NCBI GenBank assembly: GCA_949291545.1
Contig: CASEWB010000006.1
Coordinates: 248,001-312,000 of the forward strand
DNA from: an uncultured bacterium
GTDB lineage: Bacteria; Elusimicrobiota; Elusimicrobia; Elusimicrobiales; Elusimicrobiaceae
Direction of reading: 5' to 3'
Length of the DNA: 64,000 bases
Part shown: positions 1-64,000 of the stretch, in pieces
Layout of the letters: each line of letters starts with the position of its first letter
How positions within the stretch are numbered: the first letter of the stretch is position 1
Translations under genes and position numbers: made by a program
Notes under the pieces: generated by a model
Told to the model about the DNA's origin: nothing
The model's database searches: none
Seen by the model: the letters and a program-made list of their open reading frames with translations, nothing else

Positions 1-371
1 ACAGTTTTAGCCCGTTGCCGCGTACCATCTCCATTTGTAGTATAAGTTCCATCTAATGTAATATAAGTGCCATCCTCCCAAAAGAAATCGCGTCCCGCAT
101 AAGAGGAAATATAATCTTTAGGGATATCAACATCCAAATTGGACACCCCAGTATATTCGCCATTTGCCAAAAAATACCGCTCTTGCGCTTCATGCAGGGT
201 CCGCAGCATTGGAAGCATACGCATCACTTTGCTTTTTAGTACTGCAGTCTCATATTGCGGAACTGCTACTGCCATCAATACACCAATAATTAAAACGACC
301 ACTAACAGTTCTAAAAGCGTAAATCCAGCGTTTTTTTTCGTTTGAAAAGATTTTTGATAAATTTGATACAT
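1..371 (-). CDS. Type IV pilin-like protein, C-terminus beyond window
   Basis: The gene runs leftwards from an ATG at 371 and is cut by the window edge after about 123 codons. Residues 1-13 are a short basic leader (begins MYQIYQK), followed by the prepilin cleavage/methylation motif GFTLLEL with Glu at +5 and a 20-residue hydrophobic helix. That is the signature of type IV pilins and type II secretion pseudopilins. The part after the helix is a typical variable globular domain with an ANGEYTG-like segment. No Shine-Dalgarno is visible; a -10-like TAAATT lies exactly six bases ahead of ATG, so the message may be leaderless. The promoter and leader match those of the pilins starting at 48125 and 61035. 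Confidence 0.85.
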   Translation of the reverse strand, partial: MYQIYQKSFQTKKNAGFTLLELLVVVLIIGVLMAVAVPQYETAVLKSKVMRMLPMLRTLHEAQERYFLANGEYTGVSNLDVDIPKDYISSYAGRDFFWEDGTYITLDGTYTTNGDGTRQRAKT

Positions 372-377
372 AATCCC

Positions 378-403
378 AATTTATCAAAAAAAAAACAAAT
401 CAA
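378..403 (-). promoter_or_regulatory. Pilin promoter with poly-T spacer (10 T)
   Basis: On the minus strand a -35-like TTGATT (398-403) is followed by a 14-base spacer containing ten consecutive T (386-395), then TAAATT (378-383), six bases and the ATG at 371. The same arrangement with twelve T and a 16-base spacer precedes two other pilins. The shorter spacer should weaken this promoter, if the assignment is right. Confidence 0.5.
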
Positions 404-445
404 GGCCTTCATAAACATGGCATTTTCCGAATAAAATATTTCTAT

Positions 446-1303
446 CTACGGCAAAGATATTTCCATACTTAAGGCAGAATCTAAATTCTCCTCCATACCC
501 ATTCCAGACATACGAGCGGAATTCTCTATTTCTCCTGCGGGCGGGACATCCGGCACAGCCGCCGAGGAGCCCTCCTGCTTACATTCCCCCCACGGGTCCG
601 CAATCCATTGACCGGTTAGCGTGTCGCAGGAAAAACCGCGGCTTTGGGTGCCGCCCTGTGGGCAGGGTTGCTCCTGCGGGGCCGGGCGCGGACCGGACAC
701 CGCCGAACAATCGCAAGTAAGCGCAATGCTGCAGCTGCCCCAGTCGCTCCAGGTATCCGTTGCAGGGTCACAGGTGCGGGTTTGCTGTCCTTGTTCCTGG
801 CAGCCGCAGGGGCGGGTATCCGGCCCTTGGCAAAGAGCCGTCTTTTTAACGGGGGAGCACTCCTCGCCGGAGCGATAATCGGCGCGGGCTGTTAAATCGG
901 TGCAAGTGGGATAATCTTTCCGCAGGCGTTGGCACGCTGTTGCGTCTTCGCAACAAATCCGGCCGTCTTCGTAAGAAGGCATACGCAACACATATCCATA
1001 CCCGCCTTTGCGGTGCGCCTCCGCACCGGTGGGCAAGAGCTCGTAACGAAAATATTTGCTCTCTTCGTTTGCCAAAATCCCCGGCAAAACGGCAAAATCG
1101 GTTATATAGCGCTTATCCAACACGCAGCGTTTTTCTTGCTCGGTGCGCAGCGCCGCAAGTATTTCTTCGGCTTCGGTGGTTTTGCGCTGTTCCGCCGCAT
1201 TATAAATACGCGGCAAAGCTACCGCCGCCAAAATACCTATTACCACCACCGTCACCAAAAGTTCCGGCAGGGTGAAAGCTTCCTTTTGTTTGTATAGCTG
1301 CAT
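446..1303 (-). CDS. Minor pilin-like protein with Cys-rich C-terminal domain
   Basis: This 285-residue protein begins with a short leader and a prepilin-type motif AFTLPELL (Ala rather than Gly at -1, Glu kept at +5), then a hydrophobic helix to about residue 30. A pilin-like globular part follows to about residue 115. The rest is unusual: about 130 residues rich in Cys, Pro, Gln and Gly with repeated motifs such as CGCQEQGQQTRTC and two W..WG.C or PWGEC segments, recalling disulfide-rich thrombospondin-type modules in bacterial surface proteins. It probably sits at a pilus tip or in a secretion pseudopilus and binds something. It is a singleton with no pilus-assembly genes nearby. The family is certain; the adhesin role is inferred. 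Confidence 0.8.
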   Translation of the reverse strand: MQLYKQKEAFTLPELLVTVVVIGILAAVALPRIYNAAEQRKTTEAEEILAALRTEQEKRCVLDKRYITDFAVLPGILANEESKYFRYELLPTGAEAHRKGGYGYVLRMPSYEDGRICCEDATACQRLRKDYPTCTDLTARADYRSGEECSPVKKTALCQGPDTRPCGCQEQGQQTRTCDPATDTWSDWGSCSIALTCDCSAVSGPRPAPQEQPCPQGGTQSRGFSCDTLTGQWIADPWGECKQEGSSAAVPDVPPAGEIENSARMSGMGMEENLDSALSMEISLP

Positions 1304-1387
1304 ATCCGTCCCCCAACTATTATAGAACCCCTTCTTTATAGTATATATTGCTTTTAAAGAGAAGCAAGCTTTTTTTCTAAAATAAAA

Positions 1388-1414
1388 CCCCGCCTTCCGG
1401 TTGGAAAGCGGGGG
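1388..1414 (-). terminator. Rho-independent terminator after MntP-like gene
   Basis: An 11-bp stem (one mismatch, CCCCGC side) with a GGTT-type loop is followed on the minus strand by TTTTATTTT. It lies 18 bases downstream of the stop at 1432. Confidence 0.75.
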
Positions 1415-1431
1415 AATTGGAAACGGTACAG

Positions 1432-1989
1432 TTAAATAATAATCATTTTAACTGCCATAATAATCAAAAGCAAACCCGCGGCCAATTCAATTTTTTTGCT
1501 GACAATCGTTTTGGACGTTTTTTTGCCCAAATGGAAGCCGAGCATCGTCATGGCAAACGATAAAATAAGCAATAAAAGCACCTGCGGGAAATACGCCTTG
1601 TCCATCGTTTCTACGGCATACCCTACCAAAAACGAATTCAACCCGATAACGGCGGACACTTTGGCCAACTTGCGGGTATCGTCCGCGTCCACATTGCTAA
1701 AACTGGGGGATTTTTCAATTGATTCCAACATAAACTTAATCCCTAACAACAACAGAAAAGCAAACGCCACCCAATTGTTTGCAAAATGCACCCACGAGCG
1801 GAAGAAAATCATACTCAAAATATATCCCGCCGTAAACAACAAGGCGTTAAATCCGGCAAAGAACAAAGCCAACTTAATAGAAAAAATGCTTTTCTTATCG
1901 GACGACATTTTTATCGCCGACATATTAGCCGAAACCATATTGTCCACGCCAATACACAAAAAGATAATCGTTACGGATATTATGCCCAT
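1432..1989 (-). CDS. MntP-family manganese exporter, divergent paralogue
   Basis: This is a 185-residue, six-helix membrane protein of the MntP (DUF204) family, which exports Mn2+ across the inner membrane. The start is ATG 1989, chosen because a perfect GGAGGT sits six bases upstream; an ATG eight codons earlier lies inside that site. The first acidic motif is present (GVDNMVSA), but in the second half-repeat the usual S-x-D-A motif reads GLNSFLVG, so Asn replaces the conserved Asp. It lies 28 bases downstream of a canonical MntP gene, so the two may work as a pair or have split substrates. Exporter activity of this copy is less certain. Confidence 0.8.
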   Translation of the reverse strand: MGIISVTIIFLCIGVDNMVSANMSAIKMSSDKKSIFSIKLALFFAGFNALLFTAGYILSMIFFRSWVHFANNWVAFAFLLLLGIKFMLESIEKSPSFSNVDADDTRKLAKVSAVIGLNSFLVGYAVETMDKAYFPQVLLLLILSFAMTMLGFHLGKKTSKTIVSKKIELAAGLLLIIMAVKMIII

Positions 1990-2017
1990 AGCCGGACCTC
2001 CATTTAGATACAAAATT

Positions 2018-2584
2018 CTACCAAATGCCTATTCCTTCAAGCAACAATTTCACGCCAATAAGCATCAACACTACGCCGCCCAGTGCTTCCATCACTTTAC
2101 CAAACTTCCGCCCCAAATAGGCCCCCACATAAAATCCGCTCCAGCTGGTGGCAAACACGCACGCCGTCAGCATCAGCACGGTGGCCCAAAACGGGGCCGC
2201 CGTAAACGCCAAGCCCATTCCCACCAACAGCGCATCCAAACTGGTGGCCACCGCCAATGCACATAAAGTTTTAAAAGAATGTAAAGTGCACACATCCGCC
2301 GCGGCCTGGTTTTGGCGGGACTCCTTTACCATACGCGCACCAATAAACACCAAAATCGCAAAAGCAATCCAATGGTCCACCGCGCCAATATACTTGCCCA
2401 CCCCCGCCCCGCACAGCCAACCGGCCGAAAACATCACAAAATGCGCCGCGGCAAACAAGGCGCTTACCTTAAAAATATACGATTTGGCAATATGGTCCCG
2501 GTACGAACAACCAGACGCAATGGTAACAGCCCAGTTGTCCATCGAAAGCCCTAACGCCACCAGCAGAGAAGAAAGTATATTCAT
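2018..2584 (-). CDS. mntP: Putative manganese efflux pump MntP
   Basis: This 188-residue protein has the two MntP half-repeats, each with its conserved Asp motif: LGLSMDNWAV at about residues 12-21 and TSLDALLVG in the middle. Six hydrophobic segments are visible and the length is typical for the family. In other bacteria MntP removes excess Mn2+ from the cytoplasm. It is the first gene of a two-gene unit with the divergent paralogue downstream, and diverges from the serine dehydratase gene across about 50 bases. No yybP-ykoY-like leader could be recognised. Confidence 0.88.
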   Translation of the reverse strand: MNILSSLLVALGLSMDNWAVTIASGCSYRDHIAKSYIFKVSALFAAAHFVMFSAGWLCGAGVGKYIGAVDHWIAFAILVFIGARMVKESRQNQAAADVCTLHSFKTLCALAVATSLDALLVGMGLAFTAAPFWATVLMLTACVFATSWSGFYVGAYLGRKFGKVMEALGGVVLMLIGVKLLLEGIGIW

Positions 2585-2636
2585 ACCAAATATGATAACA
2601 TTTTTTATATATTACTACCCGTTGCAAGGAAACGCT

Positions 2637-3866
2637 ATGGAATCACTCAGAGAGTTGTATAAAATAGGAATGGGCCCTTCCAGCAGCCACACGATGGGCC
2701 CCCGCAAAGCAGCCGACGCTTTCAACCACACTTATCCGTCCGCCGCCAGCTTTAAAGCCGTATTGTACGGCTCCTTGGCGGCCACCGGAAAAGGCCACTT
2801 AACCGATTTTACCATCAAAGAAGCGTTCTACCCCAAGCCGGTAGAAATTGTGTGGGATTACACTACCTTTATGCCCAAACACCCCAACGCCCTGCGCCTG
2901 CAGGCACTGGATAAAGCCGGGCACGTTATGGGGGACAAAGTGTTTTACAGTATTGGCGGCGGAGCTATCCGCGACGACGAGAACATCGGCCAACAAATCA
3001 ACAACATTTATCCCCACCATTCCATGGCCGAAATTTTGGAATACACTTCCCAAAAGCGCATGTTGCTGTGGGAATATGTGGAAGAATGCGAAGGCGCCGA
3101 TATTTGGAACTATCTGGAAACCGTATGGAAAACCATGCAGTCCACTATGAACCGCGGCCTGGAAAAACGCGGTGTATTGCCGGGGTCGCTTAATTTGGAG
3201 CGCAAAGCGCGGCGCTACCTGTACAAGGCGGAAAATTCCCCCCAATACCTGCGCCGTATGAACAACTTGTTTGCCTATGCGCTGGCCTGCGCGGAAGAAA
3301 ACGCCTCCGGCGGCGTGGTCGTTACCGCGCCGACCTGCGGTTCGTGCGGGGTAGTACCGGCGGTGTGCCGCTTGGTACAGGAAATTTGCGAATTTGAAGA
3401 CAACACCATTATCCGCGCCCTGGCCACAGCCAGCCTGTTTGGCAATATGGCCAAGGCCAATGCGTCCATTTCCGGGGCCGAAGTCGGCTGCCAGGGCGAA
3501 GTGGGCGTAGCGTGTGCTATGGCGGCCGCGGCTACCTGCCAGCTGGAAGGCGCCGATAACCGCCGCATCGCCTACGCGGCCGAAATGGGGTTGGAACATC
3601 ACCTGGGCCTTACTTGCGATCCCGTGGACGGGTTGGTGCAAATCCCGTGTATAGAACGCAATGCATTGGCCGCCTCGCGCGCGCTGGACTGCGCCACCTA
3701 TGCCCTTATGTCGGACGGGGACAACCGGGTGTCATACGACGACGTTTTGGCCACTATGATGCAAACCGGGCTGGATATGAATAAAGATTACCGCGAAACA
3801 GCACGCGGCGGCCTGGCGCGCTTCTTTAAAGAAAAAGTACTTCGTTTAAAGGGGGAAACCAAATGA
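2637..3866 (+). CDS. sdaA: L-serine dehydratase (L-serine ammonia-lyase), single chain
   Basis: This iron-sulfur enzyme deaminates L-serine to pyruvate and ammonia. ATG 2637 has AAGGA six bases upstream; the 409-residue protein opens like the beta domain of the family with GMGPSSSHTMGP at about residues 11-22. The alpha domain shows APTCGSCGVVPAV, GCQGEVGVACAMAAAA and LTCDPVDGLVQIPCIERNA, giving the conserved cysteines that hold the [4Fe-4S] cluster. Both domains are in one polypeptide. It overlaps the following nitroreductase by four bases (ATGA), so the two are probably translated together. Serine is a likely pyruvate source for this fermenter (inference). Confidence 0.93.
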   Translation: MESLRELYKIGMGPSSSHTMGPRKAADAFNHTYPSAASFKAVLYGSLAATGKGHLTDFTIKEAFYPKPVEIVWDYTTFMPKHPNALRLQALDKAGHVMGDKVFYSIGGGAIRDDENIGQQINNIYPHHSMAEILEYTSQKRMLLWEYVEECEGADIWNYLETVWKTMQSTMNRGLEKRGVLPGSLNLERKARRYLYKAENSPQYLRRMNNLFAYALACAEENASGGVVVTAPTCGSCGVVPAVCRLVQEICEFEDNTIIRALATASLFGNMAKANASISGAEVGCQGEVGVACAMAAAATCQLEGADNRRIAYAAEMGLEHHLGLTCDPVDGLVQIPCIERNALAASRALDCATYALMSDGDNRVSYDDVLATMMQTGLDMNKDYRETARGGLARFFKEKVLRLKGETK

Positions 3867-4372
3867 AAGTGATGGAAGCTATCTTAAAAAGAAGAAGTAT
3901 CCGGCAGTTTACCAACCAACCTATCGCCCAAGACGATTTAAACACGCTCTTGCGGGCCGCCATGATGGCGCCCACGGCGCGCAACTGCCAAGAATGGGAT
4001 TTCGTCGTTGTACGAAACAAAGATACCTTTAAAAAAATGATGCATATCCACCCCTATGCCAAAATGCTGGAACAGGCGGATTGCGCCATTGTAGTATGCG
4101 GGAACACCCAGCGCGAACATGCCCCCGGCTACTGGCTGGCTGACTGTGGAGCCGCTACCCAAAATATCTTGCTGGCGGCGACTTCTTTGGGTATCGGCAG
4201 CGTGTGGTTGGGTGTGTACCCCAATGAAGACCGCATGAAAGGGTTGTCCCAAATTTTGAACTTACCGGATTATGTAAAACCGCTTAACATCATCGCACTG
4301 GGATACCCCAACGAGAAAAAAGAAGACGTGGACCGCTTTGACCCCGCCAAAATACACACCGAAAAATGGTAA
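3863..4372 (+). CDS. Nitroreductase-family flavoprotein
   Basis: This 169-residue protein matches the FMN-dependent nitroreductase fold. It has an N-terminal RRSIRQF motif that binds FMN phosphate, then APTARNCQEWDFVVV, an AATQNILLAATSLGIGSVWLG segment in the core and ALGYPNEKK near the end. It is the short type common in anaerobes, which act on nitro compounds, quinones or unknown flavin substrates with NAD(P)H. The start codon overlaps the serine dehydratase stop. A hairpin terminator follows at once, closing the two-gene unit. The substrate is unknown. Confidence 0.9.
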   Translation: MKVMEAILKRRSIRQFTNQPIAQDDLNTLLRAAMMAPTARNCQEWDFVVVRNKDTFKKMMHIHPYAKMLEQADCAIVVCGNTQREHAPGYWLADCGAATQNILLAATSLGIGSVWLGVYPNEDRMKGLSQILNLPDYVKPLNIIALGYPNEKKEDVDRFDPAKIHTEKW

Positions 4373-4376
4373 TATC

Positions 4377-4403
4377 AAAAGGAGCCCCCAAGGCTCCTTT
4401 TTT
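4377..4403 (+). terminator. Rho-independent terminator
   Basis: The stem AAAAGGAGCC / GGCTCCTTTT has a five-base loop and runs into six T. It lies between the nitroreductase stop and the next start, which argues against starting the next gene at the ATG at 4366. Confidence 0.85.
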
Positions 4404-4425
4404 CAAGACAAAAGAGGAATTGCTT

Positions 4426-6660
4426 GTGAAAAAACCATTTTCTTTTTTTAAGTTCTCTGTTTTGCTTTTGGTTTGTACAGCCGTGCTTTCCACCGGGATT
4501 TTTCTATATGTAAACCGTCTGAGCACCTTGCTACACGACGACATGAAAACCTATCTGTCCGAAGTAGCCAAGCAGGGCGTAAACATCATAGAAGCCAAAG
4601 TGCAGGACGACTTGGACCTCCTGCAAAGCATTGCCACCGCCGTTGGAGCACTGCCCGATCCAACCGAAAAGGCCATTATCAAATTAATGAAAGCGGAAAC
4701 AAAATCCAATAATTTTAAACGTATGGGTTTTGTTTATCCGGACGGCATGGCCGTACTGAGCGACGACCTGCTGCTGGATATTTCGCACGAAAAGCACTTC
4801 CAGCAAGCCATGCAAGGAAAAGCCAACGTTTCCAACCTGATTATTGACGCTTCCGACGGGGAACGCATTGTGGTGGAAGCCGTCCCGGTACGCCACGACG
4901 AAGAAATTATCGGCGTTTTGTTTGCTACGCGCGCCACGGAGGAATATACCCACGCATTGGATATACCTAGTTTTGGCGGGGAAGGGTACTCGGTAGTAGT
5001 GCAGGAAAACGGGGATAAAATCATTGGTGCTTTGCATAAAAACGCCGTCAGCGGGTTTTATAATATTTTCAATTCTCCCGACGATCCAAACCACGAATTG
5101 GCAAACAATATCCAAGCGGATTTCCAACAACGCAAAAGCGGCACCATTCACTATAACTCGGCTGAAAAAGGCGAACTCCACATCAGCTATGAACCCATTG
5201 GCATAAACGACTGGTACCTGCTGTCCGTAGTGCCTACGGCACGGTTGTCGGCCCAATTAAATGCGTTTATTACCCTGCTTTTAATCTTATGTTTAGCAGT
5301 AGCGGTGGCGGGTTTATTGGTATGGGGATACATCTTTTTGCAGCAAAAGAACAGCCGGGAACAGCTGTTTGCTTCTGCCTATATCGACCCAGTGACCGGA
5401 TTTCCTAATGCGGCGGCCATACGCCCCGAAGCCGAAAAATTATTGCAAGAAAATCCCTCCACCCCCTACGCCATAGTAGCTATGGACGTAAGCAAATTCA
5501 AAATTTTTAATGAACAACACGGCTACGATGTGGGCAATATTTTGCTTAAACACATAGCCACTATCTTGAAAAATAATTTGCAGTCAAATGAACTTTTCAC
5601 CCGCATATATGGGGATTATTTCTCCTTATTGCTGGAGTACAAGAGCGAAGGCGAATTAAAAAACCGGCTGGAATTATTAAGCGAACAAATTACCAGCTTC
5701 CAAACCGAAAACCGCCAAGCGTATGCCTTGCTGATTTCTTTTGGCGTGTACCCCATAGAAGACCGCTCCATGCCGCTGCGGGATATGTACAACCGCGCCG
5801 CCGTAGCCAAAAGCCGCGTAAAAGGCCGCTACGACGAAATCGTAGCGTTTTATCAGCCCAGCTGGCAGCACACTTTGGAAGAAGAAGACTTTATGGAACA
5901 GCAAATGCAGCAAGCCCTTAAAAAGGGGCAAATGCACTTTTTGCTGCAGCCGATTGTTTCTTTAAAAAATGGCCAAATCGGGGCCGCTATGGCAGCCGCA
6001 CAATGGCATATCCCGGGAAGAGAAGCCCCCCTTTCTATGGAGCAATTTCTGCCGGTTTTCCGCAAGAATGGGTTTATTTTCCAGTTCGACCGTTTCTTGT
6101 TTGAAACCGCCTGCCAAACATTGGCCAAATGGAAAAAAGAAGGCACCCCGCTCATTCCCCTGGTGGTCAATCTATCCAACGAATTATTATATGACGGTAA
6201 TTTTATCCAACGCCTCTGTGAAAAAACAGCCGCTTATGGCATAGAAAACCGATGGCTGGTGCTGGAACTAACAGAAACCGCCCGCACCGATTTCCTGCCC
6301 CAACTACAGCGCGCCGGCGAGCAGTTGCGCAAAGCCGGATTTGGCTTAACCGTATGCTACGAAGGGAAAGGGGTTACCTTGTCCAATATCTTCCAGCATT
6401 TGCCGATAGAAGGGATTAAAGTAGCCCCCGGTATTTGGACGCCCCAAGGGGACCCCAAACAGCAAACAATTGCGCAAGCCGTAGTGGAAATTTGCCAAAA
6501 GTTGGGCATTTTCCTGGCGGCAGACAATGTGCGATCGACCGCCGAATTGGAGCACATCAAAAAGTTGGGCTTTCAGTATGCTTTAGGAAAAGCCGAAGAA
6601 CCGGCCCAACCGCCAGAAGAATTGGCCGCCAAACTGAAAGAGTCTTCCCACCAAAAATGA
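4426..6660 (+). CDS. Membrane sensor with degenerate GGDEF and EAL domains
   Basis: The start is GTG 4426 with AGAGGAA upstream, placed after the terminator at 4377-4403. The 744-residue protein has a membrane segment near residues 8-28, a periplasmic Cache-like sensor domain, a second membrane segment near 277-302, then GGDEF (about 315-480) and EAL (about 490-740). Both output domains look dead. The GGDEF signature position reads IYGDYFS. The EAL triplet position reads AAM with no catalytic Glu, and the DDFG motif is replaced by VCYEGKG. It is probably a c-di-GMP receptor or protein-interaction module, not an enzyme. An intact EAL counterpart with the same architecture is at 31991-34219. 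Confidence 0.85.
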   Translation: MKKPFSFFKFSVLLLVCTAVLSTGIFLYVNRLSTLLHDDMKTYLSEVAKQGVNIIEAKVQDDLDLLQSIATAVGALPDPTEKAIIKLMKAETKSNNFKRMGFVYPDGMAVLSDDLLLDISHEKHFQQAMQGKANVSNLIIDASDGERIVVEAVPVRHDEEIIGVLFATRATEEYTHALDIPSFGGEGYSVVVQENGDKIIGALHKNAVSGFYNIFNSPDDPNHELANNIQADFQQRKSGTIHYNSAEKGELHISYEPIGINDWYLLSVVPTARLSAQLNAFITLLLILCLAVAVAGLLVWGYIFLQQKNSREQLFASAYIDPVTGFPNAAAIRPEAEKLLQENPSTPYAIVAMDVSKFKIFNEQHGYDVGNILLKHIATILKNNLQSNELFTRIYGDYFSLLLEYKSEGELKNRLELLSEQITSFQTENRQAYALLISFGVYPIEDRSMPLRDMYNRAAVAKSRVKGRYDEIVAFYQPSWQHTLEEEDFMEQQMQQALKKGQMHFLLQPIVSLKNGQIGAAMAAAQWHIPGREAPLSMEQFLPVFRKNGFIFQFDRFLFETACQTLAKWKKEGTPLIPLVVNLSNELLYDGNFIQRLCEKTAAYGIENRWLVLELTETARTDFLPQLQRAGEQLRKAGFGLTVCYEGKGVTLSNIFQHLPIEGIKVAPGIWTPQGDPKQQTIAQAVVEICQKLGIFLAADNVRSTAELEHIKKLGFQYALGKAEEPAQPPEELAAKLKESSHQK

Positions 6661-6665
6661 ATCGC

Positions 6666-6691
6666 CCCCGCCGAACACCGGCGGGGATTTT
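6666..6691 (+). terminator. Rho-independent terminator after GGDEF/EAL gene
   Basis: CCCCGCCG / CGGCGGGG stem with a five-base loop followed by ATTTT, six bases after the stop codon. Confidence 0.8.
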
Positions 6692-6718
6692 GCAGAGAGA
6701 ATGGGAAATTGGTATAAT
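6690..6718 (+). promoter_or_regulatory. Promoter of tRNA-His
   Basis: TTGCAG (6690-6695), a 17-base spacer and a consensus TATAAT (6713-6718) end 16 bases before the tRNA. Confidence 0.7.
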
Positions 6719-6734
6719 ATGATATAGATTTATG

Positions 6735-6811
6735 GTGGATGTAGCTCAGCTGGTTAGAGCGCCGGTCTGTGGAACCGGAGGTCGCGGGTTCAAATCTCGT
6801 CATCCACCCCA
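6735..6811 (+). tRNA. tRNA-His (GTG)
   Basis: A cloverleaf folds with acceptor GTGGATG / CATCCAC, D-arm GCTC..GAGC, anticodon stem CCGGT / ACCGG enclosing loop CTGTGGA (anticodon GTG, His) and a T-arm with TTCAAAT. An extra G at 6734 can pair with the C discriminator, the G-1 hallmark of tRNA-His, and CCA (6809-6811) is encoded. The 3' end is the apparent insertion site of the element to the right: the recombinase stop codon lies at 6800-6802 inside the tRNA on the opposite strand, and ACCCCATATT (6806-6815) recurs at 14413-14422. Confidence 0.95.
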
Positions 6812-8308
6812 TATTAAATGCTTAGAACTTTTAGGGGATTTTCCCTTAATTTCTAAGCATTTTTTATTTCCTTCCGCAAAAATATTAAACGGTTCGCGGT
6901 ATTTTGGGTAAATTTTGTGTCCGTCCAATACAAAATCGCTGGCTATATGGCGCAAAAGCGGCTTTTTTTCTGAAAGCGGAGCCGCGCGATAAATAGTACC
7001 CATATTACATACCAACTTTAAAATATCCGTACTTTTTTGCCGTACGGCGTCCGGCTGTATCGTTTGGGCTTGTATTTGCTGTGTAAGCTCGGCAATAGCC
7101 GTTTTTAAGCGTTCTTCCGTGCGTTTTATAAACTCCGCCGGATAGCCCTTTTCCCAGCCCTCGTCATATAACCGTTCTAATTCCGTTTGCTTTTTGCTTA
7201 GTTCCGCTTTCAGCCCGCCCGTCGCCTTGTTTTGGGCCTTTTCCAAGTGTTTTAAGCGTATTTCTATGGCTTTTTGTAGCCACGCCACTACTCCCGGCTT
7301 TAAACTAATAGCATCTATCAAGGCCGCAAACGCCTCATCCAGCTGATGCTCCCGGATGTATTTTTCGTGTGGATGTTGCCCTTTAGAAAAGGAACAGCGG
7401 TAATACATATATTTCTTTTTGGCAAAATCCCCCACAATAGAACAGCCGCAATCTTTGCAATGAAGCAGATTAGCAAAAGGATAATTGCGGGTAGTCACGC
7501 GGGGGCGCTCAAAAATGGAGAGGGCCTTATTGGCCCTCTCAAATAAGTCTTTTGTGATGAGCGGTTCGTGAATGCCCGGATAGAGTTTCTTGCCCCAACG
7601 AAAAGTGCCATAATACATCGGGTTATGAAGCACACGATACAGGGTACTTTTACGCACTCTGCCATTATGCAAACGCTCCCTTAACCCCTCCGCATACAGG
7701 ATATCCTCTATCATTTGCAAAGAATATTCCCCGCTGGCCGCCATTTCAAACAAACGCTGTACAAAAGGGGCGCGTTCTGGGTCAATATCAATTTTACTTG
7801 TGCGGTGATTGTTTAGGTAGCCAATCGGCGCGCGGGCCGGATAAATACCCTGTTCGGCCTTTTCTGTCATACCCATTGTGGTTTTGCGGGAAATGTCATT
7901 GGATAGTTTTTTGGCAACGGCAACCTGCACATCCATCATAAACTCCTCGTCGGAGCTGGACTCCCGGCTGTACATTTTGTTATCGCGGGAAAAATGAACC
8001 ACTTTATCATATTGCTTTACTAATTGGGCAATTTTAAGTTTATCCACATCATTGCGGGTCATACGGTCTAGCACATCAAAAATAATATGCCTGACCTCGT
8101 GGTGCTTTTTCATAAAAGCCAGCATTTCAGAAAAATTGGTTCTTTCAATCTTTCCCCAAGCAGATTCTGCTCCTTTCCATATTTTGACCACCTCTAATCC
8201 TTTCTTGGCGGCATATTCTCGGGCCAGCTTTTCCTGTGCGTCCAGAGAATAGCCGTTTTCTTCCTGTCCTTTGCTGGATACTCTTAAATAAATAACTGTC
8301 TTGTCCAT
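6800..8308 (-). CDS. Large serine recombinase (integrase)
   Basis: This 502-residue site-specific recombinase opens with the resolvase catalytic domain (VIYLRVSSKGQEENGYSLDAQ; the nucleophile Ser is in RVSS, with DRMTRND later). A recombinase domain follows (about residues 150-270, with YRVLHNPMYYGTFRWG). Then comes a zinc ribbon with CKDCG and a downstream Cys, and a coiled coil near 360-420. It is the integration/excision enzyme of the element. Its last codons and stop lie within the 3' end of tRNA-His on the opposite strand, so the present C-terminus is partly host sequence and would change on excision. It forms a likely unit with the small gene 13 bases upstream. Confidence 0.93.
   Translation of the reverse strand: MDKTVIYLRVSSKGQEENGYSLDAQEKLAREYAAKKGLEVVKIWKGAESAWGKIERTNFSEMLAFMKKHHEVRHIIFDVLDRMTRNDVDKLKIAQLVKQYDKVVHFSRDNKMYSRESSSDEEFMMDVQVAVAKKLSNDISRKTTMGMTEKAEQGIYPARAPIGYLNNHRTSKIDIDPERAPFVQRLFEMAASGEYSLQMIEDILYAEGLRERLHNGRVRKSTLYRVLHNPMYYGTFRWGKKLYPGIHEPLITKDLFERANKALSIFERPRVTTRNYPFANLLHCKDCGCSIVGDFAKKKYMYYRCSFSKGQHPHEKYIREHQLDEAFAALIDAISLKPGVVAWLQKAIEIRLKHLEKAQNKATGGLKAELSKKQTELERLYDEGWEKGYPAEFIKRTEERLKTAIAELTQQIQAQTIQPDAVRQKSTDILKLVCNMGTIYRAAPLSEKKPLLRHIASDFVLDGHKIYPKYREPFNIFAEGNKKCLEIKGKSPKSSKHLIWGG
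6817..6866 (+). terminator. Terminator for tRNA-His inside the recombinase gene
   Basis: AATGCTTAGAA (6817-6827) pairs with TTCTAAGCATT (6851-6861), with an inner AGGG/CCCT stem, and on the plus strand runs into TTTTTATTT. It lies within the last codons of the recombinase on the other strand, so the element seems to supply a replacement terminator for the tRNA. Confidence 0.6.
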
Positions 8309-8321
8309 ATTCTTTGCTCCT

Positions 8322-8531
8322 TTATTGTTTATTTGACGCGCCGGACAGCTGGTTTAAACGAACTAATATATCCGCAAATTCCAGCCAAGATTGAATTATT
8401 TGCAACGCTTGCGCGGCGGTTATTTTGCACCCGCAGCTATCCGCGACCAACTTTTGTGTTTCCTTAATAAAGTCGGCCGGGACATCTTGCGCTGTAATAA
8501 AAAATCCTTTGCCCAAGTGCTTCATAGACAA
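8322..8531 (-). CDS. Small protein next to the recombinase, function unknown
   Basis: This 69-residue protein has no recognised domain. It is mostly helical with a hydrophobic middle and one Cys-Gly-Cys. It ends 13 bases ahead of the recombinase start, so the two are probably co-transcribed. Recombination directionality factors of serine integrases are often small proteins encoded beside the integrase, which makes that a candidate role, but nothing in the sequence proves it. Confidence 0.6.
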   Translation of the reverse strand: MSMKHLGKGFFITAQDVPADFIKETQKLVADSCGCKITAAQALQIIQSWLEFADILVRLNQLSGASNKQ

Positions 8532-8605
8532 AGGATAGAATAAAGAAAGAGACCACTTCGTCTCCTAAGATTACACAAACCCCGGAAACGATAAAATCAA
8601 GTTTA

Positions 8606-9442
8606 TCAGCGCACCTTTTTCTTCTTTTGACCGACGGGACGAAACAACTCATCTATTTTTTCTTTGGCTCTAAAATAAGCCGTTTTAACTGTTGCTTCCT
8701 TGACTTCTTTTTCTTTCCCGTAACGCACATCACCGGGATTCATAGCTAAATACATTTCAGTAGCTACATTTGAAATCGTTTTATTTTCTTTTCGCAAGCG
8801 CATAACTTCCAAGTCATGCTCGGTAATTAACAGATTATTCTCCGCTGGTAATGCCGAAATATAGGGTTGCAACATTTCCCAATGCAAATCAATAAACTTT
8901 TTTAAAGCATTTTTTGTCATATGGGGAGAGGTTATCTCCAAACGAACTTCCTTAGGATGTAACCAACGCTGTTTAGGATAAATTACAATACGCACATCTC
9001 CGCCAAACGGGGGGATAAAACGTACAACGCCCGTATAAAATAAATCTCTCAGCAGTTCCTTTATATGGTTGGGCATCCGGTAGCTTTGCACCACTTTCCC
9101 CAAGAAACAAATCTCCTTAAAAAAGGGACTCGTGATAAAGTTCTTTTTTGTTATCTTTTTATCTTTGGCAAAATAGCGTGAATTCTCTAAATATTTTTTA
9201 AAACTAACCCGCGCCGGAATTTGAAACTCTTTTCTAAATCGCTCCCGTTCCTTTAGGAAATACTCGTTATATTTCAATGCTTTAAACATTTGGAAAACGG
9301 GATATGTCAGCCCCTGCAATCTATATCCTTCCTTCGCTTTTGCCCGCACCTCCTCCCACGTACTTACCACAATGGGATTAGTGGGCTTTAATTCCCCCAA
9401 CTCATCTTTTTTGTATTGCCACAACGCAAATTTAATTTCCAT
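8606..9442 (-). CDS. Element protein with C-terminal HTH-like region, unknown function
   Basis: A protein of about 278 residues. Start ATG 9442 is preferred because AAAGGA lies eight bases upstream; an ATG three codons earlier overlaps that site. The N-terminal two thirds is basic and matches nothing I recognise. The last 70 residues (EHDLEVMRLRKENKTISNVATEMYL... then TVKTAYFRAKEKIDELF) look like a two-helix DNA-reading segment similar in style to sigma region 4 or LuxR-type HTHs. It may be a replication or regulatory protein of the element. It sits alone between the recombinase unit and the secreted-protein/nuclease pair. Confidence 0.65.
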   Translation of the reverse strand: MEIKFALWQYKKDELGELKPTNPIVVSTWEEVRAKAKEGYRLQGLTYPVFQMFKALKYNEYFLKERERFRKEFQIPARVSFKKYLENSRYFAKDKKITKKNFITSPFFKEICFLGKVVQSYRMPNHIKELLRDLFYTGVVRFIPPFGGDVRIVIYPKQRWLHPKEVRLEITSPHMTKNALKKFIDLHWEMLQPYISALPAENNLLITEHDLEVMRLRKENKTISNVATEMYLAMNPGDVRYGKEKEVKEATVKTAYFRAKEKIDELFRPVGQKKKKVR

Positions 9443-9486
9443 AATTATCATCCTTTGTTAGTTATATTCCTCATTCTAACAAAGTA

Positions 9487-9512
9487 AAAGGCCGACTTTG
9501 AGGCCGGCCTTT
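9487..9512 (-). terminator. Rho-independent terminator (works either way)
   Basis: AAAGGCCG / CGGCCTTT stem with a ten-base loop, directly after the stop at 9516; the minus-strand exit is TTTTACTTTG. Confidence 0.65.
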
Positions 9513-9515
9513 GCA

Positions 9516-9971
9516 TTACAAAAAGAACAGTAGAGAAGATAAGAAATCACTCAGTTTTTTTAAGAAACTTTTTGACTCTTTGGGAGTTTCTGAGGTTTCT
9601 TTCGGCTGATTATCCTCTGCTCCGGGAATAGGCGCGCCTTGCTGATAGGTGGTATCCATATAATTCCTAAAGGTTTGTTCTTTGGTGGTAGCGGGTAAAG
9701 ATTTAAGTTCTTCTTCAGAAACCGAAACGGGTTTTATATCCGTGTTTCCCTGCTCCAAACGCTTGTCTAAATCCGCTGTTAACTCAGCCGCTGTATAACA
9801 TTGCTCGGCCCCGCCCCGCTTAATGCAATAATAGGTCGTTTGGCCAAAGGTACGGGATGTTACTTCCGGCCCGGAAATAGTCCAAGTACCATCACTGTTT
9901 TTAACCGCATCAAAGCTATACGCGGTTGCACTGAGTACACATACCAATAAAACAATAAGTATCTTTTTCAT
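9516..9971 (-). CDS. Secreted protein of unknown function, element cargo
   Basis: This 151-residue protein has a clear Sec signal peptide (MKKILIVLLVCVLSATAYS, cleavage near residue 19). A short domain with two cysteines (about residues 48-60, YYCIKRGGAEQC) could form a disulfide. A low-complexity Glu/Thr/Pro/Lys linker follows, and the C-terminus is strongly amphipathic to hydrophobic (SFLKKLSDFLSSLLFFL). The tail could insert in a membrane. Its start overlaps the stop of the HsdR_N-like gene by four bases (ATGA), so the two proteins are made from one message. No homologue is recognised. Confidence 0.75.
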   Translation of the reverse strand: MKKILIVLLVCVLSATAYSFDAVKNSDGTWTISGPEVTSRTFGQTTYYCIKRGGAEQCYTAAELTADLDKRLEQGNTDIKPVSVSEEELKSLPATTKEQTFRNYMDTTYQQGAPIPGAEDNQPKETSETPKESKSFLKKLSDFLSSLLFFL

Positions 9972-10774
9972 TTTGTTGCCTCCATAGGATTTTCCCCATT
10001 TAATTCCTTGTTTGCGCCCTCTTTAGCCATCGTAACGACTTTAATTTCAGGCTGAGTGGGCTTATCTTTCTTCTTAGGGGCACGAAAGCCCCGTATATTT
10101 TCGGGCAAATTCGGGCATAATTCGCGGATTTTGGCTTCTAGAGTATCCACATCCACGCGCGCCCCCACTTTGCGCCTTAAAACGCCGCTAATGGCTTTTA
10201 ATACTTCGTCGCTAAACAGGACGCGGGCTATATTTTCCACGCTTAAGGCCCGTTTTTCTTCTAAAATACCCTCTTTTAAGCGTTTGGCAATCGCTTCCCG
10301 GCATAAAGGGAGCAATAGTTCACGATGGGCCGCTTGGCGGTGGCTTAATTCCAATACATCAAAATCCCAAATTAATTCCGCAGTTACGGGCTGGGCTTTA
10401 ATATCCACATAGTACAACTGCCAATAAGCCCCGTTTGTTAAAATGCCCCAAGGAACATTCAAGGTGGCGCAATACTCTATCACTTGGCGGATGTGCTTGT
10501 TAAAGTCTTTTTTATCCGTTCCTATTCGCTTGCATTCAAACACATAAAAGACTTTCTTATCGTCTTTAATAACGGCATCGCAAGAACGCCCATTATTGCC
10601 GTATTGCCCGAAAACGTGCTCTAAATCATAACCGAACACATCGCAAAGCATATCCATTGCTATTTTTTCGGTAGGGGCCTCTTTAGCATCTAACTCTTGT
10701 AAGCGCAATAATTGTTTTTGATACTTTTTAAGGTTTTCTTTAATGCGGGTATCTACCCGGATTCCTAAGTTCAT
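9968..10774 (-). CDS. HsdR_N-like nuclease-fold protein (type I restriction enzyme R N-terminal domain)
   Basis: About 268 residues. ATG 10774 is chosen because AAGGAG lies six bases upstream; the adjacent ATG at 10777 is only three bases from it. Residues 30-140 carry the PD-(D/E)XK-type signature of the HsdR N-terminal domain: a helix with TEKIAMDMLCDVFGYD, then CDAVIKDDKKVFYVFECKR (Asp...Glu-x-Lys arrangement) and NVPWGILTNG. No helicase motifs follow, so it is a stand-alone domain. The C-terminal third is helical and ends in a charged tail. It lies just downstream of the structured RNA candidate and is coupled to the secreted protein. A nuclease role is inferred from the fold. Confidence 0.75.
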   Translation of the reverse strand: MNLGIRVDTRIKENLKKYQKQLLRLQELDAKEAPTEKIAMDMLCDVFGYDLEHVFGQYGNNGRSCDAVIKDDKKVFYVFECKRIGTDKKDFNKHIRQVIEYCATLNVPWGILTNGAYWQLYYVDIKAQPVTAELIWDFDVLELSHRQAAHRELLLPLCREAIAKRLKEGILEEKRALSVENIARVLFSDEVLKAISGVLRRKVGARVDVDTLEAKIRELCPNLPENIRGFRAPKKKDKPTQPEIKVVTMAKEGANKELNGENPMEATK

Positions 10775-10831
10775 CATACGCTCCTTTTAGAAGATAATCT
10801 GTAAAGCGGAACCAAGGAAACGGGAAAGGAT

Positions 10832-11085
10832 ATAAAAAATGGCGGCTGTTATATCCGAGCCAATCGTAGTAACCCAAATATAAACAGCCGCAGTTTCCCG
10901 CCCCGAAGGGCAGGAAACATTCGACACAGGGCAAACGGGTAATTAGGCCGCTTACTCTGTGTCTAAACTCGGCTGTTTTTGGACTACGATTGAGCCTTTG
11001 GTATCCCAAAAGCGCACCGCATTCCTCATGCGGTTCCAAAAACAGACTCAAATTGTGTTTAAGCCGTCAAAACGGCTTAAAAGCC
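10832..11085 (-). ncRNA. Candidate structured non-coding RNA or leader RNA
   Basis: No convincing gene occupies this 450-base gap, but the minus strand folds elaborately. In order it has a hairpin AAGCCG/CGGCTT (11061-11078), a hairpin ACCGCAT/ATGCGGT (11016-11034), and a long closing helix: CAATCGTAGT (10992-10983) with ACTACGATTG (10870-10861), continued by CCAAA/TTTGG and AACAGCCG/CGGCTGTT. This closes a junction of two arms, GACACAG/CTGTGTC (10923-10963) and an 11-bp stem capped by a UUCG tetraloop (10893-10918). UUCG appears only on the minus strand, which fixes the likely direction. A second AACAGCCGC (10850-10842), followed by six T, can steal GCGGCTGTT to form a terminator, so the RNA may switch structure. 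An AT-rich stretch at 11100-11160 could hold its promoter. Confidence 0.6.
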
Positions 11086-11229
11086 AGACAAATACTCCTT
11101 CAAAGCTAAATAATTTATAAATAAGACATATAACAGAAAATACAATTATTTCCTACAAATAATATACCATTTTAGCCCAAAAATTGTATTTTTTGTCCTA
11201 AAATAGGATTTAATCCTCAAACGAGGATA

Positions 11230-12585
11230 TTACATAAAATAAATATAATTATATGTCTCGCCAAAAGGAATATCATGATTTTGAATAATTTGAGCAAATT
11301 TCTGAGAATAAGTTAGGGTAATTGGCAAAGATTTATATAATAAATTATTATTCCAATCCATTTTTGTTAAACCAAGAATACCAGAACAAATTTCATGCCA
11401 ATTAGCATTTCCTAAATAACGCTTGATTAAAACAGACTTTGGAACAGAATACGCTTCTTTAAAATAATTAGAATCTGTTGTCAGATTGACTGCTCCTTGT
11501 AGCCAAAGGACACATTCACGATTAGATAAAGGTAAATAAGTTCCTCGAAAACAAGGATGTTTTGAAATTACACGATTGTCGTCAATTCTTACAGCCCTCC
11601 ACACACTGGATCTAATGATCTGAATCAATTCTACCTGTATTTGATTTCCAAAAGCATCTTGACAACCAGCTATCTCTTGCTCGGTAAAGTGCGTATTTTT
11701 ATGAAAAAAAATTCGTTTAGGTAACTTTCCCTGATGTGCCCTTTGATAAATATTTAAACTCTTTGAAACCAGAGAGGCCATTTCTACATAAGAAAGATAA
11801 GGATTTTTTGCAAAATCAAGAGCATATTCTCGTGTCTGATATGCAACAAACTCAAACCCCGTTCCATCTGGTTCAAAAACTTGGCTACAGCAAGTAATAT
11901 ACTGAGGTGTTTTCACGTCTTCTGCCATTTTTAAACTATAACTTATACCTAAAAAGGCTTCCTCTGTGTTTGCAGATTTTAGTTTCCAAGGGATTCCGCC
12001 AGCCTTAGCATAGATTGCAACGCTTAAGCCCCAAAGGACATTTACTCTGTTAGACTCAGAAAATGCCTTTTCTGTTAAAATTTGAAGAGGAATTCTATAT
12101 TTAGCAGCCATCATTTTTATATCTTTATAGAATTCGTTCCAAGACGGGGGCATAAGCAACAGGAGAACATGAAAAGATAGTCTATTAGCAGCAATACAAG
12201 AAAATAAACTTTTCAATCTGCTTGCAATTTCTTGCTTAGAATTTCTAGAAATAGCATCCTCTAGTTCTTTAGGAAAATCAAAAATATACTTTTGATCAAG
12301 CGTTAAAGATGCTTTAAATATTCTTTTAAACCCCAAATACGGCACATAATATTGATGATAATAAGTAATTTTGCTACTTGAAGTATTTAATTCTTCTACA
12401 AGAGCTTCAATCTCTCTTTTCCTCTTTGTTGGGCACAAACACCCAAGTGTTATATCATTAGGAAATCCTAAAGAATACGGGCCGTGTTGTGTGAGACCCA
12501 TCAATGGATGGATATTTTCTTTTTTGTTACCAAATACTAAAACGGGTTCTGGAATTTGACAATACCCTTGTATTTCTGCTTTCAT
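11230..12585 (-). CDS. Short prokaryotic Argonaute (MID-PIWI), SPARSA component
   Basis: About 451 residues from ATG 12585, which follows the SIR2-APAZ stop by one base and has AGGA about ten bases upstream. Recognition rests on the MID/PIWI core: [13 protein letters not shown] (5'-end binding region), then [20 protein letters not shown], the hallmark of short pAgos. [23 protein letters not shown] and a late [12 protein letters not shown]-like segment follow. There are no PAZ or N domains, and the PIWI catalytic tetrad is not apparent, as usual for short pAgos, which use guide RNA to sense invading DNA. It partners with the upstream SIR2-APAZ protein. The gene is markedly AT-rich. Confidence 0.88.
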
Positions 12586-12586
12586 A

Positions 12587-14299
12587 TCACAGCATTCCTG
12601 TAAAGCAATTTTTTGGACAGACTTCAAAGATGGGGTTGTTGCTCTTTAAATGAGCAAATGGAGTTAAAAGACAATGACGATCTGTCGTTACCGGTATATT
12701 ACAAAAAAGAATCTCCGACCAAGCATCTAAATATTTGTTATAGTAAAGATTGGATCTCTTCTTCAATCTGCTTTTTATAAAAAGCTTATACTCTTCTCTT
12801 GCTTCTTTAGGCTCTATCCATATTGAAGGTTTTAGAATTATAAAAAAGGTATCATCAATATTTTCTAAATGAATCTCAACAGCTTCTTGCCACTTCATAT
12901 TCTTGATATGCCCTTGTATTTCATGATTAGTAGCAGAATTTAATGTTTTTACTATCATATCCCCCGTCTTTATTGCAGGAGAGAGCGTAATAAAGTATTT
13001 TGTCCCCAATCGCTTAATTGAAAGAGGTTTCTCACGCACCATTGCACGCATAAGAGCTTTCAATATTAGATTTTGATATTGCTTACTTGCAAAAAATTCT
13101 TTCGGAACATCCATTTCCTCTAAATTTTCTTTAGGCAAAGAAATTTTTTCTAATTCGGCAGGATTTCCCCAAAATAATATTCTATCTCCTTTTGAAAAAA
13201 TTAGAGATAATTGAGAAAATTCAGTCGTCAACTCTTTATATGTTTTTATTTGAGGAATTGAAACAGCCATAATTCTATTAGGAATTTTTAAAATTTTAAA
13301 AGCATTTATCCTTAATTTGGGGAATTTTTTCCCAAATGTTTCTTTAAAAGGGCTCATTGTATGTTTTGAAGACCCCCGAACCTTCTCTTGCATTTCTTGA
13401 GGTTTATTATCAATTAATTCCCATATCCTTCGCATAACATCATCGTAATTTCCTGCACCATCTATAATGTGAGCATTAAATCCTTTAGCTTTAGCATTTT
13501 CAATAAATTTGTGAACTGGCTCGGGCAAATCGCTTGATTTTCTTGTCAGCCAAAAAATACCTTGAGGAAACATATTGGGCATTTCCAACATTTTATTTAA
13601 CTCTTCCATCACACTAAAATCACGCCCGCTATATCCACTGAAGACTATTCCATAGCGTACAGCTAATTTTTGAAAAGCTTTCATTAATTCTTGATTTTGG
13701 GATTTGAGCGAATCTGAAAGATTTTTGATATGGGTATAACGAAAATCTCCATGTATTTTAATATATATTGGGAAATATTCCTTATCTACCGCATTTACGA
13801 CATCATGAGCTGCCTCTAAATGATATACAAAAGACAGCGGTTTATTTGACATATAAGAAAAAGCCCGTTCAATAACATCATCAAAATTAGTGGTCAAAAC
13901 TGCTTTTATATATCCCAACTCCAACAAAGCAGCAAAAATTTTATGCCCACTGGAAAGATTGTTATTTATAACTTTGCTTTGAAAGTATGCTTGCTGGGCC
14001 CTGTTATCATTTTTAAAATATTCTTCTAAATAATAGGAGTATTCCTCAAGAGCCCCTACAGGAGGATAGCCCCCCCTAGAAGCGAAAAAAGAATTAATTC
14101 TTTCGATCTTAGCTTCATTTAAAACAGCATATTCAGATATATCAACATGATTATACTGGCAATATAATTTTGTTTTTATGTCATTAATAATATCTTGAGC
14201 AGTGGCAATTTGGGCAGAATAAGATGCGCCTGCACCTAAAAACCACATAAATTGTGGAGAATGAGAAATATAATATCTTAGAAATTCATCAAAATTCAT
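12587..14299 (-). CDS. SIR2-APAZ effector, SPARSA component
   Basis: About 570 residues. The N-terminal SIR2-like NADase domain shows [11 protein letters not shown] (about residue 20), [12 protein letters not shown] with the catalytic Asn (about 140), IKIHGDFR with the catalytic His (about 185) and [11 protein letters not shown]. The C-terminal half, with no close motif, fits an APAZ domain that docks on the Argonaute. In studied SPARSA systems, guide-directed target DNA binding triggers NAD+ depletion and abortive infection. TATAAT (14306-14311) lies exactly six bases before ATG 14299 and no ribosome site is seen, so the message is probably leaderless; ATG 14305 is the alternative. Translation is coupled to the Argonaute gene. 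Confidence 0.88.
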
Positions 14300-14305
14300 A
14301 GTCAT

Positions 14306-14615
14306 ATTATATTAAATATCTACTCGCCAAATAGCCCCTTTCCTTTTTCCTACTCAGCGCAAGAGTAGTATTATCTTGTAATTAAAAAATTATAAAAAGC
14401 ATGGACCACAGTACCCCATATTTACTCCCATCGAACTTTTTGTGGGATTTTTTAATGCCTTTTTAGCTTGTTTATCCCCGACTATTGTCGGGGATTTTTT
14501 GTTTTGGGCCTCTCTAGGGCAAACGGATACTTTTGCCTATAGCGCATTTGGGCCCCAAAAGCGAGGGCAAAAGGTATCTTTGTATCCTTTTGCTCTTCAT
14601 TTAACTGCCCGAAAT
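14306..14615. other. Intergenic region with candidate right end of the element
   Basis: No gene is supported here. The stretch holds the promoter of the SIR2-APAZ gene at its left edge, the ACCCCATATT copy at 14413-14422, the orphan plus-strand terminator at 14474-14500, and an 8-bp inverted repeat GCAAAAGG/CCTTTTGC at 14567-14593 next to the methyltransferase 3' end. Confidence 0.5.
14474..14500 (+). terminator. Orphan terminator, probably the original tRNA-His terminator
   Basis: ATCCCCGAC / GTCGGGGAT with a TATT loop and six T on the plus strand. No plus-strand gene lies between here and the tRNA at 6735; it is 52 bases beyond the proposed right-end core. Confidence 0.8.
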
Positions 14616-15629
14616 TTAATTATCGACTTTGCACAAATATAAATATTCCCGATGATTTTTTAAAAAAGTTTTCCCAGAATTGAAAAAACGATAGGGGATT
14701 TCTTTCTTAGTAACCGTTCCTCTGGTAGACAAAATATCTACTATTTCTCGTTCAGCAATTTTATTATTAGAGGCTTCACTCCTCGCATTATATGTATTAC
14801 TATAAGACACTAAAATTGCTTTAGCAGAAACCTGTTTGACTAAATCAGCGAAAACGAGAGAAGCTTTACTGGTAGAATAATTACTTTTTTTATGAGAACG
14901 CAACATTTTCAAAGTCTTACCATACACTTCAGGTTTTTTCCACTCTGCTAAATTTTCTAAAACATGATAAAAATTAATATATTGCCGGGCATTGTAAGGG
15001 GGATCAAGATATACTAAATCTACTTGAATCGCAGGCGCCAATAAATTGGCATCTTGTTGGTAAATACGGGCCGGGAATTTATATTTGTATATTTCTAATG
15101 GTTGCAAATTTACCCCTTTGCTAAGGGGAGGGGCCGACAAAAAAGATTCAAAATGCCCAACGGTATTAGCAATTTTATCAGTAGAATATAATAACGAAGC
15201 TAGTAAAATATAATATTCCCTCTCTAATAATTCGCACTTATGGGCTTCCAAGTGCTCGCGAATACTGCCAATTTTACAGGCATCGTCCATATGAAAATAA
15301 GTGCCAGAAAAAGTATCAGAAAAATAGTTTACTTTACTATTATCAAAAGAGGAGGAATTATATAAATCTAAGAATTTCTGCACTACGTTATTACGAAAAG
15401 GCAAATTAGATAACCAGGCGTTATAGCATACATAATTAGAATATAGAATATCATTTATCACTACCTTTTTCCCCAATCGCAAAAAACATTCTGAGACAAC
15501 ACCTGTTCCCGCAAATAAATCGGCTACAGAAGAAAAAGAAATTTTTTCTTCTTCTAAAAAAGACAAGATATTATTTAATAAGGATGTTTTGCTCCCAATA
15601 TAGCGTCGATTGGATAATTTATAAGTCAT
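14616..15629 (-). CDS. D12-class adenine-specific DNA methyltransferase (second)
   Basis: This 337-residue protein has RYIGSKTSLL near the N-terminus (motif X region), an AdoMet-binding VADLFAGTGVVSECF near residue 38 and the catalytic YLDPPYNARQYINFYH near residue 208. These are typical of N6-adenine methyltransferases of the D12 group. It overlaps the upstream methyltransferase by eleven bases and is last in a three-gene restriction-modification operon. Two adenine methyltransferases with one nuclease suggest an asymmetric recognition site whose two strands are protected separately. The gene is strongly AT-rich. Confidence 0.88.
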   Translation of the reverse strand: MTYKLSNRRYIGSKTSLLNNILSFLEEEKISFSSVADLFAGTGVVSECFLRLGKKVVINDILYSNYVCYNAWLSNLPFRNNVVQKFLDLYNSSSFDNSKVNYFSDTFSGTYFHMDDACKIGSIREHLEAHKCELLEREYYILLASLLYSTDKIANTVGHFESFLSAPPLSKGVNLQPLEIYKYKFPARIYQQDANLLAPAIQVDLVYLDPPYNARQYINFYHVLENLAEWKKPEVYGKTLKMLRSHKKSNYSTSKASLVFADLVKQVSAKAILVSYSNTYNARSEASNNKIAEREIVDILSTRGTVTKKEIPYRFFNSGKTFLKNHREYLYLCKVDN

Positions 15630-16539
15630 AATTATATACTAAAACTTCCCGCTCATTTGCATTTCGATCTTTTTTATTATAACTAGCAGAACGATAATGG
15701 TATACCAAATCTAAGACATGAAAATTGTTTTCCTTAATCCATTTTTTTAATAACAAATTTTGCTTGCCTTTTTTACACAACACATTTGATAGAGCAAAAG
15801 GGACTCCTTTTACATTTAATTCAGACAAAACTTCTAATAAATCCGTTTCATGTTTTTCGGTCCACCCACCGTTCTCATTATATACAGCATCGGTAATTAA
15901 ATAAGGAGGATCGACATAAACGAAATCTTTAGTAGTAAGTCGGAATTCACGAATAACCCGAAAATCAGCCATGTAAAAGTCGATTTTTTTTGTGGAGATT
16001 CCTTTTTTAAAAGAAGATAATTTTTTACGGATACTCCCATTAAAATCAGTTTTCCCCACTGGCATATTAAAAAAACCCTGCGAATTAAATCTAAGATCGT
16101 TATTAAAGCAAAAAGAAAGCAAAACAAATAAGTAAATGGATTTTTCTCTTACTGATGCAAATGAATGAGTATTATAAAATGTCCTAAGACGATTATAAGG
16201 CACTTGATTATAAGCTTTTAAACCGTTGTTCCCAATAACAAAATCTTTATAAAAACTATATTTTTTATGGAATGAATCTGATAAACCAAAAGTCGAAATC
16301 ACTTCCTCAACTTTGGATAGGATTTCCTCTTCTTGTAAATATTTTAATGAAGTTAAAAGCTCTATCACGGGAGCATTGGAATCAATACAAATAATATGTT
16401 GTGCCTCTGCATTTAATCCAACACTAGCTCCACCACAACAAACATCTAAAAAACGATTGATTTTTTTAGGGAATATAGGAAGAATTTGTTCCAGCAATCT
16501 AGACTTATTACCAGTATAATTCAACGGAGAAGCAATCAT
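15619..16539 (-). CDS. D12-class (Dam-like) adenine DNA methyltransferase (first)
   Basis: This 306-residue protein opens with SPLNYTGNKSRLLEQILPIFP, the Dam/D12 motif X, then FLDVCCGGASVGLNA (AdoMet binding) and FVYVDPPYLITDAVYNENGGW (catalytic DPPY). It is distinct from the second methyltransferase of the operon, so each probably modifies a different strand or half-site. Its ATG overlaps the HNH nuclease stop codon (four bases). The target sequence cannot be read from the protein. Confidence 0.88.
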   Translation of the reverse strand: MIASPLNYTGNKSRLLEQILPIFPKKINRFLDVCCGGASVGLNAEAQHIICIDSNAPVIELLTSLKYLQEEEILSKVEEVISTFGLSDSFHKKYSFYKDFVIGNNGLKAYNQVPYNRLRTFYNTHSFASVREKSIYLFVLLSFCFNNDLRFNSQGFFNMPVGKTDFNGSIRKKLSSFKKGISTKKIDFYMADFRVIREFRLTTKDFVYVDPPYLITDAVYNENGGWTEKHETDLLEVLSELNVKGVPFALSNVLCKKGKQNLLLKKWIKENNFHVLDLVYHYRSASYNKKDRNANEREVLVYNYDL

Positions 16540-17876
16540 CTATATTCCTCTATATCTTTTGATAGACCATAAAAACTACAAAGAGTGTCTATATCCACAA
16601 AAATGCCTTTTCGAATCCAGGCTTTTTTATCTATATTTTCATATATCACGCGAAGCATTTTTGCAACTACCGACTCTTCAGCATTGTGTAATTTTCTGTG
16701 ACAATTAGGACATAAGGGAATAATATTTTCCATAATATCCAAGTCATTATTAAAAAGAGAAAAATGCTCTAATTGAATTACATGGTGTCCTTCTAAGTAT
16801 CGTTCATTTTTTCTGGTTTGGAAATATCCTTGTTCATGCCATAATTTATCAACACCATAATATGAAAAAAAGCATTCATTTCCAAAACGAATCATAGCTT
16901 GCTGCTTAATATTAGCTTTTCTGCCAGGCTTATGTCTCTGATAAAAATCTGCTTCTTTAATATTAAGAGCAAAAAGGGCTATTTCTTGAATGTATTTGAA
17001 GAAGCGTTGCAAGAAAGATACTAAAGATTCCTTTTGATCAGGAACTAAATCAAACAATCCCGGGACGGAATTCAATCCTTTTTCATACAACATTTCAACA
17101 TAGCGATATATTAGCTCCTCTTTAATCTGTATAAGGTCCTTGTCAGAAAAACATGAACACGCTTCTTTAAAAATTTTAAAATTAATAATCAGAAAAATTT
17201 CTGCATAGAAATTACGTAAACCTCCAGCATTTTTTATTCTTTTTTTAACAAGAGGATGCGATAAGATCTTCTGGCAATCCAATTCAGAAATATCTTTTTC
17301 TTTTAATAAAGTTAAGGATAGATTCTCTGACTCTGTTAGACTGGGATTATATAAAACCGTTGCCAACAACAAACGATTTACTCTGTCTTCTTTTAATATA
17401 GCATACGCATCTTTTTCAATATCTCCCACATAGAGAGATAAAATCTTATTTATCTCTATTAAGGGTTGTTTTTCAATTTGCCAATATCTTCCTTTCAGAA
17501 GATATAAGGCCAAAAATAATAGGACCTTGGGCTTATTGGTTGATAATTCTGCATATAACTTGCTAGCTAAAATATTTAAGTTCGGATTATTTTCCACATT
17601 ACGAAACAACAAAGAAGCGAGCTCCAGCCTTTTAAAGGCCTGTTTATATTTTTTTTGATTTTTGGGAGAGAAACACCATTTTTTCCAAGCAGCAGGAGAA
17701 GAAGCTTGAAGATATTTTGGAACCAATTTAATAATATAATTACAAAAAGAGGTCCATCTACGGATATTGGTCGTTACGAAACCGAATAAACGATGTGGTG
17801 TTTGGGTATGGCTATGAGAAATAAATTCTTGTTCAGGAATAGTATTTAATTTAGCCAAAATTTCTGTGATATCCAT
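16536..17876 (-). CDS. HNH restriction endonuclease
   Basis: A 446-residue protein. The first 330 residues are helical and unrecognised. The HNH nuclease motif lies near residues 365-405: EGHHVIQLEHF, then MENIIPLCPNCHRKLHN, giving the catalytic His pair, the Asn and half of a zinc-binding set (CPNC). It leads an operon with two adenine methyltransferases, the order expected for a type II, possibly type IIS, restriction system. The promoter has TATAAT about 15 bases before ATG with a GGGG in the leader. Very AT-rich, unlike the flanking 18-20 kb genes. Confidence 0.85.
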   Translation of the reverse strand: MDITEILAKLNTIPEQEFISHSHTQTPHRLFGFVTTNIRRWTSFCNYIIKLVPKYLQASSPAAWKKWCFSPKNQKKYKQAFKRLELASLLFRNVENNPNLNILASKLYAELSTNKPKVLLFLALYLLKGRYWQIEKQPLIEINKILSLYVGDIEKDAYAILKEDRVNRLLLATVLYNPSLTESENLSLTLLKEKDISELDCQKILSHPLVKKRIKNAGGLRNFYAEIFLIINFKIFKEACSCFSDKDLIQIKEELIYRYVEMLYEKGLNSVPGLFDLVPDQKESLVSFLQRFFKYIQEIALFALNIKEADFYQRHKPGRKANIKQQAMIRFGNECFFSYYGVDKLWHEQGYFQTRKNERYLEGHHVIQLEHFSLFNNDLDIMENIIPLCPNCHRKLHNAEESVVAKMLRVIYENIDKKAWIRKGIFVDIDTLCSFYGLSKDIEEYR

Positions 17877-17908
17877 AAAAACCCCTATCTAATTATAGCA
17901 ATTATCAG

Positions 17909-18004
17909 TTATAACAAAAGAGGTTTATAGGCCAACATTTTAAGAATCTGGCTCACGCGGGCGGGGCTCATGCCAAGGGCCGCGGCACATTCCCGCTGGA
18001 AAAG
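17909..18004 (-). pseudogene. Remnant of an HTH protein at the island edge
   Basis: Between the restriction operon and the acetyltransferase the minus strand encodes a C-terminal piece, FQRECAAALGMSPARVSQIL plus about ten residues and a stop. It reads as a convincing helix-turn-helix of the kind found in ParB-like, resolvase-associated or phage proteins. There is no start codon, and the upstream part would run into the acetyltransferase in another frame. It is probably the stump of a gene cut by insertion or deletion. Confidence 0.4.
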
Positions 18005-18005
18005 G

Positions 18006-18623
18006 TTATTTCCCAGCCAGGAACACCCTTTCCCGGGCGGGAAATTGTTCTTGTGTTTTATCAATAAATTTTAATACTTTGGCCGGCACGCCCCCCACAA
18101 TCGCCCGGGGAGGAACGTCTTTAGTCACTACGGCTCCCGCCGCCACCACGGCGCCATCTCCGATTTTTACCCCCGGCACGATGGTAGCATTGGCCCCTAC
18201 CCATACATTCTTGCCAATAAAAATAGGTTCCGGGATTGTAGTAGCGCGTTCCTGCGGGTCCAGTGCGTGGTTTAAAGTCGCCAGTACCACATTATGCCCA
18301 ATTAAAGCGCCGTCATCGATGTATATACCGCCCTGATCCTGGAAGCGGCACCCGGAATTAATAAACACATTTTTCCCAACGGTAATATTCTTGCCGCAAT
18401 CCGTATAGAAAGGCGGGAACATACGGAAAGAAGCGTCCACCGGTTTGCCCGTCAATTCCGAAAACAAAGCTCTTATTTCTTCCGGCTCGTAATAAGCATT
18501 GTTTAATTGTGCGGTAATGCGCATGGCCTCTTGCGCAAGCTGGCTCATATACTGGTGGATTGGCGAGCCGCCTTCCACCGGAAAGCCTTGATTAACGTGA
18601 TTTAAAAACTGTTTTAATTCCAT
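18006..18623 (-). CDS. Sugar O-acetyltransferase (maltose acetyltransferase type, left-handed beta-helix)
   Basis: A 205-residue protein starting at ATG 18623 with AGGAGA upstream. It has the N-terminal Mac-type domain (to about residue 60), then hexapeptide repeats: [31 protein letters not shown], the HALDP catalytic-His loop and [37 protein letters not shown]. It acetylates a sugar or related hydroxyl with acetyl-CoA. It is the second gene of a unit with the DUF3737 protein (8-base gap), divergent from a LysR regulator. Confidence 0.9.
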
Positions 18624-18631
18624 TTTTTCTC

Positions 18632-19489
18632 CTATGCTGCCACCGGCTGTTGTTGCAAAATTTGGCAATTTGAACCAGGGAGGCGGTTTTCGTCTAAAAT
18701 AATTTCCCCAATATGCAAAGCACGAATATATCCTTTGTGCGGATTTTTCACACTGACGATATCCGTAATCACATCTGCCTGCACCTCGCTATACTCAAAG
18801 GCCAAATCCGCTCCTTTCATTTCGCAATTTTTAAGTACTAAATTTTTGGCATAGCACAAAGGCTGCGTGCCGATAATTTTGCAATTGGTAAAGGTTAAGT
18901 TCTTGGAATACCACCCCAAATACTCTCCTTTTACAATACTATCCTCCACCGTCACGTTTTCGCTGTGCCAAAAAGCGTCTTTCGTGTCCAGCACGCTGTG
19001 GCGGATAGACAAATTTTTAACATACTGAAAGGAATATTTGGCCTTCATATCCAAACGGTTCACTTTTACATTCTGACAGTCCAAAAACGGATATTCCGAC
19101 ACCAAACTGCAGCGGTTTAAAACTAAGTCCCGGCATTTCCAACCGAACTCGGACGAATTAATTTGGCATTCCTCCAGCTCCACACTGCGCCCTTCCCGCA
19201 CGGCCTTTATGCCGCCTAAGGTGCATTTTAGCAAACGGATATCTTTGTTATACCATAAGGCGGCCCGGCAATCTTCGGTCATACGGCAGGATTCCACTGT
19301 GCTGTGGTCCACATGCCACAGCGGGTAGCGCAGGCGGAAATCACAATCAGTGATATGCAAAGAACCCGCCTCTTTCAAGGCCGACTCCCCATCGGCGGGA
19401 CCGTCAAACACACAATGCCGCACTTCTGCATTCTTAATACCATACAAAGCCCGTTCCTGATCTAACATCAAATTCGTATATTGCTTCAT
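18632..19489 (-). CDS. DUF3737-family right-handed beta-helix protein
   Basis: About 285 residues; ATG 19489 is preferred because GAGG lies eight bases upstream. The chain is a ladder of short repeats with alternating Cys/Asn/Asp-rich turns (HCVFDG, ITDCDF, LKNCEM), each reading like one rung of a parallel beta-helix. This is the DUF3737 pattern seen in Firmicutes and Bacteroidota. No signal peptide. The biochemical role of the family is unknown; pairing with an acetyltransferase and a LysR regulator hints at carbohydrate or small-molecule modification (inference). Confidence 0.8.
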
Positions 19490-19556
19490 ACCCATTCACC
19501 TCGTTAAAAACAGTTTAAAAAAAACCAAATTATATATCAAATACTTATTTTTTATG

Positions 19557-19576
19557 GTATTATATGCATATAATAC
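19557..19576. promoter_or_regulatory. Perfect 20-bp palindrome, candidate LysR operator
   Basis: Each half is GTATTATATG and its exact complement. It lies in the 104-base gap between the divergent LysR and DUF3737 genes, 18 bases before the LysR start, where an autoregulatory LysR site would be expected. It is AT-rich, and part could instead serve as a -10 element. Confidence 0.45.
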
Positions 19577-19593
19577 ATATAATAGGGGGCTCT

Positions 19594-20481
19594 ATGGATT
19601 TGCGCGTATTACGGTATTTTTTAGCGATAGCACAAGAGGGTAATGTTTCGCGGGCAGCGCGGGCCGTACACATTTCCCAGCCGAATCTTTCCCGGCAAAT
19701 AATGGAGCTTGAAAAGGAATTAAAAACCCGCTTATTTGAAAGAGGTACTAAAAAACGCCCTTTAGCACTTACCCAGGAAGGGGAACTGTTGCGCAAAAGA
19801 GCGGAAGAATTAATCACGCTGGCCGAAAAAACAAAGGCGGAATTTTCCTCCCCTGCGGGGCAAATTACGGGGGATTTGTATCTTGGCGGAGGAGAAACAG
19901 CCGCCATGCGCTTTATTGCCCAAGCCCTCCGGCGCATGCAGCGCCAGCACCCGCTGGTGCGGTACCACCTGTTCAGCGGCAACGCGACGGACGTAACAGA
20001 ACGGCTGGATAAGGGGCTGTTGGACTTTGCTTTGCTGATTGGAGCCGCCAAGTTGGAACAATATAACTATATTACCCTGCCGCTGCAGGACCGCTGGGGG
20101 TTGCTCCTCCCGGCCACACATTCCCTGGCCGAACATGAGGCTATCCACGCGCAAGATTTGGAAGGAGTCCCGCTTTTAGTTTCCCAACAAGCGGAGCGGT
20201 ACAATGAACTAGCCGGCTGGTTTGGCAAAACGGCACAAAAACTGGATATAGTAGCCACTTATAATCTTATTTACAATGCAGCCCAATTGGTGGAAGAAAA
20301 AATCGGCTGTGCGTTAACACTGGAAAAACTTGTAAACACCTCTGGCAGTTCGTCCTTGTGTTTCCGCCCGCTGGAACCGGCGGTGTATTCGCCTTTGTAT
20401 CTAGTATGGAAAAAGCACGCCGTTTTTTCTAAAGCGGCTGAGCAATTTTTAAAAGAAATTCGTTCTCTATGCCAGGTATAG
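19594..20481 (+). CDS. LysR-family transcriptional regulator
   Basis: A 295-residue regulator. ATG 19594 is chosen for the GGGGG at -9 and the MDLRVLRYF opening, which is canonical. Residues 1-60 are the winged HTH (NVSRAARAVHISQPNLSRQI), followed by the linker helix and a periplasmic-binding-protein-like effector domain. It diverges from the DUF3737/acetyltransferase unit and probably controls it and itself through the intergenic palindrome. The effector is unknown. Confidence 0.93.
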   Translation: MDLRVLRYFLAIAQEGNVSRAARAVHISQPNLSRQIMELEKELKTRLFERGTKKRPLALTQEGELLRKRAEELITLAEKTKAEFSSPAGQITGDLYLGGGETAAMRFIAQALRRMQRQHPLVRYHLFSGNATDVTERLDKGLLDFALLIGAAKLEQYNYITLPLQDRWGLLLPATHSLAEHEAIHAQDLEGVPLLVSQQAERYNELAGWFGKTAQKLDIVATYNLIYNAAQLVEEKIGCALTLEKLVNTSGSSSLCFRPLEPAVYSPLYLVWKKHAVFSKAAEQFLKEIRSLCQV

Positions 20482-20609
20482 GCCTAGCTCCAAACTATTA
20501 GAGCCCTCACCCTGCCAGCAAAAACTTTCAGCCCCTTTTTAACCTTTATAACAAGCAAATTTAGTAATCTAAAAAATTTTTATCCCCTAGTTTTTTTAAG
20601 AAAATTTCT

Positions 20610-20615
20610 TATAAT
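20610..20615 (+). promoter_or_regulatory. -10 box of pilin gene
   Basis: Consensus TATAAT 20 bases before the pilin ATG; GGGG in the short leader could serve as the ribosome site. This promoter lacks the poly-T spacer seen at three other pilins. Confidence 0.5.
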
Positions 20616-20635
20616 ATAAATAAGCGGGGCGTCTT

Positions 20636-21124
20636 ATGAAAAACATTAAAAAAGGTTTCACATTAATAGAGCTACTTGTGGTTGTTTTAATTATTGGTAT
20701 TTTGGCAGCCATTGCGGTGCCACAGTACCAACAGGCAGTATTGCGCAGCCGCGCGGCCGAAATATGGGCTGTTTTGCCTACGGTACGCACCGCGCTGGAA
20801 GAATACTGCTTAGCCAATGGATATTCACATATTCGTCCAACATGGGAGGATTTGTCCGTTACGGTTCCGAGAAAAGATTACTTGAGCTTTCAAATGAGCA
20901 CTTGCAGCTCTTTTTCCGATCCTTCTGACGTAGTGGCGAGTGCAACCTTAGCATATGGTCCCCGTAAAACAGTATCCTTGGGTTTTACGGCAGATAATAG
21001 GAAATATTGCTACGCCCAGTATTCGCGCGACAACGGAGGCAATGCTTGCCGTCAGCTAGGGTTTACGCAAGGCAGCAGTTGGTGCCATACAAGCGGCATG
21101 TGTTCGGGTTCTTACTACGATTAA
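20636..21124 (+). CDS. Type IV pilin-like protein
   Basis: A 162-residue protein with a five-residue basic leader (MKNIKK) and [19 protein letters not shown], then [14 protein letters not shown]. This is the prepilin peptidase site, Glu+5 and N-terminal helix. The C-terminal domain has six cysteines and ends in a Cys/Gly/Ser/Tyr-rich segment, suggesting disulfide loops. It is monocistronic, with a terminator right after it. It may form part of a pilus, a pseudopilus, or a surface repertoire; assembly genes are elsewhere. Confidence 0.9.
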
Positions 21125-21136
21125 TTCCGTCTCTTT

Positions 21137-21170
21137 GGGCAAAGGCCTTTAATAGGTCTTTGCCCATTTT
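21137..21170 (+). terminator. Rho-independent terminator after pilin
   Basis: GGGCAAAG / CTTTGCCC stem followed by ATTTTTAT, 13 bases after the stop. Confidence 0.75.
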
Positions 21171-21187
21171 TATATTTGCCTTTCTGC

Positions 21188-22831
21188 ATGAAAAACATTC
21201 GTTTTCCCTCTTTTAAATTTTTCCTCTCACCCGTTTTTAAAAACGGGTTTTTATTGTTGTCTTTTTGTGTATGGGGCGGCGGGCTAAGCATATTAATGGG
21301 GCAAGACGCCAGCATAGACCTGTTAAACTATCATTTGTACAATCCCTTTGCTTTTTTGCATGGCCGCGGAGCGGTGGATTTAATTCCGGCCGGTATGCAC
21401 ACCTTTTTTAACCCGCTGTTGGATATTCCGTATTATTTGTTATTTACGGGGCTGAATGATTTCCCGCGTTTGACGGCCTTTTTGCAAGGGCTGTGGTATG
21501 GTGTGTTTTTATTTGCCGGGTGGAAAGTATGTGCCCTGTTGTGGCCGGGCTTTCATTCGCCCGTCCAAAAGCTGGGCCGTTTAAGCGCCTTTATTTTGGC
21601 CTGTACCGGCACGGCGACGCTTTCACAAATCGGTCTCTCCAGCAACGAAATCCCCCTCGCAGCCGGGGCTTTATTCGTTTGCTGGCTGCTCCTTGCGCAA
21701 AGCCGTTCCGCCCAAACAAAACCTATGGCATGGGCGGCCGCCGCAGCCCTGACCGGCGCCCTGTTTGGCCTGAAATACACCTTTGGCCCCACCGCCGTGG
21801 GCCTGGCGCTGGCCGGGGGCTACCTTTGGTGGCGCCAAGGACATACCTTAAAAATTTTGGGGATTTGCCTTGTGTGCGGCATCGGCGGCTTTTTGCTGAC
21901 CAACGGTTTTTTTATGTGGCACCTGTGGCAAGAATTGGGTAATCCTTTCTTTCCGTATTTTAACCATATTTTTCAATCGCCTTTTTTTGACACCATTAAC
22001 TTATCAAACGGAACGGGGGCGGCGCGCACCTGGCTGGAGGCGTTCACGTTGCCTTTTACGCGCATAAACCTTTCGGTGGTAGAGTTTCAAACGGACGGGC
22101 GGCTGGCGCTGGGGCTTGTGTCGTGGAGCATTTGGCTTATCTTATTGTGCTTTAAAAAAGTCCGCCAAGTCGCACCGCTGGGCGGGCTGTTGCCGGCGCT
22201 GGTGCTGTTGTTTGGCGCCTCCTACGGGCTGTGGGCCCTCGTATTTGGCGTAATGCGCTACGAAATTGTGCTGGAATTTCTTTCGGCGTTGCTATTTGTA
22301 TCGCTGGCGCAATATTTGTTGGGGCAAGTGACCGGGGCCGTACTGGCTGTTGCGATAACGTTTTATTTAGTTGTTGCCCCGAAGATGATTTGGGGACGGA
22401 CGGCCTATGCACAAACCAATTTTCAGGCAACTCTCCCCGCCGTGGAAGAAAATGCCCTGGTATTGCTGGGCGGGCACCTGTCGTTCCTCACGCTGGCCAA
22501 TCCGCAGGCGCAATACGTCGGCGGCATTTGGTTTCGTCCGGAAGATTACCCGGAAAAACAAAAATATAGGGCCATGCAACTCAACATCCTGCGGCCGAAC
22601 GACTACCGTTTCCATTTTGAAGACCTCATTCGCCGCAAAGTGCAGCAACACCAAGGCCCGCTCTATATTATCGGGCCGTACCCATCACTCACCAAACACC
22701 CGGCCACCTGGGCGCGGTATGGCGTGGAGCTGATAGACCCGGCACAAAAGTGTGTGATGTTTACCAGCAATTTAGATATGTATTACGGAGGATTTTGGCT
22801 ATGCCCGGCCCGCAAGACCGCCCGGAATTAA
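21188..22831 (+). CDS. Polytopic membrane protein, GT-C glycosyltransferase-like
   Basis: A 547-residue protein with ten or more hydrophobic segments. ATG 21188 is taken as the start (a TTG 12 bases earlier is possible). After the first membrane helix is a conserved-looking acidic loop, MGQDASIDLLNYHLYNPFAF, placed where GT-C enzymes hold their catalytic Asp. The C-terminal 100 residues are soluble. It overlaps the following family-2 glycosyltransferase gene by 31 bases, so they probably act together in lipid-linked sugar transfer to a surface glycan or protein. Family assignment is tentative. Confidence 0.65.
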   Translation: MKNIRFPSFKFFLSPVFKNGFLLLSFCVWGGGLSILMGQDASIDLLNYHLYNPFAFLHGRGAVDLIPAGMHTFFNPLLDIPYYLLFTGLNDFPRLTAFLQGLWYGVFLFAGWKVCALLWPGFHSPVQKLGRLSAFILACTGTATLSQIGLSSNEIPLAAGALFVCWLLLAQSRSAQTKPMAWAAAAALTGALFGLKYTFGPTAVGLALAGGYLWWRQGHTLKILGICLVCGIGGFLLTNGFFMWHLWQELGNPFFPYFNHIFQSPFFDTINLSNGTGAARTWLEAFTLPFTRINLSVVEFQTDGRLALGLVSWSIWLILLCFKKVRQVAPLGGLLPALVLLFGASYGLWALVFGVMRYEIVLEFLSALLFVSLAQYLLGQVTGAVLAVAITFYLVVAPKMIWGRTAYAQTNFQATLPAVEENALVLLGGHLSFLTLANPQAQYVGGIWFRPEDYPEKQKYRAMQLNILRPNDYRFHFEDLIRRKVQQHQGPLYIIGPYPSLTKHPATWARYGVELIDPAQKCVMFTSNLDMYYGGFWLCPARKTARN

Positions 22832-23520
22832 GCATTGTATTCCCCTGCCGCAACGAAGAAAAATCGCTCCCCGCCTGCCTGCAGGAAGCACAACGCGCCT
22901 GCCAGCAGGCACACCTCCGCGCGGAAATCATCGTGGCGGATAACGGGTCTACGGATCGTAGCGCCGCTGTGGCGCAAGAAGCCGGGGCGCGGGTCATACC
23001 CGTTGCGCAAAAAGGCTACGGGGCCGCCCTGCACGCAGGCATTTTGGCCGCGCGCGGTCAGTGGGTCTGTTTTTGCGATGCGGACGGTTCGTACCCGGCG
23101 GAATATTTCCCGCAAATGCTGCAAGTGGTTCAAGCCTCCGGCGCGGATTTATTATTAGCCAACCGTTTGCACGGGCATATTTTACCCCGTGCCATGCCCT
23201 TTTTAAACCGCTATGTCGGGACGCCCATTCTGTCGTGGCTGATTCGGCGGTTGTTTAAACTGCCCACCTATGATTGCAACAGCGGAATGCGCATCCTGCG
23301 GCGGGATAAATACGAAGAGCTGAACCTGCAAACGCGGGATATGTCTTACGCGAGCGAAATGCTCTGCCAAGCGGCCAAGCAGAAATGGGAATACCGGGAA
23401 TGGATTTCGCCGCTGTTTCGCCCGGACACCCGCCAGGGGCGCCCCCCGCACCTGCAGCGCTGGAAAGACGGCGCGCGGCATTTAAAAACCATTTTGCGCT
23501 GTTACTTCCACCCGCACTAA
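22801..23520 (+). CDS. Family 2 glycosyltransferase (dolichyl-phosphate-mannose synthase-like)
   Basis: A 239-residue protein from ATG 22801, which has GGAGG nine bases upstream inside the preceding gene. It has the GT-A core: LSIVFPCRNEEKSLPACL, IIVADNGSTDRSA, CFCDADGSYPAEYF (DxD-type metal site) and YDCNSGMRILRRDKY. It has no membrane anchor, unlike the GtrB-like protein at 34366. It likely loads a sugar from a nucleotide donor onto polyprenyl phosphate for the membrane protein upstream (inference from order). Confidence 0.88.
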   Translation: MPGPQDRPELSIVFPCRNEEKSLPACLQEAQRACQQAHLRAEIIVADNGSTDRSAAVAQEAGARVIPVAQKGYGAALHAGILAARGQWVCFCDADGSYPAEYFPQMLQVVQASGADLLLANRLHGHILPRAMPFLNRYVGTPILSWLIRRLFKLPTYDCNSGMRILRRDKYEELNLQTRDMSYASEMLCQAAKQKWEYREWISPLFRPDTRQGRPPHLQRWKDGARHLKTILRCYFHPH

Positions 23521-24623
23521 TCGGCCGGCTTTTCCAGGCGTACCCGCGGCGGATAGTTTTTTAATTTTCGGTAGAATTTTCTGAGGTTCTTGCCGGAAAT
23601 TTGCTTGATTTGGTCCAACATCCAAGAGGGGTCGGCGTCAAAATTAAAAAGCGGAATCACCAAATCCGCTCCGGCCGATAGAGCCCAGTTCATTTGTTCT
23701 CCTTCGGACACAAATTCCCGCGGGCCCGACGCCACCATATTCAGCGCGTCCGGCACAATCCACCCGTCAAAGTCCAGCTCCCTCCGCACAAAGCGGTAAA
23801 AATTCGGCGAATAGGTGGACACCCGTTCCGGGTCAATGGACGTATAATAGGCATGCGCCGTCATCAAAAACGGCCAACGGTTGGCGGCCTGAAACGGCGG
23901 CAAAAGTTGCTGGCGTATTTCCTCCTGCGTCAGAGCAACCACTTGCCGCTCGTAATGCGGGTCCGACGTTTCCGCCGATTGCCCCAACGCGTGCTTATAA
24001 CACGGGATCACTCCCCCCGCCGCCAAACCAGCCGCATACGCGGCGGATAGTTCTTCCACTATCTTTACATCCGCGGAAAAATACCGGCTTTTGTGGGGAG
24101 AGTCCCCTCGGGGGGTTACCTCTGCTAACGGCGCAAACACTACGTTCACTGTTAAGTTTTTCAAAAATTTCCCCGTACGCACGCCATATTCGTATGTTTC
24201 TTCAATGGCTTTTTTTCGGTCTTTTTGGGCCAATTTGCCAAAGGTGGCCGCCGCAGGCGCCGGGAAAGAAGGATCAAACTGTTTTATCCGGTTGACGCTT
24301 CCGCCTTCTTGGTCGATAAAAAATACAAAATCCCGGCGGCCCAGGACTTCTTCCAATTCTTGGCGCAGGATCCGCGGGTCTAAATTTTTGTGTGAAGGCA
24401 ACCCCAACAAAAAGCCGTACGGGTTGGCCTGGCGATAAAACTGCTTGTCCGCCGCCGTCATGGGGTAATGATTTACCAACAAAATAACCGGGCGCAGCGG
24501 CGGCTTGGGGCTAGGCCACAGCCACCAAATAGCCCCAAACGCCGCCAACACCAGTACCAACCGCAACAAGCGGCCCCAGGTAAGCGGACGGGTAAAATAA
24601 GAAGCTAAAAAATCGTTTGACAT
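23517..24623 (-). CDS. Glycoside hydrolase family 3, NagZ-like beta-N-acetylhexosaminidase
   Basis: A 368-residue protein with one N-terminal membrane segment (about residues 19-37) that anchors it facing the periplasm. The GH3 barrel shows FFIDQEGGSVNRI, a catalytic-loop variant CYKHALGQSAETSDPH (NagZ has KHFPGHGDT.xDSH) and IVPDALNM with the likely nucleophile Asp. In NagZ this removes GlcNAc from anhydro-muropeptides. The altered loop and the membrane anchor mean the substrate may differ. Convergent with the glycosyltransferase to its left (4-base overlap of ends). Confidence 0.82.
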   Translation of the reverse strand: MSNDFLASYFTRPLTWGRLLRLVLVLAAFGAIWWLWPSPKPPLRPVILLVNHYPMTAADKQFYRQANPYGFLLGLPSHKNLDPRILRQELEEVLGRRDFVFFIDQEGGSVNRIKQFDPSFPAPAAATFGKLAQKDRKKAIEETYEYGVRTGKFLKNLTVNVVFAPLAEVTPRGDSPHKSRYFSADVKIVEELSAAYAAGLAAGGVIPCYKHALGQSAETSDPHYERQVVALTQEEIRQQLLPPFQAANRWPFLMTAHAYYTSIDPERVSTYSPNFYRFVRRELDFDGWIVPDALNMVASGPREFVSEGEQMNWALSAGADLVIPLFNFDADPSWMLDQIKQISGKNLRKFYRKLKNYPPRVRLEKPAD

Positions 24624-24679
24624 ACTCTATCTACCAAATACCAGGCACTGCCTTGGCGCCTTCCTCCCCTAGCCAACAT

Positions 24680-24701
24680 AAAAAGGGCCCAACGCAGGGC
24701 C
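24680..24701 (-). terminator. Rho-independent terminator of the small minus-strand gene
   Basis: GGCCC / GGGCC stem with a six-base loop followed on the minus strand by CTTTTTAT, seven bases after the stop at 24708. Confidence 0.55.
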
Positions 24702-24707
24702 GGCCCG

Positions 24708-24875
24708 TTATATTCCTCCAGCAAGAGGGTTCCTAACACTATACACAATTTTTAGCTCCTGCAAAAGTTCTGCTTCCGCCCAAACACTTTCTTTGACCCA
24801 TTGTTCTCCCTCTAAAGAAAAATATTTTCCAGGGCCCATATATCGGGCGGGTCCAAAGGCCCTTGTTTTGCCCAT
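24708..24875 (-). CDS. Possible small protein, 55 residues
   Basis: An open frame from ATG 24875 encodes a soluble 55-residue protein with a natural-looking middle (YFSLEGEQWVKESVWAEAEL). It is followed by a terminator on its own strand, which supports a real transcript. No ribosome site is visible. It could instead start at ATG 24836. It overlaps the promoter of the broken metalloprotease. It matches nothing I recognise and may be a remnant. Confidence 0.4.
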   Translation of the reverse strand: MGKTRAFGPARYMGPGKYFSLEGEQWVKESVWAEAELLQELKIVYSVRNPLAGGI

Positions 24876-24891
24876 TCACAACCGCTATACT
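24863..24891 (+). promoter_or_regulatory. Promoter giving a leaderless message (metalloprotease)
   Basis: TTGTTT, a 17-base spacer and TATACT end six bases before ATG 24898; no Shine-Dalgarno. Confidence 0.6.
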
Positions 24892-24897
24892 AGAAAT

Positions 24898-25906
24898 ATG
24901 AAGAGATGGCTCTTAATGGCTATATGCTTTTTGGGTTGTGCGTTATCCGCCCAGGCCCTTATATACAGCCACACCGAAGAAACGAATTTTCTTTCCAAAA
25001 GCCGTTTCTTGGCACAAACGCTGTTGCAAAAAAACGAAATAACCTATTGCGTTGCCGCCCCGGAAAACGCCCCTTCTGCACTGCCGGCTGACCAAGCCGC
25101 CCTGTTGCTGCAAGCCGCCCTGCGCGAATGGACCCACGGGTTAGCCGTACGCATTCGGGCCGCCGGCCGGGAAAAAGAAATGGCGGATATTTTAAAAATT
25201 TTGGACAAACCCCTTACCCTTACGCGCCTGCCCGCCTGCGACCTTACCGGGCACCCGGTTTTAAAAGAGGTGCACCCTTCGTTTAATCCCGAAGGGCAAA
25301 AAGCCGATTTAACCCTTATTCTTTCTTCCCCCTATTGCAGCCAAATTACTGGGGCGGAAAAATTCTTTTTTTGCCTTTGAATACAAAGGCAATTTGCCTT
25401 TTATGTGCGTACTGCAAGATTACGCAAACCCGCTGAAAGCCCCCGCCCCGCAGGATTATTTTCCTGCGGCAAAAGATCCTCAAAAAAGCCAGTTGATTTC
25501 ACAAGCCAACCGTATTTTTACGCAAGCCGCGGCAGGCTCCTACCAGCAAGAAACGCAAACCAAGCTCTGACAGCTGAACCGTTTGTACGAGTATGACACG
25601 CCTACTTATTTTTCCATTATGGCGCACGAACTGGGGCACGCTTTCGGATTAGGGGACGAATACTTGGAAGACCGGCCCCACAACTATGCCGCCGCCACCC
25701 CCGGGCAAGGCATTATGAGCCGCATTTACAGCCCTATTTCGTGCGACGAGCTAGACGGTATGATCACCCTGCTGGACCGCTTTTCCGGGAAGCAACGTTC
25801 TTTCGCTAGTTTTTGCGCTCCAACCGTTGTTCTGGAAAGCGGCGAATCCGTCCCCGCCGCCGAAGAGCTGCAAAAACAACTGCAATTTGTTCCCGCCGCA
25901 CCCTAA
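24898..25906 (+). pseudogene. Secreted zinc metalloprotease, broken by frameshift and stop
   Basis: The product begins with a signal peptide (MKRWLLMAICFLGCALSAQA). Its frame stops at 25378, just after a run of seven T (25366-25372). Dropping one T joins it to a frame that continues smoothly for 65 codons to a TGA at 25568 and then, past the TGA, to the protease core MAHELGHAFGLGDEY (HExxHxxGxxxxD zinc site) and a Cys-containing C-terminus, ending at 25906. One homopolymer slip and one nonsense change therefore inactivate an otherwise well-kept gene. A sequencing error at the T-run is possible, but the TGA would remain. Confidence 0.8.
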
Positions 25907-26013
25907 AGCACGGCCGCAAACCCACGCCGGCAGGCACGATAAACAAACGTCTAATCCAATTTTTTACCTCTGCAAAGCCTGTTTCTTTTTTATAATGGGC
26001 TTATGGAGGTTCT

Positions 26014-27111
26014 ATGAGAAAAATATTTTCTGGGCTACTGGCCAGCTTGCTGGCTTTGGCGCCGGCCTGGCCGGCAAACGCGTGCACGGGGATTTTCTTC
26101 CCTACGCAGGACAAATCCTTCCTGCAGGCACGCACCATTGAGTGGGGCGGTTTTTCGTTGGACAGCAAACTGGTTATCCTACCGCGCGGGCAGAAAAACA
26201 CGTCCCTCACGCCGCAAGGTCCTACCGGCCTTAGCTGGACAAACAAATACGGTGCCGTGGGTATCAGCGTGGTAAAAGACGATTTTATCGGCGAAGGCGT
26301 AAACGAAAAGGGTTTGGGCGCGGGAATTTTTTACTTTTCCGGTTACGGCAGTCTGGCGCCGTTTAACGCCAAAAAAGCTAAAAAATCCGTGGCAGACGTG
26401 GAACTGGTGCGCTGGATGCTAACCAACTTTGCTACGGTGGAAGAAGTAATCAACGGCCTTAAAAAAGTGGAAATTGTTTCCATCTATCCGCCGCAGGAAG
26501 GGCAGCAGGAAGCCTCCACCGGGCACTGGCGCATTTCGGACGCGACCGGGCGCAGCATCGTGCTGGAAATTGAAAACAACGGCCAACGCCATATTTACGA
26601 AAACACCGTTGGCGTGCTGACCAATTCCCCCTCTTTTCCGTGGCAAGTGACGCATTTGAATAACTATGTCCATTTGCAAGCGGGCGGCGTCGCACCCGTT
26701 GAATACGGACAGACGAAACTTTCCGCGTTTGGCGCGGGCGCGGGCATGTGGGGCCTGCCGGGCGACATTACGCCGCCTTCGCGCTTTGTGCGGGCGTTTT
26801 TCTACCTGCACACGGCGCCCGTCCCCGCCACGGCGCAGGACGGCGTCTTGCAGGCGTTCCACATCTTAAATAACTTTGATATTCCGATCGGCGTGGAATT
26901 TGCCGCCGGCGAAAAAATACCGGCCTTTCCCAGCGCCACCCAGTGGACGAGCGTCAGCAATTTGACGCACCCCGCATTTTACTACCGCACGATGCACAAC
27001 AGCCAAATCCGCTCCGTGGATTTGACGGCCATCAACTTTGCCGGCGTAAAAGCGCAGGTACTGCCGCTGGACAAAGAACCCGAGCAAATCCACCCGGTTG
27101 TGTTGGAATGA
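26014..27111 (+). CDS. Choloylglycine hydrolase / penicillin V acylase family enzyme, secreted
   Basis: A 365-residue Ntn-hydrolase. A signal peptide (residues 1-23, ending ANA) would be removed to expose Cys24 as N-terminal nucleophile (CTGIFF). Other family landmarks are ARTIEWGGF (active-site Arg; Glu-Trp where many have Asp-Tyr/Trp), VLTNSPSFPWQVTHLNNY with the oxyanion Asn, and PPSRFVRAFF with the late Arg. The enzyme hydrolyses an amide such as a conjugated bile salt or penicillin V, and would act in the periplasm. TATAAT precedes a GGAGG leader, so the gene has a normal ribosome site. Bile-salt activity is plausible for a gut bacterium but not shown. Confidence 0.88.
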   Translation: MRKIFSGLLASLLALAPAWPANACTGIFFPTQDKSFLQARTIEWGGFSLDSKLVILPRGQKNTSLTPQGPTGLSWTNKYGAVGISVVKDDFIGEGVNEKGLGAGIFYFSGYGSLAPFNAKKAKKSVADVELVRWMLTNFATVEEVINGLKKVEIVSIYPPQEGQQEASTGHWRISDATGRSIVLEIENNGQRHIYENTVGVLTNSPSFPWQVTHLNNYVHLQAGGVAPVEYGQTKLSAFGAGAGMWGLPGDITPPSRFVRAFFYLHTAPVPATAQDGVLQAFHILNNFDIPIGVEFAAGEKIPAFPSATQWTSVSNLTHPAFYYRTMHNSQIRSVDLTAINFAGVKAQVLPLDKEPEQIHPVVLE

Positions 27112-27124
27112 AATTGGTTCAGAT

Positions 27125-27155
27125 AAAAAAGCCCCGGCCGTTTGCCGGGGCTTTT
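27125..27155 (+). terminator. Bidirectional terminator
   Basis: GCCCCGG / CCGGGGC stem with A-run before and TTTTG after, between the convergent hydrolase and pilin genes. Confidence 0.8.
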
Positions 27156-27157
27156 GT

Positions 27158-27706
27158 TTATTGGGATATTAAATAAAAGGATTTTGTCGAAGAGGTCATA
27201 GACGTATCCAGCGGACCATAACTTTTGCATATGGAAACTTGCAACGAATTGTTCTCCTCCGCCACACACCACTTTTTCCCGCGCAAATTCTCTGACCCTT
27301 CATTTAAAAGATGAAATTCTATATACAAAGGCATATTGGCCACTAGTGCCAAGGCCGAACAAGTACGAACTATTCCGCTCCCACTGTTTCCATCACTGCA
27401 CCTGTATTGAAAGTATTTTCCAGTCGGATTAACCTGGATATCCAATAAACTCAAATCATTTGCATAGGCGCCATTAGCCATATAATATACTTCCTGGGCA
27501 TCCACAATGGATTTTAAGGTGACAATCGCTTCGGTCGTGCGGCTTTTGGATACAGCCTTTTGGTATTGCGGCAACGCCACCGCCGCCAAAATACCAATGA
27601 TTAAAACCACCACTAATAACTCTATTAGCGTAAATCCGGCGTTTTTCCCCGCCGGATGGGTTTTTTGGCCCCGGCCAAGGGGGCGCCTAATACGGTGCTT
27701 ATCCCA
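27158..27706 (-). CDS. Type IV pilin-like gene without a recognisable start codon
   Basis: From residue GFTLIELL onward (codon at 27637-27635) this is a good pilin of about 160 residues, with the hydrophobic helix, [24 protein letters not shown] and four cysteines. Upstream, the frame stays open to a TAA at 27707-27709 but contains no ATG, GTG or TTG; it reads ...[15 protein letters not shown]. The first in-frame GTG (27613) lies inside the helix and would destroy the signal. The leader region appears to have been replaced by unrelated sequence that includes a repeat also found at 48.4 kb. It is probably silent, or uses a rare start. Confidence 0.65.
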
Positions 27707-27739
27707 TTATGGCACAATGTGTTGGGGGCTTGTTTACGC

Positions 27740-27800
27740 AAAAGGCGAGCCGGGCCAGGGCCTGGGCCGGCATTCTTTTCTGGCGTCAGAAAAAAGGTCC
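27740..27800. repeat. Dispersed repeat, copy A
   Basis: Contains CCTGGGCCGGC and, at 27776-27793, TTTTCTG-GCGT-CAGAAAA, a perfect small hairpin. The same blocks, in the same order, occur at 48.41-48.47 kb. Both copies lie upstream of minus-strand pilin genes. Confidence 0.5.
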
Positions 27801-27823
27801 CTCCCCTTTACCCCGCTAGTTAC

Positions 27824-27854
27824 AAAAAAACGCCGCTTGCTTTTGCAAGCGGCG
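27824..27854 (-). terminator. Terminator of the citrate/2-oxoglutarate operon
   Basis: CGCCGCTTGC / GCAAGCGGCG with an AAAA loop and seven T on the minus strand, 18 bases after the stop at 27873. Confidence 0.9.
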
Positions 27855-27872
27855 GATTTTTCAAACAAGCCC

Positions 27873-28880
27873 CTATTTCAAATGCGCTATTACCGCACGG
27901 GCAAATTCATCCGTTGTGGCGGTTCCGCCCAAATCAAACGTCAGCGTTGTTCCTTCCCGGAGCACGCCCATCAAGGCGTTTTCCACCCGCTGGGCACAAT
28001 CTGCCTCGCCCAAGTGGCGCAGCATCAAACACGCACTTAACAAAAGCGCAGTAGGGTTGGCTTTGTTCTGCCCGGCCAGCGTAGGGCTGCTGCCGTGCAC
28101 GGCTTCAAATACAGCGGCGTGGGTGCCAATGTTGGCCCCCGGGGCAACGCCCAAACCGCCCGTTAAGCCGGCGGCCAGGTCGGATACGATATCCCCATAC
28201 AAATTAGGCAGCACTAGCACATCGTATGCTTCCGGATTAATCACCAACTGCATACATAAATTATCCACCAGTACTTCTTCGTAGGCAATTTGCGGATACT
28301 GTTTGGCCACGGTGCGCACGGCTTCCAAAAAAAGGCCGTCGGAAAATTTGCAAATGTTCGCTTTGCTGACAGCCGTTACTTTGCGGCGGTTGTTTTGGAC
28401 GGCATAGTCAAACGCGTAGCGCGCAATCCGTTCGGACGCGCCGCGCGTAATGCGCTTGATAGACTCGGCGGTATCGTCGTCCACTTTGCGTTCTATGCCG
28501 GCGTACAAATCTTCGGTATTTTCGCGCACGATAACCAAATCCACGCCACTGTAGCGGCTGTTTATGCCGGGCAGCGTTTTGGCCGGACGCACGCAGGCAT
28601 ACAAATCCAACGCTTTGCGAAGGGCCACATTCACGCTGCGAAAGCCCTTTCCAATCGGCGTAGTGATGGGGCCTTTGAGGGCCACTTTGTTTTTGGCAAT
28701 GCTGTCCAGCACGCGCTGGGGGAGGACTTCCCCCTCTTTTTCCAGCACGGCCGCGCCGGCGGTTTGTTCTTCCCACTCCACAGGGGCGTGGGCCGCCTGC
28801 AAAATATCTGTTACCGCACGGGTAATTTCCGGGCCAATGCCGTCGCCGGGGATTAACGTAACCAAATGTTTTTGCGTCAT
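27873..28880 (-). CDS. NAD(P)-dependent isocitrate dehydrogenase (isopropylmalate dehydrogenase superfamily)
   Basis: A 335-residue beta-decarboxylating dehydrogenase with LIPGDGIGPEI at the N-terminus, RPAKTLPG and IVRENTEDLYAGIER (substrate loop), and VDNLCMQLVINPEAYDVLVLPNLYGDI (metal-binding Asp). GTHAAVFEAVHGSSPTLAGQNKANP binds the nucleotide. Length and RENTEDLYAG fit short isocitrate or homoisocitrate dehydrogenases rather than LeuB. Last gene of a four-gene operon with a Re-citrate-synthase-like enzyme and a two-subunit aconitase-type hydratase; its role is therefore isocitrate to 2-oxoglutarate for glutamate synthesis. A homoisocitrate role in lysine synthesis is the alternative. Start overlaps the upstream stop (ATGA). 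Confidence 0.85.
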   Translation of the reverse strand: MTQKHLVTLIPGDGIGPEITRAVTDILQAAHAPVEWEEQTAGAAVLEKEGEVLPQRVLDSIAKNKVALKGPITTPIGKGFRSVNVALRKALDLYACVRPAKTLPGINSRYSGVDLVIVRENTEDLYAGIERKVDDDTAESIKRITRGASERIARYAFDYAVQNNRRKVTAVSKANICKFSDGLFLEAVRTVAKQYPQIAYEEVLVDNLCMQLVINPEAYDVLVLPNLYGDIVSDLAAGLTGGLGVAPGANIGTHAAVFEAVHGSSPTLAGQNKANPTALLLSACLMLRHLGEADCAQRVENALMGVLREGTTLTFDLGGTATTDEFARAVIAHLK

Positions 28881-29377
28881 ACCAAGTCAAACCCGCCGTG
28901 CTTTTGAATGTGCGCCATCAGGCCGCCTTCGTTTAAAATTTTAATCATTACGTCCGGCAGCGGCGTGACGGGAATATCCGTTTTTTGCGTGAGGTTGTGC
29001 ACCACGCCGGCTTTCACGTCCACTTCCAATTCGTCGCCGGCGTTGATTTTGTCCGTATCGCACTCCACAAGCAAAAGCCCAATGTTAATGGCGTTGCGGA
29101 AGAAAATACGCGCAAAACTTTTGGCCAGCACCGCATTCACGCCGGCCAACTTAATAATGGTGGGTGCGTGCTCGCGCGACGAACCCAGCCCAAAGTTTTT
29201 GCCCGCTACCACAAAATCCCCTTTTTGCATGGCGGACGCGAAGTTCGGGTCGGCGTCTTCCAAAACGTGTTTGGCCAGTTCCGGCAGGTTGCTGCGCAAG
29301 TGGAACAAGCGGCCGGGCGCGATATGGTCGGTGCTGATATCGTCGCCAAATTTCCAGGCTTTTCCTTTTAATTGCAT
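28877..29377 (-). CDS. Aconitase/isopropylmalate isomerase-type small subunit
   Basis: This 166-residue protein is a LeuD-like swivelling domain with FGDDISTDHIAPGR near the N-terminus and the substrate loop FGLGSSREHAP near residue 63. With the large subunit it should isomerise citrate to isocitrate in this operon; LeuC/LeuD-type enzymes also act on isopropylmalate or homocitrate, so specificity rests on context. It starts one base after the large-subunit stop region. Confidence 0.85.
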   Translation of the reverse strand: MQLKGKAWKFGDDISTDHIAPGRLFHLRSNLPELAKHVLEDADPNFASAMQKGDFVVAGKNFGLGSSREHAPTIIKLAGVNAVLAKSFARIFFRNAINIGLLLVECDTDKINAGDELEVDVKAGVVHNLTQKTDIPVTPLPDVMIKILNEGGLMAHIQKHGGFDLV

Positions 29378-29378
29378 A

Positions 29379-30632
29379 TTAAATCCCCCTCGGGTCGGTA
29401 ATGTGGCCGGTCAGCGCACTGGCCGCGGCCGTGGCGGGGCTGCACAGGTAAATAAATCCTTTGGTGTTGCCCATACGGCCTTGAAAGTTGCGGTTTTGGG
29501 TGGACAGGCACGCTTCGCCATCGCCCAAAATGCCACCGTGTACACCCACGCACGGGCCGCAGCCCGGCGTTTGAACAGACGCACCGCTTTGCACAAAAAT
29601 TTCAATCAGACCTTCTTTCAGTGCCTGGAGCATTACATCGCGCGAAGCGGGCGTGATAAACAAACGCACGCCGTCGGCTACGCGTTTGCCTTTTAGGATA
29701 GATGCGGCTACGCGCAAATCTTCTATGCGGCCGTTGGTGCAGGTGCCGATGTAAATTTGGTTGATTTTGACGCCCGCCAACTCTTTGGCTTTTTTGACGT
29801 TGTCCACCGTGTGCGGGCAAGAAACGACCGGTTCCAGTTGGGACGCGTCTATTTTTATTACACGCTCGTATACGGCCCCTTCGTCGGCCTTGATTTCTTT
29901 AAATTTATCGCCGCGGCCGTGCTCCTGCAAATATTTGCGGGTCTTCTCGTCCGGGGCAATCAGCCCCGCTTTGGCGCCGGCTTCCACCGCCATATTGGAA
30001 AGCGTAAACCGGTCGGCCATTTCCATATTTTCAATCGTTTCACCGCAAAATTCCAGCGCTTTATAGGTGGCGCCGTCGGCCCCGATAAGGCCGATTAAAT
30101 GCAAAATTAAATCTTTCGCGCCTACGCCGGGCTGGAATTTGCCCGTTACTTCTATCTTAAACGTCGCGGGGACTTTCAGCCACGTTTTACCGATAGCCAT
30201 TCCTACCGCTACGTCCGTAGACCCCATGCCCGTGGCAAACGCGCCCAGCGCGCCGGACGTACAAGTGTGGGAATCGGCCCCGATTAAAATTTCGCCCGGG
30301 TTGACGTATTTTTCCACCAACAGCTGGTGGCAAACGCCTTCGCCAATTTCGCTTAAAATGGCGCCGGTGCGTTTGGCAAAGTCGCGCAAAACGATGTGCG
30401 TGTTGGACAGCTCTTTGCGGGGGCTGGGGGCGGCGTGGTCAATAAATAAAATGGTACGGGCCGGATTTTTGACCGTTTGAAAGCCCGCTTTTTCCAGCTG
30501 GGCCACCGTCAGCGGGCCGGTGCCGTCCTGCACGGCGGTTACGTCCACGTCCGCCACTACAAAATCGCCCGCGCGCACGGGTGTGGACGTATGGGCGGAA
30601 ATAATTTTTTCGGCTAACGTCTGTTTAAGCAT
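29379..30632 (-). CDS. Aconitase/isopropylmalate isomerase-type large subunit
   Basis: This 417-residue LeuC/homoaconitase-type protein carries the [4Fe-4S] site cysteines (IGTCTNGRIEDL and TPGCGPCVGVHGG), with GADSHTCTSGALGAFATGMGSTD, the aconitase-family signature, near residue 120. It pairs with the small subunit immediately downstream. Its ATG overlaps the last codons of the Re-citrate-synthase-like gene by eight bases, so translation is coupled. Assigned to citrate/isocitrate because of its neighbours; homocitrate or isopropylmalate remain possible. Confidence 0.88.
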   Translation of the reverse strand: MLKQTLAEKIISAHTSTPVRAGDFVVADVDVTAVQDGTGPLTVAQLEKAGFQTVKNPARTILFIDHAAPSPRKELSNTHIVLRDFAKRTGAILSEIGEGVCHQLLVEKYVNPGEILIGADSHTCTSGALGAFATGMGSTDVAVGMAIGKTWLKVPATFKIEVTGKFQPGVGAKDLILHLIGLIGADGATYKALEFCGETIENMEMADRFTLSNMAVEAGAKAGLIAPDEKTRKYLQEHGRGDKFKEIKADEGAVYERVIKIDASQLEPVVSCPHTVDNVKKAKELAGVKINQIYIGTCTNGRIEDLRVAASILKGKRVADGVRLFITPASRDVMLQALKEGLIEIFVQSGASVQTPGCGPCVGVHGGILGDGEACLSTQNRNFQGRMGNTKGFIYLCSPATAAASALTGHITDPRGI

Positions 30633-31884
30633 TTTTTTCTTCTCCCAAATAATGCGGGGTAATGGTCATCACCTTAGCGGCGATATCCGGGTGGTGGTAA
30701 ATAAAGCGCAGTTCGCTTTCCACCAACGGCAGTTGATTGTGCACGTTGGCGTAACGCACCAGTTCCAAAATTTCGCGGGCGTGGGCGTCGTTCTTAAATT
30801 CCAACTCCAATTTTTCGTACACGTTGCGAAACCCTTTAATGCCGCCGTATTCCCCGGTGGTAATTACGCGGCCGGTTTCAATCACTTCCGGTTCGCCGCG
30901 GCCGAGTTCTTCAAAATCGTACAATTCGTAATTGCGGCGGTCTTTTAAAGCTCCGTCGGCGTGAATGCCAGACTCGTGCGCAAACGCATTGGCGCCCACG
31001 GCCGGTTGGTTAATCGGTATCGGCACGCCAAAAGCGTACGAAGCGTATTTGGCCAGCTGCCAGGCTTTATTTAACTGAATATTGGGATTTAGTTTATAAT
31101 CCTTCATTCCGCTGCCGTGCACAATAGCCAACAGGCAGGAAACTAAATCGGCGTTTCCGGCGCGCTCGCCCAAACCGTTTACCGTGGTGTTGATAAACGC
31201 TTCCGATCCGCCGTCCACCGCCCCTTTGGCGCCCATGACGGAATTGGCCACCGCCATGCCCAAATCGTTATGGCAGTGCAGTTCGATGGCAATATGCGTA
31301 GCTTCGGCAATTTTGCGGACACGGTCGTAAATCACATCAGGGGTATCGTAGCCCAGCGTATCGCAATAGCGAAAGCGCACCGCGCCGGCTTCTTTGGCAG
31401 CGCCGGCAAATTCAATTAAAAAATCCAAATCCGTGCGGGAAGCGTCCTCCGCGTTTACACCCACGCCTAAAGCGCCTTTTTCTTTGGCCAAACGGACGGC
31501 GCGCACGGCTTTATCCATAATATCCTTGCGGTTAAATTTACCGCCAAATTTGCCCGCCAACATTTGGTCGGACGTGGACATAGACAAATTGCAGTACTTC
31601 AGCCCCGGCACGTTTTTAAACGCCAAATTTACGTCTTCCTCCACCGCACGCAGCCAACCGCTCAGGCGGGTTTTATCAATAATTCCTTGTTCTACCAGCT
31701 CCAAATTGGCGTTTAAGTAATTGGTTTCGTGAGTGGTGGTAGGAAAACCAAATTCAGAAAAAGCCACCCCCAATTCATTCAAATAACAATTAAGCATGGT
31801 TTTTTGCAGTTTGGACAAGCCCAACCGAGAAGTTTGCACTCCGTCGCGGTTGGTGACGTCCACAATCCAGATGGTATGCTTCAT
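30625..31884 (-). CDS. Re-citrate synthase / homocitrate synthase family enzyme
   Basis: 419 residues from ATG 31884, which has GGAGG seven bases upstream. The DRE-TIM barrel opens with [18 protein letters not shown], where most relatives have DTTLRDG. It continues with [28 protein letters not shown] and [16 protein letters not shown] (metal-binding His pair), then [17 protein letters not shown] and a C-terminal [10 protein letters not shown] region. The [11 protein letters not shown] opening and overall pattern match the Re-type citrate synthases of anaerobes such as Clostridium kluyveri. It heads an operon with aconitase-type and isocitrate dehydrogenase genes, a complete acetyl-CoA plus oxaloacetate to 2-oxoglutarate route. 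Confidence 0.82.
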
Positions 31885-31990
31885 GCCGGGTCCTCCAAAA
31901 TCAGTTTTATATTCGTAGATTTTAGCATATTTGGACCACCCGCCCGTGGAAGAATTTTCCGCGCGGGGATACGGCAGAAAGAAATGTTGT

Positions 31991-34219
31991 TTATTTATCG
32001 GGTGAAGCCGCTTGCTGGAGGAGGCTTTCAAACTGGGCGGCTGGCAGCGGGCGGGAGAAGAAATATCCTTGCGCCACATCGCAGCCGGTCTGGCGCAGGA
32101 AATCGGCCTGTTCGCGCGTTTCCACCCCTTCAGCCACTACTTGAATGCCCAAGGATTTAATCATTGCCACCGCGCCTTCTATTACTTTATGTGCGTGGGG
32201 GTTGTCTTCAAACCCGGACAAAAATTCTTTGTCCAGTTTGATACTGTCAAACTGCAGGCTTTTTAATACGTTTAGAGAAGAATACCCAGAGCCGAAATCG
32301 TCCATCGCCACCGAAAAACCCTGCCGGTGCAGTTGGGTGATTACGTCCTGCGCACGGGTTAAATTGTTAAAAATAACACTTTCCGTCAGTTCCACTTCTA
32401 TCATTTCGTGCGGGACATCGTATTTATCCACCAAGCGCAGCATCTGCGGAATGTAGCGAGAATCGTTCAAATGCAAACGCGAAAAGTTCACCGCTATGGG
32501 AACCGGCTGCAAGCCTTTCACTTTCCAAGCCGCCAGCAACCGGGCTACGCTTTCCAAAATAAACATATCCAGCCGCAAGATAAAACCGTTCTTCTCAAAA
32601 ATCGGAATAAAATCGTCCGGACGAATTACCCCTTCCGAAAGCCGGTTCCACCGCACCAACGCTTCGGCTCCGCGCATTTTGCCGGTGGCAAAATCGCACT
32701 TGGGCTGGAGGTAGACGGCAAAATCCCCGTGGTCCAGGGCGGCTTCCATTGTGTTTTCTATTTGCTTTTCAGCTACGATGCGTTTGCGGTCCGCCTCGTC
32801 GTAAAATTGGCATTTGTCAAACGACATTTTTTTGGCATTTTCCAAAGCCAGGTGGGCGCGGTCCAGCATAATATAGAAAGGAATATTCTCCTTCACTTCG
32901 TATACGCCAAATGCCACATCAATCATCAGGCAGGAATCCGCCACCGTGCAATCCCGCCGCAGCTGGGTAGCCAGCGAATGAATGCGTGCACGGAAAGATT
33001 TGCGGTCCGTATATTTTAACAGGAGGATAAAATTATCCGCCGTGGAACGGCAAAAACATTCTTCCGGAGTAATATTCTCGCGCAGTACGCGCGCCACCCG
33101 CTGGAGCACTTGGTTGCCGCGTTCGTAGCCGTGCAAGTCATTAATAACCTTAAATTTATTGATATCAAAAATCACCAAAGCGGCTTGCCCATTGAGCCCG
33201 GCCAGTTTGTCTGCAAATTGTTCGCACATACGGTTGAAGTTGTCCGCCCCGGTCAATTGGTCCACAAAGGCGGTTGTAAACAGTTGGCGGTTGCTGTAAT
33301 CGCGCATATGGAAAATATAAAAAATCAACGCCAAAAACACGCCAAACACCGATACCACCAAAAACAAAGACAGCCAAGTAAGCCGTTGGGCCTGCTGGGC
33401 TATAAAAGTGGTGGGCAAGGCTGAAATTAAATACCAGTCGTTAATTTCAAGCGGGATAAAGTGCAAAAAGCGGTGTCCGGTTGTCGCCCGGTAGCCTACC
33501 AAAAAGTGTTTCCCCTCCTGCACGGAAGCCTGCAGCTGTTCGGGCGTCATATCGCCGTCAAAATCAGCGTGGGAGAGTAAATCAAACACATTGGCAAAAG
33601 AGGTTTTATAATACCCCAGCACCGGCACCCCGCTGCGCTGCACCACCATCGAGTACCCGCGGTTTCCCATCGCGGACAAAGCCAACAGCGGGCGGTACCG
33701 TTCCGGCATTTGCAAAGCAAACAGGGCCCCTACCGGGCGGTCCTGCTGCAAAATAGCTACCGACTGCACCAGTACATCTTCGCCGTCTACCGGGTCCGCC
33801 TGCCGGACGGAAAGATAATGCCCTTCTTCCAACGTGCGGGCCTTTACATCCGCCACAAAAGCCGGATCTAATTGGGCCGGGGCCGACAAATAAATCTTCC
33901 CGTCCTCCGTAATCACGCCCAACAATTTAAAATAATTATGCCGGGTTTGGCGTTGTAAAAATTCAGTCAGCCGGGCGGGCTCCGTCCAGGGATATGTGTC
34001 TTCCACCGTGATGGCAATCGATTCCAGCACTTGTTGGTCGGTTTGGATTAAACGGTTAAAGTCGGAAGCGGCTTCCTCGCCGGCGGCCGCCACATGGGAT
34101 TTTACGTCCCGTTCCAAAATATGGCTGACCTGCCGCCAATACAGCGCTACGCCCGCCCCAATCACTAAGGCGGCCGCCATAAAAATAAAAATAAACAGAC
34201 GGAAAGATATGCGCTTCAC
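31991..34219 (-). CDS. Membrane c-di-GMP phosphodiesterase (Cache-GGDEF*-EAL)
   Basis: A 742-residue protein with membrane segments near residues 5-27 and 276-300, a periplasmic sensor between them, a GGDEF domain at about 305-470 whose signature is lost (RSTADNF), and an EAL domain at about 490-740. The EAL active site is intact: GAEALVRW, AVNFSRLHL, VELTES, AMDDFGSGYSSL, IKLDKEF, VAEGVE and AQGYFFSRP. It should hydrolyse c-di-GMP, which controls attachment and pilus functions in many bacteria. Same layout as the protein at 4426-6660, whose EAL site is destroyed, so the two may be paralogues with split roles. Confidence 0.9.
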   Translation of the reverse strand: MKRISFRLFIFIFMAAALVIGAGVALYWRQVSHILERDVKSHVAAAGEEAASDFNRLIQTDQQVLESIAITVEDTYPWTEPARLTEFLQRQTRHNYFKLLGVITEDGKIYLSAPAQLDPAFVADVKARTLEEGHYLSVRQADPVDGEDVLVQSVAILQQDRPVGALFALQMPERYRPLLALSAMGNRGYSMVVQRSGVPVLGYYKTSFANVFDLLSHADFDGDMTPEQLQASVQEGKHFLVGYRATTGHRFLHFIPLEINDWYLISALPTTFIAQQAQRLTWLSLFLVVSVFGVFLALIFYIFHMRDYSNRQLFTTAFVDQLTGADNFNRMCEQFADKLAGLNGQAALVIFDINKFKVINDLHGYERGNQVLQRVARVLRENITPEECFCRSTADNFILLLKYTDRKSFRARIHSLATQLRRDCTVADSCLMIDVAFGVYEVKENIPFYIMLDRAHLALENAKKMSFDKCQFYDEADRKRIVAEKQIENTMEAALDHGDFAVYLQPKCDFATGKMRGAEALVRWNRLSEGVIRPDDFIPIFEKNGFILRLDMFILESVARLLAAWKVKGLQPVPIAVNFSRLHLNDSRYIPQMLRLVDKYDVPHEMIEVELTESVIFNNLTRAQDVITQLHRQGFSVAMDDFGSGYSSLNVLKSLQFDSIKLDKEFLSGFEDNPHAHKVIEGAVAMIKSLGIQVVAEGVETREQADFLRQTGCDVAQGYFFSRPLPAAQFESLLQQAASPDK

Positions 34220-34352
34220 GGTGTATGCTCCCGCGGCAGCCCGCCAGAGGGGCTGCTGCCGTATTATTATACCATTTATCCACCCCCCAGCCGGGGAGAT
34301 TAATCCTATGCCATTTAGGGGAAAATTTCCCTTTATCCGCCCCCAAAAATAC

Positions 34353-34358
34353 TATAAT
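34353..34358 (+). promoter_or_regulatory. -10 box, leaderless arrangement
   Basis: TATAAT ends seven bases before ATG 34366; there is no ribosome site in between. Confidence 0.55.
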
Positions 34359-34365
34359 TCTGTAT

Positions 34366-35301
34366 ATGAAAACCGCCTTACTGATACCCGTATATAATGA
34401 AGAGCAGGTACTGCCTTTTTTGTGGCAGGAAACCCAAGCCGTCCTGCACAAGCTGCCCCAAGAAACTTTTGAATATGTGTTTGTAAACGACGGCAGTACG
34501 GACGGCACCTTGGCCCAACTAAAAGCCTTAGCACGGGAACACCCTTTTGTAAAAGTAATTTCGCTTTCGCGCAATTTTGGCAAAGAAGCCGCCCTCAGCG
34601 CCGGCCTGGCGGAAGCCGCCCAAGCGGACGCGGTGATTATTTTAGACGCCGATCTGCAAGACCCGCCGGATTTAATTATCCCGTTTTTAGAAAAATACAA
34701 AGAAGGGTTTGATATCGTTTACGGCCAGCGGACGGACCGAACAAAAGACAGTTTTTTTAAACGGATTACAGCCGGGACTTTTTACAAATTTTACAATGTG
34801 CTCGCCTCCCGCCCCCTGCCCGAAAATGCCGGCGACTGCCGCCTGTTAAGCCGCCGCGCGGCAGAAGCGGTGCTGTTGCTGCCGGAAAGGGAACGGTTTA
34901 TGAAGGGGCTTTTCAACTGGGTTGGTTTGCGTACCACGGGCGTGCCGTTTGCCCGCCGGGAACGCAAAGCAGGCAAAACCAAGTGGAACTATTGGCAGTT
35001 GTGGAATTTTGCGCTGGAAGGGTTAACGGCTTCCAGCACTCTGCCGTTAAGGCTGTGGACTTATTGCGGATTTATCGTATCCGGGTTTGCTTTCGTGTAT
35101 GCCCTGTGGGTGGCCGCCAAAAAGATTTTGTACGGAAACCCCGTCAGCGGGTACGCCTCTTTGATGGTAGCCATTTTATTTTTCAGCGGGGTGCAGCTTA
35201 TTTCGCTGGGAGTGATAGGCGAGTATTTGGGACGTGTGTTTACGGAAGTGAAACAGCGGCCGCTGTATTTAATAGACGAAAAAATAAACTGCCAGCAGTA
35301 A
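34366..35301 (+). CDS. GtrB-like polyprenyl-phosphate glycosyltransferase
   Basis: A 311-residue protein: GT-A domain to about residue 220 (LLIPVYNEEQVLPFL, VFVNDGSTDGTL, VIILDADLQDPPDLI with the DxD site, RDKAGKTKW-like segment) and two C-terminal membrane helices (about 230-255 and 265-290), the GtrB/DPM architecture. It transfers a sugar to a polyprenyl carrier for surface glycan modification. ATG 34366 follows a -10 box by seven bases, suggesting a leaderless message. A shared terminator separates it from the convergent gene. Confidence 0.9.
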   Translation: MKTALLIPVYNEEQVLPFLWQETQAVLHKLPQETFEYVFVNDGSTDGTLAQLKALAREHPFVKVISLSRNFGKEAALSAGLAEAAQADAVIILDADLQDPPDLIIPFLEKYKEGFDIVYGQRTDRTKDSFFKRITAGTFYKFYNVLASRPLPENAGDCRLLSRRAAEAVLLLPERERFMKGLFNWVGLRTTGVPFARRERKAGKTKWNYWQLWNFALEGLTASSTLPLRLWTYCGFIVSGFAFVYALWVAAKKILYGNPVSGYASLMVAILFFSGVQLISLGVIGEYLGRVFTEVKQRPLYLIDEKINCQQ

Positions 35302-35327
35302 AAAGCCGCCCAACAGGGCGGCTTTTT
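35301..35327 (+). terminator. Bidirectional terminator
   Basis: GCCGCCC / GGGCGGC stem with A-run before and T-run after, between convergent stops at 35301 and 35331. Confidence 0.85.
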
Positions 35328-35330
35328 ATG

Positions 35331-35858
35331 TTATGAATGGGCTTGCTGGGCAGGAGATTCTTCCTGTTGTTTTTTAAACAACCCCAACGTTTGCTGGGAG
35401 TAAGCAAAGAACGGATAAAAATTATTCTCCGGGTTGCGCAGTACAGCTTCGGGTAATTCGGTATAGAATAATTTTTCTTTGGACACCGCAAACAGGCGCA
35501 CCATTTCAGGCGACGACGGCGGCGGGAGTTCCCCTCCCGTATGCACGGCGGTCATTTCGCCCGTCAGTTTGCTGGCGTGCGCCAACATACGGGCAGCGGC
35601 TTCCTGCAAGGCTTCGTGCCCGTGCCCGCCAATTACCCCGCCTAAACCGCTTTTGCTGTTGTTTTCAAAATACAGGCTGCTGTCCCCCAACGAATTGGTG
35701 GCCAGGAACAGGTGTTTTATGTCGCTTCCGTCCTGCATAGCCATTTCAATACCGGCCACGGAAATTTTGTCCGGGCCGATTTCTATTACGCCTTTGCGGT
35801 TTTCCAGATTTTTGACGTCCAGCCAAAAATTCCGCATATTCAAATACGCTTGTTTCAT
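35331..35858 (-). CDS. Cytoplasmic protein of unknown function
   Basis: A 175-residue protein with no signal peptide or membrane segment. A Gly-rich stretch in the middle (SGLGGVIGGHGHEALQEAAARML) and a Pro-rich turn after it are the only obvious features; the C-terminus is Gln/Glu-rich. I do not recognise the family. Monocistronic, with GGGGG ahead of the ATG and a terminator behind it, which supports a real gene. Confidence 0.65.
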   Translation of the reverse strand: MKQAYLNMRNFWLDVKNLENRKGVIEIGPDKISVAGIEMAMQDGSDIKHLFLATNSLGDSSLYFENNSKSGLGGVIGGHGHEALQEAAARMLAHASKLTGEMTAVHTGGELPPPSSPEMVRLFAVSKEKLFYTELPEAVLRNPENNFYPFFAYSQQTLGLFKKQQEESPAQQAHS

Positions 35859-35973
35859 AAAATCCCCCTTGTGGATATATCATATCACATTTTATCTGCC
35901 GTTTCTGCCTCCGTTACAAGCGCCTCAAGGGGCTCAAATTGGGGTATAATAAAAGAAAAGCCGGGAGGTTTGT

Positions 35974-37182
35974 ATGACTAAAAAAGGACGCGCCGTAATT
36001 TTAATGATGGACTCTTTTGGATTGGGAGGCGCGGAAGACGCCGCCCGCTTTGGCGACGAAGGCGCCAACACATTAGGGCACATTGCCGCTGTACGCGGCG
36101 GGCTTAAAATTCCAAATTTAGCCGCACTGGGTCTGTTAAAAGCCGCCCAGGCTTCCTGCGGCAAAATGCCGCTGGCCGGCCCGCAGGACGGAGCCAAAGT
36201 AACGCTTCCTTCCAAATATGGTTTTATGCGTGAAATCAGCCACGGCAAAGACACTTCCTCCGGCCATTGGGAAATGGCGGGCTCGCCTGTGGAATTTGAA
36301 TGGGGGTATTTTAAACCGGACTATCCCTCCTTCCCGCCGGAACTGATTGAAAAAATCTGCGCCGAAGCCGGCCTGCCCGGCATTTTGGGCAACAAAGCCG
36401 CTTCCGGCACCGTCATTATCGACGAACTGGGCGAAGAACATATCCAAACCGGCAAACCCATTTGCTACACCTCCGCCGACAGCGTGTTCCAAATTGCCGC
36501 GCACGAAAAACATTTTGGTTTGGACCGCTTGTATAAGGTGTGCGAAATCGCCTTTAAACATGTGGCACCCTACAACATTGCCCGCGTGATTGCACGCCCG
36601 TTTGAAGGGGAAAAGAAAGGGGAATTTAAACGCACTAAAAACCGCCACGACTATTCCGTCAAGCCTCCCATGAAAACCGTGCTGGACGAAATAAAAGAAG
36701 CGGGCGGAAAAGTAATTTCCGTCGGCAAAATTTCGGATATTTTTGCCAAGCAAGGCATCACCCAAGCGGTAAAAGCCTCCGGCTTGGAAGAACTGTGGGA
36801 TGTGACGCTTGCCCAGGCGGCCGCCGCGCCGGACTTTAGTTTGGTGTTTACCAACTTTGTGGATTTTGATATGACCTGGGGCCACCGCCGCGACGTGGAA
36901 GGCTATGCCAAAGGCTTGGAATATTTTGATTCCCGCCTGCCGGAATTGGCCGCCCAAATGCAGGAGGGCGATATTGCTTTTATCACGGCCGACCACGGCT
37001 GCGACCCTACCTACAAAGGGACCGACCACACCCGCGAACACGTCCCCGTAATTATGTTCGGCCCGGGCCTTAAACCCCAGGCGTTGGGCGGGCGCAATTC
37101 GTATGCCGATTTGGGGCAAACGATAGCCGACTACTTTAAATTGCCGCCGCTTAAATTCGGCAAAAGCTTTTTAAATGACTGA
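35974..37182 (+). CDS. deoB: Phosphopentomutase
   Basis: This 402-residue alkaline-phosphatase-superfamily enzyme interconverts ribose-1- and ribose-5-phosphate in nucleoside salvage. The metal and phosphate residues are visible: MMDSFGLGG at the N-terminus with Asp, DEGANTLGH (the phosphorylated Thr region), and late [22 protein letters not shown] with the Asp/His set. GHWEMAG and [10 protein letters not shown] are typical of DeoB. TATAAT and GGGAGG precede the ATG. No other nucleoside genes are adjacent. Confidence 0.95.
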
Positions 37183-37183
37183 C

Positions 37184-37214
37184 AAAAACCCCGGGTTCAG
37201 CGCCCGGGGTTTTA
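37184..37214 (+). terminator. Bidirectional terminator
   Basis: CCCCGGG / CCCGGGG with a seven-base loop, A-run before and TTTT after, between deoB and the convergent flavoprotein gene. Confidence 0.85.
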
Positions 37215-37235
37215 AAATTATCCGGCAATTTTTAG

Positions 37236-38300
37236 TCAGCGAATAATAGAAATACTCGCAAGGCCGCTCCGCATTACACAGCGGCGCAAAAACGGCTGAT
37301 ACATAAACGGGCATTTGAACCGTTTGCCCCACAATTTAAGCCGCAGCCCCAAACAAGCGCGCGCATAGCGGCGGTGCTCGGCTGCACACGGACGCGGCCC
37401 CAAAGCGGCGGCTAGCTTTTGCGCGCTAAGCATTGCGCTGGATATGCCTTCCAAACTGCTGGGGCTGATCAGGCCGGCGGCTTCGCCTATTAAAAACACG
37501 CCGTTTTGCCCCAAGCAAAAATCTCCCCACCCCGCCGGGCGCAATACGCGGCAGGCTTCGGTTTTAAGCGGTACCCCAAATTGAAAGCCGTACTTTGCCA
37601 ACTTTTGTTTTTGGCGTTCAAACCGGGCACGGCAATCCTGCGCCGGGTAAGCCCCGCCAAAAATAAAATAACCGTCTTTGGAAACGGACCAGGAGTAACA
37701 ATCGGTTTCCTGCGGGTCAAAAAGGCAGGAATAGAACGGGCTGGTGTGCTGTTCTTTAAACCACTGCTGCACCGCCACATAACTGCGCACCCGGTACCGC
37801 GGGAAAAACGTCCGGCGGACCAACGAGTCCGCTCCGTCTGCTCCCACCACACGCCGGGCCAAGGCCGTATGCTCCTGGGCGTTTTGGCGGTAGGTAATTT
37901 CAAAACAACCGTCCGAACGGCGGGTCAGGCGCGTAACCTGCGCCCCCTGTTGCACCTGCACCGAAGCAGGAATAAGTGTGTGGAGCCAGAGGTCAAATTT
38001 TTGGCGGTCCATATTTATATAAAAGCGCTGATAATGGCGGGTAAGCCCGGAGGGCAGGTCCAGCGTGCGCACCGCAAAAAGCTGGGGGTCCACCAGCACC
38101 GATTTAGGCAGGGTTAAATCAAACCGAGCCAGCGCTTTTTGGGCGTCCGGCGCCAATAAACCGCCGCACGGCTTTTCAAAACCGCCGGGCAAAAAAGTTT
38201 TTTTGTCCAAGCACAGCACTTCTTGTCCGTTTACCAACCGCGCCAAGGTGCTGCCTGCCGGGCCAAGCCCGATAATCACAACATCAAATATTTTTTCCAT
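37236..38300 (-). CDS. FAD-dependent oxidoreductase, geranylgeranyl reductase/FixC-like
   Basis: A 354-residue flavoprotein with the dinucleotide site VVIIGLGPAGSTLARL at the N-terminus, PCGGLLAPDAQKAL (a motif of this group), VVGADGADSLVRR in the middle and FLIGEAAGLISPSSLEGI binding the FAD phosphate. Members reduce isoprenoid chains or act as ferredoxin- or quinone-linked dehydrogenases; the substrate here is not evident. Thirty-four bases separate it from the NAD synthetase 3' end, with a terminator in between. Confidence 0.82.
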   Translation of the reverse strand: MEKIFDVVIIGLGPAGSTLARLVNGQEVLCLDKKTFLPGGFEKPCGGLLAPDAQKALARFDLTLPKSVLVDPQLFAVRTLDLPSGLTRHYQRFYINMDRQKFDLWLHTLIPASVQVQQGAQVTRLTRRSDGCFEITYRQNAQEHTALARRVVGADGADSLVRRTFFPRYRVRSYVAVQQWFKEQHTSPFYSCLFDPQETDCYSWSVSKDGYFIFGGAYPAQDCRARFERQKQKLAKYGFQFGVPLKTEACRVLRPAGWGDFCLGQNGVFLIGEAAGLISPSSLEGISSAMLSAQKLAAALGPRPCAAEHRRYARACLGLRLKLWGKRFKCPFMYQPFLRRCVMRSGLASISIIR

Positions 38301-38302
38301 AC

Positions 38303-38329
38303 AAAAAACGCCGCGTTAAAAACGCGGCG
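38303..38329 (-). terminator. Terminator after NAD synthetase
   Basis: CGCCGCGTT / AACGCGGCG stem, TTTTTT on the minus strand. Confidence 0.8.
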
Positions 38330-38334
38330 AAAAT

Positions 38335-40266
38335 TTAACGCAAGCTTTCTGCTTCCGCCAGCCACACTTGTGCGCTGGCGTCGCTGGGCATACGCCAATC
38401 GCCCCGCGGCGAAAGAGCCACCGAACCGACTTTCGGGCCGTCGGGCAGGCAAGAGCGTTTAAACTGTTGGGCAAAGAAACGGCGGAAAAATACTTTTAGC
38501 CATTTTTTGATAACAGCGGGTGCAAATTTTTTGTCAAAGGCCTGGCGGGCTAAAAAGTAAATTTTGGCCGGTCCAAAGCCATAGCGCAAAAAATAAAACA
38601 AAAAGAAATCGTGCAGCTCATACGGGCCCACCAAATCTTCGGTTTTTTGGGCGATTTTGCCGTCCTTGGCGGCGGGAAGCAGTTCGGGGCTGATGGGAGT
38701 GTCTACAATATCGGCCAGCACCGCCTGTGTTTTTTTGCCTGTTTCGTGCTGGGCCGCCCACGACACAAGCGACCGCACCAACGTTTTGGGCACCCCCGCG
38801 TTTACGCCGTACATAGACATATGGTCCCCGTTGTACGTTGCCCAGCCGAGCGCCAGCTCGGATAAGTCTCCCGTACCGATAACAATCCCTTCCGTTTGGT
38901 TAGCGATATCCATCAGTACTTGGGTGCGTTCGCGCGCTTGGGTGTTTTCGTAAGTTACGTCTTTTTGGTTTTCGTCATGGCCAATATCGCAAAAGTGCTG
39001 TTGGCAGGCTTTTTTGATGTTTACTTCCCGCCGGGTGATGCCTAAATTTTTCATCAGCGCTTGGGCGTTTTGGTAGGTGCGGTCCGTCGTGCCAAAACCG
39101 GGCATCGTTACACCAATAATATTTTTACGCGGCCAGCCCAGTTTATCAAAAGTTTGTGCGCAAACCAAAAGGGCCAAGGTGGAATCCAGCCCGCCCGAAA
39201 CGCCCACCACCGCCGTTTTGGCACAAGCGGCCGTCAGGCGGGTGGCCAAGCCAGTCACTTGAATATTAAAAATTTCTTGGCAGTTTTCGTTTAATGTATT
39301 TCCTTTGGGCACAAACGGCAAAGGCGATACGGCGCGCGACAGACGCATTACCGGCACGGAAGGCATACCCGTTTCTATCAATTCATAAGGTTCTGCCGTC
39401 TCAAAGGCGGCGTCCGAGCGGAACGTTGTGCTGACGGTGCGTTCCGTGCGCAGGCGCTCCACATCTATTTCCGCGCAGACGAGCTGCGCCTCCATCGAAA
39501 ACCGTTCCGAAAAAGCCAGCGGCGTGCCGTTTTCATAAATTAACGCATTACCGCCAAACACAACATCGGTGGTGGATTCGCCAAACCCGCACGAAGCGTA
39601 TACATAGCCGCACAGGCACCGGGCGGACTGCTGCTGCACCAACTGCCGTACATATGCGTGTTTCCCCGCCAATGCATTGCTGGCAGAAAGGTTAAAAATC
39701 ACGTCTGCTCCCTGCAAAACCAAGCGGGAAGAAGGCGGCACTACGGCCCATAAATCTTCGCAAATTTCCACGCCAAATTTCATTCCGCCCGCCGCAAACA
39801 ACAAATCCGTCCCCGCCGGGACCGTTTGCCCGCACAGTTCCACTTCGCCGCCGCCCCATTCCAAGGAGGAAGTAAACCAACGCTGTTCGTAAAATTCTTT
39901 ATAGTTGGGCAAATGCGTTTTGGGCACAACACCTAAAATTTCGCCCCGGTAACAAACGGCAGCGGCGTTTAACAATGCACTTCCCGCACGCACCGGCAAA
40001 CCCGCCATAAACACGATATCCAAGTTTTCCGTCCGGCGCAACAACGCCGCCAACACGCGTTCGGCAGCGTCTAAAAGCAAGGGTTTTAAAAATAAATCGC
40101 CGCAGGTGTATCCCGTCAAACTTAACTCCGGAAACACCACCGCGCGCACGCCCTCCTGTGCGGCACGGATCAGGCAGGCTTCCAACTGGGCGGCGTTATA
40201 GGCGGGATCCGCCACTTTGACGGAAGGCACGCACGCGGCCACTTTTACAAAACCAAAATCATTCAT
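38335..40266 (-). CDS. nadE: Glutamine-dependent NAD+ synthetase
   Basis: A 643-residue two-domain enzyme. The N-terminal nitrilase-like glutaminase (to about residue 280) has the Glu (VVFPELSLTGYTCGD), Lys (VPKTHLPNYKEFYE) and Cys (VEICEDLW) triad. The C-terminal synthetase has the ATP P-loop VGVSGGLDSTLALLV, followed by GTGDLSELALGW. It makes NAD+ from deamido-NAD+ using glutamine. Monocistronic between terminators. Confidence 0.95.
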   Translation of the reverse strand: MNDFGFVKVAACVPSVKVADPAYNAAQLEACLIRAAQEGVRAVVFPELSLTGYTCGDLFLKPLLLDAAERVLAALLRRTENLDIVFMAGLPVRAGSALLNAAAVCYRGEILGVVPKTHLPNYKEFYEQRWFTSSLEWGGGEVELCGQTVPAGTDLLFAAGGMKFGVEICEDLWAVVPPSSRLVLQGADVIFNLSASNALAGKHAYVRQLVQQQSARCLCGYVYASCGFGESTTDVVFGGNALIYENGTPLAFSERFSMEAQLVCAEIDVERLRTERTVSTTFRSDAAFETAEPYELIETGMPSVPVMRLSRAVSPLPFVPKGNTLNENCQEIFNIQVTGLATRLTAACAKTAVVGVSGGLDSTLALLVCAQTFDKLGWPRKNIIGVTMPGFGTTDRTYQNAQALMKNLGITRREVNIKKACQQHFCDIGHDENQKDVTYENTQARERTQVLMDIANQTEGIVIGTGDLSELALGWATYNGDHMSMYGVNAGVPKTLVRSLVSWAAQHETGKKTQAVLADIVDTPISPELLPAAKDGKIAQKTEDLVGPYELHDFFLFYFLRYGFGPAKIYFLARQAFDKKFAPAVIKKWLKVFFRRFFAQQFKRSCLPDGPKVGSVALSPRGDWRMPSDASAQVWLAEAESLR

Positions 40267-40320
40267 AAATCGCTCCTTGCTGGGTACGGGTTCTTTCTTT
40301 TATTCTATCAATTCTAACGC

Positions 40321-40352
40321 AAAAAGGCCGGATTCCCGCAGGAACCCGGCCC
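40321..40352 (-). terminator. Terminator after copper ATPase
   Basis: GGCCGG(A)TTCC / GGAA(C)CCGGCC stem with a CGCA loop, TTTTTGCG on the minus strand. Confidence 0.75.
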
Positions 40353-40370
40353 CGTAAACACACAAAACAA

Positions 40371-42866
40371 TCAGCGGATTGCCACTACCTCGTAACCGGC
40401 GTCCTGCACGGCTTTTTTGAGGATTTCGTCCTCCACGCTGGAAGCGGAATCCACCTCGGCGCATTTTTGGCTTAAATTTACTTTAGCCTGTACACCGGGC
40501 AAGGCATTTAGCGCCCGCTCCACGCGGCTGGCACAATGTTGGCACGCCATACCTTCAATAATCAAGGTTTTATGCATAGTTGTTTTTCCCCCTTTCTTTT
40601 GTTTTTTGGAAAGGCGCGCCGGTTTAAAAAAGCGCAGCCTAAGTGCGTTGGTTACCACACAAACGGAACTTAAACTCATTGCGGCGGCCGCCACCATAGG
40701 GCTTAGCTTCCACCCAAACGGCAGGTACAGCGCGCCTGCCGCCAGCGGAATACCCAAGACGTTGTAAAAAAACGCCCAAAACAAATTTTGTTTGATGTTG
40801 CGCAGAACGGCCCGGCTCAGTTGCAGCGAAGTTGCCACCCCGGTTAAATCGTCTTTCATCAGCACAATGTCGGCCGATTCCACCGCCACGTCCGTTCCGG
40901 CCCCTAAAGCCAAACCTACGTCCGCCCGAACCAGCGCCGGTGCGTCGTTTACGCCGTCCCCGGCCATAGCCACCACTTCGCCTTCGTTTTGCAAGCGGCG
41001 CACCACGGCTTCTTTCTCTTGCGGAAGCACCCCGGCGATAACGTTTTCTATCCCGGTTTGCTGCGCTACGCGGCGGGCGGTTTGTTCGTTGTCGCCGGTA
41101 AGTAAAATTACTTTTAAACGCATTTTTTTCAGTAAGCTGACGGCATCTGCCGACGATGGTTTAATCGTATCCGCAAACGACACCACCCCCAAAAACTGTG
41201 TTCCGCGCGCAAAGAAAAGCGGCGTACGGCCCAGGGAGGCTTCTTGTTCTAAAAGCTTTTCTCCTTCCGCAATTTCCACCCCCGCTTGCTGCATATAGGC
41301 CAGGTTTCCTCCCAAGAGCCAGTCCTTTCCCTCTCTTGCGCGTACCCCGCGGCCCGGCAGCAGTTCAAAATCCGAAGCGGGCACCAAAGGCACCTGTTTT
41401 TCTTCCGCATACGAAGAAAGCGCGCGGGCAAACGGATGCTGCGAAAAATGTTCCAGCGACGCTGCCCAACTAAGCAAATCGGTTTCTTTTACTCCGGCCG
41501 CCGGCAACACAGCCGCCACCCGCATTTGGCCGGAAGTCACCGTGCCGGTTTTATCCAGCACAACGGACGTCACTTTATAAGCCCGTTCCAACGCGGCGGC
41601 AGATTTAACCAAAATACCTTGCCGGGCCGCGCTGCCTGTGCCGACCATAATGGCCGTGGGGGTAGCCAAACCCAGCGCACACGGGCACGAAATAACCAAC
41701 ACGGAAATAGCCGAAGACAACGCAAAACTAAAGCTTGTCCCCTGCGAAAGCCATACCACCAGCGTCAACAGCGCTACCGCTATTACAGCCGGAACAAACA
41801 CCGCACTCACGCGGTCGGCCAAGCGGGCAATGGGGGCTTTGCTGCCGGCGGCTTCTTCCACCAGTGTAATAATCTGCGCCAACACCGTATCTTTCCCGGT
41901 GCGCTCTACGCGCAATTCCACATAGCCGCTGGCTAACAAGGTGCCGGCCGCCAATTCGGCCCCGATGGGTTTATCCTGCGGGACGCTTTCCCCCGTCAAG
42001 GCGGATTCGTCCGCCGCGCCGCCGCCTTCCATCACTACGCCGTCCGCCGCAATGCGCTCTCCGGCGCGTACCACTACCAGATCCCCTTTTACCAACCCCT
42101 GCACGGGCACACGCACTTCTTTGCCGCCGCGCAAAACCGAAGCTTCCTGCGGCACCAAACGAACTAAGGCGGAAATAGCATCGGACGTTTTTACTTTGGC
42201 CCGCGCTTCCAGCCATTTGCCCAAAGTGACCAAGGTTAAAATCATAGCGGCCGATTCGAAATAGAGATGCGCCGCGCGTTCGCTGGCGGCTTCGGCATTG
42301 GGCACCCCCAGCAAATAAATCACGCCAAACAGCCCCCACACGCCAAAGGCCACCGCCGAGCCAGAGCCCAAGGCAATCAAGCTATCCATATTGGGGGAGC
42401 CGGCAAACAAGCGTTTAAACCCATTTGTAAAAAATTTGCGGTTGATGGCCACTACCGGCAGCGTCAGCAAAAACTGCGTAAGGGCAAAAAGCCCGGCATT
42501 TTGGCTAAACACCGCTGGAAGCGGAAAAGAAAACATGCCCCCCATGGCCACATACAAAAGCGGCAGCAAAAACACCACCGAAAAGACAAAACGATATTTT
42601 AAACGCTGTGCTTCTTCTTTGGCGGCGCGCTGCGGGGAAAGGAGCACCGCTTGTTCCCCCGGGGCAAAAGCGTCATAACCCGCCCCACGCACCGCGGCAA
42701 TGATGTCTTGCGTGCTTAGGCGGTCTTCATCGTATTCCGCAATAAGCGTGTTTTGTAATAAGTTGACGGCCGCATACCGCATGCCGGGCAATTTGGCAAC
42801 AGCCCGCTCCACATGCGTTTGGCAGGCAGAGCAGGTCATACCGGTAACATTAAATTTTTTCTTCAT
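40371..42866 (-). CDS. copA: Copper-translocating P-type ATPase with fused C-terminal HMA domain
   Basis: An 831-residue P1B-type ATPase. An N-terminal HMA domain (GMTCSACQTHVE, residues 9-20) is followed by membrane helices, the actuator TGES, the transport motif SCPCALGLATP, the phosphorylation site DKTGTVTSG, the HP motif (SQHPFA) and MAGDGVNDAPAL. After the last helices a Lys-rich linker leads to a second HMA domain (GMACQHCASRVE). That final domain begins with an ATG at 40577 preceded by a GGGGG-containing purine tract, so a free 68-residue CopZ-like chaperone might also be made. It exports Cu+ (inferred from CPC). Confidence 0.93.
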   Translation of the reverse strand: MKKKFNVTGMTCSACQTHVERAVAKLPGMRYAAVNLLQNTLIAEYDEDRLSTQDIIAAVRGAGYDAFAPGEQAVLLSPQRAAKEEAQRLKYRFVFSVVFLLPLLYVAMGGMFSFPLPAVFSQNAGLFALTQFLLTLPVVAINRKFFTNGFKRLFAGSPNMDSLIALGSGSAVAFGVWGLFGVIYLLGVPNAEAASERAAHLYFESAAMILTLVTLGKWLEARAKVKTSDAISALVRLVPQEASVLRGGKEVRVPVQGLVKGDLVVVRAGERIAADGVVMEGGGAADESALTGESVPQDKPIGAELAAGTLLASGYVELRVERTGKDTVLAQIITLVEEAAGSKAPIARLADRVSAVFVPAVIAVALLTLVVWLSQGTSFSFALSSAISVLVISCPCALGLATPTAIMVGTGSAARQGILVKSAAALERAYKVTSVVLDKTGTVTSGQMRVAAVLPAAGVKETDLLSWAASLEHFSQHPFARALSSYAEEKQVPLVPASDFELLPGRGVRAREGKDWLLGGNLAYMQQAGVEIAEGEKLLEQEASLGRTPLFFARGTQFLGVVSFADTIKPSSADAVSLLKKMRLKVILLTGDNEQTARRVAQQTGIENVIAGVLPQEKEAVVRRLQNEGEVVAMAGDGVNDAPALVRADVGLALGAGTDVAVESADIVLMKDDLTGVATSLQLSRAVLRNIKQNLFWAFFYNVLGIPLAAGALYLPFGWKLSPMVAAAAMSLSSVCVVTNALRLRFFKPARLSKKQKKGGKTTMHKTLIIEGMACQHCASRVERALNALPGVQAKVNLSQKCAEVDSASSVEDEILKKAVQDAGYEVVAIR

Positions 42867-42996
42867 ATAGATAAACCCCTATTTTATTAGGATATGTTTA
42901 TCGTCGGGAGTTGTCAAGCAATCTCCCGGCGGGAAATACTGCCAAAACTGCTCCCCTCCGACGAGCACCGCCCTTTTGTTTTATTCCTTTTTTTGC

Positions 42997-43002
42997 TACA
43001 CT
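42997..43002 (+). promoter_or_regulatory. -10 box, leaderless arrangement
   Basis: TACACT ends seven bases before ATG 43010, with TTTTGT 17 bases upstream; no ribosome site. Confidence 0.45.
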
Positions 43003-43009
43003 ATATCCC

Positions 43010-44308
43010 ATGACGATACTTATCATCATATTAATGCTTGTTTTAAACGCCTTGCTGGCCGCGTACGAAATGGCACTAGCCTCCATTTCCCGCACGAAAT
43101 TGTCCATCTTGGCCCAAGAAAAACGCTTAGGCGCCGAACAGGCCCTCTTTATGAAGGACCATATGGAAGGCAGCTTGGCAGTAGTGCAAATTGGCATCAC
43201 GCTGGTAGGCGCAATTGCCGCGGCCGCCGGCGGCGCGGGTGCGGACGAAATGTTCTCGCCCATCTTGCAGGAATGGCTGTCTATCCCCAAACGGCTGGCG
43301 GACGCGCTGTCCGTGGCAGTGGTGGTTGTACCGCTGAGTTTTATCACCATTGTATTTGCCGAACTGACGCCCAAAACCTTTGCCATTAAAAACAAAGAAT
43401 TTGTAACGCTTAAATTTTCGCCTGTTATGCGGGTGCTGTATTCCATTTTGTCGCCCATTGTGCACATTATGGAAGCGATGGTGCGGTTTTTTACGCAAAA
43501 ATCCCTGACCAACAAAACGCCCGACCCTAAAGAAGCCCAAAAAGCCGCTATGACGGACTTGCGCACCGCGGCGGCTATTGCGTCTTCTTCGCGGCTGTTT
43601 GGCAAAACGGAAGAAAAAATTGTGCTTTCCAGCGCTATGTTCTGTATCCGCAAAATACGCGAAATCCAAGTCCCGCTGGACCAAGTGTATATGCTGGACG
43701 CGGGGGACTCGATTGCCGACACGTTTGTAAAAGCGCACTTGGATATGCACACGCGTTTCCCCGTACGGGAAAACCCGTCCGACCCGCAAAGCATTATCGG
43801 GTATTTAAACTTTAAGGATATTTTCCTCTCTACCAAAATGGCGGGCAACGCCCCCACTTCCGCCCGCACGATTATCCGCCCGATTTTACGCCTAGAAGCG
43901 GATACGATTATTTCCACAGCGCTGCAGAAAATGATGAAAGAAAAACAGCACATTTGCCTGGTAACGGAAGGGGATAAAATTACAGGTATTTTAACGCTGG
44001 AAGACATCTTTGAGGAAATGGTAGGAGAAATTGAAGACGAATACGATTTCTTCCCGGCTTATATCCGCCCGATCGGTTCCGCTGTGGTGGCCAGTGCAAC
44101 GGCCAAAATGGTGGACATCTTTGCCCAATTGCACCTGCCGGCACCGGCCGACCTGCCCCCAACCGAAAATGTAGCCCAATGGACCGAAAAGAAATTGGGC
44201 CATACCTTGGAAAAGAGCGACAAACTAAAAGCAGACGGCTTGCTGGTAGACCCGCGCAAATTCCGGCGCCACAAACTGATGGAAGTTTTGGTAAGTAAAG
44301 CCGAATAA
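43010..44308 (+). CDS. CNNM/CorC-family membrane protein with CBS pair
   Basis: 432 residues from ATG 43010; a longer reading upstream lacks hydrophobic or conserved features. The N-terminal DUF21/CNNM domain (about residues 1-190) has three to four membrane segments and ELTPKTFA. A CBS pair follows (about 205-330, with VTEGDKITGILTLEDIFEEMVGEIEDEYD), then the small CorC_HlyC domain. Members take part in Mg2+/Co2+ efflux or membrane homeostasis. Probably leaderless. A strong terminator follows. Confidence 0.88.
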   Translation: MTILIIILMLVLNALLAAYEMALASISRTKLSILAQEKRLGAEQALFMKDHMEGSLAVVQIGITLVGAIAAAAGGAGADEMFSPILQEWLSIPKRLADALSVAVVVVPLSFITIVFAELTPKTFAIKNKEFVTLKFSPVMRVLYSILSPIVHIMEAMVRFFTQKSLTNKTPDPKEAQKAAMTDLRTAAAIASSSRLFGKTEEKIVLSSAMFCIRKIREIQVPLDQVYMLDAGDSIADTFVKAHLDMHTRFPVRENPSDPQSIIGYLNFKDIFLSTKMAGNAPTSARTIIRPILRLEADTIISTALQKMMKEKQHICLVTEGDKITGILTLEDIFEEMVGEIEDEYDFFPAYIRPIGSAVVASATAKMVDIFAQLHLPAPADLPPTENVAQWTEKKLGHTLEKSDKLKADGLLVDPRKFRRHKLMEVLVSKAE

Positions 44309-44314
44309 TAAGGC

Positions 44315-44346
44315 AAAAAATCCCCGGTTTTACCGGGGATTTTTAT
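44315..44346 (+). terminator. Bidirectional terminator
   Basis: TCCCCGG / CCGGGGA with a five-base loop, AAAAAA before and TTTTTA after, between convergent genes. Confidence 0.85.
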
Positions 44347-44365
44347 TTTTAAAAGCGTCGTCCTT

Positions 44366-44965
44366 TTACAAAATACCGCGCCGCACCAGCTCGGCCCGCA
44401 GGGTCTCCCCGCCGGTAAACAAAACGGCTTCAAAGCCCAGGTGGGCCGCCTCGGACACGTTGGCGGCGGTGTCGTCTATAAACAAGCAATTGGACGCATG
44501 CAAATTATAGCGTTTTAACAAACGCGCGTAGATGGCCGGGTCCGGCTTTACCAAGCGTTCTTCGCCGGAAATTACAATCCCGTCAAATAAATTTAAAAAA
44601 TCATATTTGGAACGGGCAATCGGAAATGTTTCGGCCGACCAGTTGCTAAGGGCATACAGCGGGTACCCTTTGGCTTTTAAATCTTTCAGCACCCCCACCG
44701 CGGATTTTACCGCCCCGCCCAACATTTCGTCCCAACGGTTAAAATAATCGTCTATCTGCGCGGCATATTTGGGATACTTTTCTTTTGCAACCGCCAACCC
44801 CTTGGCAAACGGGCGGCCGGCGTCCTGCTGGGTGTTCCACTGCGGCGTGCAAATATTGGTTAAAAACCATTCCATTTCTTCTTCGGACGCAAAAATTTTT
44901 TTATATAGGTAGCGCGGGTTCCAATCAATCAAAACTCCGCCCAAATCAAAAATAATGTCTTTCAT
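44366..44965 (-). CDS. HAD-family hydrolase (YihX-like phosphatase)
   Basis: 199 residues from ATG 44965 with AAGGGG upstream. HAD motif I is IIFDLGGVLIDWN, motif II LSNWS, motif III a Lys in ERLVKPDPAIY and motif IV FIDDTAANV. The DLGGV form of motif I and the alpha-helical cap at residues 15-85 resemble YihX-type sugar-phosphate phosphatases. The substrate is unknown. Confidence 0.88.
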   Translation of the reverse strand: MKDIIFDLGGVLIDWNPRYLYKKIFASEEEMEWFLTNICTPQWNTQQDAGRPFAKGLAVAKEKYPKYAAQIDDYFNRWDEMLGGAVKSAVGVLKDLKAKGYPLYALSNWSAETFPIARSKYDFLNLFDGIVISGEERLVKPDPAIYARLLKRYNLHASNCLFIDDTAANVSEAAHLGFEAVLFTGGETLRAELVRRGIL

Positions 44966-45019
44966 AAATTCCCCTTTTTTTATTATAACCCCTCGGTGCC
45001 AAAACGCGCAACACGCCTT

Positions 45020-45046
45020 AAAAAAGCCCCGCCGAAAGCGGGGCTT
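45020..45046 (-). terminator. Terminator of the purB-purA unit
   Basis: GCCCCGC / GCGGGGC with a five-base loop and T-run on the minus strand, nine bases after the purA stop. Confidence 0.85.
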
Positions 45047-45054
45047 TGCCACTA

Positions 45055-46071
45055 TTATAAAACCAGCGTGTCTTCCATATCCGGGCCGGTGGAAATGAGT
45101 GCGATTTTCGGGTGCGGATAGGTTTGGGCGCACAATTGTTTCAAATCCTCCAAAAACGCCTGCGCCTGCGGCGTAAAATCCGCATACGATTTAATGCAGT
45201 CGTTTCCGGGGAACATATCCATATGCGTCAGCGCGATTTTGGTGCAGTTGTTAATCATAATGGCGCGGGAGGCGGAGCGTTTTTCAAACGCACCGATACG
45301 CCGCAACCGCTTGCTGACGCTGCCAATTTCGTGCCCTTTGGTATGGTAGACCTCCAATTCTTTTTCGTCGGTCATTTCCTGTTCCAGCGGGCCGGGGCCT
45401 ACGCGCGTAATGTAAGGTTTAAACACAACGTACACGTCCCGCACGGACTTGGGGCCGAGCCCTGCTTCGCCCAAGAAAGTGCTGGCGGTAGTATCGCGCG
45501 AAGTAACAAACGGATATTCCCCGTGCAACAAGGAAAGCTTAATCCCCTGCGTGCCTTCCAGCAAAATTTCCCCGCCTTTGTCCAAACAGCCGTTTAACAG
45601 TTCGGGCACGTCCTGAATGAAATCTTTAAGCAGCGGTTCGTCTTTGGCAAATTTAATATCGCGCCGCTCAATGCGATCGCGCACCGCCTGGCCCAGCCCA
45701 GTGCCCACGCTGCCGATATGCTGCATAAAGTGCGAGGCGCTTTTTTCAGCAGCGGTTTGCTCGTCGGAAATCAACACGGCGTACGGGTCGATAATCAATC
45801 GGTCGCGCGTCCCGGTGATTTTTACTTCGTCCAACAGCCACTGGGTTTTGGTATACGCCCCCGCCCCCAGCACCAACTTGGTTTTGGGGTTTAAAAACCC
45901 GGACGGAATGTTTTTAAGCGTGTAGGATTTGCCGTCCTGCACCACGGTGTGCCCTGCATTGGGGCCGCCGACGCGCACGCAATAATCATAATTGCCTTTA
46001 TAAGATAAATAAGCGGAAATTTTTCCTTTTCCTTCGTCGCCGGCTTGGCCGCCGCAGACAATATCAATCAT
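45055..46071 (-). CDS. purA: Adenylosuccinate synthetase, short form
   Basis: 338 residues from ATG 46071 with GGAGGA seven bases upstream. The GTP-binding/active-site loop reads GGQAGDEGKGKI, where most enzymes have Trp in place of the first Ala. VGGPNAGHTV, GSVGTGLGQ, LLEGTQG and a TRVGPGPLEQE segment follow. It converts IMP and aspartate to adenylosuccinate. Most bacterial enzymes are about 430 residues; this is about 95 shorter, like the compact archaeal form. It overlaps the purB 3' end by eight bases, so the two successive AMP-forming steps are co-expressed. Confidence 0.92.
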   Translation of the reverse strand: MIDIVCGGQAGDEGKGKISAYLSYKGNYDYCVRVGGPNAGHTVVQDGKSYTLKNIPSGFLNPKTKLVLGAGAYTKTQWLLDEVKITGTRDRLIIDPYAVLISDEQTAAEKSASHFMQHIGSVGTGLGQAVRDRIERRDIKFAKDEPLLKDFIQDVPELLNGCLDKGGEILLEGTQGIKLSLLHGEYPFVTSRDTTASTFLGEAGLGPKSVRDVYVVFKPYITRVGPGPLEQEMTDEKELEVYHTKGHEIGSVSKRLRRIGAFEKRSASRAIMINNCTKIALTHMDMFPGNDCIKSYADFTPQAQAFLEDLKQLCAQTYPHPKIALISTGPDMEDTLVL

Positions 46072-47458
46072 ACTTTTCCTCCGCAAGTTCACACGCACGG
46101 CCCGTGTATTTTTCAGGCGTCAGCGCGTGCAGTTTTGCCTGGGTTGCCCCGTCTACAGGCAGCCCATTTATAAATTCTTTCCATAATGCGGCGGTAATAT
46201 GCCGCCCGCGCGTAAAGTCGCGCATTTTTTCGTAAGCGTGCGGATACCCCGCCGCGCGTAAAATGGTTTGCACCGCTTCGGCCAGTACTTCCGGGTGGGC
46301 CTGTAGTTCGGCCCGGGCGGCGGAGCGGTTAAACGAAATTTTGGACAGGCCTTTTAGGACCGATTGATATGCCACCAGCGCATAGCCAAACGCCACCGCC
46401 ATATTGCGAAGCACCGTAGAGTCCGACAAGTCCCGCTGCAAACGAGACACCGGCAGCTTGCGCGAAAAAAGTTCAAACAGCGCGTCCGCCAACTGCAAAT
46501 TGCCTTCGGCATTTTCAAAATCAATCGGGTTCACTTTCTGCGGCATAGTGGAAGAGCCCACCTCGCCGGGAGCGGTTTTTTGGTGCACAAGCCCGGCGGA
46601 AATGTACTGCCACATATCGCGGCAGAAATCCAATAAAATTACATCTATACGGCGGATATTGTCAAACAGCTCGGCATAGCTGTCGCGGTTATCTATTTGG
46701 GTGGAAACGGGAGATAACTCCAATTTGATTTTGCGCCCGCGGTTAAGCCGCACCGCCATTTGCCGGGCCGCACGCGGCCAGTTAACTTGCGCAAAGGCCG
46801 CCAAATGCGCATTAAAATTCCCCACTGCTCCGCCAAACTTAAAAGTAATGGTCCTTTTTTTAAGTGCGTCTATTTGCCGGGATAAACGATATTCAAATAC
46901 GCGGATTTCTTTGCCAAACGTCGTTGGCACGGCGGGTTGGCCATGGGTGCGAGCCAACAGTACGGAGCGCGCCTCTTTGCGGGCAAGCCGGTTTAAATCT
47001 TTTTGTAATTGAAGCAACGCCGGGAGCAGGGCTTTTTCCACTCCGTCTGCCAACAAAAGCGCATAAGACGCACTGTTTACGTCTTCGCTGGTCAACGCAA
47101 AGTGCAGCCAAGAAAGGCGGCCTTTCAGCGAAGTTTCGCCCAGTTTTAAACGCAGGAAATATTCCACAGCTTTTACGTCGTGCTTGGTGGCCGGAATGTT
47201 TTGAAAGCCGTCAAATTCCAACGCGCGGATCATTTCTAAATCATTTTCGGACAGGACGCAAACATCTGCCAAAAGATGGCGTTCTTTTACAGTAAGCGGC
47301 TTAAAATGCGGGAGTTTTAAATCGGATAAGATTTCCAACCACATACATTCCACGCGCACGCGGGATGCAGTGAAGGCGGCTTCGCTCATCACACTTCTGA
47401 GCGCGCCCAGTCTGCCGCTATAGCGGCCGTCCAACGGGCACAGCGCCGAAATCTTCAT
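46064..47458 (-). CDS. purB: Adenylosuccinate lyase
   Basis: This 464-residue fumarase/aspartase-superfamily enzyme starts with the E. coli-type N-terminus (SALCPLDGRYSGRLGALR) and has TSEDVNSASYALLL and ARTHGQPAVPTTFGKE (catalytic His), plus the family signature GEVGSSTMPQKVNPIDFEN. It splits adenylosuccinate to AMP and SAICAR to AICAR. First gene of the purB-purA unit. Confidence 0.94.
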   Translation of the reverse strand: MKISALCPLDGRYSGRLGALRSVMSEAAFTASRVRVECMWLEILSDLKLPHFKPLTVKERHLLADVCVLSENDLEMIRALEFDGFQNIPATKHDVKAVEYFLRLKLGETSLKGRLSWLHFALTSEDVNSASYALLLADGVEKALLPALLQLQKDLNRLARKEARSVLLARTHGQPAVPTTFGKEIRVFEYRLSRQIDALKKRTITFKFGGAVGNFNAHLAAFAQVNWPRAARQMAVRLNRGRKIKLELSPVSTQIDNRDSYAELFDNIRRIDVILLDFCRDMWQYISAGLVHQKTAPGEVGSSTMPQKVNPIDFENAEGNLQLADALFELFSRKLPVSRLQRDLSDSTVLRNMAVAFGYALVAYQSVLKGLSKISFNRSAARAELQAHPEVLAEAVQTILRAAGYPHAYEKMRDFTRGRHITAALWKEFINGLPVDGATQAKLHALTPEKYTGRACELAEEKYD

Positions 47459-47547
47459 AAATATATTTTAGCAAATTACTTGCACCCGCGGGTATGATGG
47501 GGCCTTTTCTCATCTAAAGGCGTTTATTTATATTCTGAAATAAGTAG

Positions 47548-48125
47548 TTAATAATTGGGGAAACGATAACAAGCTTGTCGTAAGGAGCCATACAGGCAGC
47601 TCCCTTCTGCCGCTCCCGTCAAACTCCGACACATTGCTTTTCCCCAGTCCGAATTAGGCATACAAAACACTGCACCGGACTGATTGCCAAAACCTGTTGC
47701 ACTGGAGGGGTTTAAAACCATATATAGAAAAAAGCCACGATTCGTACCAGATTCCAAAAACGGATTTGATGCTATGCCCCCATTTGCTGAAGTAAATTGC
47801 AACTCCGAATTAACAGTTAATTTGATATTGCAGCTATCACCTAACGAAGAGGCAGACTTATAGGCAATTCCAGCAGAATCAGCAAACATTTCTAAATTCA
47901 AGCAGGCGGCATTTCCTCCATCGAGAAGGTATAGGTCTCGTCCGCGTTTTAATTCTTTAAACCACGGCAACACTCGACTCACACGACTTTTCATTACCGT
48001 TTTTTCATATTGGGGTAACGCAATCGCCGCCAAAATGCCAATAATTAAAACGACCACTAACAGCTCTATCAGCGTAAATCCGGCGTGTTTTTCGTGGGGA
48101 GGGATTTTTGATAAATTTTGTCCAT
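47548..48125 (-). CDS. Type IV pilin-like gene, leader out of frame
   Basis: From [17 protein letters not shown] onward this is a standard pilin (about 170 residues; cysteines at CLNLE, CNIKL, CMPN, CRSL). The start expected by homology with two sibling pilins is ATG 48125, encoding MDKIYQKSLPTKN, but that frame then ends at a TGA. Compared with the siblings (..PKNAGF, TKKNAGF) there is a net two-base insertion (a repeated AC) between the leader and GFTLIEL. The only in-frame alternatives are TTG codons within the promoter. The gene is probably off, and restorable by losing two bases. Confidence 0.65.
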
Positions 48126-48159
48126 AGGCAAAATTTATCAAAAAAAAAAAACGAGTCAA
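48032..48159 (-). promoter_or_regulatory. Pilin promoter with poly-T spacer (12 T) and start-codon inverted repeat
   Basis: TTGACT (48154-48159), a 16-base spacer with twelve T (48140-48151), TAAATT (48132-48137), six bases and ATG 48125. The -10 region and the first codons form an inverted repeat (TTTTTGATAAATTTTG / CAAAATTTATCAAAAA) with the ATG in the loop. Confidence 0.5.
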
Positions 48160-48190
48160 GCCTAGCGCCTGGCCTCCCTTTCCTTCACCT

Positions 48191-48215
48191 GTTCACACGA
48201 CTAGTGGAGCCACAC
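48191..48215. repeat. 25-bp direct repeat, left copy
   Basis: Identical over 25 bp to 48496-48520; contains CACGACTAGTGG and the small inverted repeat GTGGAGCCAC. The pair brackets about 280 bp of hairpin-rich, gene-free DNA. Confidence 0.7.
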
Positions 48216-48322
48216 TGTTGCCGTACTGTCGCACTGTTTCAAAAGGAAAAAGTCGTTTCCGCTTATGTCGTTGTCGTTGCTGTTGCCGTTTATCCGGCCC
48301 TTTTGCCCCGTCTATAAAAAGC

Positions 48323-48400
48323 CTTCCAAGCGGATTAGAAATTTTATTGTTTGAGCACGGGGCACAGCCCGCGCGAGTTATAAAATTTCCCGCTTGGAAG
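48323..48400. repeat. Long inverted repeat (MITE-like hairpin)
   Basis: CTTCCAAGCGG (48323-48333) and AAATTTTAT (48339-48347) pair with ATAAAATTT (48380-48388) and CGCTTGGAAG (48391-48400), enclosing a GC-rich loop of about 32 bases. T-runs flank both sides, so it could terminate transcription in either direction. It lies in a gene-free stretch upstream of the frameshifted pilin. Confidence 0.6.
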
Positions 48401-48409
48401 TGATTTTTA

Positions 48410-48480
48410 TGGGACCCTGGGCCGGCGCTCTTTTTCGCCCTTTTTCTGGCGTCAGAAAAAGGGCACCCCGAGCCGGGGCT
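48410..48480. repeat. Dispersed repeat, copy B
   Basis: Shares CCTGGGCCGGC and the CTGGCGTCAG hairpin with 27740-27800. Here the hairpin is a perfect 12-bp stem, GCCCTTTTTCTG / CAGAAAAAGGGC, loop GCGT (48437-48464). Confidence 0.55.
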
Positions 48481-48495
48481 CCCTACTCTATACCC

Positions 48496-48520
48496 GTTCA
48501 CACGACTAGTGGAGCCACAC
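48496..48520. repeat. 25-bp direct repeat, right copy
   Basis: Identical to 48191-48215. Apart from the listed repeats and the terminator near 48.62 kb, I see no gene between 48160 and 48658. Confidence 0.7.
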
Positions 48521-48609
48521 GGCTCCCGCAATGCCGTGCTTCGGAGTGTGTTTTCCCGGGAGGCCAAATCCGGGCCGACCGTCCGCGCTGTTTTTTGTAT
48601 TCAAAACAC

Positions 48610-48640
48610 AAAAAGCCCCGGCGCATATACCGGGGCTTTT
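48610..48640 (-). terminator. Terminator of the RND efflux operon
   Basis: GCCCCGG / CCGGGGC with an eight-base loop and TTTTTGTG on the minus strand, after the stop at 48659. Confidence 0.8.
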
Positions 48641-48658
48641 GCTAACAAATTATTTCGT

Positions 48659-50110
48659 CTACTTTGCGGCAGGTTCTTGTTTCAATTCGGCCTGCTGGGT
48701 TTTGACTAAATTTTCATACGGGCCGAACCCGTCCTGCACGTTCCAACCGCCGCCCAACGCTTTAGACAAATTGACTACAGCGGCCAATTCGTCGTTGCGG
48801 GCGGAAGCCAGGTTCATTTCGGCAGACAACAGATTTTCTTCCACGTCCAGCAAATCCGTCACACCGATAAGGCCCGCGTCCTCCTGTTTTTTAGTCAGCT
48901 CGTAACTGCGCTGCATGGCTTCGGTTTGCTGTTTGTAGGAGTCGAAAATTTCGCGGTTGATGCGGTTGGCGGCAATCGCGTCCAACGCTTCTTTAAACGC
49001 GCTTTGGACCGTTTTTTCATACGAGGCAAGCATTTCGCGGTATTGGGCTTCGGCTTTTTTGTTTTCGGCACGGATTTTGCCGCCTTCAAAAATAGGCGCC
49101 AACAACTGCCCGCCGGCCGCCCACACACCGGAAGGCCCCGTAAACAAATTGTTCAGCGCGCCGCTGGCATAACCGGCGGAAGCCGTCAACGGAATGCTGG
49201 GGAAATACGCCGCACGCGCCGCGCCGATGTTGGCATTAGCGGCAATCAGCTGGCCTTCGGCCGAGCGGATATCCGGCCGGCGGGCGAGCAGATCGGACGG
49301 GAGGCCTTCGGGCACGTCGGGAATAAGCGTAATTTCCGCCAGTGTTTTGCCACGGGTTATGGCGCTAGCGGCAATTTCGCGCGGGGATTTGCCCACCAAC
49401 ACGGAAAGAGCCGTTTCCGTTTGGGCAATTTTCAAGCGCAGCTGTTGTTCCTGCGCTTGCACGCTGGCCATATTCGCTTCCACGCGTTTCAAATCCACTT
49501 CGGTACAATAGCCGTTTTTATAGCGGCTGGTGTAAATGCGCACGTTTTCTTTGCGGGCTTCCAGGGTGCGTTGGGCAATTTTTAACTGTTCGTCCAACAT
49601 AGCCAACGTAAAGTAGTTTTTAGCCACGTCCGCCGTTAGCGTCAGGCGTACCGTATCGCGCGAGGCCTCGCTGGAAAGCAACTGCGCGCGGGCGGCTTCG
49701 CTCAAGCGGCGGTATTTGCCCCATAAATCCAGTTCGTACGACACGGACACATTGGCCGTGCTTTGGCTTTGGCCGGAACCCATATTGTTGCCGGCGCGGC
49801 CCGATTCGGCCGCCGCGGACAGGCTGGGCAGCTGGTCGGCGGTGGCAATCCCTACCGAAGCGCGGGCTTGGTCCACACGGGCGACAGCGGCCTGCAAATC
49901 TTTGTTGTAGGCCAATGCCTCAGTTTCCAATTGGTTTAAAACCGGGTCGCCAAACACTTCCCACCAGTTGGCTTGGGTAAAAATGCTGAAGTTATCCGCC
50001 GCTTCGCCTTGCGGCAAATCCAAATCCGGCTGTTGGTAATTGGGCCCCAGCAGGCACCCGCCCAACAACACGGCAGACGCCAACAAGGATACTAGACGTA
50101 AGTTTTTCAT
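48659..50110 (-). CDS. Outer-membrane efflux lipoprotein (NodT/OprM type)
   Basis: 483 residues from ATG 50110 with AAGGAG upstream. The signal peptide ends in the lipobox LLGGC (Cys19). The protein has the TolC-family duplicated helical hairpins (ANWWEVFGDPVLNQLETEAL, LLARRPDIRSAEGQLIAANANIGAARAAYFP), a hallmark of RND-associated outer-membrane factors. It is the outer-membrane exit duct. Last gene of the MFP-RND-OMF operon; it overlaps the pump gene by four bases. Confidence 0.93.
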   Translation of the reverse strand: MKNLRLVSLLASAVLLGGCLLGPNYQQPDLDLPQGEAADNFSIFTQANWWEVFGDPVLNQLETEALAYNKDLQAAVARVDQARASVGIATADQLPSLSAAAESGRAGNNMGSGQSQSTANVSVSYELDLWGKYRRLSEAARAQLLSSEASRDTVRLTLTADVAKNYFTLAMLDEQLKIAQRTLEARKENVRIYTSRYKNGYCTEVDLKRVEANMASVQAQEQQLRLKIAQTETALSVLVGKSPREIAASAITRGKTLAEITLIPDVPEGLPSDLLARRPDIRSAEGQLIAANANIGAARAAYFPSIPLTASAGYASGALNNLFTGPSGVWAAGGQLLAPIFEGGKIRAENKKAEAQYREMLASYEKTVQSAFKEALDAIAANRINREIFDSYKQQTEAMQRSYELTKKQEDAGLIGVTDLLDVEENLLSAEMNLASARNDELAAVVNLSKALGGGWNVQDGFGPYENLVKTQQAELKQEPAAK

Positions 50111-53100
50111 AAATTCTCCTTTTTGTTTTCTTCGGACACCGCCGGCTGCGGTTTTTTCCACCCGCTTAATAAGCTAAAGAACAACGGCACAAACAGCGGC
50201 GCAATAAGCGTAGCGGCAAGCATACCAAACACTACCGCCGTACCAATTGCGTGGCGGCTGGCTGCGCCCGCGCCGGAGCTGATAGCCAACGGCACACAAC
50301 CCAAAATAAACGCCAAAGACGTCATTACAATCGGGCGGAAGCGCAGTTTGGCGGCCTCCACAGCGGCTTTGGTAGTTTCAAAGCCTTGTTCTTTAAGCAT
50401 TACGGCAAATTCCACAATCAAAATAGCATTTTTGGCGGCCAACCCTACCAAGGCCACCAACGCAATTTGAAAATAAATATCGTTGGATAATCCGCGTGCC
50501 CACGTTCCGGCCAAGGCGCCAAAAATGGCAAACGGCACCGCCAGCAATACCGCCAGCGGCAAGCTCCATTTTTCGTACTGGGCGGCCAAAATAAGGAACA
50601 CAACCAACATACCCAATAAAAGCGCCACGGCAGAGGAATTGCCGGACAGTTTTTCCTGATAGGTAGTGCCCGTCCAGGCCAAAGTGAAGCCGGAGTCCAA
50701 CACTTCTTTGGCGGTTTCTTCCACGGCGCGGATAGCATCGCCGGAGCTGTAACCCGCGGCCGGATTGGCCAAAATTTTGGCGGCCGGGAAAACGTTAAAC
50801 CGTTCCACCATATCCGGCCCCAAGATAGGCGTCAGCGTAACCAAAGCCGACAGCGGCACCATAGCGCCCGAATTGGAACGGACGTAAATGCCGGAAATTT
50901 GTTCCGGGCGGGCGCGGTACTGGCCGTCCGCCTGCATCATTACTTTAAAGCTGCGCCCGGAGTAGGTAAAGTCGTTTACATACAACGTACCAAAGGTGCC
51001 TTGCAGCGTGGTATAAAGCTCCGACAAGCTTACCCCCATCGCCAGGGCTTTGGTTTCGTCCAAATCCATCTTATACTGCGGCACCGCCGCCGAAAACGTA
51101 GTGCTTACGCTGGACAGTTCAGGCCGTTTTTGGGCGGCTTCTATAAATTTTTGGGTTTGTGCTTCCAGCGCTTCGCTCCCGCCAGAAGTGCGGTTTTGAA
51201 TGTAGCCTTCCAAGCCGCCGGTGGTGCTCATACCCATAATAGGCGGCGGGTTAAAAGGCATCACAATAGCAGACGGGATTTTGCTCTGCGCCTGGGCATA
51301 AATACTGCCTACCAAAGCAGCAGACGAAAGCGCCTTGGATTTGCGTTCTTTCCACGGTTTTAACATCACAAACGAAGCCACAGAATTGCTTTTTTGCGTG
51401 CTGGAAAGCATATCAAAACCCGAGAAAGTAAGCACCTGGGAAACAGCCGGTTGGGCGGAAATTAATTCTTCCAACTGTTTTGCTACGGCATCGCTGTTAG
51501 CCAACGAGGCAGACGGGTCCAGCTGGGCCGCCACCATAATTACGCCCTGGTCTTCGTCGGGCAACAAGCTGCCGGGCACTATTTTAAACAGGCCCAACGC
51601 CGCCGCAAAAATAAGCGCAATCAATACAACCGATACACTCAGCCGCCGGATAAAAAACGCCACCCAAGAGCCATATTTATCTGTCAGTTTTTCAAATATA
51701 CGGTCGAACTGATAGAAAAACCCTTTGGCGGGGTGTTCCTGCTTTTTAAGCAAGAGCGCACACAAAGCGGGCGTCAGCGTCAGCGCGACAATCCCCGAAA
51801 TAATAACGGATACGGCAATCGTAATGGCAAACTGTTGGTACATTACGCCCGTCAGCCCGCCCATAAACGCCACCGGCACAAACACGGAACACAACACCAA
51901 CACAATGGCCACCACCGGGCCGGACACTTCGTCCATGGCTTTAATCGTGGCCTCTTTGACGGGCAAATCTTCCTCGTGCATAATACGCTCTACGTTTTCA
52001 ATGACCACAATGGCGTCGTCCACCACGATACCGATGGCCAACACCAACCCAAATAACGTAAGCGTATTAATGGAAAACCCTAAAAGGAGCATTCCGGCAA
52101 ACGCACCGATAATCGATACCGGCACCGCCAAGCACGGAATGAGCGTAGCGCGCCAGTCTTTCAGGAAGATGTACACCACCAAGAACACCAAAATCATGGC
52201 TTCAATCAGTGTGTGGATAACTTCTTCGATAGACGCGGTAACAAACAGCGTGGTGTCGTAAGCTACTTTATAGTCAATATCCAAATCCGCCGGGAAGTTT
52301 TGCGCAATTTCTTTCATATGCGCGTCCACGGCTTTAGCGGTGGCTACGGCATTGGCCCCCGGGGAAAGATACACGCCAATCGGCACGGCTGGTTTACCGT
52401 TAAAACGACCGTTAAATTCATACGTCTGGCTGCCCAATTCCACCCGGGCCACGTCTTTTAACAATAAGGAGGTCCCGTCCGGGTTCGTGCGTAAAATGAT
52501 ATTTTCAAACTCTTCCGGCTTGGTTAAACGGCCGGGTGCAATAATGGAATACATTCGGTCCACCTGCACCGGCAGCGGAGGTTGGCCGATTTTACCCGCC
52601 GACCGCTGAGCGTTTTGCGCCTGCACGGCGGCTACCAAATCGCTGACGGACAAGCCGCGTTGGGAAAGGACATCGGGCTTAATCCAAATGCGGATAGAAT
52701 AATCGTTGGCGGACATTACCTGCGCGTCGCCCACGCCTTCAATACGTTTTAAATCGTCCACGATGTTAAGCAGGGCATAGTTGCCGATGGTCGTCGTGTC
52801 CGAATGGCCGTTGGGCGAATACAAAGCGATTAACTGCAAAATAGCGGAAGATTTTTTGTTTACTTCCACCCCGTATTGCCGCACTGTTTCGGGCAAAGTG
52901 GCCGTAGCGCCCTGGACGCGGTTGTTGACGTTAATCATTGCCTGGTCCGGGTCCGTGCCCACTTTAAACGAAACCGTCAGCGACATATCCCCATTTGCAG
53001 ACGAAGTGGAATTCATATACAGCATGTCTTCCACCCCGTTCACCTGCTGTTCAATGGGGGCGGCCACGGTGTCGGCAATCACTTCCGGGCTGGCACCGGG

Positions 53101-53250
53101 GTAGGAGGCAGAAACTTCAATCGTCGGCGGGGTTAAATCGGGGTATTGTTCGATGGGGAGCATCGTAATAGACACGATACCCGCCAGCGAAATAAGCAAT
53201 GAAATAACCGTAGATAAAATCGGGCGGTTAATGAAAAATTTAGAAAACAT
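50107..53250 (-). CDS. RND multidrug efflux pump (AcrB/HAE-1 type)
   Basis: A 1047-residue protein with the RND layout: N-terminal helix (FFINRPILSTVISLLISLAG), two large periplasmic loops, and twelve membrane helices. TM4 carries IGIVVDDAIVVIENVER with the paired proton-relay Asp residues. Length and the absence of a metal-specific motif place it with the hydrophobe/amphiphile (HAE-1) group exporting drugs, bile salts or detergents. For a gut bacterium, bile resistance is a natural role (inference). It is the inner-membrane component of the tripartite system. Confidence 0.95.
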   Translation of the reverse strand: MFSKFFINRPILSTVISLLISLAGIVSITMLPIEQYPDLTPPTIEVSASYPGASPEVIADTVAAPIEQQVNGVEDMLYMNSTSSANGDMSLTVSFKVGTDPDQAMINVNNRVQGATATLPETVRQYGVEVNKKSSAILQLIALYSPNGHSDTTTIGNYALLNIVDDLKRIEGVGDAQVMSANDYSIRIWIKPDVLSQRGLSVSDLVAAVQAQNAQRSAGKIGQPPLPVQVDRMYSIIAPGRLTKPEEFENIILRTNPDGTSLLLKDVARVELGSQTYEFNGRFNGKPAVPIGVYLSPGANAVATAKAVDAHMKEIAQNFPADLDIDYKVAYDTTLFVTASIEEVIHTLIEAMILVFLVVYIFLKDWRATLIPCLAVPVSIIGAFAGMLLLGFSINTLTLFGLVLAIGIVVDDAIVVIENVERIMHEEDLPVKEATIKAMDEVSGPVVAIVLVLCSVFVPVAFMGGLTGVMYQQFAITIAVSVIISGIVALTLTPALCALLLKKQEHPAKGFFYQFDRIFEKLTDKYGSWVAFFIRRLSVSVVLIALIFAAALGLFKIVPGSLLPDEDQGVIMVAAQLDPSASLANSDAVAKQLEELISAQPAVSQVLTFSGFDMLSSTQKSNSVASFVMLKPWKERKSKALSSAALVGSIYAQAQSKIPSAIVMPFNPPPIMGMSTTGGLEGYIQNRTSGGSEALEAQTQKFIEAAQKRPELSSVSTTFSAAVPQYKMDLDETKALAMGVSLSELYTTLQGTFGTLYVNDFTYSGRSFKVMMQADGQYRARPEQISGIYVRSNSGAMVPLSALVTLTPILGPDMVERFNVFPAAKILANPAAGYSSGDAIRAVEETAKEVLDSGFTLAWTGTTYQEKLSGNSSAVALLLGMLVVFLILAAQYEKWSLPLAVLLAVPFAIFGALAGTWARGLSNDIYFQIALVALVGLAAKNAILIVEFAVMLKEQGFETTKAAVEAAKLRFRPIVMTSLAFILGCVPLAISSGAGAASRHAIGTAVVFGMLAATLIAPLFVPLFFSLLSGWKKPQPAVSEENKKENL

Positions 53251-53258
53251 ACCCCCTC

Positions 53259-54701
53259 CTATTTCGCATCAGCGGAAGCCGCCTGCTCGGGTTGCGCCGC
53301 GGGGGCCGTTGTATCGGCAGGGCTGTTTTGCTCGGCAGACACCGGGGCAGGAGAGGATTGCGAACCTTCCGCCGGAGCAGCGGGCTGTTCTTGCGGGAGG
53401 GCTTGTGCGTCGGGCGCTTCGGACGCTTCGATTGTTTCTTCCAGCTTGGCTACGCTGCGCCCGTCTTTTGTAAGGGCGGCTTCTTCCTCTTGGGCCGTTC
53501 CTATTTTAAATTCCTGCATAGCCGGCTGCACTTGCTGGCCGGGGCGCACCTTAATAAGGCCTTCGCGCATGATGCGTTCCCCCTCTTTTAATCCGTCCGT
53601 TACGATATACATATTGTCCTGTAGTTGGGCCTGCACCGGGCGGGCGGTTACGGTGTTGTTATCGTCAATCACATACGCCATAAGGCCCTGGGTTGTATTC
53701 AGCAAGGAAGAAGACGGCACCAAAATAGCATTCTTATACACCGCTCCCACCAACCGCACGCGCACAAATTGGCCCGGCATTAAAGCGCGGGAATTTTTGG
53801 GGTTGGCAAACTCCGCTTTCATAGCCAAACTGGAGGTTTGTGCGTTTTCGGTGCTGTCAAAGAAAACGATTTTTCCTTTTTCCGGATAAATTTTGCCGTT
53901 ATTTAATAAAACTTCTACATAAATAGGCGCTTCGTCCGCGGCTGTTTTGCGGTATTGTTCGGCCGAGAGTTTATCTTGCTGGTCTTCGGAACCAATGGAA
54001 ATCTGCCCAGAAACAAAACCCGCGGCTAATTTTTCAAACTGGCGGCTGGGCATAGAAAAATTCACATACAGCGGATTAATCTGCACCATCGTGGTCAAAA
54101 AGCCGGAGTCGCCGCTGGGGGAAATCAAACTGCCCACCGACTGCGCTTCTTTACCGGCAATTCCGGAAATGGGTGCCGTCACTTTTGTATAGCCCAAATT
54201 AATTTCCGCATCGCTCACACCGGCTTTGGCTACTTTCACATTCGCCTGGGCCGTTTCGTAGGCCGAAAGGGCGTTATCATAATCCTGCTGGCTGACGGCA
54301 TTGTCCGCGCGGAGGCGTTTCATACGCGCATAGGTGCGCTGGGTGCGGCGTTCCTCTGCCTGCGCTTGCGCTAAAGTGCCTTGGGCTTTTTCCAACGCTA
54401 CCTTATATTCTTTATCGTCAATCTGAAAAAGCTGCGTGCCCTCTTTTACATATTCCCCCTCATTATATAAGCGGGCCTGCAAAATTCCCCCCACTTGCGC
54501 ACGGATTTGAATTTCCAGCGACCCTGCTACTTGGGCCGGATATTCAATATTCCACGGCAAGTCCTGTTGGATAACCGTTATGGCGTTAACGGTAGGCGCC
54601 GGCATAGCACCGGATTGGTCCGCTTTCTTGCATCCGCAAAAAAACAAAACCGGCAAAACAAAGACGGGCAAAAACGCCCGGACAAGCAGTTTTCTTTTCA
54701 T
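53259..54701 (-). CDS. RND periplasmic adaptor (AcrA-type membrane fusion lipoprotein)
   Basis: A 480-residue adaptor with a lipoprotein-like signal (VLFFCGC). It has a lipoyl/barrel half-motif (VQIRAQVGGILQARLYNEGEYVKEGTQLFQID), a coiled-coil hairpin (about residues 100-160), the second lipoyl half (LGYTKVTAPISGIAG) and beta-barrel and membrane-proximal domains. The last 80 residues are an unusual Ala/Pro/Glu/Gln-rich tail with no fold, absent from AcrA. First gene of the efflux operon. Its leader has AAAGGGG, and a C/G palindrome overlaps the promoter. Confidence 0.92.
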   Translation of the reverse strand: MKRKLLVRAFLPVFVLPVLFFCGCKKADQSGAMPAPTVNAITVIQQDLPWNIEYPAQVAGSLEIQIRAQVGGILQARLYNEGEYVKEGTQLFQIDDKEYKVALEKAQGTLAQAQAEERRTQRTYARMKRLRADNAVSQQDYDNALSAYETAQANVKVAKAGVSDAEINLGYTKVTAPISGIAGKEAQSVGSLISPSGDSGFLTTMVQINPLYVNFSMPSRQFEKLAAGFVSGQISIGSEDQQDKLSAEQYRKTAADEAPIYVEVLLNNGKIYPEKGKIVFFDSTENAQTSSLAMKAEFANPKNSRALMPGQFVRVRLVGAVYKNAILVPSSSLLNTTQGLMAYVIDDNNTVTARPVQAQLQDNMYIVTDGLKEGERIMREGLIKVRPGQQVQPAMQEFKIGTAQEEEAALTKDGRSVAKLEETIEASEAPDAQALPQEQPAAPAEGSQSSPAPVSAEQNSPADTTAPAAQPEQAASADAK

Positions 54702-54719
54702 TCGTAAATCCCCTTTATC

Positions 54720-54740
54720 ATAATACCCCCCTGGGGGCGT
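54720..54740 (-). promoter_or_regulatory. Promoter with C/G palindrome (CsoR-like operator?)
   Basis: On the minus strand TATTAT (54720-54725) would be the -10 box. Overlapping it is ATACCCCCCTGGGGGCGT (54723-54740, plus strand), a near-palindrome of the ATACCC...GGGTAT style bound by CsoR/RcnR-family sensors. Confidence 0.35.
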
Positions 54741-54844
54741 GTTCTTGCATTGTATAAAATTTTAGCCGGGCGCCAACCACCCGCTGACAAAAAGGCCCCG
54801 AAACACTATAATAAAAGAAATTCTTTTTGGAGAAATATTAATTT

Positions 54845-55756
54845 ATGAAAATACAAAAATGGGAAGACGCCATCGGCCATACGCCGTTGCTAAAAATCAC
54901 CCGTTTGCCCGCCACCGCTGGGTGTGTATGGACCAAGCTGGAAATGTGTAACCCCTTTAGCGTAAAAGACCGCGCCGCGCTGTTTATGCTAAACGCGGCC
55001 GAGCAGGAAGGACGCCTGGCCCCGGGCGGGACCATCGTAGAACCTACCAGCGGCAATACCGGGATTGCCCTGGCCTTTTTGGCAGCTGAGCGCGGTTATA
55101 AACTGATTTTGACGATGCCCGAAAATATGAGCGCCGAACGCCAAAAGCTATTAAAAGCCTTGGGAGCCCAACTGGTGCTTACCCCGCGGGCAGACGGTAT
55201 GCAAGGGGCAATTAACGCCGCTTTGCAAATTTTGGACGATACGCCCAACTCCTTTATGCCCGGCCAATTTGATAACCCGGCCAACGCCCGCGCACACGAG
55301 CAAACCACCGGCCCCGAAATTTGGACCGATTTAAATGGAAGTGTGGATTTTTTTGTAGCGGGCGTCGGCTCCGGCGGCACCATTACCGGCACGGGGCGTT
55401 ACCTAAAAAAACAAAAACCCAACATAAAAATAATTGCCGTAGAACCGGCCGACTCGCCGCTTTTATCAGGCGGGAAAGCGGGGCCGCACGGGCTGCAAGG
55501 CATTGGCGCCAATTTTGTGCCGTCCTTGTTGGACCGCTCGCTGCTAGACGAAGTAATCCCCGTCCAACTCGAAGACGCGGTGCAAACTGCCCGCGCCTTG
55601 GCCGCACGCCACGGCGTTTTATGCGGGTTTTCCGGCGGAGCCGCTTTATGGGCCGCGGTCCAGGTAGCCGCCCGGCCCGAAAATGCAGGCAAAAACATTG
55701 TAACCTTGCTTCCCGACAGCGGGGAACGGTATTTGAGCACAAACTTATTTGAATAA
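54845..55756 (+). CDS. cysK: Cysteine synthase (O-acetylserine sulfhydrylase)
   Basis: A 303-residue PLP enzyme with the Schiff-base Lys in NPFSVKDRAAL, the substrate loop EPTSGNTGIALAFLA, the phosphate-binding GVGSGGTITGTGRYL and the QTTGPEIW segment typical of CysK. It makes cysteine from O-acetylserine and sulfide. TATAAT lies 36 bases upstream, with GGAGA before the ATG. The 3' end holds the promoter of the next gene. Confidence 0.94.
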   Translation: MKIQKWEDAIGHTPLLKITRLPATAGCVWTKLEMCNPFSVKDRAALFMLNAAEQEGRLAPGGTIVEPTSGNTGIALAFLAAERGYKLILTMPENMSAERQKLLKALGAQLVLTPRADGMQGAINAALQILDDTPNSFMPGQFDNPANARAHEQTTGPEIWTDLNGSVDFFVAGVGSGGTITGTGRYLKKQKPNIKIIAVEPADSPLLSGGKAGPHGLQGIGANFVPSLLDRSLLDEVIPVQLEDAVQTARALAARHGVLCGFSGGAALWAAVQVAARPENAGKNIVTLLPDSGERYLSTNLFE

Positions 55757-55777
55757 TTGCCCGACGATTGCTACAAT
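55749..55777 (+). promoter_or_regulatory. Promoter giving a leaderless message
   Basis: TTGAAT (in the cysK 3' end), a 17-base spacer and TACAAT end six bases before ATG 55784; no Shine-Dalgarno. Confidence 0.6.
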
Positions 55778-55783
55778 ACAAAT

Positions 55784-56647
55784 ATGAATAAATGGATCAT
55801 AGCCGGCATATTGGCATGCGGAGTTTGCGTGCCGCTTGCCGCCCAACACCAAAACGCGGCTGACGACGTAATCGTAATAGAAATGCAAGGGGAAGCATCT
55901 GCCCCGCGGGAGTCTGTGTCCATCTGGGACAAAACCGCCCCGCAGCTCACGCGTTTGTTCCGCGGAAAAGACCGGACCTATGTACTCTACCATGTGGATA
56001 ATGTTTCCACCGAGGACGATATCCTTTCTGCGTCAGACGGAAAAGAATACGCCTACGTCCGCTACGGAAGCGACGACGGCAATTACCGCAAATTTCTGTT
56101 TAAGGCCGAAGACCCGCAAACCTTTGTAGCCTGTGCGGCCAATATTGCCGATGTTTTGGCCGTCAACAAAAAGTACAAAGTAAATATGGGCGTAAACCGG
56201 AAAGACTTTTTGCGCACTTATGAAAAGCAAGCCACTTTAATGAACCTGGCCGATAACGCCGCCGGAAAAACATACGAAGTTTACCAGCTGAACTACACAG
56301 ATATCAACAACAAAAAGCCAACGATGCATTATTTTGTGTTTGACGGGGACACCCTCTTACAAACTTACGTTGGGGACGATGCCTACTATGCTTTTGTGGG
56401 GGAAATTTCAAACAGCAATAAAAAGCTGACCGCCCAGCAAAAAGAAGCCGCCCAAAAGCGGCAAGCCCAATTGCGCCAAAAGCAGCAGGAAGCCCTGGAA
56501 CGCGCCAACCGCCCCGTGCGCAAAGCGCTCGTTTCCGGCGGCACGGTGGAAGACCAAATGTATATGCCACGCGCCGTCAACGCCACCCCGCTGCCCGCTT
56601 TAACCCCCAGCAAAACACCCGCCGGCACCCCGGTTATCAACCCTTAA
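55784..56647 (+). CDS. Secreted protein of unknown function
   Basis: 287 residues from ATG 55784. Signal peptide MNKWIIAGILACGVCVPLAAQ with cleavage near residue 21. The first 190 residues are a soluble alpha/beta domain I do not recognise. Residues about 205-240 are a Lys/Arg/Gln/Glu-rich coiled coil (QQKEAAQKRQAQLRQKQQEA), and the C-terminus is Pro/Thr-rich. Probably periplasmic. Independently transcribed between cysK and the cardiolipin synthase. Confidence 0.75.
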   Translation: MNKWIIAGILACGVCVPLAAQHQNAADDVIVIEMQGEASAPRESVSIWDKTAPQLTRLFRGKDRTYVLYHVDNVSTEDDILSASDGKEYAYVRYGSDDGNYRKFLFKAEDPQTFVACAANIADVLAVNKKYKVNMGVNRKDFLRTYEKQATLMNLADNAAGKTYEVYQLNYTDINNKKPTMHYFVFDGDTLLQTYVGDDAYYAFVGEISNSNKKLTAQQKEAAQKRQAQLRQKQQEALERANRPVRKALVSGGTVEDQMYMPRAVNATPLPALTPSKTPAGTPVINP

Positions 56648-56696
56648 TCCGTCCGGCTAACCTAATTTTTTGCCGTTCAAATTCCGCCGTATTTCT

Positions 56697-56702
56697 TATA
56701 AT
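56697..56702 (+). promoter_or_regulatory. -10 box, leaderless arrangement
   Basis: TATAAT ends six bases before ATG 56709. Confidence 0.5.
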
Positions 56703-56708
56703 AGGGAT

Positions 56709-58148
56709 ATGCATATGGATCCTGTATCGATGTCCTCTTTTGGAATAGCCGGGTTACTGTATTTAACGTTGCAAATTTTGGTAACCGGGCATATTATCTG
56801 CCGCAAGGACGATGTAAAGAGTTCTTTTGGCTGGATTGGCCTGGTGTGGCTTACGCCGCTCTTGGGCAGCATTATCTATATTGTGTTTGGCATCAACCGT
56901 ATTCGCCGGCGTGCGCTTTCGCTGCGCAACAAAGGGCCGGATATTTTTACCCTTACCGGCAAAAGCGAAGAGGAAATACAGCGGGAAATTCCCCGTCCGT
57001 TCCTGCAGCTGATGCGCTTGGGCTACAAAGTGCACCCGCAGCGTTTTGCCCTGGGCAACACGGCACGCGCTTATGTAAATGGGGACGAAGCCTACCCCGC
57101 CATGTGCCAGCTGATTGCCGGCGCTAAAAAAGAAGTGTTAATGCAAAGCTATATTTTTGACAACGACCGCGCCGGCAAGCTGTTTGTAGAGGCTTTAAAA
57201 CAAGCCGCCAAAAACGGGGCCAAAGTAAAAGTGCTGGTGGACGGCATAGGGATTAATTATTCCAAGCCCACCATTGCTGCGGCCTTGAAACATCTGCCGG
57301 GGGTAGAGTTTTCCGTTTTCTTGCCTTCCAAAAAGCCCATCAACCTGCCGTTTGTAAATTTACGCAACCACCGAAAAATTTTGATTGTGGACGGGAGGGA
57401 CGCCGTCTTTGGCGGAATGAACGTGGCGGAAGGAAACCTGGTCGCCACGAACCCGAAAGAACCTATCCAGGACGTTACGTTCCACGTCCAAGGCCCTGTG
57501 GTGGACCAAATGTCGCGCGTGTTTGAAGAAGATTGGATTTTTTCCGGCAAAAAACATTTTATTCCCGCCTCGTTCCGTGCGGCCGGGCCGCTGCCCGGCC
57601 ACATGCCCGCACGCATTATTCCCGACGGCCCCGACGCCGACTACGGCAAAATAGAACAAATGATGTTGGGTGCACTTTCCTGCGCGCAAAAAACGGTGCA
57701 AATCGTTACGCCCTACTTCCTGCCGGAAAACGAAATGCTCACCAACCTGGAACTGACGGCAATGCGCGGAGTGAATGTGGAAATTATCTTGCCCTCCAAG
57801 AGCAACATCTTGGGTATGGACGGCGCAATGCGCGCCAATTTTGCACGCTTGCTTAAAAAGGGGGTCAAAATTTACCGCACCCAGCCGCCTTTCGACCACA
57901 GCAAGATAATGCTGGTCGACGACGCTTGGCTATTTATCGGCTCCGCCAATTGGGACGTGCGCAGCTTTAAACTTAATTTCGAATGCAACTTGGAATGCAT
58001 CGACAAGGAACTGGCCCGGCAAGTGGGCAAAATTATCGCTCACAAAAAAGCCTCCGCCCACAGCGAGCAGCTGGCGGACCATATCCGCCCGCCCATTTTG
58101 CGCACCTTGGCGGACAACACCTTGCGTCTGCTGACGCCTTACTATTGA
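56709..58148 (+). CDS. cls: Cardiolipin synthase
   Basis: About 479 residues. Two N-terminal membrane helices (about 10-30 and 40-62) are followed by two phospholipase-D HKD motifs: NHRKILIVDGRDAVFGGMN and DHSKIMLVDDAWLFIGSANWD. It joins two phosphatidylglycerols into cardiolipin at the inner membrane. The ATG follows a -10 box by six bases; a second ATG at 56715 would have AGGG eight bases upstream and cannot be excluded. The next gene starts one base after its stop. Confidence 0.93.
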   Translation: MHMDPVSMSSFGIAGLLYLTLQILVTGHIICRKDDVKSSFGWIGLVWLTPLLGSIIYIVFGINRIRRRALSLRNKGPDIFTLTGKSEEEIQREIPRPFLQLMRLGYKVHPQRFALGNTARAYVNGDEAYPAMCQLIAGAKKEVLMQSYIFDNDRAGKLFVEALKQAAKNGAKVKVLVDGIGINYSKPTIAAALKHLPGVEFSVFLPSKKPINLPFVNLRNHRKILIVDGRDAVFGGMNVAEGNLVATNPKEPIQDVTFHVQGPVVDQMSRVFEEDWIFSGKKHFIPASFRAAGPLPGHMPARIIPDGPDADYGKIEQMMLGALSCAQKTVQIVTPYFLPENEMLTNLELTAMRGVNVEIILPSKSNILGMDGAMRANFARLLKKGVKIYRTQPPFDHSKIMLVDDAWLFIGSANWDVRSFKLNFECNLECIDKELARQVGKIIAHKKASAHSEQLADHIRPPILRTLADNTLRLLTPYY

Positions 58149-58149
58149 T

Positions 58150-58896
58150 ATGTTTTACAAACAGCCCCACCCCGCCGAAGTACTCACCGCACACGGGAGC
58201 CCAACCCAAGAGGCTCTCCCGCGGAAGTTTACGGTTTGCGTGTGGAATTGGCAAAAGTGTAAGAAGCCAAATTGGAAAAACGATTTTAAAAAAATCGCCC
58301 AAACGGCGGATTTGTTTCTAGCACAAGAGGTGCACCGCACCGCATCTGTTAAAAACCTGATGGATAGCGCCCCTTACCACTGGACGGGGGCCGTCAGCTT
58401 TTTTTCCCTTAAAGACCAGTCACCCATTGGCGTAGCTACGGGCTGTACCGCCAAGCCCGCCCAAGTAGCTTTTGCCGCAGACCAGCGCGAACCAATTTTG
58501 CGTATGCCTAAAATGACGCTATCCACCCTGGTTCCCGTACAGGGCACAAAACGTCCTTTATTAGTCATTAATGTGCACGCTATCAATTTTACCGGTTTAA
58601 AACCCTTTGAGCAGAACCTGCGCCGGGCAGCCGAGCTGCTACTGGGCTTCAATGGGCCGGTGCTCTTAGGCGGGGACTTTAACTCCTGGAGCGCCAAACG
58701 CCGCCGCCTGCTGCACTGTGTTGCCAAAACAGCCGGCCTGTCGGAAATTCTATTTGAGCCGGACCGCCGCACCCGTTTTTGGGGCCGCCCGGTGGATTAC
58801 CTGTTTGTACGCGGCCTAAAAGTGCTGGCCGCCGGCGTGCGCGTGACGGACGCTTCCGACCATAACCCCCTTTTAGCGCGGTTGGAAATCCGCTGA
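58150..58896 (+). CDS. Endonuclease/exonuclease/phosphatase (EEP) family protein
   Basis: A 248-residue protein with EEP landmarks: FTVCVWNWQK, LFLAQEVHR (metal-binding Glu), LVINVHAINF, LLGGDFNSWSAKRR (Asp-x-Asn) and DASDHNPLLARLEI (catalytic Asp-His). No signal peptide. Members hydrolyse nucleic acid or phospholipid phosphodiesters. Immediate linkage to cardiolipin synthase hints at a membrane-lipid or stress role; this is only context. Confidence 0.85.
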   Translation: MFYKQPHPAEVLTAHGSPTQEALPRKFTVCVWNWQKCKKPNWKNDFKKIAQTADLFLAQEVHRTASVKNLMDSAPYHWTGAVSFFSLKDQSPIGVATGCTAKPAQVAFAADQREPILRMPKMTLSTLVPVQGTKRPLLVINVHAINFTGLKPFEQNLRRAAELLLGFNGPVLLGGDFNSWSAKRRRLLHCVAKTAGLSEILFEPDRRTRFWGRPVDYLFVRGLKVLAAGVRVTDASDHNPLLARLEIR

Positions 58897-58945
58897 CCGG
58901 GCCGCCCAGGAAGACCCCCTCAAATATGGTAAAATATAAGTAATT

Positions 58946-60412
58946 ATGAACACATCAGACAATAAAGCCGTTTATTTTAAACGCGAAGCTCTCAAAAGAG
59001 TCGTAGACGCTTTTGACAAAGGCACGCTGGAAAAAAACGCGTACCGCATTCCCTTTGAAGTAATCCCCCCGGATTCCAAATCCGCGGTGCGCTGCTGTAT
59101 TTATAAAGAACGGGCCGTCTTCCGCGCCCGCACGCTGGCCGCAATGGGCTGCAGCGTAGAAAAAGACGACGAGGCTACCTCCCTTAACGATTACGCCAAA
59201 CAGGCCCTCCTGCGCAAAGCGGTGCCCGAAGTGCCGCTGACCGTAATGGATATTGCCTGCAAAGGCTGCGTAAAAGCGCGCCATATCGTTACCGAAGCCT
59301 GCCAAGGGTGTCTGGCCCGCCCGTGCCAACAGGCGTGCAAATTTGGCGCTATTTCGTTTTCGGACGGGCGCTCCCATATCGACCCGGACAAATGCAAAAA
59401 CTGCGGCCAGTGCAAAGCCGTCTGCCCGTACAACGCCATTACCTATGTGCCCGTTCCGTGCGAGCAATCCTGCCCGGTGAACGCTATCCACAAAGGCGAA
59501 AACGGTTTTGCCGAAATTGATTTTGACAAGTGTATCTCCTGCGGCCATTGTATGGACGCCTGCCCGTTTGGCGCCATTATGGAACGCAGCCAGCTAATTG
59601 ACATCTTAAGCCAAATGCAGAGCAGCAACAAGGTTTGCGCCATGATTGCTCCGTCTATTGTGGGGCAATTTAACTGCACGCTCCCCCAATTAATGACGGC
59701 TATCAAAAAAACCGGTTTTGACAAAGTGACCGAAGTCGCCGAAGGGGCCGACATCACCACCGCCAACGAAGCGCGCGAGCTGGTGGAACGGCTGGAAAAC
59801 GGCGCCCGGTTTATGACCACTTCTTGCTGCGCGGCGTGGATACAAGCCGTCAAAAAACACCTGCCGGCTTTGAAAGAGTTCGTCTCCCACACCAAAACTC
59901 CGGCCGCTTATACCGCCGAAATTGAAAAGAAAAACGGTTTTGTAACCGTGTTCGTCGGGCCGTGCGTGTCCAAACGCGTGGAAGGAATGGAAGACCCCAA
60001 CATCGACTTTGTAATGACCTACGAAGAACTCGGCGCTATGTTGGACGCTAAAGGCATCAATCCCGCCGAATGCGAGGAAACCCCGCTGGACCCCAAAATC
60101 TCCGGCGAGGCGCGCTACTACGGCGTGACGGGCGGCGTGGCCCAAGCGGTGGAAAACGCCATCGCGGGTAAACGCGCTTTTAAGAAAATGGCCATCAACG
60201 GCTTGGATAAAAAGACGATGATGCTGTTAAATGCCTACGCCAAAGGTGCGGGCGACTTCCAGCTGCTGGAAGTAATGAGCTGCAAAGGCGGCTGCATTGG
60301 CGGGCCGTGCACGCTTAAAAAGCAAGCCCAGGTAATCCAGCCGATTAAAGACTTGGTTTCCAAAAGCCCCAAAGTGCCCTGCGCACTGGACGACCAAAAA
60401 GAAACCAAATAA
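58946..60412 (+). CDS. Monomeric [FeFe] hydrogenase (group B-like)
   Basis: A 488-residue iron-sulfur protein. After an N-terminal domain come many cysteines binding [4Fe-4S] clusters, including a CxxC set at CKGCVKARH.. and two ferredoxin-like sets (CKNCGQCKAVCP, CISCGHCMDACP). The H-cluster domain follows, with L1 TTSCCAAW, L2 FVGPCVSKR and L3 EVMSCKGGCIGGPC. L1 has Ala where the classic TSCCP has Pro, and L3 ends GGPC rather than GGGQ, as in group B enzymes. It likely couples ferredoxin oxidation to H2 production. Maturases HydEFG are not in the window. Confidence 0.9.
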   Translation: MNTSDNKAVYFKREALKRVVDAFDKGTLEKNAYRIPFEVIPPDSKSAVRCCIYKERAVFRARTLAAMGCSVEKDDEATSLNDYAKQALLRKAVPEVPLTVMDIACKGCVKARHIVTEACQGCLARPCQQACKFGAISFSDGRSHIDPDKCKNCGQCKAVCPYNAITYVPVPCEQSCPVNAIHKGENGFAEIDFDKCISCGHCMDACPFGAIMERSQLIDILSQMQSSNKVCAMIAPSIVGQFNCTLPQLMTAIKKTGFDKVTEVAEGADITTANEARELVERLENGARFMTTSCCAAWIQAVKKHLPALKEFVSHTKTPAAYTAEIEKKNGFVTVFVGPCVSKRVEGMEDPNIDFVMTYEELGAMLDAKGINPAECEETPLDPKISGEARYYGVTGGVAQAVENAIAGKRAFKKMAINGLDKKTMMLLNAYAKGAGDFQLLEVMSCKGGCIGGPCTLKKQAQVIQPIKDLVSKSPKVPCALDDQKETK

Positions 60413-60424
60413 CTGGCTTTAACA

Positions 60425-60456
60425 AAAAGCCCCCGCTCTTTAGAGCGGGGGTTTTT
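60425..60456 (+). terminator. Bidirectional terminator
   Basis: GCCCCCGCTCT / AGAGCGGGGG stem with A-run before and TTTTTT after, between the hydrogenase and the convergent pilin. Confidence 0.88.
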
Positions 60457-60462
60457 TATTTA

Positions 60463-61035
60463 TCATTTAACTGTCGTGCTTGTTATTTTGTAAGCAGGCA
60501 CTCCTTTGTGTATTTGGACTGGCTCGTGTGTAAGATAACTGCACATTTTATTACGACTTTCCGTTCCGCCCATACAAAAGACATCTCCTACTTCCGCACC
60601 TAAGCTTTTAGCTGTAGAAGGGTTCACCGCCATAAATAACTGAGGGAAATCCGTCGTAGCCGCTATAAAAATACCGCCCCCGCCGGAACTAACTTGCCAC
60701 CCCGCAGGCGGGATTTTTATCTTACTATCGCAATAAATGTTGCTAGCATCATTTAAAACATAATCAGAATAAGTAATTCCCGCCTGCGACGCAAATGCCT
60801 CCAAATCCAAACAAATTGAATTTCCCCCATCTAAGACATAAAGGTCTCTCCCTTTCTTTAAGGCTTTTAATACGGGAAGGCGCTGTGTAAATTTGCTTTT
60901 TGTAACGGCTTTTTGATACTGCGGCAACGCTACAGCCGCCAAGATACCAATAATTAAAACAACGACTAACAGCTCTATTAGCGTAAAGCCGGCGTTTTTT
61001 GGCGCCAGAATAGTTTTTTGATAAATTTGTCTCAT
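60463..61035 (-). CDS. Type IV pilin-like protein
   Basis: A 190-residue pilin starting at ATG 61035 (MRQIYQKTILAPKNA), then [19 protein letters not shown] and PQYQKAVTKSKFTQR. The C-terminal domain contains the conserved-looking YVLDGGNSICLDLEAFA segment, also present in the pilin at 47548-48125 (YLLDGGNAACLNLEMFA), so the two are close paralogues. Five cysteines may form loops. Promoter as in the two sister genes: TTGACT, poly-T spacer, TAAATT, six bases, ATG. Confidence 0.92.
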   Translation of the reverse strand: MRQIYQKTILAPKNAGFTLIELLVVVLIIGILAAVALPQYQKAVTKSKFTQRLPVLKALKKGRDLYVLDGGNSICLDLEAFASQAGITYSDYVLNDASNIYCDSKIKIPPAGWQVSSGGGGIFIAATTDFPQLFMAVNPSTAKSLGAEVGDVFCMGGTESRNKMCSYLTHEPVQIHKGVPAYKITSTTVK

Positions 61036-61069
61036 AGACCCAATTTATCAAAAAAAAAAAACGAGTCAA
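61014..61069 (-). promoter_or_regulatory. Pilin promoter with poly-T spacer (12 T) and start-codon inverted repeat
   Basis: TTGACT (61064-61069), a 16-base spacer with twelve T (61050-61061), TAAATT (61042-61047), six bases and ATG 61035. TTTTTTGATAAATT (61014-61027) and its complement (61042-61055) form a 14-bp inverted repeat, with GTCT/AGAC inside and the start codon as the three-base loop. Confidence 0.55.
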
Positions 61070-61090
61070 GCACACCGGCGCTTATCCACA

Positions 61091-61115
61091 AAAACCCCGC
61101 TTAAAGCGGGGTTTT
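61091..61115 (-). terminator. Rho-independent terminator
   Basis: ACCCCGC / GCGGGGT with a five-base loop, TTTTTGTG on the minus strand, after the stop at 61134. Confidence 0.8.
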
Positions 61116-61133
61116 ACATTTGCTACAACCATT

Positions 61134-61736
61134 TTACAGGAAGGGGTTTTCTTCGCACTCATTCCGGCAAATATCCAACACATATACATCTGTATTAAAG
61201 GCGAGGCGAATTACTTTATCTTGAGGGGTCCAATTTTCGAACCAAACCAAAACGGTGTTTCCTTGCCGCTCCGTACGAGGGGCAAACAAGATGCCCTCCT
61301 TGGGAAAATCCCTCTGCAGTATATGGCGCAGTTTTAAAAAGCTTTCTTCGCTCATTTCCACCAAATCCAAGGGGTGGGAAGCCATTACCGCATAGGGAGC
61401 AAAAAGTTTGCCGTTATGGGCGTCCAGCTGCAGCCATTCGCGGCGGCCTTTTAACAGTGTATATGCCCAACGCAAATAGCTGGGGGCTTTTTCGGGCATG
61501 GCGGTTTTAACTTGCTGGACAAAAGGGCTTTGGCTGTCCATAAAGTGTTGGTAGCACAGGTCGATATAAGCATCTTCTCTGGCCAGGCGCAAGCCATACC
61601 AATTGGCAGGAAGCTGCCCCAGCTGCGCCTGCCGGGAAGCGGTCTGCACATCCGACACCCATTGGGGATATTCTTGCGCCGCGGCCGCAAAGCCACCACA
61701 CAGCAAGGAGCTAAAAACTAAAGGATATTTTTTCAT
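61134..61736 (-). CDS. Secreted protein of unknown function
   Basis: A 200-residue protein with a signal peptide (MKKYPLVFSSLLCGGFAAAA, cleavage near residue 20). The mature part is Trp/Tyr-rich (PANWYGLRLAREDAYIDLCYQHFMD, SYLRWAYTLLKGRREWLQLD) and ends with a two-Cys tail (DICRNECEENPFL). Only three to four cysteines, no repeats, no recognised family. Monocistronic between terminators. Confidence 0.75.
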   Translation of the reverse strand: MKKYPLVFSSLLCGGFAAAAQEYPQWVSDVQTASRQAQLGQLPANWYGLRLAREDAYIDLCYQHFMDSQSPFVQQVKTAMPEKAPSYLRWAYTLLKGRREWLQLDAHNGKLFAPYAVMASHPLDLVEMSEESFLKLRHILQRDFPKEGILFAPRTERQGNTVLVWFENWTPQDKVIRLAFNTDVYVLDICRNECEENPFL

Positions 61737-61767
61737 ATAAGCTCCCGTATATTATCAAACTATTTTA

Positions 61768-61794
61768 AAAACCCCGCTCGTAAAGAGCGGGGTT
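61768..61794 (-). terminator. Terminator of the rplM-rpsI operon
   Basis: ACCCCGCTC / GAGCGGGGT stem with TTTTTAAAA on the minus strand, after the rpsI stop. Confidence 0.85.
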
Positions 61795-61828
61795 TGTAAA
61801 ACATCTCCTGCAAATTTCCAGCCAACAA

Positions 61829-62224
61829 TTAACGTTTGGAGAACTGGAAGCGTTTGCGGGCGCCGGGCTGACCGGGTTTCTTTCTTTCCACCATACGAGG
61901 ATCGCGGGTAAGATAACCGGCTTTTTTCACGGCTTTTTTCAGATCTTCGCTGATCGCGGCCAAAGAGCGCGCAATCGCGTGGCGCAACGCACCAGCCTGG
62001 GAGGACACGCCGCCGCCAATTACTTTGGCGTTTACGTCGTATTCTTTTTCCAAGTTGGTCACCACGAGCGGAGCCTTAACAGCGGCTTTGCAGCGGGCGT
62101 GGTTGCCAAAGTATTCGTCCAAGGATTTGGCGTTTACCGTAATAACGCCTTTACCTTTCAAAAGTTCTACCTGGGCGACGGAGGTTTTTCTTCTTCCGGT
62201 TTTCAGTTCTTTCGTATTGTTCAT
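61829..62224 (-). CDS. rpsI: 30S ribosomal protein S9
   Basis: A 131-residue protein with the S9 pattern: TGRRKTSVAQV, the VIGGGVSSQAGALRHAIARSL signature (GGGxxGQ-type) and the C-terminal ARKRFQFSKR tail that reaches the P-site tRNA. Follows rplM by 15 bases in the standard bacterial L13-S9 operon. Confidence 0.97.
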   Translation of the reverse strand: MNNTKELKTGRRKTSVAQVELLKGKGVITVNAKSLDEYFGNHARCKAAVKAPLVVTNLEKEYDVNAKVIGGGVSSQAGALRHAIARSLAAISEDLKKAVKKAGYLTRDPRMVERKKPGQPGARKRFQFSKR

Positions 62225-62239
62225 AAATTTTTATCCCTC

Positions 62240-62665
62240 TTATTTACCAAAGCGTTCGGTGAAGGCGTGTTCTTCGCCGGCGAACAGTCTCAAGCGTTTC
62301 ATTCTGGGCGCGCGGAGTTTGTTTTCGTCCAACATTCTCTTAACGGCCAGTTCCAATACTCTGGTGGGGTTCTTTTCCAACACTCTTTTTACCGGCGTTT
62401 CTTTGGCGCCTTTGGCATAACCGGAGTGAGAGAAGTAAACCTTCTGTTCCATTTTGTTACCGGTCAATTTGATTTTGCCGGCGTTGGTGACAACGACGAA
62501 ATCGCCGCAGTCCATATGAGGCGTATAGGTTCTTTTGTGTTTACCCATCAGCAAGACGGCAATTTGAGAAGCCAGTCTGCCCAAGGTTTGGCCCGTGGCG
62601 TCAATGTGATGCCATTTGCGGGTGGTTTCAACTTCCTTGACGGAAGGCAAAAAAGTTTTTGTCAT
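62240..62665 (-). CDS. rplM: 50S ribosomal protein L13
   Basis: A 141-residue protein with WHHIDATGQTLGRLASQIAVLLMGKHK near the N-terminus and a KVYFSHSGYAKGAKETPV signature in the middle. It is an early-assembling large-subunit protein. First gene of the operon with rpsI. Confidence 0.97.
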   Translation of the reverse strand: MTKTFLPSVKEVETTRKWHHIDATGQTLGRLASQIAVLLMGKHKRTYTPHMDCGDFVVVTNAGKIKLTGNKMEQKVYFSHSGYAKGAKETPVKRVLEKNPTRVLELAVKRMLDENKLRAPRMKRLRLFAGEEHAFTERFGK

Positions 62666-62791
62666 AATTTTTGTTTCTACCTTGTGTAATTAATGCGCAG
62701 CGGAGTGGTGGCCGCTGTCTTAATGACTCGTGGTTTCCTATATATTATATCAAAATTTAGCGGATTTTTTGCACTTCTGCCCACGGGCTTT

Positions 62792-63778
62792 CTACAAACC
62801 GGCTTCCACGCGGGCAAAGGTTCTAGAAAAAAGGGCTTCAATATCGGCCAGGGCGTCCAACCGTACAAATTGGCCGCGCACCTCCGAAGCGCCCGGAAAA
62901 TCTTTTATCCAGTATCCGGCTGTTTTGCGGCTGCGGTTTACGCCAATGCGTTCCCCGTAGTAGGCCACATTTTCCCGGATAAGGTCCAAATAAATATGCA
63001 GGCGGCTAAGCGGCGTATGGGAAGACGGCGTTTTGCCGGAAAAAACATCTATAATATCCCGGAAAACAAACGGGTTCCCCACCGCGCCGCGGCCAATCAT
63101 TACGCCGGCGCAGCCGGCATCCAAAAAAGGCTGTGCCGTTTGGGCGTCCACAATGCCGCCGTTGCCAATAACCGGGATTTTTACCGCTGCGCACGCTTCG
63201 GCCACGGCTGGCACATTAGGCGGCCCGGAGTGAACGTCCACCGCCGCCCGTGCGTGCAACACCACGGCCGCGGCCCCGGCGCTTTCGGCCAGTTTGGCCA
63301 GCCGAACGCTTAAAATTTCTTTATGCGTCAAGGCAATACGCGTTTTTAGCGTAACGGGAATTTTAACACTCTTTACCGCAGCTTCCACCAACCGCCCCAG
63401 CTTGGCTTCGTCTTTCATTAGCACACAGCCGGCGCCGGCCTTGTTAATTTTTTTAACGGGGCAGCCGGCATTTAAATCCACGATATCGGCCCCTTGAGCT
63501 TCGGCGTTGCGGGCGGCTTCGGCAATGGTTGCTTCGTCCGAGCCGAAAATTTGCATTGAAACGGGGTGTTCCTTGGGGTTTATTTGCAGCATGCGCCCGC
63601 TTTTGGCATTGCCGTAATGCAGGGCGTGCGCCGACACCATCTCCGCACACACCAACCCCGCCCCGCCTTTTAGGCACAACACCCGAAAAGGTGAATCGGT
63701 AATGCCAGCCATGGGCGCTAACAACAAATTGTTGGCAGCCGTAAAAGAACCTATGGTAAGCGGGCGGATATAGTTCAT
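62792..63778 (-). CDS. tRNA-dihydrouridine synthase
   Basis: A 328-residue FMN TIM-barrel enzyme with LLLAPMAGITDSPFR, VSMQIFGSD, IVDLNAGCPVKKINKAGAGC (catalytic Cys), VTLKTRIA, VVLHARAAV and IPVIGNGGIVDAQTA. It reduces specific uridines in tRNA, as DusB does. Its ATG overlaps the stop of the 5'-nucleotidase gene by four bases, so they form a unit. Confidence 0.92.
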   Translation of the reverse strand: MNYIRPLTIGSFTAANNLLLAPMAGITDSPFRVLCLKGGAGLVCAEMVSAHALHYGNAKSGRMLQINPKEHPVSMQIFGSDEATIAEAARNAEAQGADIVDLNAGCPVKKINKAGAGCVLMKDEAKLGRLVEAAVKSVKIPVTLKTRIALTHKEILSVRLAKLAESAGAAAVVLHARAAVDVHSGPPNVPAVAEACAAVKIPVIGNGGIVDAQTAQPFLDAGCAGVMIGRGAVGNPFVFRDIIDVFSGKTPSSHTPLSRLHIYLDLIRENVAYYGERIGVNRSRKTAGYWIKDFPGASEVRGQFVRLDALADIEALFSRTFARVEAGL

Positions 63779-64000
63779 GGCACTTTTTTCCAGCGGCCTA
63801 TTTCGGGTGCCGTTACCGTTTTTTGGCGGGAAAGGCAGGAGCGCATAATTTGCCGGGCTTCCACAAACGTATTTTTAAACTCCAGCGAATCAATAAACCC
63901 GTCGTGCCCAAAACCGCCCGCCAACACATGGTCCGTTACGGCAAAGCGGTACGTTTCCTGCGGGCGGACGATACGGCCGTTGTCCAGCGTGACGCGGCGG
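63775..64000 (-). CDS. 5'-nucleotidase family protein, C-terminal fragment (cut by window)
   Basis: About 74 codons at the window edge. The reading frame has VRPQETYRFAVTDHVLAGGFGHDGF, which matches the C-terminal domain of UshA/CpdB-like 5'-nucleotidases (Y-x-v-x-T-x-d-x-L-a-x-GG-x-G-x-x-F), the part that closes over the nucleotide base. The N-terminal metallophosphatase domain lies outside the window, so the full enzyme cannot be judged. Confidence 0.75.
   Translation of the reverse strand, partial: RRVTLDNGRIVRPQETYRFAVTDHVLAGGFGHDGFIDSLEFKNTFVEARQIMRSCLSRQKTVTAPEIGRWKKVP

Follow-up and report, generated by a model that had tools for sequence, protein, structure and literature searches.

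Poly-T promoter spacers in a large pilin gene family of uncultured Elusimicrobia: a candidate system of phase variation by slippage

The window analysed here, a 64-kb stretch of DNA from an uncultured Elusimicrobiaceae bacterium, contains three minus-strand sites at which a run of T residues lies between presumptive −35 and −10 promoter motifs, shortly upstream from an ATG codon and pilin sequences. The arrangement raises the question of whether slippage in the T run could change the expression of each pilin gene. An initial annotation had proposed such phase variation, describing pilins at 371, 48125 and 61035 that share a −35 box, a poly-T spacer, TAAATT, six bases and ATG, with tracts of 10, 12 and 12 T's and spacers of 14, 16 and 16 nt.

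Three poly-T promoters and the genes downstream

The sequence bore out the common layout, and the tract and spacer lengths match exactly on the minus strand, where all three sites read CTTGAYTYG-T(10/12/12)-GA-TAAATT-N6-ATG. The features below were read directly from the sequence, from its translation, or from profile matches as indicated.

398-403, minus strand: −35 box TTGATT of the pilin promoter at 371 (TTGAYT in most genus-wide copies)
386-395, minus strand: T10 tract of the same promoter, giving a 14-nt spacer; predicted weak or OFF, T12 being the mode elsewhere
378-383, minus strand: −10 box TAAATT of the 371 gene (TACACT, TACAGT and TACATT occupy the same place in other copies)
1-371, extending past the window edge, minus strand: type IV pilin gene, leaderless class (PF07963, E=1.3e-8)
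48154-48159, minus strand: −35 box TTGACT of the 48125 gene
48140-48151, minus strand: T12 tract of the 48125 gene, 16-nt spacer
48132-48137, minus strand: −10 box TAAATT of the 48125 gene
48123-48125, minus strand: ATG whose frame differs from that of the pilin (the GFT codons follow after 44 nt, a distance not divisible by 3; from translation)
47548-48081, minus strand: pilin coding region GFTLIELL..., a frameshifted copy with no in-frame ATG (PF07963 match, G000:C6:296016-296090)
61064-61069, minus strand: −35 box TTGACT of the 61035 gene
61050-61061, minus strand: T12 tract of the 61035 gene, 16-nt spacer
61042-61047, minus strand: −10 box TAAATT of the 61035 gene
60463-61035, minus strand: type IV pilin gene of 190 aa, leaderless class, intact (PF07963, E=3.7e-9)

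Two bases separate the −35 box from the tract (TG in the 371 promoter, CG in those of 48125 and 61035), and in all three promoters GA separates the tract from the −10 box. The six bases between the −10 box and the ATG are GGGATT at 371, TTGCCT at 48125 and GGGTCT at 61035. A pilin N-terminus of the N_methyl family (PF07963) scoring above the cut-off, with the GFTLIE methylation motif and the hydrophobic helix of type IV pilins, lies downstream of every site, and the full product of the 371 gene in the genome is 185 aa long. At 48125, however, the pilin domain is found only as part of an open frame: the reading frame that begins at the ATG is MDKIYQKSLPTKNTPDLR followed by a stop, and the pilin frame upstream of 48081 is open only as far as a TTG within the −35 box. 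Since its leader is frameshifted, this gene is broken regardless of its promoter. Thus, pilin N-termini are present at all three positions named initially, but the ATG at 48125 does not belong to the pilin frame, and 371 and 61035 are the only intact pilin genes of this class in the window. The accompanying view that two of the genes would be near the promoter optimum and one well below it agrees with the T12 mode described below, except that the state of the 48125 promoter is moot.

The three tracts are the only T or A homopolymers of at least 9 nt in the 64 kb (10 overlapping matches, all inside them); dinucleotide-matched shuffles of the window led us to expect more such runs, not fewer.

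A pilin-associated promoter core in two classes

The genome assembly (G000; 1.55 Mb in 11 contigs) encodes 68 N_methyl genes as judged by profile search, an unusually large pilin repertoire for its size. The exact element pattern occurs in 25 places corresponding to 24 loci, one probably being split over a contig end, and all of them are pilins. A blind count of T tracts of at least 9 nt returned 40, of which 36 lie immediately upstream of pilins and four (T9-T10) elsewhere. One further pilin (L006) has a T8 tract, bringing to about 37 of 68 the pilins that carry the element. Together, the exclusive presence of the window's homopolymers at these sites and the 36 of 40 tracts before pilins cannot be ascribed to chance. 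The genes are scattered singly over the chromosome, and their slippage-prone repeat, inside the promoter between the −35 and −10 boxes, ranges from T8 to T13. Also encoded are several type II/IV-secretion-type ATPases like those that power type IV pili; presumably, therefore, the pilins can be assembled.

A scan of the phylum with a broad version of the pattern matched 61 of 341 genomes, with high counts confined to two genera of one family, that of the window and a sister genus; a reversed control pattern was almost never matched. In some species the −10 box is TACAAT. Named carrier records belong to metagenome genomes of uncultured Elusimicrobiales or Elusimicrobium. No copies were found in viral contigs, and a literature search on these promoters in Elusimicrobium returned nothing.

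Comparison of the copies separated two classes that share the −35 box, the T12 tract and the position of the −10 box, and differ in everything downstream. In the first, to which the window genes belong, the distance from the −10 box to the ATG is 6 nt in 200 of 208 copies and no Shine-Dalgarno sequence precedes the ATG, so that the mRNA is predicted to be leaderless. The second class reads TTGACTCG-T12-GA-TACACT (or TACAGT, TAAACT) and continues into a 5′ UTR, usually of 70-95 nt, with an AGGAG-type Shine-Dalgarno sequence and a short leader, MKKGFTLIE (L177-L185). In 24 of 27 copies of this UTR class, position 7 downstream of the −10 box holds a purine with a T before it, matching the T|ATG step of the leaderless class. 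A core common to two such different contexts is the best evidence that the boxes form a promoter. The candidate promoter is of the sigma-70 type, with a TTGACT or TTGATT −35 box, a TAnAnT-like −10 box whose variants (TAAATT, TACACT, TACAGT, TACATT, TACAAT) keep a fixed place, and a modal spacer of 16 nt. The usual sigma-70 spacer optimum is 17 nt; the spacer made by T12 is close to it. Upstream, conservation among copies ends at the −35 box; downstream, it ends beyond the leader and N-terminal helix.

Tract length and its variation

T12 accounts for 152 of 228 copies in the leaderless class (range T6-T17) and for 40 of 58 in the UTR class, about 67% overall. Off-length tracts (T8-T11 and T13-T17) make up a third of all copies and are found chiefly in genes whose reading frame is intact. 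Rates of change in tract and flanks were compared in near-identical pairs of genes taken from different genomes (at least 93% identity with the tract removed). Tract length differs in 14 of 19 such pairs, which are not independent and are mostly between species rather than within a strain. When only the 11 pairs exceeding 97% are considered, their flanks, about 7.3 kb in total, contain 7 gap columns, whereas 8 changes of tract length are found in the 11 tracts, each about 12 nt long. A 2.8-kb block shared by L078 and L100 is about 99.5% identical (about 88% beyond), with T9 versus T12 as its sole indel; L019 and L298 have T10 and T15. L006 and L091, with T8 and T10, share a pilin block of about 940 nt that is about 99.5% identical between flanks of about 80% identity:

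L006 1190-2130, minus strand of the locus: near-identical pilin block, L006 versus L091 (alignment)

Invariant tracts would have spoken against the slippage proposal; instead, between genomes, the tract changes length at a far higher rate than the DNA on either side of it, as in promoters rendered phase-variable by simple sequence repeats.

We consider it probable that slippage resets the −35/−10 spacing gene by gene, resulting in phase variation of the pilins. About 37 of the 68 pilins in the genome would depend on promoters of the sigma-70 type with a spacer made up mostly of a run of T's; slippage during replication would add or remove T's, one or a few at a time, and a shift from the modal 16 nt would change or abolish the use of that single gene by RNA polymerase. 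In the main class, transcription is predicted to start on the A of the ATG, leaving the promoter alone to decide expression. The outcome would be independent, heritable and reversible variation of many pilins, possibly within one population. The prediction that T12-T13 are near the optimum while T10 and below are weak fits the data. At the level of sequence, the initial proposal finds good support in the boxes, which behave as a −35/−10 pair, in the position of the tract within the spacer and in the fast length change between genomes. Against it, a MutS protein is encoded in the genome and would lower slippage, and the preponderance of T12 could equally be expected from stabilising selection for a fixed spacer. 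The presence of MutS also led us to discard loss of mismatch repair as the driver of tract change.

The main alternative, which we regard as possible though rather unlikely, is indeed that T12 is a fixed structural spacer, offering RNA polymerase the best A-tract geometry or flexibility, with length variants representing mutational load. The strong T12 mode across many species would be accounted for, as would the purity of the tract next to YTYG bases that vary. Interrupted tracts are rare, about 5 of the 140 copies among those listed (about 4%), and four of the five (T5CTCT5, GT3CCTCT5, T6GCT6 and T3CT4GT5) keep a spacer of 17-18 nt; their mostly normal length suggests that length is under selection. 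Their very rarity tells against a merely structural role, since non-repetitive DNA would do for spacing, and so do the many off-length tracts in intact genes and the length changes between near-identical copies.

A second alternative, that the pilins were recently duplicated or exchanged and that the tract differences are homopolymer errors, appears very unlikely. Homopolymers are error-prone in assemblies, and the sequences being consensus metagenome assemblies, calls differing by one T may well be errors; however, differences of 2-5 T occur and are not easily explained in this way. Recent exchange is likewise real to judge from the alignments, the L006/L091 and L078/L100 blocks being islands of identity in diverged flanks that point to transfer between species. 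Yet shared ancestry would not account for conservation that stops at the −35 box and again past the leader and N-terminal helix, nor for one promoter core in two downstream contexts. An intrinsic terminator was dismissed because some copies lack the GC hairpin that many others have ahead of the tract, yet keep the T run, which where the hairpin is present comes 8 nt after it.

Spacer repeats that set promoter strength by their number have precedents. For the hif fimbriae of Haemophilus influenzae, van Ham is said to have described one in 1993 (cited in PMC11868660). The Neisseria porA and fetA promoters regulate surface structures in the same manner. In those cases one or two loci are involved and the repeats are TA dinucleotides or G/C tracts, whereas the tracts here consist of T's and recur in dozens of paralogues per genome. 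A close parallel is the vlp family of Mycoplasma hyorhinis, a multigene surface-protein family in which every member carries a promoter homopolymer (an A tract) and indels switch the transcription of each gene independently (PMC10502178). The Elusimicrobium-type pilins differ in having T's on the coding strand, genes scattered singly, starts that are predicted to be leaderless and a palindrome spanning the ATG. In sabA of Helicobacter pylori, slippage in a tract of about 13 T's close to an adhesin promoter alters RNA polymerase binding; the tract adjoins the −35 element and acts as a rheostat through alignment with UP-like elements (PMC4081817), and thus lies outside the spacer, whereas the pilin tract lies between the −35 and −10 boxes. 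The length of a promoter A tract also sets expression of the Neisseria meningitidis surface protein NspA (5A low, 6A high; PMC6389960), this being a single gene with a short tract, unlike the pilin family. The pilin element is therefore likely to represent a new variant of promoter-spacer phase variation, akin to that of the vlp genes. If so, uncultured gut bacteria would run dozens of pilins by independent promoter slippage, generating very many surface-pilus combinations within one population, and a mechanism known mainly from pathogens would extend to a phylum with almost no genetics. The model can be checked directly by counting T's in existing metagenomic reads. Beyond the initial annotation, the analysis adds the genome-wide scale, the leaderless arrangement and the start-codon palindrome.

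A palindrome spanning the start codon

Genes of the leaderless class carry a palindrome whose left arm, TTTTTGATAAATTTTG, is also the −10 region of the promoter; the reverse complement of this arm, CAAAATTTATCAAAAA, falls in codons 2-7 (leader MNKIYQK), placing the ATG in the loop. In the window the palindromes are:

351-390, minus strand: TTTTTGATAAATT...AATTTATCAAAAA, centred on the start codon of the 371 gene (fold z −3.7; covariation)
48105-48144, minus strand: palindrome with 16-bp arms, TTTTTGATAAATTTTG / CAAAATTTATCAAAAA, around the ATG of the 48125 gene (fold z −6.1)
61014-61055, minus strand: palindrome around the ATG of the 61035 gene, with inner GTCT-ATG-AGAC arms (fold z −4.2)

The corresponding RNAs fold at −11.4, −16.0 and −14.3 kcal/mol, respectively; by comparison, the first 60 nt counted from the ATG form weak structures (−2.2 to −8.7 kcal/mol). 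Over 176 distinct copies, 92.9% of the arm cells pair, as against 29-51% when the arms are slid by 1-3 positions. Changes in the left arm are compensated on the right arm in 38 of 67 cases (shuffle mean 5.5, maximum 14, in a control that leaves copy relatedness in). Pair A4-T25 has become C-G in 22 copies, mainly from species G043 and G044, turning codon ATT into ATG; in L335-L365 of these species, left arms GATACATT pair with right arms AATGTATC and the leader Ile is replaced by Met. Pair T9-A20 has become G-C in five copies, including window genes 371 and 61035. Why complementarity between the −10 region and the first codons should be maintained, even where this alters an amino acid, is puzzling. 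Conservation of the leader peptide IYQK was rejected as the cause of the right arm. Codon usage across the genome is far more mixed than in the arm, where TAT occurs 104 times with no TAC among the commonest codons, and CAA 107 times versus CAG once (genome TAT/TAC 57/43, CAA/CAG 52/48); moreover, in L282, L338 and L339 the ATG is lost and the region has become 5′ UTR, yet the palindrome is kept. Altogether, six copies (these and L110, L231 and L275) retain the palindrome with the ATG lost or replaced, by ATT, CTG, ATA, or a UTR with a Shine-Dalgarno sequence further on.

Neither the UTR class nor three leaderless genes (L257, L263 and L269) have the palindrome, and the putative promoter is thus not dependent on it. 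The same copies bear on the possibility that transcription starts upstream and that the T tract forms the 5′ arm of an RNA hairpin with the AUG in its loop, a translational switch. The fold scores and covarying arms would suit this scheme, which we nevertheless hold to be highly improbable, since the TTGACTCG-T12-GATACACT core precedes UTR-type pilins with no palindrome, leaderless genes can do without it, and no second conserved promoter was seen upstream, where the sequences diverge at the −35 box.

Under the favoured promoter-slippage reading, transcription starting at the ATG would leave the left arm out of the mRNA. Three roles for the palindrome may be envisaged. It could be a working part of the switch: the leaderless mRNA from the gene's own promoter, lacking the left arm, would be translatable, whereas read-through mRNA from upstream would carry both arms and hold the AUG in the loop, making the pilin truly OFF at the wrong tract length. 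If true, the combination of slippage-prone spacer, leaderless start and lock against read-through would be a new switch design; we judge this role quite unlikely, and the UTR copies that keep the palindrome without an ATG speak mildly against a pure AUG lock. Alternatively, it could serve a dimeric regulator as an operator with its centre at the start site, or be kept up neutrally through template switching between the arms, a process described elsewhere (PMC8794818).

Other damaged or rearranged pilin loci were noted. Out-of-frame leaders like that of 48125 occur in four copies of relatives (L069, L127, L172 and L242), several of them through one base in an A run of the leader, which suggests that such runs may be a second slippage site. 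On the minus strand at 27158-27680, the window contains a PF07963 pilin devoid of promoter and start codon; its junction, GGCCAAAAAACCC, has the appearance of a deletion between CAAAAA repeats, by which the entire T-tract element would have been lost. In L106, L122, L156 and L202, a T-tract promoter and leader remnant stand ahead of a Shine-Dalgarno-type pilin with its own TTATTACAC-like upstream sequence, an arrangement that may reflect modular recombination at the pilin N-terminus; in three of the four, the remnant is cut at a GGATTTAC site. Finally, an intergenic sequence, GTTCACACGACTAGTGGAGCCACAC, is repeated at 48190-48230 and 48498-48530 of the window, and variant forms of it precede many pilins, frequently together with a GC hairpin right before the −35 box.

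Follow-up and report, generated by a model that had tools for sequence, protein, structure and literature searches.

The window, the whole 64,000-nucleotide stretch of DNA analysed here, belongs to a 1.55 Mb genome of 11 contigs that is assigned to the Elusimicrobiota by inference from its named relatives. Between an orphan type IV pilin ORF (47548–48159, minus strand, from the ORF list) and the TolC-like gene upstream of it lies a patch crowded with repeats, for which an earlier note proposed a miniature transposable element with flanking duplication, a small RNA locus or a recombination target. What is this patch, and how does such a sequence come to stand beside a pilin gene?

Layout of the patch

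The direct repeats, the inverted repeat and the 12-bp hairpin reported in the earlier note were all found where it had placed them. The direct repeats, located by a direct-repeat search, proved to be members of a 65-bp family (repeat A) that are 78% identical at a spacing of 305: repeat A1 (48167–48231, plus strand) lies between the pilin leader and the element described below, and repeat A2 (48472–48536, plus strand) lies beyond it. Both contain an identical 25-bp core, GTTCACACGACTAGTGGAGCCACAC, at 48191–48215 and 48496–48520 (plus strand). The presumed flanking duplication does not look like one made at a target site in the classical way, since the 25-bp repeats are the cores of the longer repeat A.

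An inverted-repeat search recovered the two arms of a central helix, AAAAAGCCTTCCAAGCGG (48316–48333, plus strand) and CCGCTTGGAAGTGATTTT (48390–48407, plus strand), which are imperfectly complementary, 56 nt apart and bounded by A/T runs at both outer ends. The 78-base inverted repeat of the note is therefore present, but it is only part of a longer imperfect rod hairpin of about 138 nt (48288–48425, plus strand), which is supported by covariation and matches positions 1–133 of our covariance model R1 at 153.2 bits (E 4.1e-37). Downstream of the rod a 28-nt palindrome (48437–48464, no strand assigned), identified by repeat search and copy alignment, forms the perfect 12-bp hairpin with stem 48437–48448/48453–48464. 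We refer to the rod and palindrome together as element B (48288–48464). A hexamer-like tract of variable length (GTTGCC-type) precedes the rod in most copies and occupies 48264–48290 in the window. ORFs do overlap the patch, yet indels between copies are not multiples of three, which upholds the view that no protein frame accounts for it and rules out a protein-coding remnant.

Element B is flanked on one side by a terminator-like hairpin of the TolC-like gene (48611–48640, minus strand, terminator scan) and on the other by a promoter-like site of the pilin gene, consisting of TTGACT, a 16-nt spacer with a run of 12 T and TAAATT (48132–48159, minus strand, consensus match only). The rod itself was not called as a terminator in the scan of the window. 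A perfect 16-bp hairpin of the shared pilin leader, LDR (48105–48144, no strand assigned), overlaps the promoter-like -10 and the usual ATG. Orphan type IV pilin loci number over 30 in this genome, alike in their 5′ leader and N-terminus and divergent in the remainder. The promoter-like site is common to the pilin genes, with a T-run spacer of 8–13 across the loci of this genome (L016–L045), and the hairpin beside it carries the usual ATG in its loop. This arrangement looks like a phase-variable promoter. For the pilin gene in the window (48090–48125, minus strand) the usual ATG is shifted in frame relative to the pilin, within the leader peptide; at the same site in the related genome G014 it is in frame.

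Copies of element B and conservation of its fold

Seven copies of element B, one of them partial, were found in the genome. DNA searches at an E value of 0.01 gave matches in 18 of 61 genomes including our own; 17 of these belong to the same genus and the remaining match is only 24 bases long. Across 340 genomes of the phylum, the model R1, built from 29 copies, matched 40 (37 in the genus, three in two other families), with at most nine candidates scored per genome, such that copy counts are lower bounds. The copy-number check suggested in the earlier note thus revealed dispersed copies in this genome and its relatives, and the idea of a single-copy leader or gene remnant fails because the sequence is multi-copy and its presence at this site varies. 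Searches of phages and plasmids gave no DNA match, nor did own-type patterns match viral contigs, and an origin of B from phage or plasmid was dropped on these grounds. A viral pattern based on the distant genome G333, the G333 and G292 copies compared with plasmids, and a Pasteurellaceae-type copy compared with phages likewise gave no match.

Folding of the patch is much more stable than that of shuffled sequence, with z scores of -6.5 (plus-strand RNA), -7.1 (minus-strand RNA) and -6.8 (DNA), and none of 200 shuffles folded as well in any of the three tests. A chance origin can be excluded, as other genomes contain the rod with compensatory changes. Standard pairs fill 98.4% of the pairing cells in the 29 distinct copies, and changes on both sides are seen at 20 of the 40 pairs, a number reached by none of 500 shuffles; in a control in which the partner was slid by 1–3 columns, pairing fell to 36–59% and double-changed pairs to 3–7. 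Covariation extends to 38 of 40 pairs in a larger collection of 46 matches that were aligned to the model, although this collection includes opposite-strand echo rows and a model-fitted alignment, making the 29-sequence test the cleaner one. After removal of nine opposite-strand echo matches and L185, the remaining 36 rows contain 1258 Watson-Crick, 27 G-U and 13 A-C pairing cells on the modelled strand.

The asymmetries of the rod are conserved as well. An internal loop, TGTTTGA/GAGTT, is kept in nearly all copies of our alignment of the element (alignment A1), as is a one-sided 4-nt bulge. The palindrome of other copies carries a different stem (GGTACTTTTT.. / AAAAAGTAC) that is still self-complementary, and in the aligned copies T-runs follow the GC stems on either strand. 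The scarcity of G-U pairs suggests a constraint exerted more on the DNA than on an RNA, and the rod would then be a structure maintained at the DNA level rather than at the RNA level.

Related architectures were also encountered outside the phylum. A loop-based pattern matched one IMG/VR contig with nrdD-like and trimeric-autotransporter-like genes, which on gene names assigned by eye reads as Pasteurellaceae-like; it contains a rod with TGTTTGAGCGTAGCGAGTT followed by a hairpin of the B kind, and R1 aligns to 44 nt of it at 25 bits. Intergenic repeats that resemble B in having a long imperfect rod and then a hairpin of the CTTTTGCCTACTTTTCTTTG..CAAAGAAAAGTAGG type also occur on plasmid or chromid records of Pasteurella, Paraburkholderia and Pseudoalteromonas; these records share the hairpin, and the rod preceded it in the copies read. 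R1 gave no match to the copies from these three replicons. Paraburkholderia records (including L221) have 37–40 or more hairpin places of the TTTTCTTTTGCCTACTTTTCTTTG type per replicon, with a rod before the hairpin in the copy read. These likenesses suggest that B belongs to a wider class extending beyond the phylum, with a homology that is proposed from architecture and not proven.

Site comparison and replication orientation

Every one of the 13 matches to repeat A in this genome lies at a pilin or B site, which rules it out as a genome-wide repeat, and it also occurs upstream of pilin genes without an adjacent B. At the site of the patch the order is purB, pilin, leader, A, B, A, tolC, and G014 has purB, a different pilin, the leader, a single A and tolC, with no B. 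The two genomes differ here by exactly 305 bp bounded by the 25-bp repeat, which belongs to repeat A: the single A of G014 consists of the left part of repeat A1 and the right part of repeat A2, with the junction within the 25-bp core. This difference could represent either gain or loss of B. Among the other relatives, the purB|tolC site has only a short gap between the genes in G012, G081, G028, G034 and G023, and other pilins in G077 and G073. Comparison of five more sites with seven relatives showed pilins, A and B gained or lost independently, with several sites empty in some relatives; across the sites compared, relatives have different pilins, a lone B or nothing. Between an lpxK-like gene and a polysaccharide-deacetylase-like gene (lpxK|PDA; L012 3008–4377, G000:C11), B-A is duplicated around a pilin in our genome only among those compared, and G012 and G014 have B-A without a pilin.

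A further site, glgP|trmL, carries B in 10 of 30 loci fetched. Gaps with B measure 197–504 nt in 9 loci; of 15 gaps in which R1 had no match, 12 measure 35–114 nt, six of the 30 trmL loci being left out of the measurement because the N-terminal pattern was not found. Two of the longer gaps in the latter group (L270 and L277) resemble eroded rods, and the patchy distribution agrees with gain or loss having happened repeatedly at this site. In several of the short gaps without B, among them L276, L279, L282, L283 and L286, a GC hairpin and T-run lie just past the glgP stop, and B would thus sometimes stand where other genomes have an intrinsic terminator.

This substitution raises a tentative and rather unlikely alternative, namely that B acts mainly in transcription, as a bidirectional terminator or insulator or a 3′ UTR structure under selection, and is copied with pilin modules so that it shields a newly placed pilin gene from read-through. 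The GC stems with T-runs on both strands agree with it, as does the gene context. In the distant genome G333 all seven copies lie between two co-directional genes with B antisense to both. Removal of identical copies kept 68 unique ones, and those with short flanks were then set aside. The 700 bp downstream of the reverse complement of B contain the N-terminal motif of a same-strand pilin in 24 of 53 such copies versus an opposite-strand one in 1 of 53; upstream, the motif occurs on the same strand in 2 of 60 and divergently in 6 of 60. Against such a role as the main one, the upstream gene in the window already has its own terminator-like hairpin, and a terminator has no need of so long a rod (138 nt), of the conserved mismatches in it or of the conserved TGTTTGA/GAGTT internal loop.

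The orientation of B was examined relative to the leading strand, with GC skew serving as a proxy for the direction of replication. Along contig C6 of our own genome the skew is negative in the samples between 1 and 427 kb and positive in those from 460 kb onwards; the samples of C7, C9 and C11 are positive too. Counted by eye, 32 of 33 pilin or leader places are on the leading strand, a count that takes in the skew-sampled contig regions and excludes places on C1, C3, C4, C5 and C8. We then considered 33 stretches picked around B copies in six other genomes of the genus, dropping opposite-strand echo matches co-located with a stronger match. Of the 36 copies of B there, 33 have their reverse complement running with the leading strand, as against 228 of 456 other, non-pilin ORFs in these stretches (Fisher p 3.5e-7), the ORFs being those of 130 aa or more rather than curated genes. 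Pilins are on the leading strand in 46 of 47 cases there, although they are partly linked to B by the choice of stretches and do not form an independent sample. In distant genomes 8 of 9 B copies and 70 of 91 other ORFs follow the leading strand, so that B and gene direction are not separated there; in G333 the neighbouring genes do so in 61 of 69 cases and the orientation of B is not independent of them. The discordant copies, 4 of 45 overall (3 of 36 in the genus and 1 of 9 in distant genomes), are among the weaker matches, at 80, 66, 61 and 37 bits. Selection for orientation could mimic strand-specific insertion of B.

Element B is multi-copy, has a conserved structure with fixed asymmetries, is present or absent at fixed sites and has an orientation tied to replication by GC skew. 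Its distribution is best explained if B is gained and lost at intergenic sites in company with the orphan pilin modules and the junction repeat A but without depending on either. Of the three proposals in the earlier note, which are thus supported in part, the miniature element or recombination target comes closest.

Relation to known repeats and probable origin

Several systems invite comparison. B resembles REP, BIME and REPIN sequences in being dispersed intergenic hairpin DNA whose stems contain conserved mispairs and compensatory changes, the last also reported for REPINs (PMC3116915). It differs from them in its single, much longer rod, the added second hairpin and the few copies per genome, and from REP/REPIN-RAYT systems in the lack of a RAYT/Y1 gene in its own genome. 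Our searches for Y1_Tnp (PF01797) found none in 12 of 16 genomes tested, among them this one and others with many B copies, whereas 5 of 14 control genomes gave a match; no R1 match was present near the six Y1 loci fetched, out of 11 Y1 matches listed. Mobilisation of B by a resident Y1/RAYT enzyme is accordingly not supported. The GTAG (or CGTC) tag is absent from the foot of the B hairpin in alignment A1, inspected by eye; the ends there are GTTTATCCGG and GGCCGG, and GTC is internal and variable. As a moderately abundant palindromic family B is also like the terminal inverted repeats of 'TIRtrons' (TIRYT) and CGTC-tagged REPs as these are presented in PMC3733652. For the CGTC-tagged repeats that account gives no dedicated transposase, a further resemblance to B, for which we found none either. 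The difference from TIRtron ends is that no B-flanked TIRYT gene was found at the six Y1 loci and that CGTC is not at the end of B. The main text of PMC3733652 contains no occurrence of Elusimicrob, Pasteurella or Burkholderia.

Like classical bacterial MITEs, B is short, non-coding, intergenic and polymorphic in presence, but no short terminal inverted repeat with a short target-site duplication was seen, and its flanks are 65-bp modules with a distribution of their own. Integron attC sites end in R-boxes (RYYYAAC..GTTRRRY) and go with an integron integrase; by eye, the ends of B in alignment A1 are not R-box-like. In the open-access literature we found nothing relevant on the B motif and no paper on Elusimicrobi* pilins or type IV pili titled on these repeats, beside the REP literature and general papers on strand asymmetry, and as far as that literature shows B appears not to have been described before. 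We would place it among the interspersed palindromic repeats as a new form, with REP/TIR-like behaviour but with neither the tag nor the transposase of those families.

Our preferred reading, to which we give about an even chance (roughly 0.5), is that B is a non-autonomous, dispersed REP/TIR-like hairpin DNA repeat of about 180 bp that spreads on single-stranded DNA at replication forks, recombines locally through repeat A and may have a role in ending or insulating transcription. B would probably spread as folded single-stranded DNA exposed at forks, handled by a putative enzyme. A dispersed, polymorphic, replication-oriented hairpin with fixed asymmetries is the expected product of such handling, which is recorded for IS200/IS605 elements (PMC6006769) and proposed for REPs (PMC3116915); lagging-strand handling is also reported for IS200/IS605 (PMC6006769). 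Because Y1 is absent from 12 of the 16 genomes and B from the surroundings of the six Y1 loci, we propose the behaviour and leave the enzyme unnamed. Recombination between flanking A repeats would add or remove B locally, and copies may be tolerated or kept since the rod could end or insulate transcription. A terminator or insulator role is compatible with spread on single-stranded DNA and may explain the retention of B.

Two further readings centre on the pilins. B could be a recombination-promoting structure of pilin exchange, its hairpin breaking DNA or exposing single strands while modules recombine through A, B and the shared leader; the different pilins, or lack of one, at the same sites in relatives, the doubled B-A at lpxK|PDA and the leading-strand bias of pilins all point that way. 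We consider this quite unlikely, given that the genome has only seven B copies to more than 30 pilin or leader places and that B occurs without adjoining pilins in G333, G291 and G292. Also doubtful is a genome-wide pilin exchange tied to the replication fork, in which dozens of orphan promoter-repeat pilin modules would be placed at shared intergenic sites in the leading-strand orientation only. The rod and hairpin, as a family reaching outside this phylum, would there be the single-stranded DNA substrate through which a putative enzyme renders that placement strand-specific. A structured non-coding or cis-regulatory RNA, which the strong covariation and the excess of G-U over A-C pairs (27 versus 13, modelled strand) would favour, is very improbable: G-U makes up only about 2% of pairing cells, Rfam gave no match at the gathering score and none credible below it, B is multi-copy and patchy, and the modelled strand is mostly antisense to its neighbours in Elusimicrobiota (sense in two Pasteurellaceae-type cases). 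No known RNA family was identified, and the small RNA locus of the earlier note finds no support in the Rfam search or among the covarying pairs, where G-U is scarce.

As a dispersed hairpin repeat of the kind we favour, B offers a family conserved in structure with which to test strand-specific, replication-coupled spread where the usual class of enzyme is mostly absent. The same site holds different pilins in different relatives, and this turnover of orphan pilins at fixed sites, almost only on the leading strand, bears on surface variation in these Elusimicrobiota. The orientation of B and its association with pilin sites hint at how repeats and pilin genes move on these chromosomes.
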